Below are positions 1 through 57,076 of a stretch of 57,076 bases of DNA, piece by piece. The stretch covers positions 1-57,076 of the forward strand of contig JAPKYX010000238.1 of assembly GCA_026394075.1 (NCBI GenBank), in the 5' to 3' direction. The DNA comes from Acidobacteriota bacterium. Its GTDB lineage: Bacteria > Acidobacteriota > Terriglobia > Bryobacterales > Bryobacteraceae. Under the pieces are notes generated by a model, which made no database searches, was not told where the DNA came from, and saw nothing but the letters and a program-made list of their open reading frames with translations. How positions within the stretch are numbered: the stretch's first letter is position 1; each line of letters begins with the position of its first letter. The translations under genes were made by a program, and so were the position numbers.

Positions 1-138
1 CCGGAACGACACCTTCGGATTGTGCTTGGCCAGCGTCTTGGTGATCGCCGCCGTCAACGTCGTCTTCCCGTGATCGATGTGTCCAATCGTCCCCACATTG
101 CAGTGCGGCTTCGATCGATCAAATTTTTCCTTCGCCAT
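1..138 (-). CDS. tuf: Elongation factor Tu, N-terminal part (runs off the window)
   Basis: The 46 codons present encode the start of EF-Tu, the GTPase that delivers aminoacyl-tRNA to the ribosome. The translation begins [20 protein letters not shown] and continues into the P-loop [14 protein letters not shown] (the family GHVDHGKTT motif), so identification is secure although about 350 residues lie outside the window. The ATG at 136-138 is the standard EF-Tu start. It lies downstream of tRNA-Thr on the same strand, the usual bacterial tRNA-tuf arrangement, and may be co-transcribed with it. Confidence 0.97.
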
Positions 139-178
139 GGACTAAACGAACCTGCCTCTTGTCGGAGCTTAGAAATTC

Positions 179-254
<76 letters not shown>

Positions 255-435
255 CAAGCTTAGGCTGAACTCCCGGCGCGCGCAAAAAGCGAGTGCGCTG
301 GCGTTCGACGCCCAACTAACAGGCTACCACAGCTCGATTCCGGAACCCAAATTCTAGCCGCTGGATGGCGGCAAAAAGCGTCACCCGCAGCCGCCAATTC
401 GGGCGATGATAGCAGTTAAGGAGACACAAAAGTAT

Positions 436-801
436 ATGTGGCTGGCCACTCGTTATGGTTGGTTCTCACTGGCCTGTGCGTACAAGAACGCGCAGAACCC
501 GGCCGATGGTCTCGATCAAGACCGCATGATGATCCGGGCCCGTCGGCGCCAGCACCTATCCGCGCTTCAAGAGCGCTTTGCGCTGGAGGGTAAGATTCAG
601 TCCAGCGTCACCAACGACTACCGCTACCGGCTGATCGTCAGCAAAGCCGCCGCCGCAGCAGTTGCGCAGCAGCTGGTGGAAGAAATGACGTGGTCCAACT
701 TCAAGAACGAAGCGTACCGCTTCCAGGTGGAACACAAGGAACCGGGCGGCTACGTGGATGGGCTCCACCGGGTGTGGGAAGCCATGCGGCGGTCGCTCTA
801 A
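436..801 (+). CDS. Conserved small protein of unknown function
   Basis: This 121-residue protein begins MWLATRYGWFSLACA and contains TWSNFKNEAYRF and YVDGLHRVWEAM. I recognise the pattern of a widespread uncharacterised bacterial family of about 110-130 residues that starts with MW(L/F)xTRYGF and carries a WSNFKNE segment; no function is known to me. The ATG at 436 is preferred over an upstream in-frame ATG at 406 because the family starts at MW and AAGGAG lies at 418-423. It is cytosolic by sequence. It is encoded opposite to and between the minus-strand tRNA-Tyr and tRNA-Thr genes, so those tRNAs probably have separate promoters. Confidence 0.75.
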   Translation: MWLATRYGWFSLACAYKNAQNPADGLDQDRMMIRARRRQHLSALQERFALEGKIQSSVTNDYRYRLIVSKAAAAAVAQQLVEEMTWSNFKNEAYRFQVEHKEPGGYVDGLHRVWEAMRRSL

Positions 802-907
802 CGGGGAGTGCGCCGGCCCGGAATAGTACGCTGGAATCAAGCACCAGAGAGGTGAGACCGCACTGCTGCCAGCAAGGATTGCGTCGGTTGGTTAGCGTGA
901 AAAAGGA

Positions 908-996
908 TGGTGGACAGGGAAGGATTCGAACCTTCGTACGTCGCAAGGACGGGCAGATTTACAGTCTGCTGCCATTAACCACTCGGCCACCTGTCC
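908..996 (-). tRNA. tRNA-Tyr (anticodon GTA)
   Basis: On the minus strand an 89-base class II tRNA runs from GGACAGG at 996 to an encoded CCA at 908-910. The acceptor stem pairs 990-996 with 912-918 and the discriminator is A. The anticodon arm CAGACTGTAAATCTG presents GUA. A long variable arm follows, as expected for tRNA-Tyr, and then a T arm with GGTTCGAATCC. Confidence 0.97.
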
Positions 997-1146
997 AGGT
1001 TTTTTGTACGCAGCTCTCCGGCTCGCACTGGACCAGAGGGATTTCACATCCGGAAGGACCTTGAGAGACGGGGGCGGCGTACTGCCGCTAGATCTCCAGA
1101 TTAACAAAGCGTGAAGCGCACCGCAATTGCGCTAGGCCGCAAAGAC

Positions 1147-1359
1147 TTAAGCCACCTCGAGCATCTCCACCACTTGCGTGGGCTCCGGAATGGCGTCCCC
1201 GTCCTCGCGCATCAATTCCAGGTGGCCCTCAATGGCCTCCTGCATTAACTTCCGGGTCAACTCATGCGTGCGGCCGGCTGCGATACAGCCTGGGAGATCG
1301 GGCACATGGGCACTGTAGCCCGTGCACGCTGGTTCATAGATGACGGCGTATTTTGTCAT
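1147..1359 (-). CDS. hicB: HicB-family antitoxin
   Basis: This 70-residue protein begins MTKYAVIYEPACTGYSAHVP and continues DLPGCIAAGRT, the partial RNase H-like fold of HicB antitoxins (YSAxxPDLPGC signature). It would neutralise the HicA mRNA interferase encoded just upstream. The ATG overlaps the TGA that would end hicA if its reading frame were restored (1356-1359), the normal hicAB coupling. No added DNA-binding domain is visible in this short version. The partner hicA is frameshifted, so whether the module is still active is uncertain. Confidence 0.85.
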   Translation of the reverse strand: MTKYAVIYEPACTGYSAHVPDLPGCIAAGRTHELTRKLMQEAIEGHLELMREDGDAIPEPTQVVEMLEVA

Positions 1360-1540
1360 GCCAAGCCTGCTTGCTTCATTATGACTTCTCCGTACCCGGT
1401 GCCGCTTCTTCGGACGGATGACCGCTGACAGTCACCTTGCCAGGCTTTACGGGATGGACGAAATGCCGATGACTGCCACGTTGCTTCTTCAGCACCCAGC
1501 CGTCGGCATCAATCTTCTTCAACAGATCCCGAACCCTCAT
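1356..1540 (-). pseudogene. hicA: HicA-family toxin with a one-base frameshift near the C terminus
   Basis: The frame from ATG 1540 gives MRVRDLLKKIDADGWVLKKQ then RGSHRHFVHP, the double-stranded RNA-binding-like HicA fold with its catalytic His in GSH(R). It ends early at TAA 1379-1381 after PGTEKS. In the next frame the DNA reads VIMKQAGLA followed by TGA at 1356-1358, which matches the family ending (S)I(L)KQAGL and overlaps the hicB start. The gene therefore looks one base short near 1386. The reading frame could be extended upstream, but M at 1540 fits the family and falls just inside the end of the upstream hydrolase gene. The truncated product (53 residues) lacks only the last strand or helix and might keep some activity; a sequencing error is also possible. 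Confidence 0.75.
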
Positions 1541-1548
1541 CGAGCCCG

Positions 1549-2412
1549 CTACTCCACCTGCCCCCGCGACCACTTCAGCGCCAACTCCAGAGCATCCAGC
1601 GTAATGTCGAGCAGCGGCTCATTGCGACCGGCATGGCCTTGCGGGCCGGCCACAAAGTCGTGATAGCCATTCTCAAAAATGTCCAGCCGCACGCGCTTCT
1701 GCGCCTTGGCCATCTCCTCATGCGTCCGCTGCGCGACGACGATGAGCGAATCGGCCGTCCCTACCAGCAGCAGCAGTGGCGTTGAGACGGTAGCCAAATG
1801 CCGCGCCGTCAGGTCGGCATCGACAGTCTTGCCATCGCGCGACATGCCGAAGTACGCCATCGGAGCGCCCGCGCCCAGCACCGCCCGCCACGGCTTCACG
1901 CGCGACAGCAGGTGCATCGTGACACTGCCGCCCAATGAGACGCCATAGACAGTGATGCGGTCTTTGTTGACGTAGGGCAGTGCCGCAACATGCTCATAGA
2001 CGGCCACGGCATCATCGGCATAGGTGGCCTGCTTTTCATTCAGCGGCGCGCCCAAGTCCGCCCCAACTGGGTGCCGGTAATCCGCCACCACCACCACGAA
2101 GCCCTCCTGCAGAAACCGCTCCCACAAGGGCCCACCGGTGGACCCGCTGGACCACTCCACCAGCTTCTCCATGCCCCGCCCGCCGGGGGCACCGTGGAAG
2201 TAGAGCAGCACCGGAAACGGCCCGTCACCCTTCGGCTTCCGAATCGCCGCGGCGACGTAGAGCCCGTCCTTGGACTTGATCCAAGTCTTCATGACCGGCG
2301 AGTCCGCCTCACTGACGACGCGAATGTACTTCGAGTGCGGCAGCTCTTTGCCGCCGGGATGTTGATGGACTTCGGCCAGGGTCATGAGGGAGAGGATCGT
2401 GCCAACAAGCAT
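1549..2412 (-). CDS. Secreted alpha/beta hydrolase (S9/dienelactone hydrolase-like)
   Basis: About 287 residues with a short hydrophobic N terminus (MLVGTILSLMTLAEV), suggesting export. The alpha/beta-hydrolase signs are the oxyanion region YFHGAPGGRG, the nucleophile elbow GVSLGGS, an acid in GTADSL and a terminal catalytic His in GYHDF. The order Ser-Asp-His and the two-stage substrate-entry layout resemble prolyl oligopeptidase (S9) or acyl-peptidase-like esterases; the substrate cannot be told. The ATG at 2412 is chosen because longer in-frame starts (2436, 2487) run into the divergent gene that begins at 2435. The stop is just upstream of hicA. Confidence 0.75.
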   Translation of the reverse strand: MLVGTILSLMTLAEVHQHPGGKELPHSKYIRVVSEADSPVMKTWIKSKDGLYVAAAIRKPKGDGPFPVLLYFHGAPGGRGMEKLVEWSSGSTGGPLWERFLQEGFVVVVADYRHPVGADLGAPLNEKQATYADDAVAVYEHVAALPYVNKDRITVYGVSLGGSVTMHLLSRVKPWRAVLGAGAPMAYFGMSRDGKTVDADLTARHLATVSTPLLLLVGTADSLIVVAQRTHEEMAKAQKRVRLDIFENGYHDFVAGPQGHAGRNEPLLDITLDALELALKWSRGQVE

Positions 2413-2434
2413 GCGATGAACATACAATATCGGC

Positions 2435-3283
2435 ATGCCTTCTCGCCGTGATTTTCTCGCCGCCTCTGCTGCGGCGCCGCTTGCCACATCTGGTTTGGCT
2501 GCCTCCGCGCTGGCCTCCCCTGCTCCCCTGGCCGGCGCTGCTCCTCAATTGAAGCTGGGTATCGCCAGCTATTCGTTCCGCGAATTCGGCCGCAACCTGG
2601 CCATCAAGATGACCAAGAAGCTAGGAGTCTCCTACATCAACATCAAGGAGTTCCACCTGCCTTACCGGGCCACGCCCGAGGATCGCGAGAAGGGCCGCAA
2701 GCAGTTTGAAGCCGCGGGCCTGACCATCACCGGTGGCGGCACCATCTATCTGCTGAAGGACGATGAAGAAGACCTGAAGTACTACTTTGAGTACGCCAAG
2801 CAGTGCGGCATGCCGATGATGGTGATCGGCTCCACCGACAAGAACCTGGCTCGCATCGAGAAGTACGTCAAGCAGTACGACATCAAGGTGGCACTGCACA
2901 ATCACGGCCCCGAAGATAAGTACTACCCCAAGCCCTCCGATGCCTTGAAGCTGATCAAGAACATGGACCCGCGGGTCGGCGTCTGCATCGACATCGGCCA
3001 CACGACGCGGTCCGGTGGCGACCTGATGGCCGAGATTGAAGGCGCCGGTTCCCGCCTGATCGACATGCACATCAAGGACCTGAAAGACATCCGCGACGGC
3101 AAGACGCAGGTGCCGGTCGGCGACGGCAGCTTCGACATCCCGGCCATCTTCAAACAGCTGATCAAGATGAACTACCAGGGTGCGGTGATGCTGGAATACG
3201 AGATCGAAGGCGATGATCCGTTCCTGGGCATGGCCAAAAGCTTCTCCTACATGCGGGGCGTGCTGGCGGGGATGAAGGGGTAA
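2435..3283 (+). CDS. Tat-exported sugar phosphate isomerase/epimerase-like TIM barrel
   Basis: This 282-residue protein starts with a twin-arginine signal (SRRDFLAASAAAPL followed by an Ala-rich stretch). The mature part has the xylose isomerase-like AP endonuclease 2 TIM-barrel pattern: LGIASYSFRE, NIKEFHLP, VALHNHGPED, VCIDIGHTTRSG, DMHIKDLKD and VMLEYEIEGDD, with His/Asp/Glu residues placed as in metal-binding sugar isomerases. Exported members of this family are frequent in Solibacter-type genomes and are thought to act on oxidised sugars or glycosides. It is divergent from the hydrolase at 2412. The precise substrate is unknown. Confidence 0.85.
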   Translation: MPSRRDFLAASAAAPLATSGLAASALASPAPLAGAAPQLKLGIASYSFREFGRNLAIKMTKKLGVSYINIKEFHLPYRATPEDREKGRKQFEAAGLTITGGGTIYLLKDDEEDLKYYFEYAKQCGMPMMVIGSTDKNLARIEKYVKQYDIKVALHNHGPEDKYYPKPSDALKLIKNMDPRVGVCIDIGHTTRSGGDLMAEIEGAGSRLIDMHIKDLKDIRDGKTQVPVGDGSFDIPAIFKQLIKMNYQGAVMLEYEIEGDDPFLGMAKSFSYMRGVLAGMKG

Positions 3284-3292
3284 GGTCGCGCT

Positions 3293-3829
3293 ATGGTCCC
3301 CGCCGCAACGCTGCTCAGCTTCGAGGAGTTCCTAGCGCTGCCCGAAGTGCCCGGGGTGAAGCGGGAGCGTTGGGAAGGGGAGTTGGTGGAGAGGGGGCAG
3401 GTCCCGTTTTCGCACGAGGTCGTCAAGTCCAACATCATAGAAATACTGGCCGCCATCGCGCGGCCAGCTGGCTTGCGCATGTGCTCAGAGACGATGTACC
3501 GGATGGTGGGCGAATCGGACTTGATTCCCGATGTCTCACTGCTGTCCCGGTCGGCCCAAGTGGAAGCCAGCGGGTACCCGGATTTCCCGGTTTTGGCTGT
3601 CGAAGTCGTCTCCTCGGAAACCGCCGCCCAACTGGAACGCAAGGTGGGGCTTTATCTCAACGGCGGATCGGTGGCCGTGTTGGTGGTCTATCCGTCGACA
3701 CGCTCCATCCGGCTCTGCCGGCGGGATGGAAGCGCGCAGCGGCTTGATGCAGGGCAGGCGCTGACGTTGCCGGAGTTGTTTCCGAGCTGGAGCTGCCCGG
3801 TGGAGTCGATCTTCGAAGGGCTGAGCTGA
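3293..3829 (+). CDS. Uma2-family (DUF820) putative nuclease
   Basis: A 178-residue protein with the Uma2/DUF820 restriction-endonuclease-like fold. After the N-terminal LSFEEFLALPE it shows ERWEGELVERG, LIPDVSLLSR and LAVEVVSSETAAQLERKV, the D...ExV...K layout of this family, then a C-terminal region with YPSTRSIRLCRRDG and LTLPELFP. Uma2 proteins are abundant in cyanobacteria, Chloroflexi and Acidobacteria; their biological job is not established. It follows the isomerase gene by nine bases and converges on a second Uma2 gene. Confidence 0.85.
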   Translation: MVPAATLLSFEEFLALPEVPGVKRERWEGELVERGQVPFSHEVVKSNIIEILAAIARPAGLRMCSETMYRMVGESDLIPDVSLLSRSAQVEASGYPDFPVLAVEVVSSETAAQLERKVGLYLNGGSVAVLVVYPSTRSIRLCRRDGSAQRLDAGQALTLPELFPSWSCPVESIFEGLS

Positions 3830-3832
3830 CCT

Positions 3833-4474
3833 TCAGGCCAGCGGCTCCCAGATTGTCCGCAGGTCCAAGCAAAACCCTGCCAGCGGTCCCTCGCCCGAGA
3901 TAGTATCGACTCCCTCGAGCAACATGGCGTCCCCATCCGGGCGGTAGACTTCCACGGTGCGGGCTTCGGGGTCGATCAACCAACCGAGCAGGGCTCCATT
4001 GTCGATGTACTCGCGCATCTTGGCCCTCAGCACGGGCAGGCGGTCAGACGGCGAGCGGAGTTCGACGACGAAGGCGGGGCAGAGGTGCCAGTAACCTTCG
4101 CGGCTGCTCTCGGACAATTGGCGGATCGCCTCTTTACTCGTCCATGACGCGTCGGGAGAACGTCGCGCCCCGTTTGGCAGCAGGTAACCGGTGGAGGAAT
4201 CGCTGGCCACTCCCCGGCCATCCTGGCGCGCCCAGATCCCCAGTTGCATACAGAGGTCCAGGTTCCGTGCGCCGGTCTTCGAAAAATTGGGGGCCATGAC
4301 GATGATCTCGCCGGTGGCAGTGGTTTCGAATGACAGGTCCGGGTGGTCCGCGCAAAAGTCGGCGAACTGCTGGTCAGTCATCGGAGGCGCGGTGAGCGTA
4401 GCGGGAAGGAATGCTTCGTCGATCAGGAACGCCACGCTCGTATGGTAGCGGAAAGTGGCCGAGAACCGAGCCAC
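3833..4474 (-). CDS. Uma2-family (DUF820) putative nuclease
   Basis: A second, clearly distinct Uma2 protein, up to 213 residues. It shows MTDQQFADFCADHPDLSF, IIVMAP, a long central strand region with SPDASWTSKE, FVVELRSPSDRLPVLRAKM and YIDNGALLGWLIDPE, the classical Uma2 D...ExR...K...GxxLGWLIDP order. The reading frame opens at a GTG (4474) lying next to the pnp terminator; a GTG at 4435 or the ATG at 4381 are better-spaced alternatives, so the start is unsure. It converges on the Uma2 gene at 3293-3829 with three bases between stop codons. Confidence 0.85.
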   Translation of the reverse strand: MARFSATFRYHTSVAFLIDEAFLPATLTAPPMTDQQFADFCADHPDLSFETTATGEIIVMAPNFSKTGARNLDLCMQLGIWARQDGRGVASDSSTGYLLPNGARRSPDASWTSKEAIRQLSESSREGYWHLCPAFVVELRSPSDRLPVLRAKMREYIDNGALLGWLIDPEARTVEVYRPDGDAMLLEGVDTISGEGPLAGFCLDLRTIWEPLA

Positions 4475-4513
4475 CTAAAAAGCAAATCGCCGGCTGTTGG
4501 TCAGCCGGCGATT
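4472..4513 (-). terminator. Rho-independent terminator of pnp
   Basis: A perfect 11-bp inverted repeat pairs 4503-4513 with 4485-4495 around a 7-base loop. Read on the minus strand it is followed by TTTGCTTTTTAG. It lies 35 bases after the pnp stop and before the Uma2 reading frame, so it should separate the two transcripts. Confidence 0.85.
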
Positions 4514-4547
4514 GCCATTTTAGAAGTTCGTGAAGAAGGAGGGGGGC

Positions 4548-6665
4548 TTATTCCCCGCCCTTTTCCGCCTTCATCTTCTCGCGCTGTTCCTTCAAGATCG
4601 CCTTGCGGCTCAGCTTGATTTTGTTACCTTCGAGAGCCAGCACCTTCACCATGATCTGGTCGCCTTCGTTCAGCTCGTCACGGACTTGCTTCACGCGGGA
4701 TTCCGAGATTTCGGAGATGTGCAGCAGGCCATCGGTGCCCGGGAAGATTTCGACGAACGCGCCGAACTCGGCGATCCGTACAACCTTGCCCAGATACGTC
4801 TTGCCCACTTCGGCCACGGCACAGATGTCGGTGATCATCTGGATCGCCTTCTGCGCCGAAATGCCGTCGGAGGCGTAGACCTTCACGCTGCCGTCATCGT
4901 CGACGTCAATCTTGACGCCGGTCGAATCGGTGATGCTGCGGATCATCTTGCCGCCGGGGCCGATCAGTTCGCGGATCTTGTCCACCGGGATCGACATGGA
5001 GTAGATGCGCGGAGCGTACTTGGAGAGTTCCGCACGCGGCGTCGACAACGTCTCTTCCATCTTGCCCAGGATGAACAAACGGCCCGCCAGGGCCTGCTTC
5101 AGAGCTTCCCGCATGATGTCGATGGTGACGTTGGTCACCTTGATGTCCATCTGCAGGCCGGTGATGCCCTTGCGGGTACCGGAGACCTTGAAGTCCATGT
5201 CGCCGTAGTGATCTTCGGCGCCGGCGATGTCCGTGAGAACACCGTAATCCTTGCCTTCAATCACCAAGCCCATCGCGACACCCGCCACCGGAGCCTTCAC
5301 CGGCACACCGGCGTCCATCAACGCGATGGAGCCACCGCAAACCGAGGCCATGGAGCTGGAACCGTTCGATTCCAGAATGTCGGAGACGATGCGGATGGTG
5401 TAGGGGAAGTCGGCTTCCGAAGGCAGCATGGCAGCGAGCGAACGCTCCGCCAGTGCACCGTGGCCGATTTCGCGGCGGCCCGGCGAACCGCTGCGGCCAC
5501 ACTCGCCCACCGAGAACGGCGGGAAGTTGTAGTGCAGCATGAAGCGCTTGGAGGTGACTTCGCGGTCGAGCAGTTCAATGCGCTGTTCGTCGTCCTTGGT
5601 ACCCAGGGTGACGGTGACCAAAGCCTGCGTTTCGCCGCGCGTAAACAGGCTGGAGCCGTGCGTACGGGGCAGAACCGAGGATTCAATCGTGATCTGGCGG
5701 ATCTCGTCGAACTTGCGGCCATCGGGACGGCGGCGGCTCTTCAGGATCTCGTCACGGAAGATGCGTTCCTTCAGGCGGTCAAACAGATCGCCCGCTTCGG
5801 CCTTCTGCGCACCATCCGCACCACCGAACTTCTCTTCGGCGGCGGCGTGCAAAGCGTCGATCTTGGCATAGCTGTCGATCTTCGAATACTTCTTGGTGTC
5901 CATCGCGTCGGTGAGTTCAACGCGGATGGCTTTGTCGATCTCGCCCAGCAGGGCTTCGTTGACCGTGGGCGGCGCGTAGGCACGCTTGGTCTTGCCGGCC
6001 AACTTTTGCAGCTCTTCAATACCGGCGATCAGCTTGCGGGCACAGTCGTGGCCAAACTCGATGGCACCGAGCACTTCTTCTTCAGTCGCTTCATGCGCGC
6101 CGGCTTCCACCATGACGATGCCGTCCTTGGTGCCGGAGACGATGATGTTCAGCTTGCCGGCCTTGATCTCGGCCCAGGTGGGATTAACGATGTACTTGCC
6201 ATCGATCATGCCGACGCGGACGGAGGACAGGATGTAGTGGAACGGAATGTCAGAAATTGCCAGGGCAGCGGCAGCGCCGGTCATGGCCAGCGTGTCGGGA
6301 TCGGTTTCCGAATCGGCCGAAATGACAAGCGCAATGATCTGCGTCTCGCACATGTAGCCTTCCGGGAACAGCGGGCGGATGGGGCGATCAATCATCCGGC
6401 AGGTGAGGATTTCCTTCTCCTGCGGACGGCCTTCGCGCTTGATGAAGCCACCCGGATAGCGTCCGGCAGCGTAGGTGTACTCGCGGTAATCCACCGTGAG
6501 CGGGAAAAAGGATTGGCCGGGCTTGGGCTTGGGGTTTCCGCAAGCCGATACCAGGACTACGGAATCGCCGCAGCGAACGACCACCGAACCGTTGGCCTGC
6601 TTGGCCATTTTGCCGGTTTCGATGGAGATCTTCTTACCATGAAGATCGATTTCAACAGTGTGCAT
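4548..6665 (-). CDS. pnp: Polynucleotide phosphorylase
   Basis: A 705-residue PNPase, the 3'-5' phosphorolytic exoribonuclease of mRNA turnover and the degradosome. The start MHTVEIDLHGKKISIETGKM and repeated RNase PH cores are typical: QASGSVVV-like QANGSVVVRCGD, ICRMIDRPIRPLFPEG-like CRMIDRPIRPLFPEG, and in the second core RRPDGRKFDEIR, THGSSLFTRGETQAL and YNFPPFSVGECGRSG. The C terminus has a KH domain (IRELIGPGGKMIRSITDSTG) and an S1 domain (VGKTYLGKVVRIAEFGAFVE, GLLHISEIS). Length matches the family. It follows rpsO, the standard rpsO-pnp operon. Confidence 0.98.
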   Translation of the reverse strand: MHTVEIDLHGKKISIETGKMAKQANGSVVVRCGDSVVLVSACGNPKPKPGQSFFPLTVDYREYTYAAGRYPGGFIKREGRPQEKEILTCRMIDRPIRPLFPEGYMCETQIIALVISADSETDPDTLAMTGAAAALAISDIPFHYILSSVRVGMIDGKYIVNPTWAEIKAGKLNIIVSGTKDGIVMVEAGAHEATEEEVLGAIEFGHDCARKLIAGIEELQKLAGKTKRAYAPPTVNEALLGEIDKAIRVELTDAMDTKKYSKIDSYAKIDALHAAAEEKFGGADGAQKAEAGDLFDRLKERIFRDEILKSRRRPDGRKFDEIRQITIESSVLPRTHGSSLFTRGETQALVTVTLGTKDDEQRIELLDREVTSKRFMLHYNFPPFSVGECGRSGSPGRREIGHGALAERSLAAMLPSEADFPYTIRIVSDILESNGSSSMASVCGGSIALMDAGVPVKAPVAGVAMGLVIEGKDYGVLTDIAGAEDHYGDMDFKVSGTRKGITGLQMDIKVTNVTIDIMREALKQALAGRLFILGKMEETLSTPRAELSKYAPRIYSMSIPVDKIRELIGPGGKMIRSITDSTGVKIDVDDDGSVKVYASDGISAQKAIQMITDICAVAEVGKTYLGKVVRIAEFGAFVEIFPGTDGLLHISEISESRVKQVRDELNEGDQIMVKVLALEGNKIKLSRKAILKEQREKMKAEKGGE

Positions 6666-6722
6666 TTAACTCTCCTTACCGCGAAGCCGATCATCAGCCC
6701 GCAGGTGCGCGATTGAGCGAAT

Positions 6723-6759
6723 GCCTCCGCTTACAGGCTACCGAGCCCGGTGCGGAGGC
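6723..6759. repeat. Inverted repeat in the rpsO-pnp intergenic region
   Basis: Perfect 8-base arms GCCTCCGC (6723-6730) and GCGGAGGC (6752-6759) flank a 21-base loop. On the transcript it would form a hairpin between the rpsO stop and the pnp start. In other bacteria a hairpin here is the RNase III site through which PNPase controls its own mRNA. No T-tract follows, so it is not a standard terminator. The regulatory role is inferred from position only. Confidence 0.5.
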
Positions 6760-6822
6760 GAAAGCCCGACCAAGGAGAAACCAGGGAACGTGGGGTGGCG
6801 GTGGAACCGCCGCGGATCACGC

Positions 6823-7092
6823 CTAGCGGCGGAGATCCAGGCTTACAATCAAAGCCTTGTAGCGTTCCGGACTGCTGCCCTTCAAGTACTTCAACAGACG
6901 GCGGCGCTGGGCCACCATCAAAAGCAGTCCGCGACGGGAACTATGATCCTTCTTATGGGTCCTGAAGTGCTCCGTGAGTTGCTTGATCCGCACACTCAAA
7001 AGCGCCACCTGCACCTCTGGCGAGCCCGTGTCGTTCTTCACACGTGCATGCTGCTTTACGATTTGCTTCTTAACGTCAGTCGCCAGTGCCAT
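6823..7092 (-). CDS. rpsO: Small ribosomal subunit protein S15 (uS15)
   Basis: An 89-residue S15 with all family landmarks: [23 protein letters not shown]-type segment (positions about 21-43), then [19 protein letters not shown] and [13 protein letters not shown]. It binds the central domain of 16S rRNA in the 30S subunit. It lies upstream of pnp on the same strand, 157 bases apart. The ATG at 7092 gives [16 protein letters not shown], the expected N terminus. Confidence 0.98.
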
Positions 7093-7230
7093 TCGAGAAT
7101 GGATACTCCTCGTCTTTCCTCAATCTAACTTTTTTCGTCCCTGTCAGGTTAGCACAATTGCAACGGAGTGCGCTACCGCTTGTTGCTGAATGCGTTTCTG
7201 AGCCACGCGTCGGCGCACCCAGCGCGGTCA

Positions 7231-7647
7231 TCACACTGGTGGCGCTTGGGGAAGTGGACGCGTGGCGAAAGTGAATTCCGCAACTGGTTCGCCGCCGATC
7301 AAGTGCTGCTGGATGATCTGCTCCAGCACCTCGGGGCTGGCCGAGTGGTACCAGGTGCCTTCGGGGTAGACCACCGCAATCGGACCACTCTCGCAGACGC
7401 GCAGGCAGTTGGCTTTGGACCGGAAGACGCAAGCCGGCCCGCCATCGCCCAGCAGTTTCAGCTCCTTCAGCCGCGACTTCAGATACTCCCAGGAGCGCAC
7501 GCCTTCCTCGCGCGCGCAGCACTTGGCCTCAGTCTGTTCGGCGCACAAAAAGATGTGACGCTCAATTTGGCCGATCTTGAGTGCTCCGGCTAACTTCGTG
7601 AGGCGCACAAGATCAACGGGAGGCTTAGATTCAGGCTGGTCGCTCAT
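7231..7647 (-). CDS. Thioredoxin-like [2Fe-2S] ferredoxin domain protein
   Basis: About 138 residues (start at the second of two adjacent Met codons; 7650 and 7665 are alternatives). From [17 protein letters not shown] through [19 protein letters not shown] and VVYPEGTWY it follows the thioredoxin-fold [2Fe-2S] ferredoxin family, where the first Cys and the CxxxC pair plus ESGP hold the cluster. It probably transfers electrons in the cytoplasm; its partner is not evident. No redox enzyme lies next to it. Its direction and position upstream of rpsO suggest it is a separate transcript. Confidence 0.85.
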
Positions 7648-7683
7648 CATTCCAATATGGCGCAAAGGCTAGCCGCGCGGGCG

Positions 7684-8628
7684 TCAGGCCGGGATGGCCA
7701 GCAGTTGGCGCACGGCGGGAGTCTCCAGATCGCTTAGGGCAATCTGCTGCACCGGCACGTTGATGAGGCGCTCCGGTGTCTCGCCGCGCAACTTGCGTAC
7801 CAGTGATCGCACTGCTTCATAGCCCAGTTTGGCCGCGTCCTGCACCATCATCCGGTCGATGGTGCCATCGCGAAGAGCAGCCACGTGGGATTCGCTGGAA
7901 TCAAAGGTGACCAGGCGGACCTTGCCCGACAGTCCACGGGACTTGATGGCCTGAATGGCACCCAGTGAGGATGCTTCGCTTGAAGCAAACATGCCGCTCA
8001 AGCGGGGGTGGGCGGTGAGGATGTTTTCGGCAGCGGCGCGAGCGCGGGCAGCGTCCGCCATGCTGTACTGCTGCGCCACCAGACACACTGCGGAATGATC
8101 GGCGGCCAGGGTTTCCGTGAACCCTTGCTCGCGCAGGCCGGTGGACGTGCCGCCGGGCTTCTGCATGATCATGGCGACATCGCCTGGCCCCGCCAACAGG
8201 CCCGCCAGCAGATGGGCTGCGGCCTGCCCGGCACCGCGATTGTCGGTGGCGATGAAGCTCACATAATCCTGGACGTTGACGCCGGAATCAAAGATGGTGA
8301 CCGGGATGCCGGTCTTGATGGCGCGCTCCACTGGAGCGGCCAGCGCTCGCTCATCGGTCGCCGAGATGGCGATGGCATCGACGCGCTGGGCCAGCATCGA
8401 ATCGAGGATCTGGATCTGGCGGCTATGGTCGGTCTCGTCGTGCGGGCCATTCCACAGTACTTCGACGCCGAACTCCCGGGCCGCGCGGTCTACGCCTTGG
8501 CGGACGGTGAGGAAGAACAGATGCGAAGTAGCCTTGGGGATCACCCCGATGCGGATGCGCTGCTGCCGGTTGCAGGCCGTCAGGAGAGAGGCCGCGCCAG
8601 TGGTGATCAATCGCCGCCGTGAAAGCAT
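7684..8628 (-). CDS. Sugar-binding lipoprotein of the periplasmic-binding-protein (LacI-like) fold
   Basis: A 314-residue protein with an arginine-rich start and lipobox LLTAC (Cys19), so probably an exported lipoprotein. The remainder is a type I periplasmic-binding (Peripla_BP_4, ribose/D-allose-like) domain: RIGVIPKATSHLFFLTVRQG, ILDSMLAQRVDAIAISATDE, GIPVTIFDSGVN, FIATDNRGAGQAAAHLL, GMFASSEASSLGAIQAI and LVTFDSSESHVAALRDGTID. Such proteins normally feed a sugar ABC transporter, but no ATPase or permease gene is nearby. It lies 42 bases downstream of a hybrid histidine kinase on the same strand, so a sensing role is possible. Confidence 0.88.
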   Translation of the reverse strand: MLSRRRLITTGAASLLTACNRQQRIRIGVIPKATSHLFFLTVRQGVDRAAREFGVEVLWNGPHDETDHSRQIQILDSMLAQRVDAIAISATDERALAAPVERAIKTGIPVTIFDSGVNVQDYVSFIATDNRGAGQAAAHLLAGLLAGPGDVAMIMQKPGGTSTGLREQGFTETLAADHSAVCLVAQQYSMADAARARAAAENILTAHPRLSGMFASSEASSLGAIQAIKSRGLSGKVRLVTFDSSESHVAALRDGTIDRMMVQDAAKLGYEAVRSLVRKLRGETPERLINVPVQQIALSDLETPAVRQLLAIPA

Positions 8629-8670
8629 CCCTGGATGATATGACGGGCGACGCGGGCCGGTCTTGTCCCG

Positions 8671-11271
8671 TTAGTTTGGGGCGCTCCGCGGAAAGGAAGC
8701 AATGGCCCGGGATTGGCTGGCTTCGGACAGCACCGCACGCAAGGCATCAATCTGGAGCGGCTTGGTGAGAAAGTGGTCCATGCCTGCTTCCAGGCATGTC
8801 TCACGATACCCGGCAATGGCGTGGGCGGTCAGCGCCACGATGTAGGGCTGGCGCGGCAACATCTCCTGACGGATCCGCCGGGTTACTTCTAGGCCATCCA
8901 GGTGCGGCATCTGGACGTCCATCAGGATCACATCAAAGTCGCCTTCCACCGCCGCGCGCAGTGCCTGTTCGCCATCCACGGCCAAATGGACATGGGCGCC
9001 GGTCTTCTCAATCGCCCGCCGCGCGATCAGTTGATTGATCTGGTTATCTTCGGCCAGCAGCACGCGCAGACCGGGCAGTGCGGTGGAGGTGGAGGGTGCA
9101 GCTGGCGGCGGTGCCGGCACGTCAATGGCCTGAGCCGCGGGCAGGGTAAACCAGAATGTGGAGCCTGCTCCTTCGGTACTTTCCGCTTGCAGCCGGCCAC
9201 CCATCAGGTGGGTGAGATTCTGCGTGATCGCCAAGCCCAGGCCGGTGCCGCCAAAGCGCCGCGTCAGCGACGTGTCTACCTGGATGAAGGGTTGGAATAG
9301 CTCATCCAGCCTCGTCGCAGGAATTCCGATCCCGGTGTCCTCCACCGAGATCTCCACTTGGCCCGCTTGCGCGCCGGACAACAGTTGCGCGGCAATCGTC
9401 ACCGCGCCCGCTTCGGTGAACTTCAAGGCGTTGCTCAACAGGTTAAACAGTATCTGCCGTAGCCGCAGGGCGTCCGCCACCACCCAGCGAGTAGCGGCGG
9501 CCAGAGGCACCACCGTCAACTCAACACCCCGCTCCGCCGCGGCGGGGGCGAAAAAGCGCCGTGCTTCCTCCAGCGTGGCGGCCAGATCAACGGGTTCCAA
9601 GTGCAGATCCAGCTTGCCTGCCTCGATCTTGCTGATGTCGAGAATGTCATTCAACACCTGCGACAAGGCGTCGCCCGAGGCGCGGATCAATTGCACCAGC
9701 TCCGCCGCGCGCGGCTCCAGGCGCAGCTCATTCAGTATGGCCGCCAGCCCGAGGATGCCGCTTAACGGCGTCCGGATCTCGTGGCTCATATTGGCCAGGA
9801 ACGCGCTCTTAGCCCGGTCCGCGGTCTGAGCCTTCCGTGTCGCTTCCGCCAGCGCAAACTCGGCCTTCTTCTGATAGCTGATATCGGCGATGGTGCCCAG
9901 CACTCGGCGCCGGCCGGCGGTCACCACCAACTGGCCGCGCGATTCCACCCAGATGTATTCGCCGCTCTTGGTCCGGATACGGTACTGGCGCACAAACTGC
10001 CGGCCACCGGCAGCCAGCCAATCAGGGTATCGCTTCAGGATTGGTCCGGCATCATCGGGATGGAGGGCGGCGGCAAAAAACTCCGCCGTCGGCTGAAATT
10101 CATCCTGTTCGTAACCCAGCAATTGAAAGTGCCGCGGGCTGACAAAGATCTGGCCGGTTTCGAGATCCCAGTCGTACAGCCCGGCCCCGGCGCTGTCCAG
10201 CGCTTGTTGCTGCCGGTACTCGCTGATGCGGAGATTCTCGGCCGCGGCGCGCCGCTCCGTGTCGTTGATGATCACGCCGCGCCATTCGCCGAAGGCTCCG
10301 CGCCGGAGATGATTGCGGACGTACATCTCTGAGCCATCGGCACCACAGACGCGGTACTCCAGCTCCGCAGCTTGCGCGGTGTCGCGGCAGTGGAGCATTT
10401 CAGCCGCAATCCGCTCCCGGTCTGCCGGGGCGACATGCTCCAGCCAGGGCACGTCCGGGTGCAACCAGTGCTGCGCCGGGCGGCCCAGGAGATTACCGGC
10501 GGCATCGTGGATGAAGCGGAAGTGGGTGAGTTCCGGATTGCTCTCCCACAAGATGGCGCGAAAGGAATCCACAATGTCAGCAATACGCAGGGCTGACTTG
10601 CGGACTTCATCCATCAGCGTCAAGGTGATTCCGCAGAGGCTTCCCAATGACAGCACCACCGAAACCGCCGCCGCCAGCAGCGCCTGACGCCGGTAAACAC
10701 TGAACCCCAGCAAGCCGGACCCGATCGCCATGAAGTGCAGACCAAACAGGATGGAACTGACGGCCGTCACCACCGCCCCGGCGCGGGAGGAACGGTAGCG
10801 GTGGCGCGCAAACTGAATGCCGAAATAGATCAGCGCGGGTCCGATGAGAAACAGCCGCGGCAAGACGCCGTAGTCGGACCGGCCCAGGCCCGGAAGTCCC
10901 GCACCGGCCACCGCGGCCAGACCCGCAGCCAAGCCCAGAATCAAAAAGGCGCCCAAGGCAACAACGCGGAAGCGGCGGCTGAGTCGAGGGTGGGCCAAGC
11001 CATAGCCTGATAAGAAAAACAGCGGCGCCTGCACGTAATAGACGCACGTTTGCAGCAAAAACAAGCCACCCGAGACAACATAAGGCCCGTCGGCCAGGGC
11101 CACCGAAGGAATGATTGCTACCTGCGTCAGCGAGACCATCGCCCATGCGGCAGACCAGTCCCGCAGATAAGCCTCCCGGCTAACCCGCAGATAGTACAGG
11201 ATGGTCAATAGCGCCAACCCGGCGGTAACCGCGGCTTGCAGCAACACCAGGGCTTGGAAGGGCGGGCTCAC
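8671..11271 (-). CDS. Membrane-bound hybrid histidine kinase (PAS-PAS-HisKA-HATPase-REC)
   Basis: 866 residues. Residues 1-220 hold about seven hydrophobic segments (a 7TM-type sensor). A PAS-like region follows at about 225-340 and a second PAS with PAC at about 355-470 (GLYDWDLETGQIFVSPRHF). HisKA has ANMSHEIRTPLSGI with phospho-acceptor His497. HATPase_c carries the N box FNLLSNALKF (Asn614), DTGIGIP and GGTGLGLAI. The C-terminal receiver has EDN at 741-743, phospho-Asp785 in LMDVQMPHLDG and Lys837 in LTKP. No separate HPt or output gene is next to it, so it must signal to a distant partner. The lipoprotein gene at 7684-8628 is directly downstream. Confidence 0.95.
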   Translation of the reverse strand: MSPPFQALVLLQAAVTAGLALLTILYYLRVSREAYLRDWSAAWAMVSLTQVAIIPSVALADGPYVVSGGLFLLQTCVYYVQAPLFFLSGYGLAHPRLSRRFRVVALGAFLILGLAAGLAAVAGAGLPGLGRSDYGVLPRLFLIGPALIYFGIQFARHRYRSSRAGAVVTAVSSILFGLHFMAIGSGLLGFSVYRRQALLAAAVSVVLSLGSLCGITLTLMDEVRKSALRIADIVDSFRAILWESNPELTHFRFIHDAAGNLLGRPAQHWLHPDVPWLEHVAPADRERIAAEMLHCRDTAQAAELEYRVCGADGSEMYVRNHLRRGAFGEWRGVIINDTERRAAAENLRISEYRQQQALDSAGAGLYDWDLETGQIFVSPRHFQLLGYEQDEFQPTAEFFAAALHPDDAGPILKRYPDWLAAGGRQFVRQYRIRTKSGEYIWVESRGQLVVTAGRRRVLGTIADISYQKKAEFALAEATRKAQTADRAKSAFLANMSHEIRTPLSGILGLAAILNELRLEPRAAELVQLIRASGDALSQVLNDILDISKIEAGKLDLHLEPVDLAATLEEARRFFAPAAAERGVELTVVPLAAATRWVVADALRLRQILFNLLSNALKFTEAGAVTIAAQLLSGAQAGQVEISVEDTGIGIPATRLDELFQPFIQVDTSLTRRFGGTGLGLAITQNLTHLMGGRLQAESTEGAGSTFWFTLPAAQAIDVPAPPPAAPSTSTALPGLRVLLAEDNQINQLIARRAIEKTGAHVHLAVDGEQALRAAVEGDFDVILMDVQMPHLDGLEVTRRIRQEMLPRQPYIVALTAHAIAGYRETCLEAGMDHFLTKPLQIDALRAVLSEASQSRAIASFPRSAPN

Positions 11272-11412
11272 TCAACAGTTATCGTAATTCATTTGTCAGA
11301 GCACCGCGCGCCAATTGGGAACCGCATTTCCGGCATTACGACACACTTTTGGTGATTATTTCCCGTTGGCCGGAATGACCGCTTCCGGCTAGGCCAAGGG
11401 CACGCGGCCCAG

Positions 11413-12237
11413 CTACCGCCTCACGCGGAGGCGGGTGCCCGGCTGGCTGGTGATGTTCTCAAACCCGAGGCGGATCTCCGGGTTGGCCGGGGTATCAAGC
11501 GGCAGGCGGACATTGATCTGGTAGAGACCAGCGAATCCCGGGGATAGCCCGGCATAGAGGATGCTTTCCGCCTCCACCAGGCGGCCTTCGATCTGCAGCC
11601 TCAACTCCGGCAGGCGCGCGATGGAGGTAGCCTGTGAGGCCAACTGCCCGGGCAGCAGGCTGGGCGTGGTGCGCCCCAGGCCAGTGGCATAAAGCACCAC
11701 GACGTCGCCCGGTTGAGCCACGCGATCCGGCGTCAGCGGCTGATTGGCGGCATTAGTGGCGGCGATAAAGCGGCCATCGCCCAAGAAGAACTCCGGCGCT
11801 TCCGCCATCAGAACAACCGGAATGGTGGGGCCGCGCCGCCCGTCTAACAGCAGGTCGAGCACACCTTGACCCGGCGGGAGATTGACGGGGATGACCAGAT
11901 TGATCTGCGTGGGCGAAACATAGTACACGTGCGCCGGTTGATTGCTGATAAACACCCGCACGCCCGTGCCGGGCAGAGTCGCGGGAAGCGTGTTGGCGGT
12001 GATGTCATCCGCGGTCTGCTGGCGCGTCGTGTACGCCAGGTTGGTGCCATAGAGGGTGGCGATCGTGCCGGGGCTGAGCGGCGTGGGGGCATTGGACGCC
12101 GCGTTCACCAGGTCGATTGCCCTGTAAGCGGGCGTCTGCGCCACCAAAGCCGGCGCCCAGACCAGCAAGACGGCGACCACCACGCCAAAGCCCCAGTGGG
12201 CCCGCCGGAAGCCAGGGCACGGCACGCATGAATGCAT
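11413..12237 (-). CDS. Secreted TIGR03437-type C-terminal domain protein
   Basis: A 274-residue protein with an N-terminal hydrophobic segment (VVVAVLLVWAPALVAQTP) and the Solibacter-type domain often called TIGR03437: VNAASNAPTPLSPGTIATLY, VYYVSPTQINLVIP, VVLYATGLGRT and GFAGLYQINVRLP. The fold is probably immunoglobulin-like; function is unknown, and it usually sits at the end of secreted proteins. Here the domain makes up almost the entire mature protein. It is the first of three such genes in 3.9 kb. The ATG at 12237 puts a charged stretch before the signal; a shorter start is possible. Confidence 0.8.
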   Translation of the reverse strand: MHSCVPCPGFRRAHWGFGVVVAVLLVWAPALVAQTPAYRAIDLVNAASNAPTPLSPGTIATLYGTNLAYTTRQQTADDITANTLPATLPGTGVRVFISNQPAHVYYVSPTQINLVIPVNLPPGQGVLDLLLDGRRGPTIPVVLMAEAPEFFLGDGRFIAATNAANQPLTPDRVAQPGDVVVLYATGLGRTTPSLLPGQLASQATSIARLPELRLQIEGRLVEAESILYAGLSPGFAGLYQINVRLPLDTPANPEIRLGFENITSQPGTRLRVRR

Positions 12238-12318
12238 GTCTGATCAGTGCGCGGGCGAGATCAATCTTCTCTCGCTGATTTTGCCCCAAGACGAGGAGCT
12301 GCACTGGGCAACCGGAAA

Positions 12319-13701
12319 CTACCGCAAGTTGATAAACAGGCCCGCCGGCAGCGCGACGCCGCCGATCGACCCGGCCAGTTCATAGTCTCCAGCCGCGATG
12401 GTGGGCACGGTGATGTTGAACTGATAGAGGCCCACGGCCTGCGTCGCCAAGCCCGCGAACGATGGTGTGACGGCTTGTGTGCCGAACTGCAGCACAACGT
12501 TCGGCAGGTCGTTGCGCACCTGCACAATCCGCCCTGTGCCCTGGTCCGGCGTGGTGGAACCAAAGCCGACGCCGTAGAACGAAATGTTGTCGCCCGCCTT
12601 GGCGCTGCGGCAGTTGATGCCGGGCAGAGAGTTGGGAGCACAGACAAACGCGAGCGGCGAGATGCCTTCAAAGACCGCCGCGATGTACTGCCGCCCGGCA
12701 CTGTTCTTGAAAGCCGCCGGAGCCAGGAACGACGGCACCCGATCCACCATGTTGATGGTGTAGTTGTCGCTGGTGCCGTTGGCGTTTCTCACGGTCAGGG
12801 TTTGCGCTCCATTGCCCAGCCCATCCGGAATCTGCGCATTGATCTGCGACGGCAACCCTGGCCGCGCCGCCACCAGCACGTACATGAACGCAGGCTTGCC
12901 GCCCACGCTGACGCTGACGCTTTCAAGCGACGTCGGCGCGTTGATGCCGGTGAAGTCGCCACCCTGCCACACGCGCAGGTCGCCGGAATAGAAGTTGTCG
13001 CCGCGAATCTCCACCCAACTGCCGGGCGCAATGTTCTTCGACTGGCTGTAGAAATCGCCCGCCACCAGCACGCCATCGGTCGACCGCACGGCGGGGCGGT
13101 TGGAGGTCTGCACGGCAGGGGTGAGGGTGACGGTGGTCGAGTAGATGCGGTCGCCCAGACGAGTGCTGGTGCCATTGGCGGCGTTGGCCGCGACATAGAT
13201 CACAACGTTGCCGCTGGCCGCGGCGGGCGGGGTCCATTCGAAGGTGAACGTATTGCCGGATTCCGGCCGTGAGTGGGTGATGTACTCCAGCGGCGTGGCC
13301 GCCGGGCAGGTGGCGCCGGGCTTGTTGTTCACCCGCGTGAGGTCGGCTGACCAGCACTCCACCTGCATGCGGGTGTTGGTGGCTCGAAAGCCGCCGGCCT
13401 GGGTGGACGGACTGGCGGCCAAGCGTGAGGCGGCCTGCATCCCGTAAATGCCAGCGACGGAATCCGTCACGGTGATGGTGACGGTCTGCACGACGCCGGG
13501 GATGTAGGTGGAGCCACCGGAAAGGGTCGCGGCGACATTGCCGCCCCCGCCGTTCAGCGGCGTGCCCGTGTGGCAAGCCACTTCGGCGCAAGTGGGCCCC
13601 TCGCCAGGAACACCGGAGCGGCCCGGTGGAGCACCAGTGGCATTGCCCCACACCGCCGTGGCCGATAACAATAGCGCCGAGGTGATTCCGGTAACTCTCA
13701 T
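12319..13701 (-). CDS. Secreted Reeler-like plus TIGR03437 protein with CX4CH motif (copy A)
   Basis: 460 residues with a signal peptide (cleavage near WGNA). Residues about 25-185 form a Reeler/choice-of-anchor-V-like beta domain that begins GRSGVPGEGPTCAEVACHTG: Cys38, Cys43 and His44 make a CX4CH motif where related proteins usually have a CXXCH haem site. Residues about 200-460 are the TIGR03437 domain (IAPGSWVEIRGDNFYSGD, PSQINAQIPDGLG, ISFYGVGFGSTTPDQG, VGLYQFNITVPTIAAG). Paralogous to copy B directly upstream, with near identity in the second half. Probably an extracellular or surface protein; function unknown. Confidence 0.82.
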   Translation of the reverse strand: MRVTGITSALLLSATAVWGNATGAPPGRSGVPGEGPTCAEVACHTGTPLNGGGGNVAATLSGGSTYIPGVVQTVTITVTDSVAGIYGMQAASRLAASPSTQAGGFRATNTRMQVECWSADLTRVNNKPGATCPAATPLEYITHSRPESGNTFTFEWTPPAAASGNVVIYVAANAANGTSTRLGDRIYSTTVTLTPAVQTSNRPAVRSTDGVLVAGDFYSQSKNIAPGSWVEIRGDNFYSGDLRVWQGGDFTGINAPTSLESVSVSVGGKPAFMYVLVAARPGLPSQINAQIPDGLGNGAQTLTVRNANGTSDNYTINMVDRVPSFLAPAAFKNSAGRQYIAAVFEGISPLAFVCAPNSLPGINCRSAKAGDNISFYGVGFGSTTPDQGTGRIVQVRNDLPNVVLQFGTQAVTPSFAGLATQAVGLYQFNITVPTIAAGDYELAGSIGGVALPAGLFINLR

Positions 13702-13822
13702 GCAGTCCTCCCTTGGGTGCGTAGCAAGTTAGGTGGTGGAGATCATTGCACGCGGTCCCGGCACACCGCGCCCGGCGGCAAATTCAGGACTCAGGTGCAC
13801 AGAGAAATGAACAGAGAAACAA

Positions 13823-13862
13823 GAAGGGGAAGGACATTGCACGGAGCAGCACCTTCCCCTTC
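13823..13862 (-). terminator. Rho-independent terminator after copy B
   Basis: Perfect 11-base arms GAAGGGGAAGG (13823-13833) and CCTTCCCCTTC (13852-13862) with an 18-base loop. Read on the minus strand the stem is followed by TTGTTTCTCTGTT. It is placed 24 bases after the stop of copy B (13887) and before the start of copy A, so the two paralogues are probably transcribed separately. Confidence 0.7.
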
Positions 13863-13886
13863 AAAGCCAACAGTTGCTCTGGGCAA

Positions 13887-15269
13887 CTACCGCAGGTTGA
13901 TAAACAGCCCTGCCGGCAGCGGTACGCCGCCGATGGACCCAGCTAGTTCATAGTCGCCAGCCGCAATAGTGGGCACGGTGATATTGAACTGATAAAGGCC
14001 CACCGCCCCAGTCGCCAAGCCAGCGAACGATGGTGTGACGGCTTGCGTGCCGAACCGCAGCACAACGTTCGGCAGGTCGTTGCGCACCTGCACAATCCGC
14101 CCCGTGCCCTGGTCCGGCGTGGTGGAACCAAAGCCCACGCCGTAGAACGAAATGTTGTCGCCCGCCCGTGCGCTGCGGCAGGGAATACCGGGCAGCGAGT
14201 TGGGGGCACAGACAAACGTGGTCGGCGAGACGCCCTCATACACGGCGGCAATGTACTGCCGCCCCGCCGCGTTCTTGAAGGCCCCTGGCGCCAGGAACGA
14301 CGGCACCCGGTCCACCATGTTGATGGTGTAGTTGTCGCTGGTGCCGTTGGCGTTTCTCACCGTCAACGTCTGCGCGCCATTGCCCAGCCCATCCGGAATC
14401 TGCGCATTGATCTGCGACGGCAACCCTGGCCGCGCCGCCACCAGCACGTACATAAACGCGGGCTTGCCGCCCACGCTGACGCTGACGCCTTCAAGCGACG
14501 TCGGCGCGTTGATGCCGGTGAAGTCCCCGCCCTGCCACACACGCACATCACCGGAATAGAAGTTGTCGCCGCGGATCTCCACCCAGGAGCCGGGCGCGAT
14601 GTTCTTGGACTGGCTGTAGAAGTCGCCCGCCACCAGCACGCCATCGGTGGCCCGCACGGCGGGGCGGTTGGAGGTCTGCACAGCAGCGGGGGTGAGCGTG
14701 ACGGTGGTCGAGTAGATGCGATCGCCGCTGTTGGAGCCATTGCCGTTGGCGGCGTTGGCGGCCACATAGAGGATCACGTTGCCATTGGCGGTAGCCGGCG
14801 GAGTCCACTCGAAGGTAAACGTATTGCCTGCCTCGGCGCGGGTGTGGGTGACATACTCGAGCGGCTGCGCGGCGGGACACCCGGTGGAGGGCTTCATGGC
14901 GTCACGCAGGAAGTCGGTGGACCAACACTCCACTTGTATGCGATCTGATGTGGCGCGGAACCCTCCGGCCTGGGTGGAGGAACTGGAAGCCAAACGGGCG
15001 GTGGCCTGCATGCCGTAAAGACGCCCAGCCGAATCGGTGATGGTGACCGTCACCGTCTGCGCGACACCGGGCGTGTAGCTGGTGCCGCCCGACAGCGTCA
15101 TGGCAACATTACCACCACCGCCGTTCAAGGCCGTCCCGGCGTGACAACCTGCTGCCGCGCAAGTGCCTCCCTCACCGGGTACACCCGCACGTCCGCCCGG
15201 AGCGCCCGAAGAATTCGCCCACACCGCCGCTGAGCACAGCACGGCACCAATCATTCCAATAAGTTTCAA
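13887..15269 (-). CDS. Secreted Reeler-like plus TIGR03437 protein with CX4CH motif (copy B)
   Basis: 460 residues, the same length as copy A. The start is TTG at 15267-15269, whose last bases overlap the mutY stop; a strong GGAGGGA lies just before. The signal peptide ends near VWANSS. Cys37, Cys42 and His43 (TCAAAGCHAG) form the same CX4CH motif as copy A. The Reeler-like half differs from copy A at many positions, whereas from TSNRPAVR onward the proteins are nearly identical. It may be coupled to mutY expression through the overlap, but the functions look unrelated. Confidence 0.82.
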   Translation of the reverse strand: MKLIGMIGAVLCSAAVWANSSGAPGGRAGVPGEGGTCAAAGCHAGTALNGGGGNVAMTLSGGTSYTPGVAQTVTVTITDSAGRLYGMQATARLASSSSTQAGGFRATSDRIQVECWSTDFLRDAMKPSTGCPAAQPLEYVTHTRAEAGNTFTFEWTPPATANGNVILYVAANAANGNGSNSGDRIYSTTVTLTPAAVQTSNRPAVRATDGVLVAGDFYSQSKNIAPGSWVEIRGDNFYSGDVRVWQGGDFTGINAPTSLEGVSVSVGGKPAFMYVLVAARPGLPSQINAQIPDGLGNGAQTLTVRNANGTSDNYTINMVDRVPSFLAPGAFKNAAGRQYIAAVYEGVSPTTFVCAPNSLPGIPCRSARAGDNISFYGVGFGSTTPDQGTGRIVQVRNDLPNVVLRFGTQAVTPSFAGLATGAVGLYQFNITVPTIAAGDYELAGSIGGVPLPAGLFINLR

Positions 15270-16270
15270 GATTCCCTCCCCTTATCCCAAAGCTGGATCG
15301 CTTTTCGCGATGTCGTGCTGACGGGCAATTCCGCCAACTGGTTTCGTTTAATCCACTTGAGCTGCGTTTCTTTCCCCGGCAGCGGTCGCGGAAGTCGTGC
15401 GAGATATACGGTGATTGTATATGAATGGTTGACGATCGAGTGGCGGACCGTCCCGAGATTCTCGCCGAGAACGGCTTTCGGCAACTGGGAAGCTTCCGGC
15501 AATTCCCAAAACCCGGCTAACCGGTCAGCATCCACAGGCCGCTGCCACAGCAATAACTCGCGCTCGCGCTCCACGATGAGAAGCGTCCTCTCTTCCCGAA
15601 TGGGGACAGCGCGGCGCAACTTCACCGGCAACTCCCCCGCCCGCCCCGCCTTACGGCCTTCGCAGAACCCGGCCACCGGACACAGCAGACACTGCGGCTG
15701 TCGCGGCACGCACAGCGTCGCGCCCAGCTCCATCATGGCCTGGTTGAACAGCCCCGGCTGCGGCGCGGGGATCAACTGGTCCACCGCCGCTTGCAGCCGC
15801 TTTTTGGTGACGCCCGCGCCGATGTCGCCCGCATCGTTGGTGAGCCTTGCGGCCACTCGCATGACATTGCCGTCGAGCACGGCATGCTGCAGCCCGAACG
15901 CAATCGAAGCCACCGCCGCCGCCGTGTAGTCACCCACGCCGGGCAGCGCGCGCAGAAAATCGTAGTCCGGCTGGAAGCCACCGGCGTCCGTGATGGCTTG
16001 CGCCGCCTTCTGCAGGTTACGGGCGCGGGAGTAGTAGCCCAGGCCGCTCCACATCGTCAGCAACTCCTGTTCAGGCGCGACGGCCAAAGCCGGTGGCGTC
16101 GGATAGCGCTCCAGGAACCGCTGCCAGTAGGGGATCACGACGCTGGCCCGGGTCTGCTGCAGCATGATCTCGCTGACCAGAATGGCCCACGGGTCCGCTG
16201 TGTCGCGCCACGGCAGGGGCCGGTGAGCGTGGGCATACCAATCGATCAACTTGCGGGCAAAGGGCGGCAC
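15266..16270 (-). CDS. mutY: A/G-specific adenine glycosylase
   Basis: 334 residues. MutY removes adenine mispaired with 8-oxoguanine. The N-terminal catalytic domain has SEIMLQQTRASVVIPYWQRF with the catalytic Glu, the helix-hairpin-helix LPGVGDYTAAAV, and the [4Fe-4S] ligands C-X6-C-X2-C-X5-C in CVPRQPQCLLCPVAGFC. A C-terminal NUDIX-like 8-oxoG recognition domain follows (LLLWQRPVDADRLAGFWELP). Length is normal. It is divergent from uvrA with 34 bases between starts, placing two repair genes back to back. Confidence 0.96.
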   Translation of the reverse strand: MPPFARKLIDWYAHAHRPLPWRDTADPWAILVSEIMLQQTRASVVIPYWQRFLERYPTPPALAVAPEQELLTMWSGLGYYSRARNLQKAAQAITDAGGFQPDYDFLRALPGVGDYTAAAVASIAFGLQHAVLDGNVMRVAARLTNDAGDIGAGVTKKRLQAAVDQLIPAPQPGLFNQAMMELGATLCVPRQPQCLLCPVAGFCEGRKAGRAGELPVKLRRAVPIREERTLLIVERERELLLWQRPVDADRLAGFWELPEASQLPKAVLGENLGTVRHSIVNHSYTITVYLARLPRPLPGKETQLKWIKRNQLAELPVSTTSRKAIQLWDKGRES

Positions 16271-16304
16271 GGTAGACTAAAGAGGTCCCTCTAAGTTTGC
16301 CTGA

Positions 16305-19184
16305 ATGAGTACCCGCCCTGGCCAGTTCGCCGCTGGTTCCATCGAAATTCGTGGAGCCCGTGTCCATAACCTGAAGAACATTTCGGTCTCGATCCCGCAC
16401 AACCAGTTGACGGTGGTGACGGGAGTGTCGGGCTCCGGCAAATCGTCGCTGGTATTTGACACCATCTACGCCGAAGGCCAGCGCCGCTACGTTGAGAGCT
16501 TGTCCAGCTACGCACGGCAGTTTCTGGAGCGGATGGAAAAGCCCGATCTCGACGAGATCGAAGGTATCGCCCCGCCCATCGCCATCCGGCAGAAGAACAC
16601 GACGCGCAACCCACGCTCCACCGTCGCCACCTCTACTGAGGTCTACGACTTTATGCGCCTGCTGTGGGCACGCGCCGGGTCCACCTACTGCCCCAACGGC
16701 CATGGCGAAGTGCTGCGCGACACGGTGGATCAAGTGGCCACGCATTTCCTTGAGCAGCGCGCCGGCACGCGCTGGTACGCACTGTTCCCCGTGGTGGTGC
16801 CGGACCTGGTGATCAAGACCGGCCCCAAGTCCGCCGCCAAGCCGTCCGCTGTGGCCACGGACCGCTTCCGTGATCGCTTGTTCGAGCTGCGCGCCAAAGG
16901 CTTCAACCGTCTCTACCAGGAAGGCAAGACGTTTGAGTTCTCGACGCCGGAATCGCTGCTCGAGATCAACTTCAAAAAGCCGCTGTTCGTGCTGGCCGAC
17001 CGGTTGGCCATGGGCAGCATCGACCGGCAGCGCGTCGTCGATACGGTGGAGATCTGCTACCGCGAAGGCGGCGAAGTGATTTTTGAAGAGGCGGGCGTCT
17101 TCCCGGTCTACCAGATCCGCTACGCCGAAACGTTCGCCTGCAAGGCCTGCGGCACCACGTTTGCTGACCCGGAGCCGCGCCTGTTCAGCTTCAACAATCC
17201 GTTCGGCGCCTGCCCGCGCTGCCAGGGCTTTGGCAACACCATCGACTACGACATGGACCTGATCATCCCGGACCCATCGCGGTCCTTGGATGAAGGCGCC
17301 ATCGACCCCTGGACCAAGCCCAGCTACAGCTGGTTCTTTGACGACTTCAAGAAATCAAAGCCCGGGCCGTTCAAGGACAAGAGCCGTTGGAAGATACCCT
17401 ACGCGGACCTGACCGCGGAAGAGCGCAAGATCGTTCGCGAGGCGGTCTTTGCCTTCTTCAAGGAAGTGGAGCAGAAGAAGTACAAGGTCCACGTCCGCGT
17501 CTTCCTGGCGCGCTACCGCGGCTATGCCGAATGCCCGGAATGTGGCGGGTCCCGCTTGCGGCGGGAGGCCGTAAACATCCGCCTCTCCGGTGCCACCATT
17601 GCCGACGTCAACCGCATGAACATTGCGGAGGCGGGCGCGTTCTTTGAGAGCATGACGCTGCGGCCGGAACAGCGCAAGGTGGCCGACAAGGTACTGATCG
17701 AGATCCGGCAGCGGCTGAAGTTCTTAAACGATGTCGGTCTCGAGTACCTGACGCTGGACCGGTTGGCCTCAACGCTGTCAGGTGGCGAAGCGCAGCGCAT
17801 CCAGCTGGCCACGTGTCTGGGCTCGCGCCTGGTGGGGGCCACCTATGTGCTGGATGAGCCTTCGATCGGCCTGCACCATCGCGACACGGGACGGCTGATC
17901 GCCATCATGGAAGAGCTGCGCGAATTGGGCAACACCATCGTGGTCGTGGAGCATGACCCGGAAGTGATGCGCGCCGCCGACCACATCATCGACCTGGGGC
18001 CGGCGGCGGGTGAACTCGGGGGACACGTCGTGTTCCAAGGTCCGTTTGACACCATGCACGGTACGCTGACCTCGCGCTACCTGAGTGGCGAACTGCACGC
18101 CGCCGCCCAGCGCGAACGGCGCGAGATGGAGACCAAGAAGACCGTCACCTTTCGCGGGGCGCGCGCCAACAACCTGAAGGGCATCGATGTCACCATCCCG
18201 CTGGGCATTCTCGTGGCCGTCACCGGTGTGTCCGGCAGCGGCAAATCCACGCTGGTGCACGATGTGATCCACAAGGCGCTGGACACCCGGTTGAAGCAAC
18301 TCAACCCGGAACGCGCGGGTGCCGCTGCCCTGGCAGACAACGAGATCAGCGAGAAGGTCACCTGCCGCGAGATCGAACATGCGGAGCGGGTGAAGGACGT
18401 GGTGCTGGTGGATCAATCACCCATCGGCCGCACGCCGCGCTCCAACCCCGTCACCTACGTGAAGGCCTTCGACCAGATCCGTGAGTTGTTCGCCTTGACG
18501 CCCGAAGGCAAGCGGCGCGGCTACTCGTCGGGCCACTTCTCGTTCAACATCCCCGGCGGCCGCTGCGAGATGTGCCAGGGCGATGGCACGGTGACGGTGG
18601 AGATGCAGTTTCTGGCCGACGTGGAACTGATCTGCGAAGACTGCAAGGGCACGCGCTACAAAGCGTCCACGCTGGAGATCAAGTACCAGGACAAGTCGAT
18701 CCACGAAGTATTGGGCCTCACCATCGATGAGGCAGTGGAGTTCTTCGCGTCGACGCCGAAGCTCTGTTCGCGACTGAAGGTGCTGGCCGATGTCGGCCTG
18801 GGCTATCTGCGGCTGGGCCAATCGGCGACAACACTGTCCGGCGGCGAAGCGCAGCGGGTGAAGCTGGCGGCCTATATCGCGAACGTGGGCGCCACCTCCG
18901 CCAAGGGCACGCTGTTCATCTTTGATGAGCCGACAACCGGTCTGCATTTTGACGACATCGCCAAACTGCTGGACGCCTTCAACCGGCTGATCGACCAGGG
19001 CGCATCCGTGCTGTTGATCGAGCACAACCTGGACGTGATCCAGTCCGCGGATTGGGTGATCGACCTGGGGCCCGAAGGCGGCGCCGGTGGCGGTCGCGTG
19101 GTGGCGGAAGGCACACCGGAAGAAGTGGCCGCTTGTGCGGCCAGCTACACCGGACAGGCCCTGAAAGCGGCGCTACACTCATAG
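16305..19184 (+). CDS. uvrA: Excinuclease ABC subunit A
   Basis: 959 residues, the usual length. UvrA is the damage-sensing ATPase of nucleotide excision repair. It has two ABC modules: Walker [15 protein letters not shown] and signature [12 protein letters not shown] in the first, [14 protein letters not shown] and [12 protein letters not shown] in the second. Zinc sites are visible as CKACG...CPRCQG (C-X2-C-X19-C-X2-C) and CEMCQGDG...CEDCKG. UvrA-specific [19 protein letters not shown] and [13 protein letters not shown] are present. uvrB is not in the window. It is divergent from mutY. Confidence 0.98.
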
Positions 19185-19187
19185 TCG

Positions 19188-20285
19188 ATGACGGCTTTAC
19201 TGTTCCTGTTGCTCGCGCAATCTCCCATGGACGTGGGGATGAAGGCGCTGGATGCCAACCAGTGGGCGGAAGCCGAGCAGGCGTTTGAGAAGGCGGTCAC
19301 GGCAGAACCGGACGACTACGCAGCGCACTTCCATCTGGCTTTGGCGCGGACGTTCCTGAACAAGGATGAGCCGGCGATGGCCGGGTTCCGCAAAACGCTG
19401 GAGCTGAAGCCGGGCCTCTATGAGGCGCAGATCAACTTAGGGTTGCTCTACCACCGCTACCGCAAGTTCCCCGAAGCGATTGAGCAGTTGAAGGGAGCCG
19501 CCGCGCAGAAACCTGATGATGTGCGGACGCTGTTCCATTTGGGCGATGCCTATCGCGAGACCAAACAGTTCGCCGCCGCCGAGCCCATCTTCCGGCGTCT
19601 GCTGGAAATCGACCCCAAGCTGGAAGCCGTTCATCAAGGCTTGGCCCAGGCACTGGCCGCCAACGGCAAGCTGGACGAAGCCGTGCCGCACTTTGAGAAG
19701 TCGAACAGCTGGCTGGAGCTGGCCCAAGCTTACGAAGACGCCGGGCAGTGGGAGAAGGCCATTCCTATCTATGAACGGGTGACGCCGGACTTGGCGATCT
19801 TGACGCGATTGGCGGGCGCTTATCTGCGGCAGAAGCAGTTCGACAAGGCCGAAGGTGTGGTGACGCAAGCGTTGAAGCTTGCGCCTAACGACTATGACCT
19901 GCGCCTCACCTACGGGCGCCTGCTGCGCGACAAGCGCCAGTTTGCACCTGCCGCCACGCAGTTCGCCGCCGCCGTGAATCTGAAGCCGCAAGAGCCCGCG
20001 GCGTTAAATGAGCTGGCGGGCATGCTGATTTCGCTCGAAGACTATGACCGCGCGCTGCTGGCCCTGGATCGCTTGAAGGCCTTGAACGCCGAGATCCCCG
20101 GTCATCTGTTCTTCCGCGCGTTGATCCATGACAAGCGCCATCAGGCCGACCATCGCCTGTCGCCCAAGCCCGCCATCGAAGCCTACCGCGCGTTTCTCGC
20201 GGTGGCGGAGGGCAAGTATCCCGATGAAGAGTTCAAGGCTCGCCAGCGCGCCCGCATTCTCGAAAAGGAGGCTGCCCGCCGATGA
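19188..20285 (+). CDS. Tetratricopeptide repeat protein, probably exported
   Basis: 365 residues starting with a short hydrophobic segment (MTALLFLLLAQSP), then about eight TPR units, for example ALDANQWAEAEQAFEKAVTA, LYHRYRKFPEAIEQLKGAAA, QAYEDAGQWEKAIPIYERV and GAYLRQKQFDKAEGVVTQAL. TPR proteins scaffold protein complexes; the partner is unknown. It starts three bases after the uvrA stop and its stop overlaps the next start (ATGA), so it heads or continues a short operon of exported proteins. Confidence 0.85.
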   Translation: MTALLFLLLAQSPMDVGMKALDANQWAEAEQAFEKAVTAEPDDYAAHFHLALARTFLNKDEPAMAGFRKTLELKPGLYEAQINLGLLYHRYRKFPEAIEQLKGAAAQKPDDVRTLFHLGDAYRETKQFAAAEPIFRRLLEIDPKLEAVHQGLAQALAANGKLDEAVPHFEKSNSWLELAQAYEDAGQWEKAIPIYERVTPDLAILTRLAGAYLRQKQFDKAEGVVTQALKLAPNDYDLRLTYGRLLRDKRQFAPAATQFAAAVNLKPQEPAALNELAGMLISLEDYDRALLALDRLKALNAEIPGHLFFRALIHDKRHQADHRLSPKPAIEAYRAFLAVAEGKYPDEEFKARQRARILEKEAARR

Positions 20286-20674
20286 CACTTCTGGTGTTGA
20301 TGCTGGCCCTGGATCTGGCGGCGGTGAAGGCGGAGCCGGATCTGGTGAAGCGGGCGAACCGCGCGCTCGATTATGCGTTTGAGCAGGTGGCCGAGGCTCG
20401 CAAGTTGACCAATGACGGCAGTGCCGAGGCTCTGAAGAAGACGGCCGACCAGGTGACTGCCGGCATTGATCTGATGGTGGAGACCTTCGGCCAGGCGCGC
20501 CGCCGCACGGGCGACTTGAAGAAGGCGGAGATCCGCTTGCACGACTTGATCCGGCGCCTGGAAACATTGCGGCAGGACGCGCCGTTTGACGAGCGCGCGG
20601 TGATTGAGGACGTTGAACAGCGCGCTCGCGCGTCCAACGAGAAACTGCTTGAGCTGGTGATGGGCAAGCGCTAA
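20282..20674 (+). CDS. Small exported helical protein of unknown function
   Basis: 130 residues with a hydrophobic start (MTLLVLMLALDLAAVKAEPD) and otherwise predicted long amphipathic helices rich in Glu, Arg, Lys and Ala. I do not recognise a family. The ATG overlaps the TGA of the TPR gene, indicating translational coupling; it is followed 36 bases later by another exported helical protein. Confidence 0.65.
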   Translation: MTLLVLMLALDLAAVKAEPDLVKRANRALDYAFEQVAEARKLTNDGSAEALKKTADQVTAGIDLMVETFGQARRRTGDLKKAEIRLHDLIRRLETLRQDAPFDERAVIEDVEQRARASNEKLLELVMGKR

Positions 20675-20710
20675 GCCGCCGATAGAATGGTGCGCAGGGA
20701 GGGACTCGCG

Positions 20711-21409
20711 ATGCGATGCTTTGGAACGCTACTGCTGGTGATGGTGACGTTGATCACCAACGCCTCAGCACAACAGAAGGACTTTCTCACCTCCGATGAA
20801 GCCGACCAGATCCGTGTCGCGCAGGAGCCCAATATGCGGCTGCGCGTCTACCTCCACTTTGCGCAACAGCGCGTGGACCTGATCGAGCAGGCTCTCAAGA
20901 AAGAGAAGGCCGGCCGCGCGGGCCTGATCCACGAGTACCTGGACGAGTACACCAAGATCATTGAAGCCCTGGACATCGTGGCCGATGATGCGACCAAGCG
21001 CAAGGTGGCTATCGACGAAGGCATCAGCCTGGTGATCAAGGAAGAGAAGGCGATGCTCGCCAAGCTGCAAGCCATTGCCGATGCGGCCCCCAAGGACATT
21101 GGCCGCTATCAATTCGCGCTGACACAGGCTCTTGAGACAACTGAAGATTCTCTCGATATGGCCAAGCAGGATGTCGAAGCGCGGCGGACCTCGGTGGCGG
21201 AAGCCGACCAGCGCCGCAAGGCCGAGCGCGAGTCGCTAACAAAGGCCGTTGAAGGGGCCGAAGGCAAGGCATTGCCGAAGACTGAAGCGGCCAAATCAGA
21301 GAAGCGCGCGGCTGATGCGGCCGCTCCTGATGCGGAACAAAAGGCCACGGGCCGCAAGCCTCCCACGCTGCGGCGCAAAGGCGAAACACCAGCTCCTCCG
21401 AAGCCCTGA
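20711..21409 (+). CDS. Exported coiled-coil protein of unknown function
   Basis: About 232 residues. A signal peptide (MRCFGTLLLVMVTLITNASA) is followed by a helical, charged region (EPNMRLRVYLHFAQQRVDLI, LIHEYLDEYTKIIEALDIV) and a low-complexity Lys/Ala/Glu tail ending in PTLRRKGETPAPPKP. The ATG at 20711 is preferred over 20687 because GGAGGG precedes it and it starts the signal peptide exactly. No known domain was recognised. Third member of the possible operon 19188-21409. Confidence 0.7.
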   Translation: MRCFGTLLLVMVTLITNASAQQKDFLTSDEADQIRVAQEPNMRLRVYLHFAQQRVDLIEQALKKEKAGRAGLIHEYLDEYTKIIEALDIVADDATKRKVAIDEGISLVIKEEKAMLAKLQAIADAAPKDIGRYQFALTQALETTEDSLDMAKQDVEARRTSVAEADQRRKAERESLTKAVEGAEGKALPKTEAAKSEKRAADAAAPDAEQKATGRKPPTLRRKGETPAPPKP

Positions 21410-21637
21410 ATTCAGCTCAGCATTGGTGTTGCTGGCGCTGTAAGAGGCGTGCCGCCGAAGGGCAATGCACATCGGGCATGGAATAGGGAAAATGCTTAAT
21501 ACATTTTGTGCACGAAACGTTTAATCTCCGGTTATACTGATTGCCAAAGGTGTGTTTTCGCGTACCTGAGATGGAGGATGTTTCTTTCGCTCAGCGACAA
21601 TGCGGTTCGCGCCATGCTGATTGATAGGGAGAATTGA

Positions 21638-22024
21638 ATGCAACAGATGAGTTCCATCGGAACATCAATGGCGGCGTTTCCGTTTGTTGACGCCGTACTG
21701 CGCAGCTTGAGCCAGCCCGCTGTGGCTGAGACGCTCGAAGCGGCCACGGCCAAGAAGGTCGCCCCCAAGAAGGCAGTGCCGGCCAAGAAGACTCCAGCTA
21801 AGGCTCCGGCCAAGAAGGCCCCCGCTAAGGCTCCGGCAAAGGCTCCGGCCAAGGCCCCCGCTAAGGCTCCTGCCAAAGCTCCGGCCAAGGCGCCCGCTAA
21901 GGCTCCGGCCAAAGCCCCCGCTAAGGCCCCGGCCAAGAAGGCTCCGGCTAAGGCTCCGGCCAAGAAGGCTGCTGCTCCGGTCAAGGCCGTCAAGAAGGCT
22001 GCTCCGGCCAAGAAGTCGGCCTAG
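21638..22024 (+). CDS. Histone H1-like Lys/Ala/Pro-repeat protein
   Basis: 128 residues. The first 40 are ordinary (MQQMSSIGTSMAAFPFVDAV then LRSLSQPAVAETLEAATAKK); the remaining 88 are a run of PAKA/PAKK units ending KKAAPAKKSA. This composition is that of bacterial histone H1-like or AlgP-like tails, which bind DNA without sequence specificity. GGGAGA lies upstream of the ATG. It is preceded by 228 bases without a gene and followed by a strong terminator, so it is probably a single-gene, well-expressed transcript. DNA binding is inferred from composition. Confidence 0.8.
   Translation: MQQMSSIGTSMAAFPFVDAVLRSLSQPAVAETLEAATAKKVAPKKAVPAKKTPAKAPAKKAPAKAPAKAPAKAPAKAPAKAPAKAPAKAPAKAPAKAPAKKAPAKAPAKKAAAPVKAVKKAAPAKKSA
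21790..21970 (+). repeat. 12-base tandem repeat encoding PAKA units
   Basis: The unit is close to AAGGCTCCGGCC, repeated about a dozen times with third-base variation (gct/gcc, ccg/ccc). It lies within the histone-like gene and sets the length of the basic tail; such repeats often vary in copy number between strains. Confidence 0.85.
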
Positions 22025-22073
22025 TCTCTCAACTTTCCGGTAGACCCAAATGGGGTCCGCCAACCAAGCAACT

Positions 22074-22115
22074 ATCGGGGCCAAGCTCAACCCAGAGTGG
22101 CCCCGATTTTCTTTT
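22074..22115 (+). terminator. Rho-independent terminator of the histone-like gene
   Basis: Perfect 10-bp stem ATCGGGGCCA (22074-22083) with TGGCCCCGAT (22098-22107), 14-base loop, followed by TTTCTTTT. It stands 50 bases after the stop codon on the same strand. Confidence 0.93.
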
Positions 22116-22174
22116 GTGGGCACCGTTGTTCAGGCCGCCCACATCGTCCTGATTCGTCCCGTATACTCGTTCTC

Positions 22175-22564
22175 ATGAAGAGCCTGATTCATCTGTTCGC
22201 TTTTGCCCTGGGCACCTTCGCGCAAGACGACGTGAAGAAGATCTCGGCCGAAGACATCAAGGACCTACTTGGGCCCAACGTGATCTTCCTCGATGTCCGC
22301 ACTCCGCAAGAGATCCGCGAGTTCGGCACACTGAAGGGCTACATCAACATCCCCATTGATGAACTGCCCAAGCGCATGGGAGAACTCCCCAAGGACAAGC
22401 GCATCATCACCGCTTGAAACGCCGGAGGAAGAGCGGTCCGTGCGGCCGCCATGCTGAAGGCCAAAGGCTATGACGTGATCGGCGCTTGTGGCATCAAGGG
22501 CGCGGAGACCAAGGGTGTCGAGTTGATCAAGCCCACTGAGGAAGAGAAAGAGAAGAAGCCCTAG
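22175..22564 (+). CDS. Rhodanese-like sulfurtransferase with UGA at the catalytic cysteine (candidate selenoprotein)
   Basis: Read through one UGA, the gene encodes 129 residues. An N-terminal hydrophobic segment (MKSLIHLFAFALGTFAQ) suggests export. The rhodanese fold is clear: ISAEDIKDLLGP, VIFLDVRTPQEIREFGTLKG, YINIPIDELPKRM, then DKRIITA-UGA-NAGGRAVRAA, LKAKGYDVIGACGIKG and a normal TAG. In rhodanese homology domains the residue at the UGA (position 81) is the persulfide-forming Cys, in the usual pattern (I/V)xYCxxGxRA. TGA differs from the Cys codons TGT/TGC by one base. A stem-loop follows at 22433-22449. The alternatives are a nonsense mutation or a sequencing error. No other selenium gene is in the window. 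The ATG at 22175 fits the signal peptide. Confidence 0.7.
22433..22449 (+). promoter_or_regulatory. Candidate bacterial SECIS stem-loop
   Basis: GCGGTC (22433-22438) can pair with GGCCGC (22444-22449), including one G-U pair, around the loop CGTGC. The loop begins 21 bases after the UGA at 22415-22417, within the spacing seen for bacterial SECIS elements, and has a G in its first two bases as the loose consensus asks. The stem also lies in GC-rich coding sequence, where chance hairpins are common. Confidence 0.4.
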
Positions 22565-22660
22565 CTCGTTAGCATCCGCAGTACCGGAAGTGTACGCCGG
22601 TGCGGACGGCAAGACCGCTTAGTCAATCGTCGGCAGCTGACTCTGATATAGTCGAGCGCC

Positions 22661-23911
22661 ATGAGCCCTCGTTTCTGCCTCTCCGCCGTTCTCTGCCTGC
22701 TCCCTGTAGCGGCCGCAACGCTGCCCAAGACCGGCCCCGAGAAGGTAGGCCTTTCCGCCGAGCGCATGAAGCGTGTCGATCGCCTCATGCAGCGCTACAT
22801 CGACAAAGGCGAGATCGCGGGCGCAGTGACACTGGTGGCGCGCAAAGGGCAGATCGCCCACCTGAATGCCCAAGGCGTGATGGACCTCGACTCCAAGCGC
22901 CCCATGACCACGGACGCCATCTTCCGCCTGGCGTCCATGACCAAGCCCATCACCAGCCTGGCCGTGATGATGCTGCATGAGGAAGGGCACTTCCTGCTGA
23001 AGGACCCGATCTCGAAGTTCCTGCCCGAATTCAAGAACCCGCAGGTGGCCGTGGCCAACGCACCGAATGAACGCGCGGGCGGCGGCTTTCGCACAGTACC
23101 CGCGGAGCGTGAGATCACCATCCGTGACCTGCTGACCCACACCTCCGGCTTGGCCAGCGGCACGGCGGGACCGACTATGGCGCTGGTGCAGAAGCTGAAT
23201 GCCGCACGCAAGCCCGAAGACCTTCTGGCCAGCTACACGGTGAAGCTGGCTGCCCTGCCCCTGAACTTCCAGCCCGGCACGCATTGGGAGTACGGCCCCG
23301 CCACCGACGTACTGGGACGCTTGGTGGAAGTGGTCTCCGGCCAAACTCTCGACCAGTTCTTCCGCCAGCGCATCCTCGATCCGCTGGGCATGACGGACAC
23401 GCACTTCTATCTGCCCGAAGACCGCCTGCCGCGCCTCACTACTGCTTACGAGAAGGCCGAAGGCCAGTTGCGCAAGCTCACCGCACTGGGCCCGGCCAGC
23501 CGCACCGCGAAGTTCTATGCCGGTGGTGGTGGCTTGGCCGGTACCGCCGAGGACTACCTCCGCTTCTGCCAGATGATGCTGAACGGCGGACAACTGGACG
23601 GCAAGCGCCTAGTCAGCCCCAAGACCATCGAGCTGATGCGCGCCAACCACATCGGGGATCTGCCCATGTGGCAGGACACGCTCAGCGGCTACCACTTCGG
23701 CCTCGGCCTGCGCGTGCGCGCAAGCAATGGCCAAGCGGCCGTGCTCGGCTCAGAAGGCAGCTACGGCTGGGGCGGAGCCTACGGCACCTACTTCTGGATC
23801 GACCCCAAGGAGCAGATGATCGGCATCATGATGATCCAACTAATGCCCTACGCCCACATGAACATCCGCCCGGAGTTCCAGAACGTCGCCACGCAGGCGA
23901 TTGTCGAGTAG
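22661..23911 (+). CDS. Secreted class C beta-lactamase-like serine hydrolase
   Basis: 416 residues with a signal peptide (LCLLPVAAATLPKT). The beta-lactamase/transpeptidase-like fold is shown by the SxxK motif at Ser92-Lys95 in RLASMTKPITS, the tyrosine motif in WEYGPATDVLGRLVE, and a late YGWGGAYGTYFWIDP segment. IRDLLTHTSGLASG is typical of the esterase/D-aminopeptidase branch (family S12). Likely a periplasmic esterase or peptidase rather than a true beta-lactamase. It is 96 bases after the rhodanese and may be a separate transcript. Confidence 0.92.
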   Translation: MSPRFCLSAVLCLLPVAAATLPKTGPEKVGLSAERMKRVDRLMQRYIDKGEIAGAVTLVARKGQIAHLNAQGVMDLDSKRPMTTDAIFRLASMTKPITSLAVMMLHEEGHFLLKDPISKFLPEFKNPQVAVANAPNERAGGGFRTVPAEREITIRDLLTHTSGLASGTAGPTMALVQKLNAARKPEDLLASYTVKLAALPLNFQPGTHWEYGPATDVLGRLVEVVSGQTLDQFFRQRILDPLGMTDTHFYLPEDRLPRLTTAYEKAEGQLRKLTALGPASRTAKFYAGGGGLAGTAEDYLRFCQMMLNGGQLDGKRLVSPKTIELMRANHIGDLPMWQDTLSGYHFGLGLRVRASNGQAAVLGSEGSYGWGGAYGTYFWIDPKEQMIGIMMIQLMPYAHMNIRPEFQNVATQAIVE

Positions 23912-23961
23912 CTAGGCCGCCTGAGCAACGATCGCCAGCCACCAGCCGACTTGGCGTAACT

Positions 23962-23984
23962 CTATGGCATCGTTCATGCCATAG
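23962..23984. promoter_or_regulatory. Palindrome upstream of the antitoxin-MazF module (candidate operator)
   Basis: Perfect arms CTATGGCAT (23962-23970) and ATGCCATAG (23976-23984) with a five-base spacer, plus a further direct copy CTATGGCA at 23987-23994. It lies 33 bases before the antitoxin start, where autoregulating antitoxins bind. Confidence 0.6.
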
Positions 23985-24017
23985 CACTATGGCACAATGG
24001 TGCCTGGAACCTAGGCC

Positions 24018-24275
24018 ATGAAGAACTTTCACTTGCCACTGCCTGATCAGACCTACCTGCATCTCCGGATGGAAGCTGAACGGGCGCACGTACCGGCCAC
24101 CACTCTCGCGCGGGAAGCCATCGATACTTGGCTGCGAGAGCAGCAGCGCAAAACCAGGCATTCACAGATCGCCGCTTTCGCGGCACAAGTAGCGGGCTCC
24201 ACTCTCGATCTCGACCAGGATCTAGAGGAAGCAGGCATCCAGCATCTGCTGGGCGACGGCAAGGCCAGCCGGTGA
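24018..24275 (+). CDS. Antitoxin of a MazF-type module
   Basis: 85 residues. The N-terminal LPLPDQTYLHLRMEAERAH followed by ATTLAREAIDTWLREQ resembles a ribbon-helix-helix/Arc-like DNA-binding domain; the C-terminal part is acidic (LDLDQDLEEAGIQ), as in toxin-binding tails. It overlaps the toxin start (GTGA, 24272-24275). Expected to neutralise the MazF-like RNase and repress its own promoter through the palindrome at 23962-23984. Confidence 0.75.
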   Translation: MKNFHLPLPDQTYLHLRMEAERAHVPATTLAREAIDTWLREQQRKTRHSQIAAFAAQVAGSTLDLDQDLEEAGIQHLLGDGKASR

Positions 24276-24619
24276 AAAGGGGGGAGTTGTACTGGGCCGA
24301 TCTGGTTCCCCGGTCCGGTTCCGAACAAACAGGGCGGCGTCCCGTGATCGTACTCTCTCACGACGGGTTTAACCAGACGCCGGGCTGGATGTCGATCATT
24401 GTCGTTCCCGTATCAACGTCTCCGTCCCAGGGCAAGCGAGGCCCGACAGTAGTCGCTTTGCCCGGCGGAGCAGCGGGCCTTCCCAAACCGAGCGTCGCGG
24501 TCTGCCATCAAGTGACCACGCTGGACCGGGCCAAGCTGACCAAGCGGATCGGCACCCTGCCCGGTGATCTTCTCCGAGAAGTCGAGGGCGCAGTGAAGGC
24601 AGCGATGGACCTGGACTGA
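24272..24619 (+). CDS. MazF/PemK-family endoribonuclease toxin
   Basis: 115 residues from a GTG start. It shows the PemK/MazF signature: RGELYWADLVPRSGSEQTGR, RPVIVLSHDGFN, IIVVPVSTSP and VAVCHQVTTLDRAKL. These toxins cleave mRNA at short sequences. The start overlaps the antitoxin stop, which supports GTG at 24272 over other choices. Confidence 0.92.
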   Translation: MKRGELYWADLVPRSGSEQTGRRPVIVLSHDGFNQTPGWMSIIVVPVSTSPSQGKRGPTVVALPGGAAGLPKPSVAVCHQVTTLDRAKLTKRIGTLPGDLLREVEGAVKAAMDLD

Positions 24620-24656
24620 CGCGACCCTGATGGGATCATGCGCGATCTGCTTGAAT

Positions 24657-24680
24657 AATGGTAACCGATACGTTACCATT
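24657..24680. promoter_or_regulatory. Palindrome upstream of the RelE/HigA-like module (candidate operator)
   Basis: Perfect arms AATGGTAAC (24657-24665) and GTTACCATT (24672-24680) with a six-base spacer, immediately before the toxin start at 24686. Probably the binding site of the HTH antitoxin encoded at 25018-25335. Confidence 0.65.
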
Positions 24681-24685
24681 TTCTA

Positions 24686-25018
24686 GTGATCGAGCTTCGG
24701 GGCTACGTTGACGAAAGGGGCAAGAAACGGTTCGCCGATTGGCTGGATAGCCTCAACGCCACGGCCGCCGCGAAGGTAACCATCGCCCTTGCTCGCATGG
24801 AGAACGGCAACCTCGCGAATGTCAAGGGCGTTGGCGCGGGCGTGTTCGAATATCGAATCGACTTTGGCCCCGGCTACCGCATCTACTTCGGCAAGGACGG
24901 AGACCGCCTCATCATCTTGGTTGGTGGCGGAACGAAGAAACGCCAACCACAGGACATCGCAGCCGCACTAAACTGCTGGGCCGACTACAAACGCCGCAAG
25001 AATAAGGAGACGGATTGA
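24686..25018 (+). CDS. RelE/ParE-superfamily (HigB-like) toxin
   Basis: 110 residues from GTG. The sequence IELRGYVDERGKKRFADWLD, ALARMENGNLANVKGVGAGV, EYRIDFGPGYRIYFGK and ILVGGGTKKRQ is that of the phage Gp49/HigB-like branch of the RelE superfamily (type II TA addiction toxin, RNase). The stop TGA overlaps the ATG of the antitoxin. The toxin-first order is typical of higBA. Confidence 0.9.
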   Translation: MIELRGYVDERGKKRFADWLDSLNATAAAKVTIALARMENGNLANVKGVGAGVFEYRIDFGPGYRIYFGKDGDRLIILVGGGTKKRQPQDIAAALNCWADYKRRKNKETD

Positions 25019-25335
25019 TGCCACTGACCCACGATTTCAAAGAGACCATTCGGGCGCGCGCGCAGCGCGATCAAAAGTTTCGTCAGGCTCTGTTGCAGGA
25101 AGCCATTGAGAGCATGCTCAACGGAGAGTTGGCCGCCGGCAAGGCTGTGCTCCGCGACTATGTCAACGCCACGGTTGGATTTCAGAATCTGGAGAAGGAC
25201 ACAAACATTCCGGCCAAGAGTCTGATGCGCATGCTCAGCCCCAAAGGAAGCCCTTCTTTCGCGAACGTCTCAATCATCCTCGCGGCACTTCAAAAGGCCG
25301 AGGGCGTTCATGTTGAGCTTTCACTGAGGCGGTAA
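25018..25335 (+). CDS. HTH antitoxin of the RelE/HigB-like toxin
   Basis: 105 residues. FRQALLQEAIESMLNGELAA is a helical region, followed by an HTH (NLEKDTNIPAKSLMRML then SPKGSPSFANVSIILAAL) of the addiction-module antidote family. AAGGAG at 25004-25009 is eight bases from the ATG at 25018; an in-frame TTG at 25015 is a poorer choice. It should repress the module at 24657-24680. Confidence 0.88.
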   Translation: MPLTHDFKETIRARAQRDQKFRQALLQEAIESMLNGELAAGKAVLRDYVNATVGFQNLEKDTNIPAKSLMRMLSPKGSPSFANVSIILAALQKAEGVHVELSLRR

Positions 25336-25430
25336 GGCCATGAGGGGAGAGCCCTCGTACGACGTGTCAGGAACAACTCTACACTGCGCGACAGTGCGGG
25401 TTCGTTCCCGGCGACACTCTCCGACGACTC

Positions 25431-26582
25431 TTAGGAAGAACTCGGGTAACGATACTCAATTCGAGGTTCAGGCGTTTGGCGGAAGGGGTAAGCCTTAGTC
25501 AGAGCGCTTTCAATTTCTACGTCCTGCTGCCACGGACCATCTAGGTAGCACCAGTCAAGCTCAACTTCCGAGCCATCGCGCGCGACCGAGAGGCCAATCT
25601 GGCGATCAAGGCGCCAATCGTACTTGGCCGCAATCGAAAGGTTGTTCAGTGCGTCTAGCCTTGTATCGAAAGCGCCCTGATGAATGGGAATCACCAGAAA
25701 GCCCGTTCCGTTTGCACCCTTCAGTCGCGCGGGGATCTGCACTCCGGCCGTTCCAGCCTTGTCTAGAGCCCAGACCAGCAAGCGCTTGAATCCTCGCATT
25801 TCAGCGCGAGTCAGGCGTGAGAACTCGCTAAGGATCTGGTAGTAGTCGAGATCATTTCCCTTACCCGTAAGGTAAGTGACTTTTTCACCGAGCCGACGAA
25901 GGATTGATGAAATGTCAAACGTCGAAACATCCCCAACTGCCTCCTGCAGTATCGTCTTCACGTCTGGTGCCGGGATCCGCACATGAGTGTCCGCAATGAA
26001 TTGCGCCGCAATTTCGGTTTCATCCCAGTGACCGTTGGGGAATCTAAGGAGCAAATCCTGCCGGAAGGCAAAATACGCAACCAGTGCACTCGGCAGAGCC
26101 AAAATGCGACACAAATGATAATAGTCCGTTATGCTAAGCAGGTGAACAAACCCGGCGCGTCTACTGACGTGATGCTTCTTCGCCGAGATGCTGACAGGTG
26201 GATTCGCGCAAGCTGAATAGAGGAGAATTGGAATCACCGATTGTCTCGCAGCTGCCAGATTCCGAACGTGCCCTCGTTGGTTCGTCACCATAAGAACCGG
26301 CTGATCTTTGAGGAATCGTACCGAATCTGCAATTTGCCCGCAACCCTTTTTGAGTACCTTTTGTTCAAACCATTTCTCAAGAGAACCCTCATCAATTGCA
26401 GCCCTAGAGTCCCGTTCCTTAAGCTGGAAAAGGAAGAGCGCATCAGGTAGCGCAATTACGTGATCCGCAAGTTCGAGCTGGTGACCGCCGATTGCGTGAA
26501 ACCGGTTCTTATCAAATGAGTATTCGCGGAGGAAGAAGTGTTGGCTCAGATCCGCCGTAAACTGCTCCAAAAGGTTACCCAT
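25431..26582 (-). CDS. Unrecognised protein with a possible PD-(D/E)XK-like nuclease domain
   Basis: 383 residues. I do not recognise a family. The N-terminal segment ELADHVIALPDALFLFQLKERD (Asp40, Gln53, Lys55) has the D...QxK form seen in some Mrr/NERD-type nuclease folds, followed by LEKWFEQKV and VRFLKDQPVLMVTN. The central part has few landmarks; the C-terminal half includes VWALDKAGTAGVQIPAR. Base composition is more AT-rich than the surrounding genes, suggesting recent acquisition. It lies next to two TA modules. A role in defence is a guess only. Confidence 0.55.
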   Translation of the reverse strand: MGNLLEQFTADLSQHFFLREYSFDKNRFHAIGGHQLELADHVIALPDALFLFQLKERDSRAAIDEGSLEKWFEQKVLKKGCGQIADSVRFLKDQPVLMVTNQRGHVRNLAAARQSVIPILLYSACANPPVSISAKKHHVSRRAGFVHLLSITDYYHLCRILALPSALVAYFAFRQDLLLRFPNGHWDETEIAAQFIADTHVRIPAPDVKTILQEAVGDVSTFDISSILRRLGEKVTYLTGKGNDLDYYQILSEFSRLTRAEMRGFKRLLVWALDKAGTAGVQIPARLKGANGTGFLVIPIHQGAFDTRLDALNNLSIAAKYDWRLDRQIGLSVARDGSEVELDWCYLDGPWQQDVEIESALTKAYPFRQTPEPRIEYRYPSSS

Positions 26583-26741
26583 AGGTTTGAGAGCGCCTCT
26601 CTCTAGATTGGAGCATAGGTGCTGATCGGAGAACGCTTTGCTTCCATTGACGGTACACGCATCGCAGGCTCGGTGGATACCTCGCGATCAACGGCGCAGA
26701 GCTGATCAGTGCATGTGCGTCGCAGCCAACAACCAAAAAGC

Positions 26742-26768
26742 AAAAAGGGGCGAGCCGAAGCCCGCCCC
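26742..26768 (-). terminator. Rho-independent terminator of ppdK
   Basis: On the minus strand GGGGCGGGC-TTCG-GCTCGCCCC forms a strong hairpin with a UUCG tetraloop, followed by TTTTTGC. It is 28 bases after the ppdK stop. Confidence 0.93.
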
Positions 26769-26795
26769 TCTTAGTACTGCAATCAAACCCGGAAG

Positions 26796-29540
26796 CTAGA
26801 CCGTACGGCCCGCCTCCGCACCCGCCGAGGACTTCGCCAGGGCTGCCTGAGCAGCGGCCAGACGGGCGATCGGCACACGGTACGGGGAGCAGCTGACGTA
26901 GTCCATGCCGGCGTCGTAGCAGAACTTCACGCTCGACGGGTCGCCGCCATGTTCGCCGCAGATGCCGACTTCCAGTTCGGGACGCGTCTCGCGGCCGCGG
27001 GCGATGGCCCACTTCACGAGCTCGCCCACGCCTTCCTGGTCCAGTTCCGCGAACGGATCGGCCGGGAAGACCTTGATGTCCTGGTAGTGGCCCGAGAACT
27101 TCGTATAGTCGTCGCGGGACAGGCCCATTGTGGTCTGCGTCAGGTCGTTGGTGCCGAAGCTAAAGAACTCGGCCTGCTCGGCGATCTTCGCCGCGGTGAT
27201 GGCCGCGCGCGGGATCTCGATCATGGTGCCGATCATGTACTTCAGCGTGATGCCGGCCTTGGCCAGCACTTCCTTGGCCACGCCTTCCACGATGTTCTTC
27301 TGGTGCTCCAGCTCTTTCCAGCTACCCACCAGCGGAATCATCACTTCCGGAATCACATTGACGCCCTTCTTGGCCACCTGAACGGCAGCTTCGAATACGG
27401 CGCGCGCCTGCATTTCCGTGATCTCGGGGTAAGTGATACCCAGACGGCAGCCGCGGTGGCCCAGCATCGGGTTGAACTCATGCAGCTCTTCCACGCGGTG
27501 CAGCAGAACCGGGAGTTCCTTCTTCAGCTGGCCGACCGGGAAGCCGTACTTCTCCGACATCGCCTTCTTCTCTTTGGTGTCGGCGTGCGGCAGCTTGGCC
27601 AGGTCCACCATCAAGTCCTCGCGCTTGGGCAGGAACTCGTGGAGCGGCGGATCCAGCGTGCGGATGACGACCGGGAAGCCGTTCATCGCAGTGAACAGAC
27701 CGGCGAAATCCTTGCGCTGCATCGGCAGTAGTTTCATCAGCGCCTGGCGGCGCGTCTTCTCATCGCGAGCCAGAATCATCGCCTGCACCAGCGGCAAACG
27801 ATCTTCAGCGAAGAACATGTGCTCCGTGCGGCACAGGCCAATGCCTTCGGCACCGAACTTGCGGGCCACCTTGGCATCGCGCGGGATGTCGGCGTTGGCG
27901 CGGACACCAAACTTGCCGCGATACTCGTCCGCCCAGCCCATGAACGTGGCCAGCACGCCCGAGCTCGGGTCCGGATCGTTGGTCTGGGCCTGGCCCATGT
28001 AGACGTGGCCGGTGGTGCCATCGATCGAAAGCCAGTCGCCTTCCTTGAAGGTGACCGTCTTGTCGCCCGACTTCACCGTCGCCTTGCCGGCGCGCTCGTC
28101 AATCGACATCGCGCTGGCGCCCACGATGCAGGGGCGGCCCATGCCACGGGCCACCACGGCCGCGTGGGAGCTCTTGCCGCCGATCGCAGTGAGAATGCCC
28201 TTCGAGACGTCCATGCCATGGATGTCATCCGGCGTGGTCTCTTTGCGGACCAGGATCACCGGAGCGCCCTTGCACAGCTCGACCGCGCTCTCGGCCGAGA
28301 ACGCCACCTTGCCGACGGCCGCACCGGGCGAGGCCGCGATGCCGGTCAGCAGCTTGGGCAGAGTCTTCAGCGAGGCCGCGTCGAACACCGGGTGCAGCAG
28401 TTGATCCAGCTGCGACGGCGCGACACGCATCACGGCCTGGTCCTTGGTGATCAAGCCTTCCTTCACCATCTCCACGGCCACGCGAACGGCCGCCGGGCCG
28501 GTGCGCTTGCCGTTGCGGGTCTGGAGCATGTAGAGCTTGTTCTTCTCGACAGTGAACTCGAAGTCCTGCATGTCCTGGTAGTGGCGCTCCAGGTTGGAGG
28601 TGATCTCCACCAGTTGCTTGTACACTTCCGGCATTTCATCGTGCAGTTCCGAGATCGGCCGCGGCGTACGGATACCGGCCACGACGTCTTCGCCCTGCGC
28701 GTTGATCAGGAATTCGCCGTAGAACACCTTCTCGCCTGAACCGGGGTCACGCGTGAAGCCGACGCCGGTGCCGCAATCGTCACCCATGTTGCCGAACACC
28801 ATCGCCTGAACGTTGGCTGCGGTGCCGATCGAATCCGGGATGCGCTCCATCTTGCGGTAGTAGGAAGCCTTGGGGTTCCACCAGGACCGGAACACGGCAT
28901 CGCGGGACATCTTCAGTTGCGCGCGCGGATCCTGCGGGAAATCCTTCTTGGTTTCCTTCTTAACCAGCTTCTTGTACTCGACGATGATCTTCTGCAGATC
29001 CTCGGCGGTCAGGTCGGTATCCAGCTTCACTTTGGCCTTCTTCTTCTGTTCGTCGAAGATGTGGTCAAAATGTTCCATGTCGATGTCGAGCGCGACTTCG
29101 CCGAACATCTGGATGAAGCGGCGGTAGCAGTCATACGCAAAGCGGGCATTGCCGCCGGAGCGCTTGATCAGGCCCTGCACCGACTTGTCGTTCATGCCCA
29201 GGTTGAGAATCGTGTTCATCATGCCCGGCATGGAGAACTTGGCGCCGGAGCGGACCGAGACCAGCAACGGGTCGTTGGCATCGCCCAGCTTCTGCCCCAT
29301 CTGCGCTTCCAGCTTGGCGATGGCTTCTTCCATCTGCTGGTCGATGTCGGCGGGAACCTTGTTGCCGTTCTGGAAGTAGATGTTGCAGACTTCGGTGGAA
29401 ATGGTGAAGCCCGGGGGCACCGGCACGCCGGCCTTGGACATCTCGGCCAGGCCAACGCCTTTGCCGCCGAGGGTATCCTTCATCGTGGCGTCGCCGTCGG
29501 CCGTGCCGCCGCCGAACGAGTAAACGTACTTCTTGCTCAT
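26796..29540 (-). CDS. ppdK: Pyruvate, phosphate dikinase
   Basis: 914 residues. The enzyme interconverts pyruvate, ATP and phosphate with phosphoenolpyruvate, AMP and pyrophosphate. The ATP-grasp part has LGGKGVGLAEMSKAGVPVPP; the swivelling domain has the phosphohistidine loop GGKSSHAAVVARGMGRPCIVG region; the PEP-binding barrel has GLCRTEHMFF, FGTNDLTQTTMGLSRDD and VGICGEHGGDPSSV. Length matches the family. The ATG at 29540 (MSKKYVYSFGGG) is standard. Likely supports gluconeogenesis or PPi-linked glycolysis. Confidence 0.98.
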   Translation of the reverse strand: MSKKYVYSFGGGTADGDATMKDTLGGKGVGLAEMSKAGVPVPPGFTISTEVCNIYFQNGNKVPADIDQQMEEAIAKLEAQMGQKLGDANDPLLVSVRSGAKFSMPGMMNTILNLGMNDKSVQGLIKRSGGNARFAYDCYRRFIQMFGEVALDIDMEHFDHIFDEQKKKAKVKLDTDLTAEDLQKIIVEYKKLVKKETKKDFPQDPRAQLKMSRDAVFRSWWNPKASYYRKMERIPDSIGTAANVQAMVFGNMGDDCGTGVGFTRDPGSGEKVFYGEFLINAQGEDVVAGIRTPRPISELHDEMPEVYKQLVEITSNLERHYQDMQDFEFTVEKNKLYMLQTRNGKRTGPAAVRVAVEMVKEGLITKDQAVMRVAPSQLDQLLHPVFDAASLKTLPKLLTGIAASPGAAVGKVAFSAESAVELCKGAPVILVRKETTPDDIHGMDVSKGILTAIGGKSSHAAVVARGMGRPCIVGASAMSIDERAGKATVKSGDKTVTFKEGDWLSIDGTTGHVYMGQAQTNDPDPSSGVLATFMGWADEYRGKFGVRANADIPRDAKVARKFGAEGIGLCRTEHMFFAEDRLPLVQAMILARDEKTRRQALMKLLPMQRKDFAGLFTAMNGFPVVIRTLDPPLHEFLPKREDLMVDLAKLPHADTKEKKAMSEKYGFPVGQLKKELPVLLHRVEELHEFNPMLGHRGCRLGITYPEITEMQARAVFEAAVQVAKKGVNVIPEVMIPLVGSWKELEHQKNIVEGVAKEVLAKAGITLKYMIGTMIEIPRAAITAAKIAEQAEFFSFGTNDLTQTTMGLSRDDYTKFSGHYQDIKVFPADPFAELDQEGVGELVKWAIARGRETRPELEVGICGEHGGDPSSVKFCYDAGMDYVSCSPYRVPIARLAAAQAALAKSSAGAEAGRTV

Positions 29541-29893
29541 CTTGGGTGCTTTGTCTCCTGATGGAACTGCTGGTTGGTAACGATTTCGGAACTTTCAGCC
29601 GGGCGGCGCTACAGACCGGAGAGGCTGAACTATCATGTTAGCCGATTTCAACAGCGCGCCGCCTGTTGTGGCTTTCGCGGAGTGCTGGAAATGGGTCTGC
29701 GCCTCACTCCGAGCCGCGACCAGCAGGAGCGGGCTCTTCCATCGACCCAACCAAAGCTCTGAAACCCCGCACCACCAGCAACGTTGCCGCCCAGTGTGTC
29801 GCCGGATGGAGCCAGCTGGATTTCTGGGCGCAGGTGCGTGGTTGGAAGAGCCCGCTCCTGCTGGTCGCGGCTCAGAGTCTGCGCCTTCTGCTT
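29541..29893. other. Gene-free interval between ppdK and the NTF2-like gene
   Basis: 353 bases without a convincing gene. It holds the ppdK leader on the right side of ppdK and, at 29711-29873, the long inverted repeat listed separately. Short frames here do not show family features and partly repeat each other in reverse. Confidence 0.6.
29711..29873. repeat. 30-base inverted repeat flanking 103 bases (REP/MITE-like)
   Basis: Bases 29711-29740 are the exact reverse complement of 29844-29873. Each arm is itself nearly palindromic (GAGCCGC ... GCGGGCTC), so each can fold as a small hairpin and the pair as a large cruciform. The inner 103 bases show no gene. Similar arms were not seen elsewhere in the window. 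The organisation resembles a paired REP element or a small non-autonomous mobile element. Confidence 0.7.
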
Positions 29894-30310
29894 CTAGGCC
29901 CAGCCGAGTTCTTTCAGCGCCAGGCCGGAGTGCCAGATCTTGGTCATGTGCACGATCTTGTCGCCGTCGAACTGCATCGAGTAGACATAGTCCGTGCTCG
30001 TCGACTTGCCGGTCGGCGGCAGAGGACCGCCTTCGCCCGTATGCGTGGCGTTGAACACGGCATAGGCGGTGACGTTGTGCCGGGCCTCGTCAGTGGCGAA
30101 GGACTTCAGATCGTAGCTGCAGCCCGGAAGTACCGGCATTAGTCCCTTCATCCAGTCCGCATACGCGGCCAGAGTCTTGACCTCCAGCAGCGGTTCGGCC
30201 TGGGCGGAGAAGGTGGCGTCGGGCGCGCAGTAGGCGCTGCACGCCTCCCAACCTTTACCGGTTTCACAGGCGACAAAGAACGCTTCGGCAATGCTGGTGA
30301 TGGATGACAT
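29894..30310 (-). CDS. SnoaL/NTF2-like domain protein
   Basis: 138 residues from ATG at 30308-30310 with GAGGA upstream. MSSITSIAEAFFVACETGKG, CSAYCAPDATFSAQ, YADWMKGLMPVLPG, ITAYAVFNATH-like VTAYAVFNATH and DYVYSMQFDGDKIVHMTKIW show the NTF2-like cone fold of SnoaL-type proteins (cyclases, isomerases or ligand binders). The substrate is unknown. A cupin gene is upstream on the same strand; both could be small stress or detoxification enzymes. Confidence 0.75.
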   Translation of the reverse strand: MSSITSIAEAFFVACETGKGWEACSAYCAPDATFSAQAEPLLEVKTLAAYADWMKGLMPVLPGCSYDLKSFATDEARHNVTAYAVFNATHTGEGGPLPPTGKSTSTDYVYSMQFDGDKIVHMTKIWHSGLALKELGWA

Positions 30311-30397
30311 GGAGATCCTCGTGAAGTTTTGGGGCAACGGGCCGATTCGGGCCTTGAGTGACCGTAGCACGGCCGCGCGGAGCGCCAAATGCCAGAC

Positions 30398-30799
30398 CTA
30401 CGCCGGACGCGAGAGCGGCTGACTCTTGTCGCCGAACACGATCGCCAAAATGCGCGCCGGCTTGGTGGTGCTGCCGTTGCCGGAGGTGCTGTGTTTGGCG
30501 CCCGGCGGCTCATAAAACATCTGGCCTGCGGTCAGTACTTGCGCCGGCTGATCGTCAATCGCGAAGCGATAGCTGCCTTCGAGGACATAGCCCACGACAA
30601 ACCCGGGATTGGGATGAAAGTGCGCAGGCGACTGGGCACCGGGTGGCACGGTGATCTCCACCACCTCAAACCGCCAGTTATCGGTCACCATCTTCGGTAA
30701 GTCCCGCGCCCCGGCCACGCGGAGTGGCGAAGCAGGAGTATTTTGAGCGGCCGCCGCCGCCGCTGAAAGAAGGAGCAAAGCCTCACGCCGGTTGGTCAT
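30398..30799 (-). CDS. Exported small cupin-domain protein
   Basis: 133 residues starting MTNRREALLLLSAAAAAAQN, a probable signal (Tat-like). The cupin barrel motif is visible: VPPGAQSPAHFHPNPGFVVG, GYVLEGSYRFAIDD and the second motif YEPPGAKHSTSG, with His/Glu/His metal ligands. Such single-domain cupins are often dioxygenases, isomerases or sensors. It precedes the NTF2-like gene by 87 bases on the same strand. Confidence 0.82.
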   Translation of the reverse strand: MTNRREALLLLSAAAAAAQNTPASPLRVAGARDLPKMVTDNWRFEVVEITVPPGAQSPAHFHPNPGFVVGYVLEGSYRFAIDDQPAQVLTAGQMFYEPPGAKHSTSGNGSTTKPARILAIVFGDKSQPLSRPA

Positions 30800-31042
30800 G
30801 GGATGAGTATAGAGCGAAAGCCATGACGATGCGGCTCATGGGCGCGAGCGATCAACATTTGCGGATGGATACCGCATTGCGGGAGGTATCGGGCTGTTTG
30901 CCGAACAGCAACGGACAGCCACCGATGGACCGGGCTTACTTGTTGTTGAGTAGCGGAAGCAAGAGCCGTGCCACCCTTCTCTTGGATCACTCGTTCCCGC
31001 AGTGCCGCACCGGTGCACAACCACGGCGCAGCACTTGTGTGG

Positions 31043-31780
31043 TTACAGGTTGAGGACAAACTCCGCGTAGCTATCGGCATTGTTGAGACCTTGGGCATTG
31101 GTCAGCGCCGGGATTGCTGGCGCGAGGCCCAGGGCGATCATCCCGGCATAGGCTCCGAAGCCGCCGCCGTTGTAGAGCCAATCCCGGCAGCCGCAGAACT
31201 TATGTGCCCCTTCATGGACCATCGTCATACCGGCTCCTCTCTGGTTGGCTGGCGTATTGGCGGCGTTGTAGGTCGCAAACCGGATGTGAATCCGGCCCGC
31301 GAAACTTTGTTCACGGGCGGCGTCTCGCATCCGGAAGAGCTCCGAATAGCTGCAGCGCACGTAGCCGGAGGCCACGCCACCGCGATTGGGATTACTATCA
31401 ATGATCTGCAACTGGGGACTCCAAAGACCTAAGCGAATCCGCTGTAAGTTGTTCCGAACAGTCGCCATCGTCGCCTGGATCGTGGCCACCACAGCCCCCG
31501 GCCGGAAGCAGTACTGAAGCAGATGGTCAAAATTCGCAGGAACGATCCCGGCACCAGCCGGCGTCCCAGCGATTCGCATAGTGATAATGCCGTAGGCGCG
31601 ATCGAGCCCCGTGCGCGCGATATTCATCCCGGCCGTGAACACTTGCTGCTCAACTAAGGTGACGTGGCCCCCGGGGCGTGATACGAGCCCAAACTGCGGC
31701 CCGTGGCCTGGATTTAACTGGACGAGGTCGGAGGGCTGGCCGAAGAGACGCTGGGTTAACGTATGCGTGTACGGTGGCAT
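31043..31780 (-). CDS. Possible aspzincin-type zinc metallopeptidase (M35/MEP-like)
   Basis: 245 residues, no signal peptide evident. The HExxH motif is VHEGAHKFCG and about 40 residues later NNADSYAEFVLNL supplies the Asp ligand, the arrangement of deuterolysin and lysine-specific metalloendopeptidase (aspzincins). The N-terminal two thirds (MPPYTHTLTQRLFG, VRNNLQRIRLGLW) have no landmark known to me. The C terminus ends just after the NADSY motif, as in that family. The substrate is unknown. 243 bases before the cupin gene (30800-31042) hold no gene I can support. Confidence 0.65.
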   Translation of the reverse strand: MPPYTHTLTQRLFGQPSDLVQLNPGHGPQFGLVSRPGGHVTLVEQQVFTAGMNIARTGLDRAYGIITMRIAGTPAGAGIVPANFDHLLQYCFRPGAVVATIQATMATVRNNLQRIRLGLWSPQLQIIDSNPNRGGVASGYVRCSYSELFRMRDAAREQSFAGRIHIRFATYNAANTPANQRGAGMTMVHEGAHKFCGCRDWLYNGGGFGAYAGMIALGLAPAIPALTNAQGLNNADSYAEFVLNL

Positions 31781-31873
31781 CGCGTCTACATCTTACGCCA
31801 TCCCCTCGCCAGCCAGTGACCCCAGACGATGGCAGCGCCGGCCAGCCCACCGGCAAACAACAGGGCCGGAACC

Positions 31874-33814
31874 CTAGTTGGCCGTCACGATCTCCGAGAA
31901 GTCCGCCACCGACGAAAACTCGCTCAGAATCGAGTGCAGTAGGGTCAGGCGATTCTGCCGCACCGCAGCGTTGTCGACGCTCACCATCACGCCGTTGAAG
32001 AAGGCATCCACCACCGGCCGCAATGAGGCGATGGCAGTCAGTTGAGCACCATAGTCGCCACTTAAGCCGGCCTTGACGGCCAGAAAAGCAGCATGCAGAT
32101 CGGCCTCCGGGCCCGCTTCCAGCAGCGCCGGGTCAATGGCCTGAGAAGGCGCGAACTCGGCCTTCGCGAGAATGTTCTTGATCCGCTTGAAAGCGGCGGC
32201 CACTGGCTCAAAGTCCGCTGTCTGGCGAACGGCCTGAATAGCGGCCAAGCGTAACGCCACATCCTTCAGATCATCGGCGCCCGCCGCGAGAACAGCGTTC
32301 ACGGCGTCGTACGCGAAGCCCTTCACGTCGCGGAAGTAGTAGCGCACGCGGTCCAGCAGGAACTCGCGCAGCTTGTCATCGTCGGCCAGTTGCGAGAGGC
32401 CGAACGCAAGCTCGCCTTCGGCCAGAATGCGGATCACCCCTTGAGCAGCGCGGCGTAAAGCGAACGGGTCCTTGGAGCCGGATGGGATCTGCCCGATGCG
32501 GAACATCTCGCGCAGCGTATCGACCTTGTCGGCCAGGGCCACCATCTGCCCGGCGCGTGAAGCCGGGATGGCGTCATCCATTGACAGAGGCCGGTACTGC
32601 TCGTAGATCGCTTGCGACACTTCGGGCGATTCGCCCTGGACAGCCGCGTAACGGCCGCCCACCATGCCTTGCAGCTCAGTGAACTCCTTCACCATCTCGG
32701 TGGTCAGGTCGGCCTTGGCGAGCAAGGCGGCTCGCTTGGACGCGGCATCATCACACAGCGCCACGATCCGGAGCGTCTTCTCGTAGTAGTTGCCGATCTC
32801 CTTGTGGAACGTGACGGATTTCAGGTCTTCCACTCGATCAGCCAGTGTCCGCTTCTGATCCACTTCATAGAAGAACCGGGCATCGTTGAACCGGGCGCGG
32901 AGCACGCGTTCGTTGCCATGGCGGATCAACCCATCGGGGTCGTCCTTGCGGTTCATCACAGCAATGAATTCGGGCTTCAGCTTGCCATCTTCGCCATGCA
33001 CGGCAAAGTATTTTTGGTGATAGCGCATCACGGTGACCAGCACTTCTTCCGGCAGGTCGAGATAAGCCGGATCAAAGGTGCCGCGGAACGCGGCGGGCCA
33101 CTCGTTCAGGTAGACGTGCAGGTCCACCAGCGAGTTGTCCTGCCCCACTTCCTCCACCAGCTTCGCGCGACGCTTGGCCGCCTGCAGGATGACTCCGTTG
33201 GCTTCGAGCACCGCCTCATAGCTCTCAATCGTCACCGGAACGGCCTGCGGCTTGCGGTCCGCCGTGCGGGCGCCCAATTGGCGATGGCCGAAGGTTTCGC
33301 TGCCGGTCGAGACGCCGTTGATCGCAAACGGCACCACCGCGTCGCCGAGCAAACACACAATCCAGCGAATGGGCCGGATAAAGCGAGCACCGCCTTTGCC
33401 GGGCCACAGCATCGTTTTGGGCCACGGAATGCCCATGATGATGGCGGGCAGCTTCTCGGACAAGATCTCCGTTGCGGCGCGGCCGGGCGTCACTTTTGTG
33501 AACTGGTAGTAGCCGCCTTCCTGGCTCAAGGCTGCGGCCGTCACGCCTTGCTTGCGGGCAAAGCCTTCCACGGCTGGCGCGGGCGCGGTCAACGGCGGGC
33601 CTTTCACGATCTGCGTCTGGTCCTGCTCACGCTCGCCGAGACTGCTGGCGATGATCGCCAAGCGCCGCGTCGTCGCTTCAGCCAGCGTCACTTCGCCGCC
33701 CAGCGGCTTCAACAACTCCGCCACTTGCGTGCGCAAATGGTCCATGGCCGGAACCAGCATCCAGTCCGGCACTTCCTCCACACCGACTTCGAGCAGCAGC
33801 TGATGGGTCGCCAT
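31874..33814 (-). CDS. glyS: Glycine-tRNA ligase beta subunit
   Basis: 646 residues, close to the family length though slightly short. GlyS partners GlyQ in the alpha2beta2 glycyl-tRNA synthetase. It begins [20 protein letters not shown]; other landmarks are FARKQGV, KMLWPGKGGARFIRPIRWIV-like PKTMLWPGKGGARFIRPIRW, RFNDARFFYEVDQKRTLADR, FTELQGMVGGRYA and DKVDTLREMFRIGQIPSGSK. The start codon overlaps the glyQ stop by one base (TAATG). Confidence 0.97.
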   Translation of the reverse strand: MATHQLLLEVGVEEVPDWMLVPAMDHLRTQVAELLKPLGGEVTLAEATTRRLAIIASSLGEREQDQTQIVKGPPLTAPAPAVEGFARKQGVTAAALSQEGGYYQFTKVTPGRAATEILSEKLPAIIMGIPWPKTMLWPGKGGARFIRPIRWIVCLLGDAVVPFAINGVSTGSETFGHRQLGARTADRKPQAVPVTIESYEAVLEANGVILQAAKRRAKLVEEVGQDNSLVDLHVYLNEWPAAFRGTFDPAYLDLPEEVLVTVMRYHQKYFAVHGEDGKLKPEFIAVMNRKDDPDGLIRHGNERVLRARFNDARFFYEVDQKRTLADRVEDLKSVTFHKEIGNYYEKTLRIVALCDDAASKRAALLAKADLTTEMVKEFTELQGMVGGRYAAVQGESPEVSQAIYEQYRPLSMDDAIPASRAGQMVALADKVDTLREMFRIGQIPSGSKDPFALRRAAQGVIRILAEGELAFGLSQLADDDKLREFLLDRVRYYFRDVKGFAYDAVNAVLAAGADDLKDVALRLAAIQAVRQTADFEPVAAAFKRIKNILAKAEFAPSQAIDPALLEAGPEADLHAAFLAVKAGLSGDYGAQLTAIASLRPVVDAFFNGVMVSVDNAAVRQNRLTLLHSILSEFSSVADFSEIVTAN

Positions 33815-34716
33815 TACGCCACCACCTCCTGCTGTTGCACCACCCAGGCTTGCGCAACACCCACCGCCAGCCTCCGTACCCGTTGGATCACGCCCACCCG
33901 CTCCGTCACACTAATCGCGCCGCGCGCATCCAGCAGGTTGAAGCAGTTCGAGCACTTCAACACCTGTTCATGCGCAGCCAGCAAGGGATACCGCCGCGAT
34001 GGCGTTTCCAGCGCCTTAAAGCCCTCGATCAACCGCTGTGCTTCGGCTTCGTGCAGCCGGAAGGACTCCCAGAGTGTGGCCACGTCGGCCATCTCAAAGT
34101 TGTAGACCGACAGTTGCAGTTCGTCGTTGTAGCGCACGTCGCGATACTGGAAGCCCGGTGCCCAGTCGATGTCGTACACGCTGTCCTTGTTCTGGATGAA
34201 CGCCGTCAGCCGCTCCAGGCCGTAGGTCAGCTCCGCCGGGATCAGGTCGAGATCGACGCCGCCGCACTGCTGGAAGTAGGTGAACTGCGTGATCTCCAGG
34301 CCATCCAGCATCACCTGCCAGCCCACTCCCCAAGCGCCCAGCGTCGGCGATTCCCAGTTGTCTTCCTCAAACTTGATGTCGTGCCTGTCGAGATCAATCC
34401 CGATGGCTTCCAGCGAGCCCAAATAGAGATCCAGCACATCCGCAGGCGACGGCTTCAGGATCACCTGCAGTTGCTGGTGCTTATAGAGCCGGTTCGGGTT
34501 GTCGCCATATCGCCCATCGGCGGGCCGGCGGCTGGGTTGCACGTAAGCCACGCGGTAAGGCTTGGCGCCCAACACGCGCAGAAACGTTTCCGGGCACATG
34601 GTGCCGGCGCCCACTTCGGCATCAAAGGGCTCCTGGATGATGCAGCCGCGATCGGCCCAGTAGCGTTTCAGCGTGAGGACTACGTCCTGGTAGTACAAAT
34701 GGTCGGGTGAAGGCAT
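33814..34716 (-). CDS. glyQ: Glycine-tRNA ligase alpha subunit
   Basis: 300 residues. The alpha subunit carries the catalytic site for glycine activation. [80 protein letters not shown] and [12 protein letters not shown] are diagnostic. First gene of the glyQ-glyS operon; the C-terminal tail beyond [13 protein letters not shown] is slightly longer than in some homologues. Confidence 0.98.
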
Positions 34717-34732
34717 GCGAAGCGTTTAGCTT

Positions 34733-35158
34733 TTAGGATAGCGGGTATTGGAGTTTCAGCCCAGGGAAGCGCTGGAAATCGCGATCATGGGTGCAGAAGG
34801 TTGCGTCATACTCAATCGCCAGGGCCGCCAAGTGGGCGTCGGTGATCATCGGACCGAACGCGCCAGCGACATCGATTAAGGACGCCAGTACACTCCAATG
34901 ATGCCGGCCCGGCTCGATTATCGAGGCTGCGGGATGCGAAAGCCAATCATCGATCGCCCGAATCACCACCTGCCGCTGCCCTGCGCCGTGAAGACGCGGA
35001 TTGGTCATGATCCGGAGGAAGGCTTGAATTGTCGCCCAGGAGAATGCGATCCGAGACTCTTGCCTGAACAAGTGTTCCAACCAGAGCTTGGCGGCTGGGT
35101 GGAACGGCGAACGCTGATCATAGGCGTAGATCAACAGGTTCGCGTCTGGGAAAATCAT
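34733..35158 (-). CDS. vapC: PIN-domain toxin (VapC family)
   Basis: 141 residues. The PIN nuclease acidic residues are in MIFPDANLLIYAYD, FSWATIQAFLRIMTNP, FGPMITDAHLAALAIEYDA and THDRDF. VapC toxins cleave tRNA or rRNA. The ATG (35156-35158) overlaps the TGA that ends vapB if a frameshift is restored. The antitoxin reading frame upstream is disrupted (35155-35341), so control of this toxin may be altered. Confidence 0.93.
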   Translation of the reverse strand: MIFPDANLLIYAYDQRSPFHPAAKLWLEHLFRQESRIAFSWATIQAFLRIMTNPRLHGAGQRQVVIRAIDDWLSHPAASIIEPGRHHWSVLASLIDVAGAFGPMITDAHLAALAIEYDATFCTHDRDFQRFPGLKLQYPLS

Positions 35159-35341
35159 CGATGTAGCGGGCCCTCAAGCTCTTCAAGAAAGCGGCTGGTA
35201 CTCGTAAAGTCGTGGCGTCGGCTCTACCAACGAAGCTCGCAAGTGCTGATTAACCGTCTCCTTGAAGGACCGGCCACTCAAGGCCATCTCTTCCTTCAAC
35301 TTCGCCGCGACATCATCGTCCAGCGTGATCGTGGTCCGCAT
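35155..35341 (-). pseudogene. vapB: VapB-type antitoxin with a +1 frameshift near the C terminus
   Basis: From ATG 35341 the product is MRTTITLDDDVAAKLKEEMA then LSGRSFKETVNQHLRASL..., the ribbon-helix-helix N terminus of this antitoxin family, ending at TGA 35183-35185 (52 residues). In the +1 frame the DNA continues FLEELEGPLHR and TGA 35155-35157, the familiar ending, overlapping the vapC ATG. A one-base insertion (or a deletion that also removed part of the linker before FLEELEGP) explains this. The shortened protein keeps the DNA-binding part but loses the toxin-binding tail. Confidence 0.75.
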
Positions 35342-35381
35342 ACCCCCATTATAGGGCGGCAAATTGGAGCTAAGCCAGCAG

Positions 35382-35573
35382 CTATTTCCTTGGCTCAGCT
35401 ATGCCCAACTGCTTCTCAATGGCAGCGCAGAGTGTATTCCGAATCTCAACATGGCGGGGAACCGGAGCCTGTTGCGACGTCCGAGGATTGATGAAAATGT
35501 CGTGCTTGTGGCCGTGCCGCAGGATAATGCACCCGGCGCGAGCTAAGCGGCGGATCAATTCGTGCCGTTTCAA
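35382..35573 (-). CDS. hicA: HicA-family toxin (second locus)
   Basis: 63 residues: MKRHELIRRLARAGCIILRH, GHKHDIFINPRTSQQAPVPR and HVEIRNTLCAAIEKQLGI, the short dsRBD-like HicA fold with the His of G(x)H(K)H. It starts with TTG (35571-35573), overlapping the HicB stop as TTGA. An mRNA interferase; no frameshift is visible here. Confidence 0.87.
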   Translation of the reverse strand: MKRHELIRRLARAGCIILRHGHKHDIFINPRTSQQAPVPRHVEIRNTLCAAIEKQLGIAEPRK

Positions 35574-35776
35574 GCTTCGACGAGAATTTCCTTCCGGTGC
35601 GATTGCAAAGGAATCTCAAGTCCTCGCGTGTCCTGCATCAACCGGTAGACTTCGCGGATATTGTCTTCCAACTCCTCAAGCGACTCCGCCTGACTGAAGA
35701 CCCCATCCACTTCCACCAGCCGACCCACGAACCAACCTTCGTCCATCCAATATTCCAGCGTGAACTTCGCGGGCAT
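35570..35776 (-). CDS. hicB: HicB-family antitoxin (second locus)
   Basis: 68 residues beginning MPAKFTLEYWMDEGWFVGRL, then VEVDGVFSQAESLEELEDNI and REVYRLM, the HicB/DUF1902-like beta-beta-alpha pattern. Here the antitoxin precedes the toxin, the opposite order to the locus at 1.1-1.5 kb. Seven bases separate its start from the recO stop, on the same strand. Confidence 0.85.
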   Translation of the reverse strand: MPAKFTLEYWMDEGWFVGRLVEVDGVFSQAESLEELEDNIREVYRLMQDTRGLEIPLQSHRKEILVEA

Positions 35777-35783
35777 GGCTCAA

Positions 35784-36419
35784 TTATAGGCCCTCCAGTA
35801 TCGCCGCACTCTGTACCCGCCGCTCCGTGTGGCTTTCGATGTCGCGCAACAGCCAGCGCCGCAAATCTCGACCGGTGGCTTTGGTCCACACCCGCGGCGA
35901 AAGCTCCGCAATCGGAGTGACCAGCATCTCGCGCGCCAGATCAAGGGAGTCCGCGCAGACCAGTGGCTCCCCCAACAACCCCGCCAGCCGCACTGACCAA
36001 AGGCTGGCGTAGAGCACGGCGCACCACGGCGACCCGTCACCCCGCAGGTAGTTCATCACGGCCAGCAACAGGCGGAAGTGCCGCTCGTTCACTTCCTGGG
36101 CCGGCAGCAGCAGGTCACTGATCTCCGAAATGAAGTCGAGCGCGATGCCCTTTTCGTAGTCGGCCGCCATAGAGAACTGCGACTGGATCAGCTCGCAGGA
36201 AGTGATGTTCAACAGGTCACGGTTCTCGCGTACGACATAAAACAAGCGCGTCTGGGACATCCGCTCCAGGCCCGCGCCGAAGCGGGACTTGGGCTTGCGC
36301 ACGCCCCGGGCATAGCCGCGCAGTTTACCGGATTCGCGCGTCAGAAAACTGACAATCAGGTCCGACTCCTTCACCGGGAAGGTACGCAGGATCAGACTGT
36401 CGCTCGAAACGGCGGGCAC
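35784..36419 (-). CDS. recO: DNA repair protein RecO
   Basis: 211 residues. RecO loads RecA with RecF and RecR. The N-terminal OB fold shows DSLILRTFPVKESDLIVSFL, ESGKLRGYARGVRKPKSRFG and a helical C-terminal domain follows (LPAQEVNERHFRLLLAVMNY). Zinc-finger Cys residues of some RecO proteins are not seen. It is four to seven bases from its neighbours on the same strand. Confidence 0.9.
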   Translation of the reverse strand: MPAVSSDSLILRTFPVKESDLIVSFLTRESGKLRGYARGVRKPKSRFGAGLERMSQTRLFYVVRENRDLLNITSCELIQSQFSMAADYEKGIALDFISEISDLLLPAQEVNERHFRLLLAVMNYLRGDGSPWCAVLYASLWSVRLAGLLGEPLVCADSLDLAREMLVTPIAELSPRVWTKATGRDLRRWLLRDIESHTERRVQSAAILEGL

Positions 36420-36425
36420 TGGTAG

Positions 36426-37031
36426 CTAGCTTAGCGAAGCCTCGCGGTCGGACCCGCCACCATTGCAGGCCGCCGCCATCGCCGCCAACGATTCCCGGGC
36501 GAACCGCCGCTGAAAGTAGCGGGCCGCCGGATAGCCCAGCCGCATCATCCAGTGCGATGGGCGCGAGTACGCCAGCAGGTCATAGTAGACGCTGTTGTCG
36601 CAACGGTTCCACTCGATCAGGAAGCGCTCCTCACCGCGGGCGGCATGATCCGCCAGCGTCCCATAGGCAAAGCCGCACCGCCGGATAGGACCATCTTCAT
36701 CCACCAGATACAGCACGCGGCAAAAGTTCAACGAGTAGAAGCCCAGATGAGCCGCGCAGACCGCCACCGTCTGCCCCACCTGCGGCATCGCACCGGCGTG
36801 CAGCAGCCGCACGAAGCTCAGGTGGAACATCCGCCAACTGCGCAATTGGCGGCACGCTTCCGCAAACACCTCCGGCCCACGCCCAAGCAGGACCCGGTTA
36901 TGATCGCGCCGGTACCCAGCCGGGGCCGGCCCTTGGGTGCACCCCAGCAGCGGATAGGAAAACCGGCTGGCGTCCTGCCGGGCCAGCAACGCTGGAACCT
37001 CTTCATCCGTTGGTGCGGTCATACGGAACAT
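36426..37031 (-). CDS. DUF1990 family protein
   Basis: 201 residues. FSYPLLGCTQG, YRRDHNRVLLGRGPEVFAEA, LHAGAMPQVGQTVAVCAA, RRCGFAYGTLADHAARGEER and FLIEW match the DUF1990 (UPF0548) family, a START-like fold whose role is not known to me. Upstream of recO by six bases; possibly co-transcribed. An internal ATG at 37022 is another start. Confidence 0.8.
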   Translation of the reverse strand: MFRMTAPTDEEVPALLARQDASRFSYPLLGCTQGPAPAGYRRDHNRVLLGRGPEVFAEACRQLRSWRMFHLSFVRLLHAGAMPQVGQTVAVCAAHLGFYSLNFCRVLYLVDEDGPIRRCGFAYGTLADHAARGEERFLIEWNRCDNSVYYDLLAYSRPSHWMMRLGYPAARYFQRRFARESLAAMAAACNGGGSDREASLS

Positions 37032-37054
37032 GGCGATGCCTCTAGGATAAGGAG

Positions 37055-37918
37055 ATGCTCCGCGCCGTTGGCTTGATCTTGACTTTCCTCACGGTGGAAG
37101 TGTTCCCCGCCCTCGCTCAATCGCTCGAACCGGGCACGCTGCCCCGCCAGTGGCCCGCAAGCGGCCCCGAATGCACGCCCGCCGCCGCTGAGCAGTGGCA
37201 GGTCCACGCCTACAACCCGGACCTCTACATCCTCCGCGAATCCGGCTGCAGCAACTACGAAAAACCGTTCCTCTACCTGATCTTTGGGCAGGACCGCGTG
37301 CTGCTGGAAGACACGGGCGCGGGCAAAACCGACGTAGCCAAAGTGGTGGCCAGCGTGATCAACGATTGGTCCGCGCGGAACAAGCGCCCCGCGCCCAAAC
37401 TGCTGGTGGTCCACTCCCACGGCCATGGCGACCACATCGCGGGCGACAAACTCTTTGCCAACCGCGACGGCGTCGAACTGACGAAGCCGGGCGCGCCCTT
37501 GGGCGACGTGATCGACTTGGGTGGCCGCCTCATCGACGTCTTGCCCATCCCCGGCCACGACACCGCCAGCACCGCCTTCTACGACCGCCGCACTGGTCTG
37601 CTGCTGACTGGCGATACGGTCTACCCCGGACGGCTCTACATCACCGACTTCCCGGCCTTTGTCGCGAGCATCGGCAAGCTGGTCGATTTCACTGCCACGC
37701 GCCCGGTGGCGCACATCCTGGGCACCCACATTGAGCAGTCCCGCACGCCGTTTGTCGACTATGTGGTCCGCACCGTCCATCAGCCCGACGAACACGTGCT
37801 GGAACTCAGCCGTGGCGACCTGCTGGAACTGCACGCGGAACTGATCGCGATGAAAGACAAGCCCACCCGCAAGCTGCTGCGGAGCATCACCATCTTTCCG
37901 CGCCGCGTGTTACCTTGA
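37055..37918 (+). CDS. Secreted metallo-beta-lactamase-fold hydrolase
   Basis: 287 residues with a signal peptide (MLRAVGLILTFLTVEVFPAL). The zinc motif is VVHSHGHGDHIAG; further ligands appear in PIPGHDTAST, LLTGDTVYPG and GTHIEQS. This is the glyoxalase II/lactonase branch of the MBL fold. The substrate is unknown. Its last nine bases overlap, on the opposite strand, the end of the MmyB-type regulator. Confidence 0.9.
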   Translation: MLRAVGLILTFLTVEVFPALAQSLEPGTLPRQWPASGPECTPAAAEQWQVHAYNPDLYILRESGCSNYEKPFLYLIFGQDRVLLEDTGAGKTDVAKVVASVINDWSARNKRPAPKLLVVHSHGHGDHIAGDKLFANRDGVELTKPGAPLGDVIDLGGRLIDVLPIPGHDTASTAFYDRRTGLLLTGDTVYPGRLYITDFPAFVASIGKLVDFTATRPVAHILGTHIEQSRTPFVDYVVRTVHQPDEHVLELSRGDLLELHAELIAMKDKPTRKLLRSITIFPRRVLP

Positions 37919-38770
37919 GGTCCCCGCGGGTGCTTCGGCCCACTGACGGAACACGGCCTCAGTTTCCGGATCAGCGGGAAAGAACAACTTGATCCGCAGC
38001 TCTTGCAACGTAATGTCCTGCGGCAGGCCAAACGTCGACAAGATGCTGAAGTAGTGGATGCGAAGGCTTCCCTTCACCAGGCGGATGGTCATTACCGGAT
38101 CGCGCAACGTCGCATCGCCGCTGCTCACCGTCGCCAGTCCTGATGGCACCCCGGGATACCGCAGCAATTCCGCCATCAATTCGCGAGCGCCCTCATCCCG
38201 TAGCCGCTGCATCATCTGCAGAGCGGTCAACTCCCAGTTCACAATATGGGGCCGCCACAGCAGCGGGTCAAACAGGTACTTCACCGCGTTGCCCGCCGCC
38301 GCGCCGGCCGCCGCAAAGTTCTCCGGCGGAATGAAGGCTCGCGCCATTCGCGCCAGCGGCTCATTCCGCATCCGGATGTTCCAGTTGGAGTCGGCCACCA
38401 GCCCGGGGTAGGGCTCCTGCTTGGAAAGAATTGATTCCAGCGCCAAACGGTGCGGGCCCAGCGGGTCCTTGCCCAAGGGCGTCTCGGGAAACACGGCGGC
38501 AAAGCCAGCGCTCTGCAACAGCTGATTCTGATCCCGCAGCGTCACCCGGAGCACTTCCGCCAGCCGCAGCACCATCTCCCGGCTGGGCTGAGCGCGGCCG
38601 GACTCAAGAAAACTCACATGGCGGCTGGAGGCATCGGCCGCCAACGCCATCTGTAACTGGCTCCATTGGCGAGCCTTACGGAAGTGCCGCAACATCGATC
38701 CGAAGGCCGCCCCGGGGCCAGGCGGGGGCGGTGGTGGCATCTGCGTGGGCTGAAAGAAGGATGTCCCCAT
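37910..38770 (-). CDS. XRE-family regulator with MmyB-like ligand-binding domain
   Basis: About 286 residues from ATG 38770. A Pro-rich start leads to an HTH (FGSMLRHFRKARQWSQLQMA then ASSRHVSFLESGRAQPSREM), followed by the MmyB-like PAS-type domain: PLGPHRLALESILSKQEPYPG, VADSNWNIRMRN, VNWELTALQMMQRL and a C-terminal IHYFSILSTFGLPQDITLQE. The family commonly controls a nearby, often divergent, gene; the divergent gene here is PEP-CTERM protein 38893-39828. Two operator-like palindromes lie between them. Longer in-frame starts (to 38944) would run into the divergent gene. Confidence 0.88.
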   Translation of the reverse strand: MGTSFFQPTQMPPPPPPGPGAAFGSMLRHFRKARQWSQLQMALAADASSRHVSFLESGRAQPSREMVLRLAEVLRVTLRDQNQLLQSAGFAAVFPETPLGKDPLGPHRLALESILSKQEPYPGLVADSNWNIRMRNEPLARMARAFIPPENFAAAGAAAGNAVKYLFDPLLWRPHIVNWELTALQMMQRLRDEGARELMAELLRYPGVPSGLATVSSGDATLRDPVMTIRLVKGSLRIHYFSILSTFGLPQDITLQELRIKLFFPADPETEAVFRQWAEAPAGTSR

Positions 38771-38805
38771 ATCAGCCAGCTTAAACCGGACTTTGCTGTT
38801 TCGGC

Positions 38806-38824
38806 CATTACCTGCGAGGTAATG
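38806..38824. promoter_or_regulatory. Operator 1: CATTACCT-N3-AGGTAATG
   Basis: A perfect 8-bp inverted repeat with a GCG spacer, in the intergenic space between the MmyB-type regulator and the PEP-CTERM gene. Likely the regulator binding site. Confidence 0.75.
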
Positions 38825-38838
38825 ATTTTTCGCCAGGA

Positions 38839-38857
38839 CATTACCTCCCAGGGAATT
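38839..38857. promoter_or_regulatory. Operator 2: CATTACCT-CCC-AGGGAATT
   Basis: A second, imperfect copy of the palindrome. The centre-to-centre distance to operator 1 is 33 bases, close to three helical turns, so two dimers could bind the same DNA face. It lies 36 bases before the PEP-CTERM gene start. Confidence 0.65.
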
Positions 38858-38892
38858 GAATCGCCACCGTGCCTCACCGCACAATCGCTGAC

Positions 38893-39828
38893 ATGAAGCG
38901 ACTGTTTCTCTTCGGCACTCTTCTATTCCCCGGGCTGCCCGCAACCGCAGCCACCATCGTCACCATCTCCAGCAGCATCGAAGTATCGGCCACGGACTTC
39001 CGCGGCACGGTCAACAACACGAACTCCGGCTCCAGTTCCACCAACGACTTCCGCATCAACGCCTACACCTCCACCGCCAGCTACAACTCCACCGCCAGCG
39101 CCTTTGCTGGTGGCAGCCCCGGCCGCGGTGAGACCTTTGTTTTTGCGCGGGCCGAGGCGGAATGGGCCGTCTCCTCATCGCGCGCTGTCGCCGAGACGGT
39201 CTATCGCAAACAGTTCGAAACCCCCGTCGCGTTTCAAGACCGTCCCTTCAACTTCATCCCGGACCTCGTTTTCTTCGCCGGTATCTTCAATGGCGGGCCG
39301 TCCATCCTGGTCATCTGTGAGCTGGGCCAGACCTGCAACCCTCCGCCCTCGCGCCCTTCCAGCGGGACCGGCACCATCGAGTTTGAACAAACCCTCAATG
39401 GCGTGTTGATCAACGCAATCAGGCTCGGCTTCAGCTACGTCGGCTCCGTCGGAACACTCACCGAAAACTCCTGCCGCCCCCAGCCCGCCTGCACCACCCT
39501 TAACGTTGAGCAGGGACTGAGCTCCTTTGGTGACCCGGTGATCCGTTCTCCAGCCCAATGGCTGATCGGGCCCATGACGCAGGTTCCGCAAGGAACCAAC
39601 GTGCTCGAGTACAAGATCCGAGCAGTCGCGGAAGGCAGCTTCGGCCGCTATCGCGGCATCCAGGTCCACTACGCTGACCCGGCGACACTGCGCTCGCCCT
39701 ACCCCGATGGCGGCGCGTTCGGCTGGGGAGATCCGGCGGCGGCCTCCACGGTCCCTGAGCCGTCTACCGCGGCAACGGGATTGGCCGCGCTGGCAGTACT
39801 GGCGTGTTGCCGGCGCGGTCGCCAGTAG
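38893..39828 (+). CDS. PEP-CTERM sorting-domain protein
   Basis: About 311 residues from MKRLFLFGTLLFPGLPATAA (signal peptide; the frame could start at 38869). The mature part is rich in Ser, Thr and Asn with repeated short stretches. The C terminus is the PEP-CTERM signal: VPEPSTAATGLAALAVLACC then RRGRQ, so it should be sorted by an exosortase/PEP-CTERM system, which is not in the window. Divergent from the MmyB-type regulator and preceded by its operators. The core function is not recognised. Confidence 0.88.
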   Translation: MKRLFLFGTLLFPGLPATAATIVTISSSIEVSATDFRGTVNNTNSGSSSTNDFRINAYTSTASYNSTASAFAGGSPGRGETFVFARAEAEWAVSSSRAVAETVYRKQFETPVAFQDRPFNFIPDLVFFAGIFNGGPSILVICELGQTCNPPPSRPSSGTGTIEFEQTLNGVLINAIRLGFSYVGSVGTLTENSCRPQPACTTLNVEQGLSSFGDPVIRSPAQWLIGPMTQVPQGTNVLEYKIRAVAEGSFGRYRGIQVHYADPATLRSPYPDGGAFGWGDPAAASTVPEPSTAATGLAALAVLACCRRGRQ

Positions 39829-39859
39829 CGCTCTTGACCAATGCGACAGTGCGGGAGAT

Positions 39860-40846
39860 CTACAGCCCGTAGCGCTCCCGCGCCACGTTCAGGCACCACT
39901 TGACGTTGTCGTTCTCCAGGCGCAGCTTTTGCCCGTCATCCAGGTGGTCCATGCGCGGCAGCGGTTGGCGGGGTTTGTCGGTGTAGACCATCTTCATCGT
40001 CTTGGCCAGCGGCAGCCCGCTCCGCCCGCCCATGGTCAGCCAGAACTTCTCGGTGTTGCAGGTCACCAGCAGCGGATTGCGGGTGATCATCTCGAGCGTC
40101 ATCTTGGTCTTCGGCCGCGCCTTGCGGATGGCGTTGATGATGCGCGGCATGTCCAGTTGACCTTCGCCAAACACCATCTCCGACATCTCAAAGCCCTGCG
40201 GATGCGGCTGCCAGGCCATGTCCTTCAAGTGCGTCGAGGTGGCATACGGCGCCAGCTGTTCGCAAAACTCATGCGGATCATCAAGCAGTGAGATGTTGTT
40301 GCCGGTGTCCAGCAGCATGCCGAAATACTCGCCGCTGAACTCCTTCATCAAGCCCAGCATGTCTTCCAGCGTCCAGTCTTTGTGATTCTCGAGCGCGAGG
40401 GTAAACTTCTCTTCGCCCGCCACCTTGGCCGCCAACGCCACCTTCGCACGTGAATCCGCGACGAAGGCCTTCCACTTGTCCAGCGTGTCAAACGTCTCGT
40501 AGCGGCGGCCACTCAAGCACCCGACACGCCCGGCCAGCGCGCCTGCTTCCTTGGCCATCCGCATCTGCCGACGCATCGTCTCGGCGTCGACAGAAAGGCC
40601 CAGCATCGCCTCGTAGAACATCCCCGCCTGCTCGCAGCGAGCCCGGAATTTGGCCGGCTCCTTCGGCAAGGCCGACTGCACGCCGCCTGCCCCCAGTGCC
40701 TGGCAGTGATCCAGAAACTGATCCGCATCGCGCGGCTTCCAGTAGCTCAGATAGCAGGTGGTAGCCACGCCCATCTGGGATTTTGGCGGGGCAGCAAAAG
40801 CGGTCGCGGCTGCGGTTGCGGCCAAAGAAAATGTGCGGCGCGTCAT
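39860..40846 (-). CDS. Tat-exported sugar phosphate isomerase/epimerase-like TIM barrel
   Basis: 328 residues from ATG 40846, which gives a twin-arginine signal MTRRTFSLAATAAATAFAAP; the upstream extension to 40927 lacks support. The barrel has MGVATTCYLSYWKPRD, LALENHKDWTLEDMLGLM, FGMLLDTGNNISLLDDP, THLKDMAWQPHP and GEGQLDMPRI, the His/Glu/Asp layout of the family. It is followed by a lipocalin-like gene and a Gfo/Idh oxidoreductase on the same strand. Probably acts on an oxidised sugar in the periplasm. Confidence 0.87.
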   Translation of the reverse strand: MTRRTFSLAATAAATAFAAPPKSQMGVATTCYLSYWKPRDADQFLDHCQALGAGGVQSALPKEPAKFRARCEQAGMFYEAMLGLSVDAETMRRQMRMAKEAGALAGRVGCLSGRRYETFDTLDKWKAFVADSRAKVALAAKVAGEEKFTLALENHKDWTLEDMLGLMKEFSGEYFGMLLDTGNNISLLDDPHEFCEQLAPYATSTHLKDMAWQPHPQGFEMSEMVFGEGQLDMPRIINAIRKARPKTKMTLEMITRNPLLVTCNTEKFWLTMGGRSGLPLAKTMKMVYTDKPRQPLPRMDHLDDGQKLRLENDNVKWCLNVARERYGL

Positions 40847-40908
40847 GGCGTGTATGCTCCTTCGGGTCGCCCCGGTTGAATCTGAGTCTAGCAAGGGCCT
40901 CTCGTTCG

Positions 40909-41382
40909 CTACCGGGCCCGCTTCCAATAGACCCGCGCCTGCCCGGCGGCCGTGTCTGCCTCCAGCGTTAGCCGGTCACCTTCAAAACGGTACTTGCGGA
41001 CCTGATCCGTGCCGACATAGTTCGGGAAGGACGCACCTTTAACGTGATGGATCACGACGCCCCGGGCTTCATCCACGGTGAAGGTTCCAAAGTAGCCCAT
41101 GTACCCCTTCATCGCCGCCACCGCCTCCGCCGGCTGCACCAGATAACGGTTGTCTGAGGCGAACTTGGCCAAGCCGGGCCGCATTAATTGGGCATCCATT
41201 TGCCCTCCCGCCATATAGGCAATCCGCCCCACTGGAGTTTGGCCAAACGGGTACGTCACCTTGCCATCAGCGGCCCGCAGATCGTACCCGGTCAACTCCC
41301 AGATCCCCAGCAGTTTCTCCCGGACGGATTCGCCGCGCACCGTAGCGGCCAGCGCCATCAAGACAATCAGTTGCCGCATCAT
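40909..41382 (-). CDS. Lipocalin-like domain protein, probably exported
   Basis: 157 residues beginning MMRQLIVLMALAATVRGESV (signal). LLGIWELTGYDLRAADG, VTYPFGQTPVGRIAYMAGGQ, MKGYMGYFGTFTVDEA and VIHHVKGASFPNYVGT follow the lipocalin-like family, a beta-barrel binder of small ligands. The ATG overlaps the stop of the upstream Gfo/Idh gene (TAATG), so translation is probably coupled and the pair may share a pathway. Confidence 0.78.
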   Translation of the reverse strand: MMRQLIVLMALAATVRGESVREKLLGIWELTGYDLRAADGKVTYPFGQTPVGRIAYMAGGQMDAQLMRPGLAKFASDNRYLVQPAEAVAAMKGYMGYFGTFTVDEARGVVIHHVKGASFPNYVGTDQVRKYRFEGDRLTLEADTAAGQARVYWKRAR

Positions 41383-42725
41383 TAGCCCTTCAAGATGCTC
41401 CGCAGCACGCCGTCCCACGGCTTGCGATAGGGCCGCTCGGTCATCGCCTGAGCGTCCTTGTCGCCGATGATCTCTTCTTTGTCCGCATCCCAGCGCAGCT
41501 TGCGCCCGGTGCGGAGGCTGATGTTGGCCAAGTGGCAAGCAACGGCCGTCTTGTGGCCTTCTTCGACGTCGGCGATGGGCCGCTGGCGGGTCTTGATGCA
41601 GTCGAGGAAGTTGCGGACATGCAGGTCGAACTGTTCGTTGCTGCTGCCCGGCTCCTTCTTCGCCGCCACCCACTGCTCCGGCTTCACTTCCACGCGATTG
41701 ACGCCGCCCGTGGGCTGGCCGCGGAACTGGGGTACAGCATTCTCCGGCGGCACCTTGTTGTCGGGGTGCACTTCCCAACCATCGCGCGCAATCGACAAGC
41801 TGCCGAACTCGCCAAAGTATTCGCTCTTGCCAATGGCCCGCCCGCGGGAGCCTTCCCGGTGGGACCAGACCGCCGTAAAGCCCGGATACTCAAACAACGC
41901 ATCCTGCGTGTCCGGCGTCTCGCCATCATCTTTCAGCACAAAGCGACCGCCGGTGGAGGTCACCGAGGTCGGGCCCTTCACGCCCATCCACCATTGCAGA
42001 ATGTCGATCTCGTGCGCGGCCAGGTTGGTCATCTGGCCGCCAGAATAGTCCCAGAACCAGCGGAAATGGTACAGGCTCCGATGCGGTGAATACGGCCGCG
42101 CCGGGGCCGGACCCAGCCACATATCGTAGGCCAGCTCCGTCGGCGCCTTATCCCCGGCCGGTCGCCCAAAGCCCGGGTTGATGTTCCGGAAGCTGCCCAT
42201 GCGCACGGAATGGATCTTGCCCAGATAGCCATCGTTCAGCAGCTTCTTGCCCGATTGATAATGCCGTCCGCTGCGCTGCTGCGTGCCGCACTGCACGACG
42301 CGCTTGGTGCGCCGGGCGACGTCGATCATCCAGCGGCCTTCTTTGATGAACAGCGTCATCGGCTTTTCAACGTAGACATCCTTGCCCGCCGCGCAGGCCA
42401 TCAGCGTGTGCATGCAATGCCAGTGGTCCGGCGTTGAGACCACCACGGCCTGCAGATCCTTGTCGTCCAGCAGCTTGCGGAAGTCAGCATACTGCCGTGT
42501 ATTCGGTCCGCAAACGCGCGCCCCTTCTTCCATGCGGGGCTGATAGGCATCCGACATGGCGGCACAATCGACATCGCGCTGGTTCTTGAAATCGAAGACG
42601 TGCTGCGCGCCGATCAGGCCGTAGCCGATAAAGCCAACCTGGACCCGATCATTGGCACCCCAGACGCGCGTAGCACCCGCGGCGGTCAAGGCACCCAGAA
42701 AGTAGCGGCGAGAAGTATGGGACAT
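41382..42725 (-). CDS. Tat-exported Gfo/Idh/MocA-family oxidoreductase
   Basis: 447 residues. Twin-arginine signal SRRYFLGALTAAGATRVW is followed by the NAD(P)-binding fold VQVGFIGYGLIGAQHV and the conserved EKP element DVYVEKPMTLFIKEG, then a C-terminal substrate domain (RWFWDYSGGQMTNLAAHEID with the catalytic His region). The family oxidises or reduces sugars and inositols with NAD(P); exported members usually carry the cofactor tightly. Neighbouring isomerase genes suggest oxidation of sugars or glycosides. Confidence 0.9.
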   Translation of the reverse strand: MSHTSRRYFLGALTAAGATRVWGANDRVQVGFIGYGLIGAQHVFDFKNQRDVDCAAMSDAYQPRMEEGARVCGPNTRQYADFRKLLDDKDLQAVVVSTPDHWHCMHTLMACAAGKDVYVEKPMTLFIKEGRWMIDVARRTKRVVQCGTQQRSGRHYQSGKKLLNDGYLGKIHSVRMGSFRNINPGFGRPAGDKAPTELAYDMWLGPAPARPYSPHRSLYHFRWFWDYSGGQMTNLAAHEIDILQWWMGVKGPTSVTSTGGRFVLKDDGETPDTQDALFEYPGFTAVWSHREGSRGRAIGKSEYFGEFGSLSIARDGWEVHPDNKVPPENAVPQFRGQPTGGVNRVEVKPEQWVAAKKEPGSSNEQFDLHVRNFLDCIKTRQRPIADVEEGHKTAVACHLANISLRTGRKLRWDADKEEIIGDKDAQAMTERPYRKPWDGVLRSILKG

Positions 42726-42871
42726 CGCCCCGGAATTCTATCTCCGCCATGCATCCGGATGCAATGGCCACCCATTTCGTATGCCGAACGTCCGCTCACA
42801 TTCATGGATATGAAAGTCGTGTTTAAAGACGGAAGTAATCATGCCGATGAGGGCAGCGAGGTGGTTGAATC

Positions 42872-43918
42872 ATGAGTTCGGGTCTTCAAAGTTCTTCTGC
42901 GCCGCGGCGCGTGGACCCCTCCGATGTGCGCGTCTGCTTGGCTTCCATCGTCCAATCGGCGACGCTGGGGGAACATGAAACGCTGCGCAGGCTGGTTAGC
43001 TTCATGGTGGAACGAGCCCTGACGGCCCCGGATGCGCCGCTGCGTGAATACGAAATTGGCGTCAAGATCATGCGCCTGGGTGGCGATTGGGACCCACGCA
43101 CCGACGCCACGGTCCGCCTGGAAGTGTCCCACCTCCGGAACCGTTTGGCCGAGTACTACCATCGGGAGGGCGTGAGGGACCCCATCCATATGGTCGTTCC
43201 CAAAGGCGCCTTCCACGTGATCTTCGTCCGGGCGGAAAATGCCCCGGCCTCGACGTTCCGCGAGGAAAGCCAGGCCACGGGCACGCCCGAGAAGAAGGTC
43301 CCCACCAAGTTGATCCTGGCCGCGGTTGGCGTCCTGGTGGCTGTCGCCGGCGTCTGGTTCGGCCTGAAGTTCCTGAACAAGCCCGGCGGCCCCGACGAAG
43401 CGGCCGAAGAACCCTCGGCCACAACCCGGCCTAGCTCAACTCCTCATCGGAAGGCCCATTCCGAAAAGGCTCCAGCGGCTTCACCCTTCCAGCAGGCTCG
43501 TGCGGCCGCGCGCGATTTCAACGCCACCATTGCCCGGCTGAAAGGCCACGCCGACACCGATCCCAAACGCGTCGAACTGGCCAAGGCGCTGTGGTGGAAC
43601 GGCGGCCGCAAGTCCGCAGCCAAGACCTGGGAGCAGGTGCAAGGTGAGCTTTCGCCCTCGATCCTCGCCATGTGGGGGCTGGCTTCCATCGATTCCAAGA
43701 AGATCGACCAAGCCCGAGCCAAGCTCAGCTCCGCCCCGGCCCTGGAGCAGGCCCGCTTTTACGCCTTGATGACGGAAACCGGTCCGGCCCTGGACGCACT
43801 AGAGAAAGTTCTCGCCAAAGAACTGACTCCGGCGGTGGTGGCCGACCCCATTTTCACTTCGATTGAGCGGGAGCCCCGCTACATCGCCATCTTGCGGAGT
43901 GCCCAGTTGATAAACTGA
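42872..43918 (+). CDS. Membrane-anchored protein with a Solibacter-type winged-helix-like N-terminal domain
   Basis: 348 residues. Residues about 15-125 ([60 protein letters not shown]) correspond to a domain I know from many Solibacter-type proteins, usually in front of TPR or adenylate-cyclase-like parts and resembling a winged-helix DNA-binding domain. A single membrane segment follows at about 149-170 ([20 protein letters not shown]), then a low-complexity linker and a helical C-terminal region. Such a topology could couple an outside signal to DNA; the function is unproven. It starts 146 bases from the Gfo/Idh gene, divergently. Confidence 0.65.
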
Positions 43919-43926
43919 CGCTCGTA

Positions 43927-45891
43927 ATGAGCTTCAGCCCACCCAGTCCTGTCAGTCTCCAGAACATCCTTGATTCCGGGGATGCTTCCCTGTTCGCGCC
44001 GCGCAGCAAAGCCAAGGGTCCGGATGGCTTTCTTCCTCTCACTGAGGACATGCTGCTCAACCGTCCTTCGGGCGACCTGTTTGGTTGGACCCAGAATGCC
44101 GGCATGGGCTGGAACCCGGCCAAACTAGGCGGACCCGAAGTGGTCCTGCTTTCGACGCACGGCGGCATCCGCGCCGCCGACGGTACCCCCATCGCTCTGG
44201 GCTATCACACTGGCCACTGGGAAGTGGGTCTGTTGATGCAGGCTGCGGCCGAGGAACTGAAATCCCGCGACGCCGTGCCCTTCGCCGGCTTCTGCACTGA
44301 CCCCTGCGATGGCCGCACGCAAGGCACGCCGGGCATGTTCGATTCGCTGCCCTACCGCAACGACGCCGCCATCATCTTCCGCCGCCTCATCCGGTCGCTA
44401 CCCACGCGCAAGGGCGTCATCGGCGTGGCCACCTGCGACAAGGGTCTGCCCGCGATGATGATGGCCCTGGCCGGAACGCTGAACCTGCCGTGTGTGCTGG
44501 TGCCCGGCGGCGTGACGCTGTCCCCGGAGGACGCCGAAGACGCGGGCAAGGTCCAGACCATCGGGGCCCGCTTCGCGCACAACGTCATCACGCTTGAATA
44601 CGCGCAGGAGATGGGCTGCAAGGCCTGTGCCTCCCCCGGCGGCGGATGCCAATTCCTGGGCACGGCGGCCACTTCGCAAGTAGTGGCGGAAGCGCTCGGC
44701 ATGTCCCTGCCGCACTCGGCCTTGGCCCCCTCGGGCGATCCGATTTGGCTGGACATGGCGCGACGCTCGGCGCGCGCCGTACTGCATCTGATGTCGCAAG
44801 GTCTCACCATGCGCGACGTGCTGACGCCGGCCGCGCTCGAAAACGCGATGGTGCTCCACGCGGCCTTTGGCGGCTCGACGAACCTCATCCTGCATCTGCC
44901 CGCCACCGCGCACGCCGCTGGACTGCGGCGGCCCACCGTGGATGACTGGTCACGCATCAACCGCCAAGTCCCGCGCCTGGTGGACGCGCTCCCGAATGGA
45001 CCCGTCGGCCACCACACAGTGCAGGTCTTTATGGCGGGCGGCGTCCCAGAGGTGATGCTCCACTTGCGAACCGCTGGTTTGCTGAACACCAGCACGATCA
45101 CCGTCAGCGGCCAGAAGCTGGACACGCTGCTTGATTGGTGGCAGGATTCTGAGCGCCGCCACGCACTGCGCAAATCGCTGAAGGAGCGCGACGGCATCGA
45201 CCCCGGGGCCATCATCATGGATCGGGACACAGCCCGCTCCCGCGGCCTCACCTCCACCGTCTGCTTCCCCACCGGCAACCTCTCGCCCGGCGGTTCCGTG
45301 ATCAAGTCCACGGCCATTGATGCCTCGGTGGTCGATGCGGACGGCATCTACCGCAAGCGCGGCCCCGCCCGCGTATTCACCACCGAACCTTCCGCCGTCG
45401 CCGCCATCAAGAACGGCACCGTCAAGGCCGGCGACATCCTGATCCTGGCCGGCCGCGGCCCCTTGGGCTCCGGCATGGAAGAGACCTACCAGGTCACCTC
45501 TGCTTTGAAGATGCTCGACTTCGGCAAGCACGTCGCCGTCATCACCGACGCCCGCTTCTCCGGCGTCTCCACCGGTGCCTGCATCGGCCACGTCACCCCC
45601 GAAGCCCTGGCCGGCGGCCCCATCGGCAAGCTCCGCGATGGCGACCCCATCGAGATCATCATCGACCGCAACAACCTGGAAGGCACCGTGAACTTCGTGG
45701 GTGACGAAGCCGAACTGCTGGCCCGCGAGCCACACCCCGGCCTACAGCCGGACCCACTACTCCCCGCCGACTCCCGCCTCTGGGCGGCCCTGCAGCAAGC
45801 CAGCGGTGGCCCTTGGGGTGGAGCCGTCTACGACGCGGAAATGATCATCGCGGCGTTGGAGCGGGGGCGGTTGCCGGAGGCCGCCGGGTAG
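43927..45891 (+). CDS. yjhG: YjhG/YagF-type sugar-acid (D-xylonate) dehydratase
   Basis: 654 residues, matching the YjhG/YagF branch of the IlvD/EDD family. Diagnostic stretches: [48 protein letters not shown]-type [48 protein letters not shown] and [20 protein letters not shown]. The Cys residues bind the [Fe-S] cluster. E. coli YjhG and YagF dehydrate D-xylonate to 2-keto-3-deoxy-D-xylonate. Starts nine bases after the membrane-anchored protein and is likely co-transcribed with it. Confidence 0.92.
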
Positions 45892-45983
45892 AGGGCGGTG
45901 GGTGCTAGCCGCGTTCCCTTAGCGGAATCTAGTCCACCGTGACTGCCTGACACACCAGCTATCCTCAATTTAGAGGAGTCAGA

Positions 45984-46241
45984 ATGAGCCTATCCACCCT
46001 TGACTGGTCTCGATGCCCCGCTGTCGAGAGCAACCTCGGAAAACGCAGCGGCGCGTGGGTTTTCCGGGGCACGCGTACACCAGTATCCACTGTGTTCGAG
46101 AATCTTCAGGACATGAGCGTTGACGAACTGGTGGAAGAGTTCGGCGTAACCAGAGAGCAGGTGTACGCAGTCCTCCAGTTCGCCGCGCGCACAGCGGAGG
46201 CGCCGGAGCCGGTTGCAATCCATGCTGATTCTGTTCGATAA
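45984..46241 (+). CDS. DUF433 antitoxin
   Basis: 85 residues. GAWVFRGTRTPVSTVFENL, MSVDELVEEFGVTREQV and VLQFAARTAE follow DUF433, a homeodomain-like HTH antitoxin usually paired with a DUF5615 PIN-like toxin. It overlaps the toxin gene by 20 bases. Confidence 0.87.
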   Translation: MSLSTLDWSRCPAVESNLGKRSGAWVFRGTRTPVSTVFENLQDMSVDELVEEFGVTREQVYAVLQFAARTAEAPEPVAIHADSVR

Positions 46242-46578
46242 CGGCACGCCACGCACGTTGGCCCGCTTCCTTATTGACCGGCACCTGATTACTGAGGCCC
46301 GGTCACGGGGTTGGGAACAACTCGAGAATGGAGACCTGCTGCGGGAAGCCGAGGCAGCTGGCTTCGAGTTACTGGTGACCACCGACAAAAATCTCCGGTA
46401 CCAACAGAACCTCCGCGAGCGCAAGATTGCTTTGGTCGTGCTCGGCCAAGGGCGATGGAGCTTGATGAAACCCTACATCACCCAGATCGTCGCTGCGGTC
46501 AATGCTGCAACACCGGGCAGCTTCACCGAGATAGAAGTCCCTTACCAGCGGGGCCCCCTCCAGGAACCCACACCATAA
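46222..46578 (+). CDS. DUF5615 PIN-like toxin
   Basis: 118 residues (a TTG at 46213 is an alternative start). MLILFDNGTPRTLARFLIDR is the N-terminal acidic strand, and LLVTTDKNLRYQQNLRERKI then ALVVLGQGRWSLM follow, the layout of DUF5615/Mut7-C-like PIN-related proteins. Partner of the overlapping DUF433 antitoxin. Confidence 0.85.
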   Translation: MLILFDNGTPRTLARFLIDRHLITEARSRGWEQLENGDLLREAEAAGFELLVTTDKNLRYQQNLRERKIALVVLGQGRWSLMKPYITQIVAAVNAATPGSFTEIEVPYQRGPLQEPTP

Positions 46579-46583
46579 CCACC

Positions 46584-46955
46584 ATGCGCATCGACAAATG
46601 GCTCTGGGCCGCCCGCTTCTTCAAGACCCGCGCGCTCGCTTCCCGCGCCTGTGACCTGGGCCGCATCCTCTCGAACACGCTGCCCGCCAAGCCCGCCCGA
46701 GAAGTGAAAGTCAGTGACCTTCTGCAGATCAAGAACGAGGGCGGCGAGTTCGAGGTGGAAGTGCTCCAGTTGAGCGAAATGCGCGGCCCCGCGGCCCAGG
46801 CGCAGACGCTCTACCGGGAGACCGAGGCCAGCCGCGCGCAGCGGGCGAAACTGGCCGAAGAACGCAAAGCCCAGGCCCAGTTCGAGACCCTGCCCGAAGG
46901 CCGGCCCAACAAGCGCGACCGCCGCGAGATCCAGCGGTTCCGCGGCCGGGTCTAG
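46584..46955 (+). CDS. S4-domain RNA-binding protein (Hsp15-like)
   Basis: 123 residues starting MRIDKWLWAARFFKTRALAS, the S4 RNA-binding motif of heat-shock protein 15/RqcP-like proteins, followed by RACDLGRILSNTLPAKP and a basic C terminus ending KRDRREIQRFRGRV. Hsp15 rescues stalled 50S-nascent-chain complexes. Its ATG follows the toxin stop by six bases. Confidence 0.9.
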   Translation: MRIDKWLWAARFFKTRALASRACDLGRILSNTLPAKPAREVKVSDLLQIKNEGGEFEVEVLQLSEMRGPAAQAQTLYRETEASRAQRAKLAEERKAQAQFETLPEGRPNKRDRREIQRFRGRV

Positions 46956-47022
46956 CGCATCCCGCTTTCGGCGCGGCAGTGGCGCGGCAAAACCTCCCGC
47001 AGTCGTGACAATCTAGAGAAGC

Positions 47023-47538
47023 ATGTCCACCGATCTCCGTTACCCCATCGGTCGCTTCTCCTACGCTGGACCCAACCGGGCTGAGTGGCTGGAGCAGCTC
47101 GCCAGCCTGCCCACTGAGATGAAGGCGGCCGTTGCCGGGCTCACCGACGCCCAGCTCGACACCCCGTATCGCGAGGGTGGCTGGACGCTGAGGCAAGTGG
47201 TCCACCACACCGCCGATAGCCACATGAACAGTTATGTGCGCTTCCGGCTGGCCTTGACCGAACAAGAGCCCACCATCAGCACCTACGAAGAGCAGCTGTG
47301 GGCCGAGTTCGACGACGCGAAAGCGGAGCCGGTGGAAACTTCGCTGCAACTGATCGAACTGCTGCACCGCCGCTGGGTGCGGATGCTGCGGACGCTGGAT
47401 GACGCTGCGTGGCAGAAGGCATTTATCCATCCCGCCAACGGCCGCACGGAGCTCAACAAGGCCCTGGGCCTCTATGCCTGGCATGGCCGCCATCACGTCG
47501 CGCACATCACCTTCTTGCGGGAGCGCATGGGATGGTAG
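47023..47538 (+). CDS. DinB/YfiT-like metal-dependent transferase
   Basis: 171 residues. It starts MSTDLRYPIGRFSYAGPNRA, and the metal-binding His residues lie in LRQVVHHTADSHMNSYVRF and YAWHGRHHVAHI. The fold is the DinB four-helix bundle as in Bacillus YfiT and bacillithiol transferases. The thiol substrate is unknown. The stop overlaps the start of the M20 peptidase. Confidence 0.88.
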   Translation: MSTDLRYPIGRFSYAGPNRAEWLEQLASLPTEMKAAVAGLTDAQLDTPYREGGWTLRQVVHHTADSHMNSYVRFRLALTEQEPTISTYEEQLWAEFDDAKAEPVETSLQLIELLHRRWVRMLRTLDDAAWQKAFIHPANGRTELNKALGLYAWHGRHHVAHITFLRERMGW

Positions 47539-48959
47539 CGCTGGCGCTGGCGACGCTGCTGGCGCAAACGCCCGATGCGGCGCGCGCTCAGCTGATTGAC
47601 CGCATGGAATCGCGCGCCCCTCAGTACGCCGCCCTTTCGCGGCAGATCTGGGAGTTTGCCGAAGTGGGCTACAAGGAATCAAAAAGCTCCGCCTTGCTGG
47701 CGCAAACGCTGCGCGAACAAGGCTTCACGGTAGAAACCAACATCGCCAACATCCCCACGGCCTTCACGGCCACCTGGGGCTCTGGCAGCCCGGTCATCGC
47801 GATCCTGGGCGAGTTCGACGCCCTGCCGGGGCTCTCGCAGGATTCTCTGCCGGAGCGCAAGGCGATCAAGACTGGCGCGCCCGGCCATGGCTGCGGCCAC
47901 AATCTGTTTGGCGTCGCTGCGGCGCATGCCGCCATCACGGTGAAGGAGTACCTCGAAAGCCGCAAGATGCCGGGCACTATCCGCTTCCTGGGCACGCCCG
48001 CTGAAGAAGGCGGCGGCGGCAAGATCTACATGGCCCGCGCCGGAGCGTTGAAGGGCGTCGACGTGGCGCTCACTTGGCATCCATCGGACTCCAACCAAGC
48101 CTCCACCCGCAGTTCACTGGCCAACATCACGGCCAAGTTCAAGTTCTATGGCCGGGCGGCGCATGCGGCCATGGCACCTCAAGAGGGCCGGTCCGCGCTC
48201 GATGCGGTGATGGTGATGAACCATGCGGTCGAACTGATGCGCGAACACATCCCACAAGAGACCCGCGTCCACTACATCATCACCAACGGCGGCGCGGCCC
48301 CCAACATCGTGCCCGATTTTTCCGAGGTCTACATCTACGCCCGGTCGCCCTCGATGGCCATCCTCGATGGCGTCTGGGAACGCATCATCAAGTGCGCCCA
48401 GGCCGGAGCGCTGGCCACGGAAACGCGCATGGAGATGGAACTGGTCAGCGCGGTCTACAACATCCTGCCGAACGACTATCTGTCGTCGTTGTTCAACAAG
48501 AACCTGAAGCTGGTCGGCGGCGTGAAGTATTCGCCAGAAGAGCAAGCATTCGCCGCCAAGCTCCGAACCACGCTGGGCATGATGGAGGATCACCCACTGG
48601 GACAGCAGGAAGTGATTCTGTCGCCCGAGGCCGGTGCCCCCGGCGCCTCCACCGATTTCGCCGACGTCACCTGGATGCTACCCGCCGCTGAGTTCAACGC
48701 CGCCACCTGGGTACCCGGCACGCCCGCCCATAGCTGGCAGGCGGTGGCCGCCAACGGCATGTCGATCGGCCAGAAAGGCATGATGGTGGCCGCCAAGACT
48801 TTGGCCTTAACCGCACTGGACCTTTTCCATGACCCGCAGCAGGTGAAGCTGGCGCGCGACTCCTTCGACAAGCGCCGCGGCGGCGTCCTCTACAAGTCTC
48901 GCCTGCCGGAAGGGCAAAAGGCGCCGCTCAACTATCGTGATACGGGGGCCCGTCAGTAA
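47532..48959 (+). CDS. M20-family peptidase/amidohydrolase
   Basis: 475 residues from ATG 47532. A weak signal (MVALALATLLAQTPDAARA) suggests export. M20D signs are AILGEFDALPGLSQ, GHGCGHNLFGVAAAHAAI, GTPAEEGGGGKIYMARAG and ITNGGAAPNIVPDF. AbgB-type members cleave p-aminobenzoyl-glutamate; the substrate here is not known. The start is inside the last codons of the DinB-like gene, so the two are coupled. Confidence 0.9.
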   Translation: MVALALATLLAQTPDAARAQLIDRMESRAPQYAALSRQIWEFAEVGYKESKSSALLAQTLREQGFTVETNIANIPTAFTATWGSGSPVIAILGEFDALPGLSQDSLPERKAIKTGAPGHGCGHNLFGVAAAHAAITVKEYLESRKMPGTIRFLGTPAEEGGGGKIYMARAGALKGVDVALTWHPSDSNQASTRSSLANITAKFKFYGRAAHAAMAPQEGRSALDAVMVMNHAVELMREHIPQETRVHYIITNGGAAPNIVPDFSEVYIYARSPSMAILDGVWERIIKCAQAGALATETRMEMELVSAVYNILPNDYLSSLFNKNLKLVGGVKYSPEEQAFAAKLRTTLGMMEDHPLGQQEVILSPEAGAPGASTDFADVTWMLPAAEFNAATWVPGTPAHSWQAVAANGMSIGQKGMMVAAKTLALTALDLFHDPQQVKLARDSFDKRRGGVLYKSRLPEGQKAPLNYRDTGARQ

Positions 48960-49682
48960 TTGCGGCTCCTCGTCGCAGTTGCGCTAAGTGCGGCGGCCTG
49001 GGGGCAAGCTCCCAAGCCCGTGGCCTTGACTTACAACGCCGAATGGCGGCTAATCCATGCCGGGACGGTCAACCTTAATTGGGAACCCGCCGCTCCGACG
49101 GCCGGCCACGCCAAGCTTCACATCGAATCGACCGGGCTGATCTCCCGCCTTTACAAAATCAACAACGACTATCACGCCAACCTGGCCGGCGGCTTCTGCG
49201 CCATCGAGACCGGCATGGAAGTCCGCGAAGGCAACCGCCAACGCTCAAACCGCGTCACCTACGACCACGAGAAGAAGCAAGCCTCGTTCGTCGAACGGGA
49301 CCTCATCAAGAACACCGTCATTTCTAGCCACACCGTCAGTACACCGGCCTGCGTGCACGATGTCCTGGGAGCACTGATGGCGATGCGCCGCATGAATCTC
49401 GCGGTCGGCCAAAGTGGAACCCTGCCCGTCAGCGACGGCAAAAAGTTCGCTGAGGTGCGCGTTGAGGCGCAAGAACGGGAAATTGTCAAAACGCCGCTGG
49501 GCGTCTTCAAGGCCGTCCGCTATGAAGCCCATCTGCTGAACAACGTCATCTACCCCCGCAGTGGCCGCGTCTATTTCTGGCTGACCGATGACGACCGAAA
49601 ACTGCCCGTGCAAGTCCGGGTACGCTTGCAGATCCTGATTGGCACCATCACGTTGCAACTGGTGAAAGAGGAGAATCCATGA
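48960..49682 (+). CDS. DUF3108-like exported protein
   Basis: 240 residues from a TTG start directly after the M20 stop. The short hydrophobic start (MRLLVAVALSAAAWGQ) fits export. VALTYNAEWRLIHAGTVNLN, CAIETGMEVREGNRQRSNRV, TYDHEKKQASFVERD and VYFWLTDDDRKLPVQVRVRL are DUF3108-like, a beta-barrel outer-layer protein of unknown role. It overlaps the SGNH gene by four bases (ATGA). Confidence 0.8.
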   Translation: MRLLVAVALSAAAWGQAPKPVALTYNAEWRLIHAGTVNLNWEPAAPTAGHAKLHIESTGLISRLYKINNDYHANLAGGFCAIETGMEVREGNRQRSNRVTYDHEKKQASFVERDLIKNTVISSHTVSTPACVHDVLGALMAMRRMNLAVGQSGTLPVSDGKKFAEVRVEAQEREIVKTPLGVFKAVRYEAHLLNNVIYPRSGRVYFWLTDDDRKLPVQVRVRLQILIGTITLQLVKEENP

Positions 49683-50737
49683 GAGCCATCCAGTCCCTGT
49701 CTTGCCTGTTCACCCTGGCCATTGCCGCCAGCGCCCAGCCCGCCCTTCTCCCAGCACCGGAGTTGAGCAAGCTCACCGAACGGATGCAGATGGTGGCGGA
49801 ATCAGTCGCCATCGTCATCCCGGACTTGCCTCGTGCCGCCGGGCCCATCCTGGAGCAGATCCGGCCCACTCGCCTCGCCCTGGACCGCACCCCTCAAAGC
49901 ACCAAGCTCACCTACACGCTGCTGGGTCTCTACAAGAACTACCTCACGCTCAGCGACGCCCTGCCCAAGCCCGTACCTTTCCCCGCTGTCGGCGCGCAGC
50001 AGTTGAGTGAGCTCCGCGATGGCTGGGGCAAGCTGGAGAATCATTTCCAGGCCCTGCTCGACAGCCGCGAATCACAGTTGACGCCCGCTGATCGCGACAA
50101 CCTGGCCCGGTACAAGGAAGCGAACGCACAACTGGGCGCGCCCGCCGCCGGCAAGCCACGCGTCGTCTTCATGGGCGATTCCATCACCGATGGCTGGCCC
50201 TTGAAGGAGTACTTCTCCGGCCAGGATTTCATCAACCGCGGCATCGGAGGCCAAGTCACCGGCCAGATGCTGGGCCGCATGCAGGCCGACGTCATCAACC
50301 TCAAGCCGGCCGTGATGGTCGTCCTGGCCGGCACCAACGACATCGCCCGCGGCACGCCCATCGACATCATCCAGAACAACCTCCGCATGATGTGCGAACT
50401 GGCCGACCATGCCCGCATCAAAGTGGTGCTCGGTTCCGTCCTCCCCATCCACGACTACAACCAGAACATCGACCCTCGCTTCGCCCGCAGCCCTCAGCGT
50501 CCACCCGGAACGATCAACGCCTTGAACGCCTGGATGAAGTCCCTGGCCGAAAGCAAAGGCTACGTGTACCTGGACTACTTCAACTCCGTCCGCGACGGTG
50601 CCGGATATCTCCGCAAGGACGTCGCCGAAGACGGCCTGCACCCCAACGCCATGGGCTACCGCCTGATGGCTCCCCTGGCAGAGCGGGCGGTCGAGGATGC
50701 CCTGGCGGGGCGAGTGGCAACGCCGCGCAAGAAGTAG
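49679..50737 (+). CDS. Secreted SGNH/GDSL-type esterase
   Basis: 352 residues with a signal peptide (LSCLFTLAIAASAQPALLP). The four SGNH blocks are visible: FMGDSITDGW (Ser), NRGIGGQVTGQ (Gly), LAGTNDIARG (Asn) and DGLHPNAMGYRLM (Asp and His). An N-terminal helical region of about 130 residues precedes the hydrolase. Likely acts on acylated carbohydrates. Confidence 0.92.
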   Translation: MRAIQSLSCLFTLAIAASAQPALLPAPELSKLTERMQMVAESVAIVIPDLPRAAGPILEQIRPTRLALDRTPQSTKLTYTLLGLYKNYLTLSDALPKPVPFPAVGAQQLSELRDGWGKLENHFQALLDSRESQLTPADRDNLARYKEANAQLGAPAAGKPRVVFMGDSITDGWPLKEYFSGQDFINRGIGGQVTGQMLGRMQADVINLKPAVMVVLAGTNDIARGTPIDIIQNNLRMMCELADHARIKVVLGSVLPIHDYNQNIDPRFARSPQRPPGTINALNAWMKSLAESKGYVYLDYFNSVRDGAGYLRKDVAEDGLHPNAMGYRLMAPLAERAVEDALAGRVATPRKK

Positions 50738-50777
50738 ACCATACGCCAAGCCGTAACCGATATGGCATACTGAGGCC

Positions 50778-50993
50778 ATGGTGATGAAAACGAAGAAGTC
50801 CGAGAATCGAAAGATTACCGTCAACGTTCCTGCCGCCGTCCTGGAGCTTGCCATGAAAGCCAACGGAGAAGGCCTTACCGCGACGGTGGTCGAAGGCCTT
50901 CAGAAGGTAGCGGCCAAGGAAGCATACGCGAGGCTATTGGCGGCGCGTGGCACCTATAAGTCGAAGATGGATTTCGCTGCCCTCAGAGACTAG
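50778..50993 (+). CDS. Antitoxin of a PIN-type module
   Basis: 71 residues starting MVMKTKKSENRKITVNVPAA, then VLELAMKANGEGLTATVVEG LQKV in sequence, resembling the short RHH-like antitoxins upstream of VapC genes. Acidic residues sit near its C terminus. The stop (50991-50993) is one base before the vapC ATG. A near palindrome TATGGCATA lies shortly upstream (50761-50769). Confidence 0.75.
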   Translation: MVMKTKKSENRKITVNVPAAVLELAMKANGEGLTATVVEGLQKVAAKEAYARLLAARGTYKSKMDFAALRD

Positions 50994-50994
50994 G

Positions 50995-51372
50995 ATGGTA
51001 AGCGCCGATACCAACGTCTGGATTGCCCACTTGGCTGGCGAACAGGCGGCCGATGTGGAGATTCTGGCCATTGCATTGAGATTTCAGCGCGCAATGATGC
51101 CACCGCCAGTACTGTCGGAGTTGCTCAGCGATCCGGACATGCCCTTCCCGCACCAACTTGATCTGCAATCGGTGCCACGTCTCGACGTAACCGCAGGTTT
51201 CTGGGAACGCGTCGGCTTATTGAGGGCCAAACTTTGGCAGAAGGGCCTTCGCCCAAAGCTGGCTGATACGCTGATTGCGCAGTCCTGCCTGGACTATCAA
51301 GTCCCCCTGCTCACCCGCGACAAAGGCTTCGCCATCTTCGCCAAACACGCGGGCCTGATTCTGGCAAAATAG
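50995..51372 (+). CDS. vapC: PIN-domain toxin (VapC family)
   Basis: 125 residues from ATG 50995. VSADTNVWIAHLAGEQAAD carries the first acidic pair, VLSELLSDPD the next and KLADTLIAQSCLDYQVPLLT with RDKGF the last, the PIN pattern. It converges on glcF with two bases between stops. Confidence 0.9.
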   Translation: MVSADTNVWIAHLAGEQAADVEILAIALRFQRAMMPPPVLSELLSDPDMPFPHQLDLQSVPRLDVTAGFWERVGLLRAKLWQKGLRPKLADTLIAQSCLDYQVPLLTRDKGFAIFAKHAGLILAK

Positions 51373-51374
51373 CG

Positions 51375-52733
51375 CTACTTCCGGTTGCGGTAAGCCTGAT
51401 CGAGAATCTCGATCACGTGGTAAGCCTTCTGACCATGCCCGTAGAGTTCCGCTCCGGCCTTCACCTGAAGCAAACAGCCTGGATTGGCGGTGGCGATGGC
51501 TTCAGCACCGGTCGCGTTCACGTTGCGCATCTTTGATTCCAGAATCTGCATCGACATCTCGTTCTGCACCACGTTGTAGATGCCCGCACTGCCGCAGCAG
51601 ACGTCGCTTGAAGCCATCTCTTTCAGGGTCAACCCCGGCACGGAACGTAGCAACTGCCTTGGCGCGCTGCGGACCTTTTGGCCATGGGCCAAGTGGCAGG
51701 AATCCTGATACGTCACCGTCAGCTTCACTTCACCCATCTCGCGGTTCAGTTCAATCGACGCCAAAAACTCATTCACGTCGCGCATCAACTTCACCCACCG
51801 CTCGCCTTTGGCGTGATAAGCGGCGTCATGCTCCAGCAACTCGCCATACTCCTTCAACGTCGATCCGCAACCACCAGCATTGGTCAAAATCGCATCAAAG
51901 CCGCCGTCGAGCACCGCATCAATGTTCTGCTTAGCCAACTTGCGGGCCTCATCCCGCAGCCCCGCATGCGCATGCAGAGCGCCACAGCAGCCTTGATCTG
52001 CCGGAATGTGCACTTCGCAGCCATTCTTCTGGAGCACACGCACCGTGGCTTCATTCAGGCGCGCAAAGAAGATGTTGGCCATGCAGCCGGCCATAAAGGC
52101 CACCTTATGCTTCCGCGGCCCTTCCGCCGGAAACACTTGACCGATCGAACCATAGAACGTCGGCATCTCGGCTTCCGGAGCCAGTTTCTCCGCCCGCCCC
52201 AGCGCCCCCATCAGCTTCAAAATCCCGGACGCGCGGACCAGGCGCTGCAAGCCGCTCTTCTGATAGATCCACAGCTTCAAGCCCACGATCTTCAGCAGCA
52301 GCGGCGATTGCAGCAGCTGCTTAAAGACGAACCACTGCAGCAACTGCGCCGCGGGCGACAACGGAATCTTCGCCTGGATCTCGGTGCGCGCCGCCTCAAT
52401 CAATCGGCCATATTGCACGCCTGACGGGCACGCCGTCTCGCAGCCACGGCAACCCAGGCACAGACCCAGGTGTTCCAGATACTGCTCGGAACTCACCGGT
52501 GCCGCCCCGGTGGCCACTTGCACCATCTGATAGATGCGCCCGCGCGGCGAGTCCATTTCGATCCCCAGTTCGCGGTACGTCGGGCAGGAGTTCAAACACA
52601 GCCCGCAGTGGACGCACTTGTCCAGATCCTTCTGCTGTGGCGCATCCGGGTGACGGCCAGCAAGCACCGGCCGCGCGTACGAAGAATCACCCGTACCTTG
52701 GACCACCGCACTTTGATCGTTAGAGCCGTGCAT
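51375..52733 (-). CDS. glcF: Glycolate oxidase iron-sulfur subunit
   Basis: 452 residues. GlcF has two ferredoxin-like CxxCxxCxxxCP clusters (DKCVHCGLCLNSCPTYRE and LGLCLGCRGCETACPSG) and two CCG domains (DQGCCGALHAHAGL, DVCCGSAGIYN), as in the GlcDEF D-glycolate/lactate oxidase. It overlaps the end of glcE by 14 bases. glcD is not in the window. Confidence 0.95.
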   Translation of the reverse strand: MHGSNDQSAVVQGTGDSSYARPVLAGRHPDAPQQKDLDKCVHCGLCLNSCPTYRELGIEMDSPRGRIYQMVQVATGAAPVSSEQYLEHLGLCLGCRGCETACPSGVQYGRLIEAARTEIQAKIPLSPAAQLLQWFVFKQLLQSPLLLKIVGLKLWIYQKSGLQRLVRASGILKLMGALGRAEKLAPEAEMPTFYGSIGQVFPAEGPRKHKVAFMAGCMANIFFARLNEATVRVLQKNGCEVHIPADQGCCGALHAHAGLRDEARKLAKQNIDAVLDGGFDAILTNAGGCGSTLKEYGELLEHDAAYHAKGERWVKLMRDVNEFLASIELNREMGEVKLTVTYQDSCHLAHGQKVRSAPRQLLRSVPGLTLKEMASSDVCCGSAGIYNVVQNEMSMQILESKMRNVNATGAEAIATANPGCLLQVKAGAELYGHGQKAYHVIEILDQAYRNRK

Positions 52734-53805
52734 ACAGCCTCCCCGGATTCAACAAGCCTTTGGGGTCCAGCATCTGCTTCACTCGTTTCATCGCCGAATA
52801 GTCACTTCCCGTTTGCGCCCACGGCATCAGTGCCTCGCCGTACTCAATCACCATCTTCAATCCTGCCGGCAACGACAGCGGCTTCTCTGAATACCCATAC
52901 ACCACCCCCGTTGCGGCCCGCGCAATCATCGGCCCGCGCCACACCCGGTACGGCTCCGAGACATCGGTCAGCGTGGTCGAAAACCGGGCCACCCGGCCCT
53001 GCGGATGGGCCGCCAAGAACATGGGCGTAAACTCCTGGACCCGCAGCCAAACCTCTTCGCCGATCACGCTGCCCGCCGACAGTTCACGCGAATACCGGTC
53101 GAGCAATGCCGCATTGCCCGCCGCCTGCAACAGCAGCGACCATTGGGCCGGCAAGCCCACCAGTTCCGCCGCCTCCGGGTTCAGCAGATCCAGCGCCACC
53201 GGCTGCAGCACGCCTCGCAGAATCTCGTCCCGTTGCTGCATCGCCCCTTCCAGCGTCGGCGCAGTCAAACAGAACGTCCGTGCCCCGGCCGGCTTCGGAA
53301 TCAGCTTAAAGTTGATCGTCGCCATCGCGGCCAGCGTGCCATAGCTCCCAATCAGCAGCTTGGCCATGTCGAGCCCCGCCACGTTCTTCACCACCATGCC
53401 GCCGGACTGGATCACCTGACCGTCGAGGGTGGCAAACGTCATGCCGATCACCAGATCCCGCGCGCTGCCATAGAGCCGCCGGCGCGGTCCGGAATGGTTG
53501 GCCGCCACCACGCCGCCGATGGTGGCTTGTGCCGACCACGGCGGGTCTAGCGGAATCATCATCTGGTGCCGGTCGAGCAACTGCGTCAGCTCGGCATAAG
53601 GCAGGCCCGACTCCACTGAAATGGTGAGATCCTTCGGTTCAAACGTGAGCACGCGGTTCAGCGCCCGCGTCGAAATGGTCACGTCCCCAGCGGTTGCCCC
53701 GGGCTTTGAAAAGTTGCCGCCCAGCTGGATCTTCTGATTGCGGGAAGCGGCGTCCGCCAGTGCTTGCGCCAGTTCCGCCGCGGTTGCCGGACAAAGCTCG
53801 CTCAT
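52720..53805 (-). CDS. glcE: Glycolate oxidase FAD-binding subunit
   Basis: 361 residues with a single FAD-binding PCMH domain: NQKIQLGGNFSKPG, MIPLDPPWSAQATIGGVVAA, NHSGPRRRLYGSARDLVIGM and VKNVAGLDMAKLLIGSYGTL. GlcE is the smaller flavin subunit of GlcDEF. The 142 bases upstream (53806-53948) hold no gene that could be glcD. Confidence 0.93.
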   Translation of the reverse strand: MSELCPATAAELAQALADAASRNQKIQLGGNFSKPGATAGDVTISTRALNRVLTFEPKDLTISVESGLPYAELTQLLDRHQMMIPLDPPWSAQATIGGVVAANHSGPRRRLYGSARDLVIGMTFATLDGQVIQSGGMVVKNVAGLDMAKLLIGSYGTLAAMATINFKLIPKPAGARTFCLTAPTLEGAMQQRDEILRGVLQPVALDLLNPEAAELVGLPAQWSLLLQAAGNAALLDRYSRELSAGSVIGEEVWLRVQEFTPMFLAAHPQGRVARFSTTLTDVSEPYRVWRGPMIARAATGVVYGYSEKPLSLPAGLKMVIEYGEALMPWAQTGSDYSAMKRVKQMLDPKGLLNPGRLYARL

Positions 53806-53948
53806 GCGCCAGGTTCACTAACGCCGCCAGCATCCTGCAGAAAATGGCTGCGCCCGTCAGATCTCAAATAGGGGCGCACAAGCGCCTTCACCCTCATCAC
53901 CGGCATGGCTTTAGTGTAATGCGTCACTCGCTCGCGCCCCAAACGGGC

Positions 53949-55250
53949 CTACACCAGATCCCAAGGCTTCCGCGCCTTCCGCCCCAACAGCGCCGACGCA
54001 TCCGGAGCGCCCAGGAAGTCTTCCTTCTTCGCGTCCCACTTCAACTTCTTGCCCGTCTTGAGCGCAATGTTGCCCAGCAGGCAAACGCTGGTGGAACGAT
54101 GTCCGATCTCAATATCGGCCGACGGCGTCTTGCGGCTGCGCACGCAGTCCACAAAATGCGCCGCGTGATCCTTGGTCGGCTCCGGCACATTCTCGTAAGC
54201 CACCTGGACCGGCTTGGCCTGATGCCGCGGGTTGGACGTCTCGGGGTAGATCGCCCAGCTGATCCGCTCCGCAAAGATCGTGCCGTCGGTGCCGTAGAAG
54301 CAAATGCCATTCGGCTGATCGTACTCGCCGCGGCCGTTGTAGTACTTCGGGCCAACCTTCGCGGCACCCATGCCAAAGCCATTCAAGTTGGACCCTTCGT
54401 AGGTCATGATGTAGTTGTCGAACTCATAGGTCACCGTCATGAAGTCCGGCACATCGCCGTCATCCTTGACGATGTATCGTCCACCGGAAGCGGAAATGGT
54501 GTGCGGTGCGGTGGACCCCATGATCTGCTGCGCAGTGTCGATGCGGTGATTGCCGTAGTCGGTGATGTAGCCGCCGGAATAATCAAAGAACTGGCGATAG
54601 GTGGACAGGAAGCGGTTCGGGTTGAACGGCACCTTGGGCGATGGCCCGCAATAGAAATCCCAATCCAGACCCGCCGGCGGCTCCTGGTTCGGCTTGCGGC
54701 CAATGCCATTGGGCGTCACGTTGATGTAGTTCCAAACGCGCACAAACTTCACATCGCCAATGTCGCCGCGCTTGATCATCTCGGCAATCTTGGGGAAGTG
54801 TTTGGCGGACCGGTGCTGCGTACCCGCACACACAATGCGGTTGTACTTGCGCGCCGCGTTCACCATCGCGCGCCCTTCGCGGATGGTCAGCGAGACCGGC
54901 TTTTCGACATAGACATCCTTGCCCGCCTGACAAGCCATGATCGTCGGAATCGCATGCCAGTGGTCCGGCGCGGACACCATCACCGCATCCACTTCCTTCA
55001 TGTCCAGCAGCTTGCGGAAATCCTTAAACGCCTTCGCGTCGCCACCGGCCCATTCGCGAGCATTGTTGGCGTTGGTGTCATAGACATCAGCCACGGCAAC
55101 AAAAGCCGTATTCGGCGCCTGCCGCATCAGGCTGGCCACATAACGCCCCCGCCCACCACAGCCGATCAACCCCACATTCACCCGATCATTGGCCCCCATC
55201 ACGCGGGACGCGGACAAGGCGGTAGTTCCCAAAAAAAGCCGACGGTTCAT
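53949..55250 (-). CDS. Tat-exported Gfo/Idh/MocA-family oxidoreductase
   Basis: 433 residues from ATG 55250, which gives the signal MNRRLFLGTTALSASRVMGA (twin Arg). NAD(P)-binding VNVGLIGCGGRGRYVASL, the EKP element KDVYVEKPVSLTIREG, and the C-terminal DYSGGYITDYGNHRIDTAQQ with catalytic His follow. Longer upstream in-frame starts overlap the orphan higA and lack support. Confidence 0.9.
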   Translation of the reverse strand: MNRRLFLGTTALSASRVMGANDRVNVGLIGCGGRGRYVASLMRQAPNTAFVAVADVYDTNANNAREWAGGDAKAFKDFRKLLDMKEVDAVMVSAPDHWHAIPTIMACQAGKDVYVEKPVSLTIREGRAMVNAARKYNRIVCAGTQHRSAKHFPKIAEMIKRGDIGDVKFVRVWNYINVTPNGIGRKPNQEPPAGLDWDFYCGPSPKVPFNPNRFLSTYRQFFDYSGGYITDYGNHRIDTAQQIMGSTAPHTISASGGRYIVKDDGDVPDFMTVTYEFDNYIMTYEGSNLNGFGMGAAKVGPKYYNGRGEYDQPNGICFYGTDGTIFAERISWAIYPETSNPRHQAKPVQVAYENVPEPTKDHAAHFVDCVRSRKTPSADIEIGHRSTSVCLLGNIALKTGKKLKWDAKKEDFLGAPDASALLGRKARKPWDLV

Positions 55251-55320
55251 GATTAGGGATTCTATCCCTATCGGTGGCCACGTGCTAGCTGCCTGGCGTG
55301 GTATCAGTGGGATGTCATCT

Positions 55321-55623
55321 ATGGCCAACGAGCGAAAAATGACGCCGGTGCATCCGGGCGAAGTTCTGCGAGAAGAATTTCTTCTCCCACTAGGACTGTC
55401 GATCAACGGTTTGGCGCTGGTGTTGCGTGTGCCACCCAGCCAGGTCTCCGGCATCGTGAATGAGAAGCGGGGCATCAGCGCCCTGATGGCGCTGCGTCTG
55501 GCCCGCTACTTCGGCTGCTCCGCGGAACTGTGGTTAGGCCTGCAGCAGGATTTTGAACTCGACCAGGCCCGGGATCTTGAGGGACAAAGGGTGGAACTGG
55601 AAGTACTGCCGCGCGCCAGCTAA
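55321..55623 (+). CDS. Orphan HigA-like antitoxin
   Basis: 100 residues, XRE HTH: MTPVHPGEVLREEFLLPLGL, SINGLALVLRVPPSQVSGIV, NEKRGISALMALRLARYFGC and SAELWLGLQQ. This is the HigA pattern; HigB normally precedes it, but the 70 bases to the divergent gene contain no toxin. An independent transcription regulator or the remnant of a TA module. Confidence 0.87.
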   Translation: MANERKMTPVHPGEVLREEFLLPLGLSINGLALVLRVPPSQVSGIVNEKRGISALMALRLARYFGCSAELWLGLQQDFELDQARDLEGQRVELEVLPRAS

Positions 55624-55643
55624 GCAGTTGATCCTTTAACTAG

Positions 55644-57014
55644 ATGCCTCGCGCCCGTTCCATCTTCCTCGGCGGCACCGCCTCCCATGTCGGCAAAAGT
55701 TGGATGACCACTGCCGTCTGCGCCTGGCTCCGCGAACGGGGCCTCCGTGTCGCGCCGTTTAAGGCGCAGAACATGTCGAACAACTCCTACCCTTGCCCAG
55801 GCGGCGGCGAGATTGGGCGTGCTCAGGTGGCGCAAGCGGAGGCCTGTGGACTGGAGCCATCGCCCGACTTCAACCCCATTCTGTTGAAGCCCGATGCCGA
55901 TGCCTGCTCGCAGGTGGTGGTGAACGGCAAGGTGTGGAAGACGCTGAAGGCGCGGGACTACTACGAGAACTTCGACTATCTGCTGGGCCAAGTGCTGGAC
56001 GCTTATGAGCGGCTGGCGGCGCGGTTTGAGGTGATCGTGATCGAGGGCGCGGGCAGCGTCACGGAGATGAACCTCCGCCGCACGGATCTGGTGAACTTCG
56101 GCCTCGCCACGCGCATTGGGTCGCCCGCCATGCTGGTGGCCGATATTGACCGGGGCGGCGTCTTCGCTAGCATTGTCGGCACGCACGTGTTGCTGCCGCC
56201 CGAAGAGAGCGCGCTGTTGCGCTCCTTCGCCGTCAACCGTTTTCGCGGCGACCGGTCGCTCTTCTCAAATGGCGTCACGATGCTCGAAGAACGCACTGGC
56301 CTGAAGTGCATGGGCGTCTTCCCCTACACGCGCGACATCCACGTCGACGAGGAAGACGGCGTGTCGCTGGAAGACCGGGCGCGTTCGGGCAGCAAGGTGG
56401 GCATCATCGCCTTGCCCCGCATCTCAAACCTGACCGACTTCCGCTTGCTGCCCACCGCCGTCGTCATCGACCGGCCGCTCGACCGCCTGTTCGACACCCT
56501 GATCCTGCCCGGCACCAAGGCCACCGAAGCCGACTTGCAATGGTTGCGCGACCAAGGCCTGGACCGTTGGATCCTCCGCCAGCATGCCGCGGGTGCCACC
56601 ATTCTCGGGATCTGTGGCGGCTACCAGATGCTCGGGCGGCGGGCGGGCGATATGCAAGGCTTGGGTCTGCTGCCGGTGGAGACCGATTTCGAGGACTCGA
56701 AGATCACCGTCACCGTCGAAGCCGAATGGCCCGACGGCCACCGCTTCCCTGCCTATGAGATCCACATGGGCCGCACGACGCGCCCGGACCGCGCCGAACC
56801 CTTCGCGACCATCAACGGCCGCCCGGAAGGCGTCCGTCTGGGCCGCGTACTGGGAACCTATCTGCACGGCGCGCTCGAAGACCCACATGTCGCCAGCGCC
56901 ATCCTGGGCCACGTTGTCGACGCCCCGGCATCGAAGCGCGGCGAGTACGCGAAGCTTGCTCAGTGGTTCGCCGAGAATGCTGACACGCGGGCTTTTGAGG
57001 AGCTGTACCTGTAG
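55644..57014 (+). CDS. cobQ: Cobyric acid synthase
   Basis: 456 residues (a little shorter than many CobQ). The N-terminal P-loop-type synthetase has GGTASHVGKSWMTTAVCAWL and FKAQNMSNNSYPCPGGGEIG; the C-terminal class I glutamine amidotransferase has LGICGGYQMLGRRAG (catalytic Cys), EIHMGRTTR and GTYLHGALEDPHVA (catalytic His). It amidates adenosylcobyrinic a,c-diamide in B12 synthesis. It starts 21 bases after the higA stop; no riboswitch is visible in that short gap. Confidence 0.96.
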   Translation: MPRARSIFLGGTASHVGKSWMTTAVCAWLRERGLRVAPFKAQNMSNNSYPCPGGGEIGRAQVAQAEACGLEPSPDFNPILLKPDADACSQVVVNGKVWKTLKARDYYENFDYLLGQVLDAYERLAARFEVIVIEGAGSVTEMNLRRTDLVNFGLATRIGSPAMLVADIDRGGVFASIVGTHVLLPPEESALLRSFAVNRFRGDRSLFSNGVTMLEERTGLKCMGVFPYTRDIHVDEEDGVSLEDRARSGSKVGIIALPRISNLTDFRLLPTAVVIDRPLDRLFDTLILPGTKATEADLQWLRDQGLDRWILRQHAAGATILGICGGYQMLGRRAGDMQGLGLLPVETDFEDSKITVTVEAEWPDGHRFPAYEIHMGRTTRPDRAEPFATINGRPEGVRLGRVLGTYLHGALEDPHVASAILGHVVDAPASKRGEYAKLAQWFAENADTRAFEELYL

Positions 57015-57055
57015 ACTTGCGCCGCAGCCCACCCTCCAGGCGACACTGAAGATTC

Positions 57056-57076
57056 ATGCCCAAGCTCTACCTGATC
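57056..57076 (+). CDS. Start of an unidentified gene, cut by the window end
   Basis: ATG at 57056 opens MPKLYLI and runs off the window. Its position 42 bases after cobQ suggests a further cobalamin gene, but seven codons do not allow a name. Confidence 0.35.

Follow-up and report, generated by a model that had tools for sequence, protein, structure and literature searches.

A predicted selenocysteine rhodanese family in Bryobacterales, with UGA at the catalytic position

Introduction

Rhodanese is a textbook cysteine-persulfide enzyme, and a rhodanese gene with a stop codon where the catalytic cysteine is expected raises the question of whether that codon ends the protein, records an error, or is read as an amino acid. 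Such a gene lies in a 57,076-nucleotide stretch of an acidobacterium of the family Bryobacteraceae (here called the window; GenBank assembly GCA_026394075.1, contig JAPKYX010000238.1, forward strand). The initial annotation, made from the sequence alone, proposed that the UGA may be read as selenocysteine (Sec), which would be a little-described use of selenium in sulfur transfer, and it named a recent mutation or a base-call error as the alternative. Automatic annotation readily truncates genes of this type at the UGA.

The accessible part of PMC13188914 lists five predicted rhodanese selenoproteins, forms 1 to 5, with the motifs UxxS, UxxG, CxU, UxxG, and UxxxxU, and that of PMC9312934 contains predicted Sec rhodaneses under earlier names. 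In the portions available of the remaining sources, PMC1088965 and PMC2398784 give a few marine Sec rhodanese sequences, PMC5029168 counts 25 members for one such family, and PMC1794560 reports for Acidobacteria 4 selenoproteins that fall into 3 families. Three selenoprotein genes are described from one acidobacterium in PMC12013277, where the string "rhodan" is absent from the main text.

Results

An intact rhodanese frame around one UGA codon

Translation bore out the reading frame of the initial annotation, which ends in TAG and is interrupted by a single in-frame TGA, codon 81 (Table 1). Its placement of this codon at the rhodanese catalytic cysteine also held, as the surrounding loop reads U-N-A-G-G-R, matching CxxGxR. 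With TGA read as Cys, the Pfam family PF00581 matches across the TGA at 46.7 bits (cut-off, 22.2), and a six-frame search of the genome returned the identical match with "1 TGA" inside. The protein thus belongs to the rhodanese superfamily by score and by a CxxGxR loop with Sec in place of Cys, and its fold model agrees (pLDDT, 87.1), matching rhodanese domains and best those of the NADH-dependent persulfide reductase and CoADR-RHD. In the model, Sec81 ends the strand formed by residues 76 to 81 and Cys105 lies near the end of the strand from 100 to 106; from rhodanese topology, we take the ends of these two strands to be adjacent.

Table 1. Features of the putative Sec rhodanese gene, in window positions
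Feature	Position	Strand	Details or basis
Sec rhodanese gene (predicted)	22175..22564	+	129 residues with UGA read as Sec; TAG stop; PF00581 match
Export-signal-like hydrophobic N-terminus, MKSLIHLFAFALGTFA	22175..22222	+	by eye
Rhodanese domain, residues 24-100	22244..22474	+	Pfam match, genome coordinates
UGA at catalytic position, read as Sec81	22415..22417	+	translation and aligned relatives
SECIS-type hairpin	22434..22448	+	stem 22434-22438 with 22444-22448; loop CGUGC 22439-22443
Cys105 codon, +24 from Sec81; possible partner (role inferred)	22487..22489	+	alignment count
TATACT, possible -10 box, 7 bases before ATG	22162..22167	+	by eye

The N-terminus suggests that the rhodanese is probably exported. 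By a crude hydrophobicity count that had no negative control, a hydrophobic N-terminal stretch is found in 72 of 77 relatives with TGA at the catalytic codon and in 26 of 26 with Cys.

Upstream of the gene lies a Lys/Ala/Pro-rich open reading frame (21638-22024) for which Pfam gave no match, and downstream a Beta-lactamase-family gene (22661-23911; PF00144, 255.9 bits). By eye, a GC-rich inverted repeat and then a T-rich run can be seen between the upstream frame and the rhodanese (22076-22115); a terminator and promoter scan around the gene, covering loops of 3 to 8 only, found none. TATACT also precedes the ATG in L035 and L036, the copies from both other genomes of the genus. By eye, in 45 copies, a TATACT or TACACT box about 6 to 9 bases before the ATG recurs in several TGA clades, not in all. 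Given the position of its TATACT box so near the ATG, the mRNA of the window's gene is possibly leaderless.

When flanking frames of TGA and Cys copies were clustered, no conserved gene partner emerged. Flank families comprised at most 21 loci each, several of them antisense and most tied to sub-clades, and we therefore read no function from gene context. The one match to Rfam, to an sRNA family, scored 22.6 bits, below the gathering score of 40, and was taken as chance. Rhodanese matches were present in 349 plasmid records, all below 60% identity.

UGA, Cys, and Ser at the aligned codon

Among 257 genomes of the order Bryobacterales searched, 244 contained rhodanese matches. We took every listed copy to an E value of 3.7e-14 and dropped one duplicate locus (L043), leaving 111 copies that are not independent, as some are near-identical and some genomes have two. 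The aligned codon was TGA in 77, TGC in 25, TGT in 1, TCC in 4, TCG in 3, and TAA in 1; as residues, this is 77 TGA, 26 Cys, and 7 Ser beside the single TAA. The initial annotation had asked which codon homologs carry, and the closest ones (L035 and L036) have TGA, neither TGC nor TGT. With TGA in 77 of 111 copies, including those two, conservation at this codon is judged to be far beyond chance. A UGA conserved at a redox residue that is Cys in homologs is the pattern by which bacterial selenoproteins are recognized, and it is the pattern of this set. Two genomes (G117 and G058) hold both a TGA and a Cys copy. With the active-site column masked, a tree of 110 rows calls for no fewer than 10 Sec/Cys changes; it is a quick tree of 132 columns with many open forks, and the direction of change was not read from it.

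Two other kinds of codon occur in the set. L136 (G092:C313), a second copy in its genome, carries TAA in place of the catalytic codon, and its similarity fades a few codons on; it looks like a broken or decayed paralogue of L052. The Ser copies L135 and L138 to L143 form a related group (TCC or TCG; motif SNHAARA or close) whose members are perhaps not sulfurtransferases. Ser copies were also seen at L249 and L252 in a sample of the phylum.

Selection on the protein was estimated from 23 chosen pairs of TGA copies, some with dS near saturation. After the UGA, dN/dS was 0.05 to 0.41 (23/23 pairs), and before it 0.00 to 0.26, with the lower value after the UGA in only 8 of 23 pairs. These ratios indicate purifying selection on both parts, somewhat less tight on the part after the UGA, in line with the earlier argument that an intact downstream frame speaks against a dead gene.

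A hairpin shared by most TGA copies

The hairpin in the window has 5 core pairs and a CGUGC loop and lies 21 nt past the UGA; the 51-nt fold has an energy of -16.6 kcal/mol. It conforms to the bacterial SECIS model whose rules are given in the accessible part of PMC13188914, rules that are permissive in GC-rich DNA. Tests on single copies were weak. Folding energy after the UGA showed no excess over synonymous shuffles of the same sequence, and 47% of the window's own synonymous shuffles matched its hairpin. A hairpin score built on the SECIS loop rule and compared with synonymous shuffles averaged 15.2 versus 8.0 in shuffles for CGT-type copies (P ≤ 0.05 in 7 of 65), 19.2 versus 6.7 for other TGA copies (6 of 12), and 5.7 versus 6.3 for Cys copies (1 of 26). 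RNAalifold gave a weak consensus for alignment A1 (-2.36 kcal/mol). The case for a SECIS element therefore rests on comparison between copies.

That comparison begins with position and loop. A 5-bp stem stands 21 nt after the UGA in 65 of 77 TGA copies, closing a CGUGC loop in 63 and CGUGU in 2. Of the 77 TGA copies, 65 have CGT as the loop codon, compared with none of the 26 Cys copies and one of the 7 Ser copies. Within TGA genes, CGT accounts for 45 of 528 Arg codons at other positions and for 65 of 76 at the loop position. Over 45 nt, the 66 distinct TGA rows align without gaps, and 89.4% of their stem cells pair; in the 56 distinct CGT rows, 97.1% of cells form standard pairs. None of 500 shuffles reached the covariation score of these 56 rows, which fell when the stem partner was shifted by 1 to 3 columns, and their closing pair is CG in 28 and GC in 28. 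Pairs changed on both sides are less telling, since 59 of 500 shuffles reached the count. In the 26 Cys rows, which have in common with the TGA rows the descent and coding constraint that affect all such pairing figures, 50.0% of stem cells pair, no better than in shuffles.

The 12 TGA copies without the CGUG loop are a clade of nine (L072, L089, L104, L105, L108, L109, L111, L116, and L133), two tandem copies at L077, and L084. All have a hairpin 17 to 19 nt after the UGA with a loop of GGA, GGC, CGGGC, or UGGAC, and as this fits the SECIS rules we regard the GG-loop hairpin as a candidate alternative SECIS. Members of the clade of nine are also without Cys at +24. One of the two L077 copies pairs in the tree with a Cys copy, L088.

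Selenocysteine machinery

All of selA, selB, selC, and selD, the genes for which the initial annotation had advised a search, are present in the genome that contains the window (5.77 Mb in 302 contigs, 96.9% complete). Profile searches scored selB at 339.6 bits (cut-off, 242.25), selA at 473.6 (267.9), and selD at 351 (125), and there is a tRNA-Sec with anticodon TCA (UCA). The selD gene itself contains one in-frame TGA followed by a 7-bp hairpin with a GGU loop that fits the SECIS rules, so selD is probably a further gene served by the Sec system here.

A further contig of the assembly (L224, G000:C99:22000-27428) carries a second tRNA-Sec(UCA) (C99:24545-24636, 64.3 bits) and beside it a second selA (C99:26518 to the contig end, which cuts it; 356.1 bits). 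Each of the other two genomes of the genus shows a single tRNA-Sec (73.9 bits), so the contig may be foreign DNA binned with this genome or may hold a second set particular to this species.

Across the order, we counted selB at its family cut-off because a threshold of E ≤ 1e-50 picks up elongation factors besides SelB: of 14 control genomes, 9 matched at that threshold and 2 exceeded the family cut-off. By this measure, 65 of the 74 genomes that have a TGA copy carry selB, versus 18 of 24 with Cys copies only. Nine TGA genomes fall below the cut-off; selB is in two pieces in G090 and G237, and five of the remaining seven (G055, G104, G117, G206, and G207) have tRNA-Sec. Neither selB nor tRNA-Sec was found in only two TGA genomes, G053 (79% complete) and G102 (58% complete). 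Six Cys-only genomes are below the cut-off; G060 and G214 have tRNA-Sec, and in G128, G131, G155, and G239 (91 to 100% complete) neither was found.

Occurrence outside Bryobacterales

In a sample of 396 Acidobacteriota genomes, profile matches at E ≤ 1e-20 came from 40, and the codon was read in 30 loci: TGA in 14 (one being the window itself), Cys in 14, and Ser in 2. Of the 13 other TGA copies, 12 come from other classes, and CGT occupies the loop position in 8 of these 13. In named genomes, a scan gave at least 597 matching stretches; the best 80, several of them on the same contigs as the order set, comprised 13 TGA and 67 Cys loci, and 11 of those 13 are titled as Acidobacteriota groups. 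We conclude from these sets that the predicted Sec rhodanese is widespread in Bryobacterales and present in other classes of Acidobacteriota.

Two record titles point elsewhere. L147 (DYJN01000086.1) is titled Arcobacter, and its protein is identical to that of G142 from the acidobacterial order; the title is probably wrong. L158 (DCQM01000012.1), titled Akkermansiaceae, is a TGA copy with a CGUGC hairpin and would be either a transfer between phyla or a misplaced contig.

Discussion

The reading that we favor, at a probability of roughly 93%, is that the product of this gene is a small exported rhodanese with Sec placed at the catalytic position by SelB, Sec-tRNA(UCA), and the hairpin just after the UGA. 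It draws on a UGA kept among relatives, a downstream frame under selection, a hairpin that is both kept and covarying, and the presence of the machinery, and on these four grounds the Sec reading of the initial annotation gains support. Very probably, then, this soil-type bacterium, like dozens of its relatives, makes a small exported sulfur-handling enzyme with Sec in place of the catalytic Cys.

The same letters in one genome could come from an ordinary Cys rhodanese gene with a recent nonsense mutation or a miscalled base, as the initial annotation pointed out, but we now give this next to no weight. The same TGA in two other, independent genomes of the genus in practice excludes a base-call error, and neither a recent mutation nor an error would account for TGA at the aligned codon of 77 of 111 copies, for purifying selection downstream of it, or for a CGT hairpin that most TGA copies have and none of the 26 Cys copies share. 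It is also very improbable that UGA is read as another residue, through a reassigned code or a suppressor tRNA, or that a short product is made on purpose. Where Sec is inserted inefficiently, some truncated product is normally made by termination; nothing specific speaks for these readings beyond that. Against them stand a tRNA-Sec with a UCA anticodon, a conserved frame past the UGA, and the alternatives used at the codon, which are Cys or Ser and not Trp. In addition, 20 of the 111 frames, all in relatives of the window's genome, end in TGA, so that UGA also terminates in those genomes.

What the sequence supports is Sec at the catalytic position, and from there we infer the chemistry and the partner. 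Once SelB, Sec-tRNA(UCA), and the hairpin had inserted Sec at the UGA (22415-22417), the Sec81 selenolate would most likely react in the cell envelope with a persulfide, polysulfide, or thiosulfate, taking up a sulfane sulfur as Sec-S-SH that could then be passed on to a thiol. In members with Cys at +24, that residue may instead attack the intermediate, releasing sulfide and forming a Se-S bond that a thioredoxin-like partner would reduce. By the Cys105 route, the enzyme may be a persulfide reductase rather than a transferase only. Among scorable TGA copies, 54 of 76 have Cys at +24, as do 12 of the 26 Cys copies and none of the 7 Ser copies; with 22 of the 76 lacking it, this residue is not essential to the whole family. 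Rhodaneses can also bind selenium, and with SelD encoded in the genome the protein could serve in perselenide binding and delivery towards SelD rather than in sulfur or persulfide chemistry. We consider this improbable, as the export-signal-like N-terminus would put the protein in the wrong compartment and as none of 14 flank families, several of them antisense, looked sel-like when the first 150 residues of each were inspected by eye.

Known rhodaneses resemble the window's protein in part. PspE, a thiosulfate sulfurtransferase, is likewise a small single rhodanese domain; it is periplasmic and a Cys enzyme. Scores for its families were 28.9 bits against 102 (NF007627) and 23.5 against 126.3 (TIGR02981), and we rejected membership. 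The best solved relatives are the rhodanese domains of CoA-disulfide and NADH-dependent persulfide reductases (4ocg, 3nta, and 3icr; 8.9e-13 by sequence and 2.7e-7 by fold), which are joined to a flavoprotein of roughly 570 residues, whereas the rhodanese described here is a separate protein that has Sec and an export-type N-terminus. NF041203 (rhodanese_LYCAU, "rhodanese-related (seleno)protein"; form 3) is also a small rhodanese with a Sec member, but its Sec lies in the CxU motif given in the accessible part of the source, and ours is at the first loop position; at 34.2 bits, far under the cut-off of 115, membership was rejected. The window's protein exceeded the cut-off in none of the 17 NCBIfam families listed. 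Closer in type are forms 2 and 4 (MBM9537886.1 and MCY3690685.1; PMC13188914), computational predictions that, like our protein, combine PF00581 with Sec in a UxxG motif; the likeness concerns the motif and domain tabulated in the part of that source available.

"Little-described," the term of the initial annotation, stands in one respect: our literature search found no experimentally tested Sec rhodanese in the accessible portions of its sources. It does not stand in another, because the family is large and the predicted kind is already catalogued in the available parts of PMC13188914 and PMC9312934. The family described here is, on that footing, a new and sizeable addition to a catalogued kind.

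A more ambitious combination of these ideas would be a large Acidobacteriota envelope family in which a Sec81-Cys105 selenenylsulfide relay acts as a persulfide or polysulfide reductase, not a sulfurtransferase, and in which one clade swapped CGUGC for a GG-loop SECIS while keeping its UGA. As a whole we hold this only tentatively and think it rather unlikely; if true, SECIS turnover could be traced at a fixed codon. More generally, the copies collected here form a natural series for the change or loss of SECIS elements at one fixed codon, and with 77 predicted Sec copies beside 26 Cys copies in a single order, they offer natural pairs for asking what Sec gains an enzyme in sulfane-sulfur chemistry.
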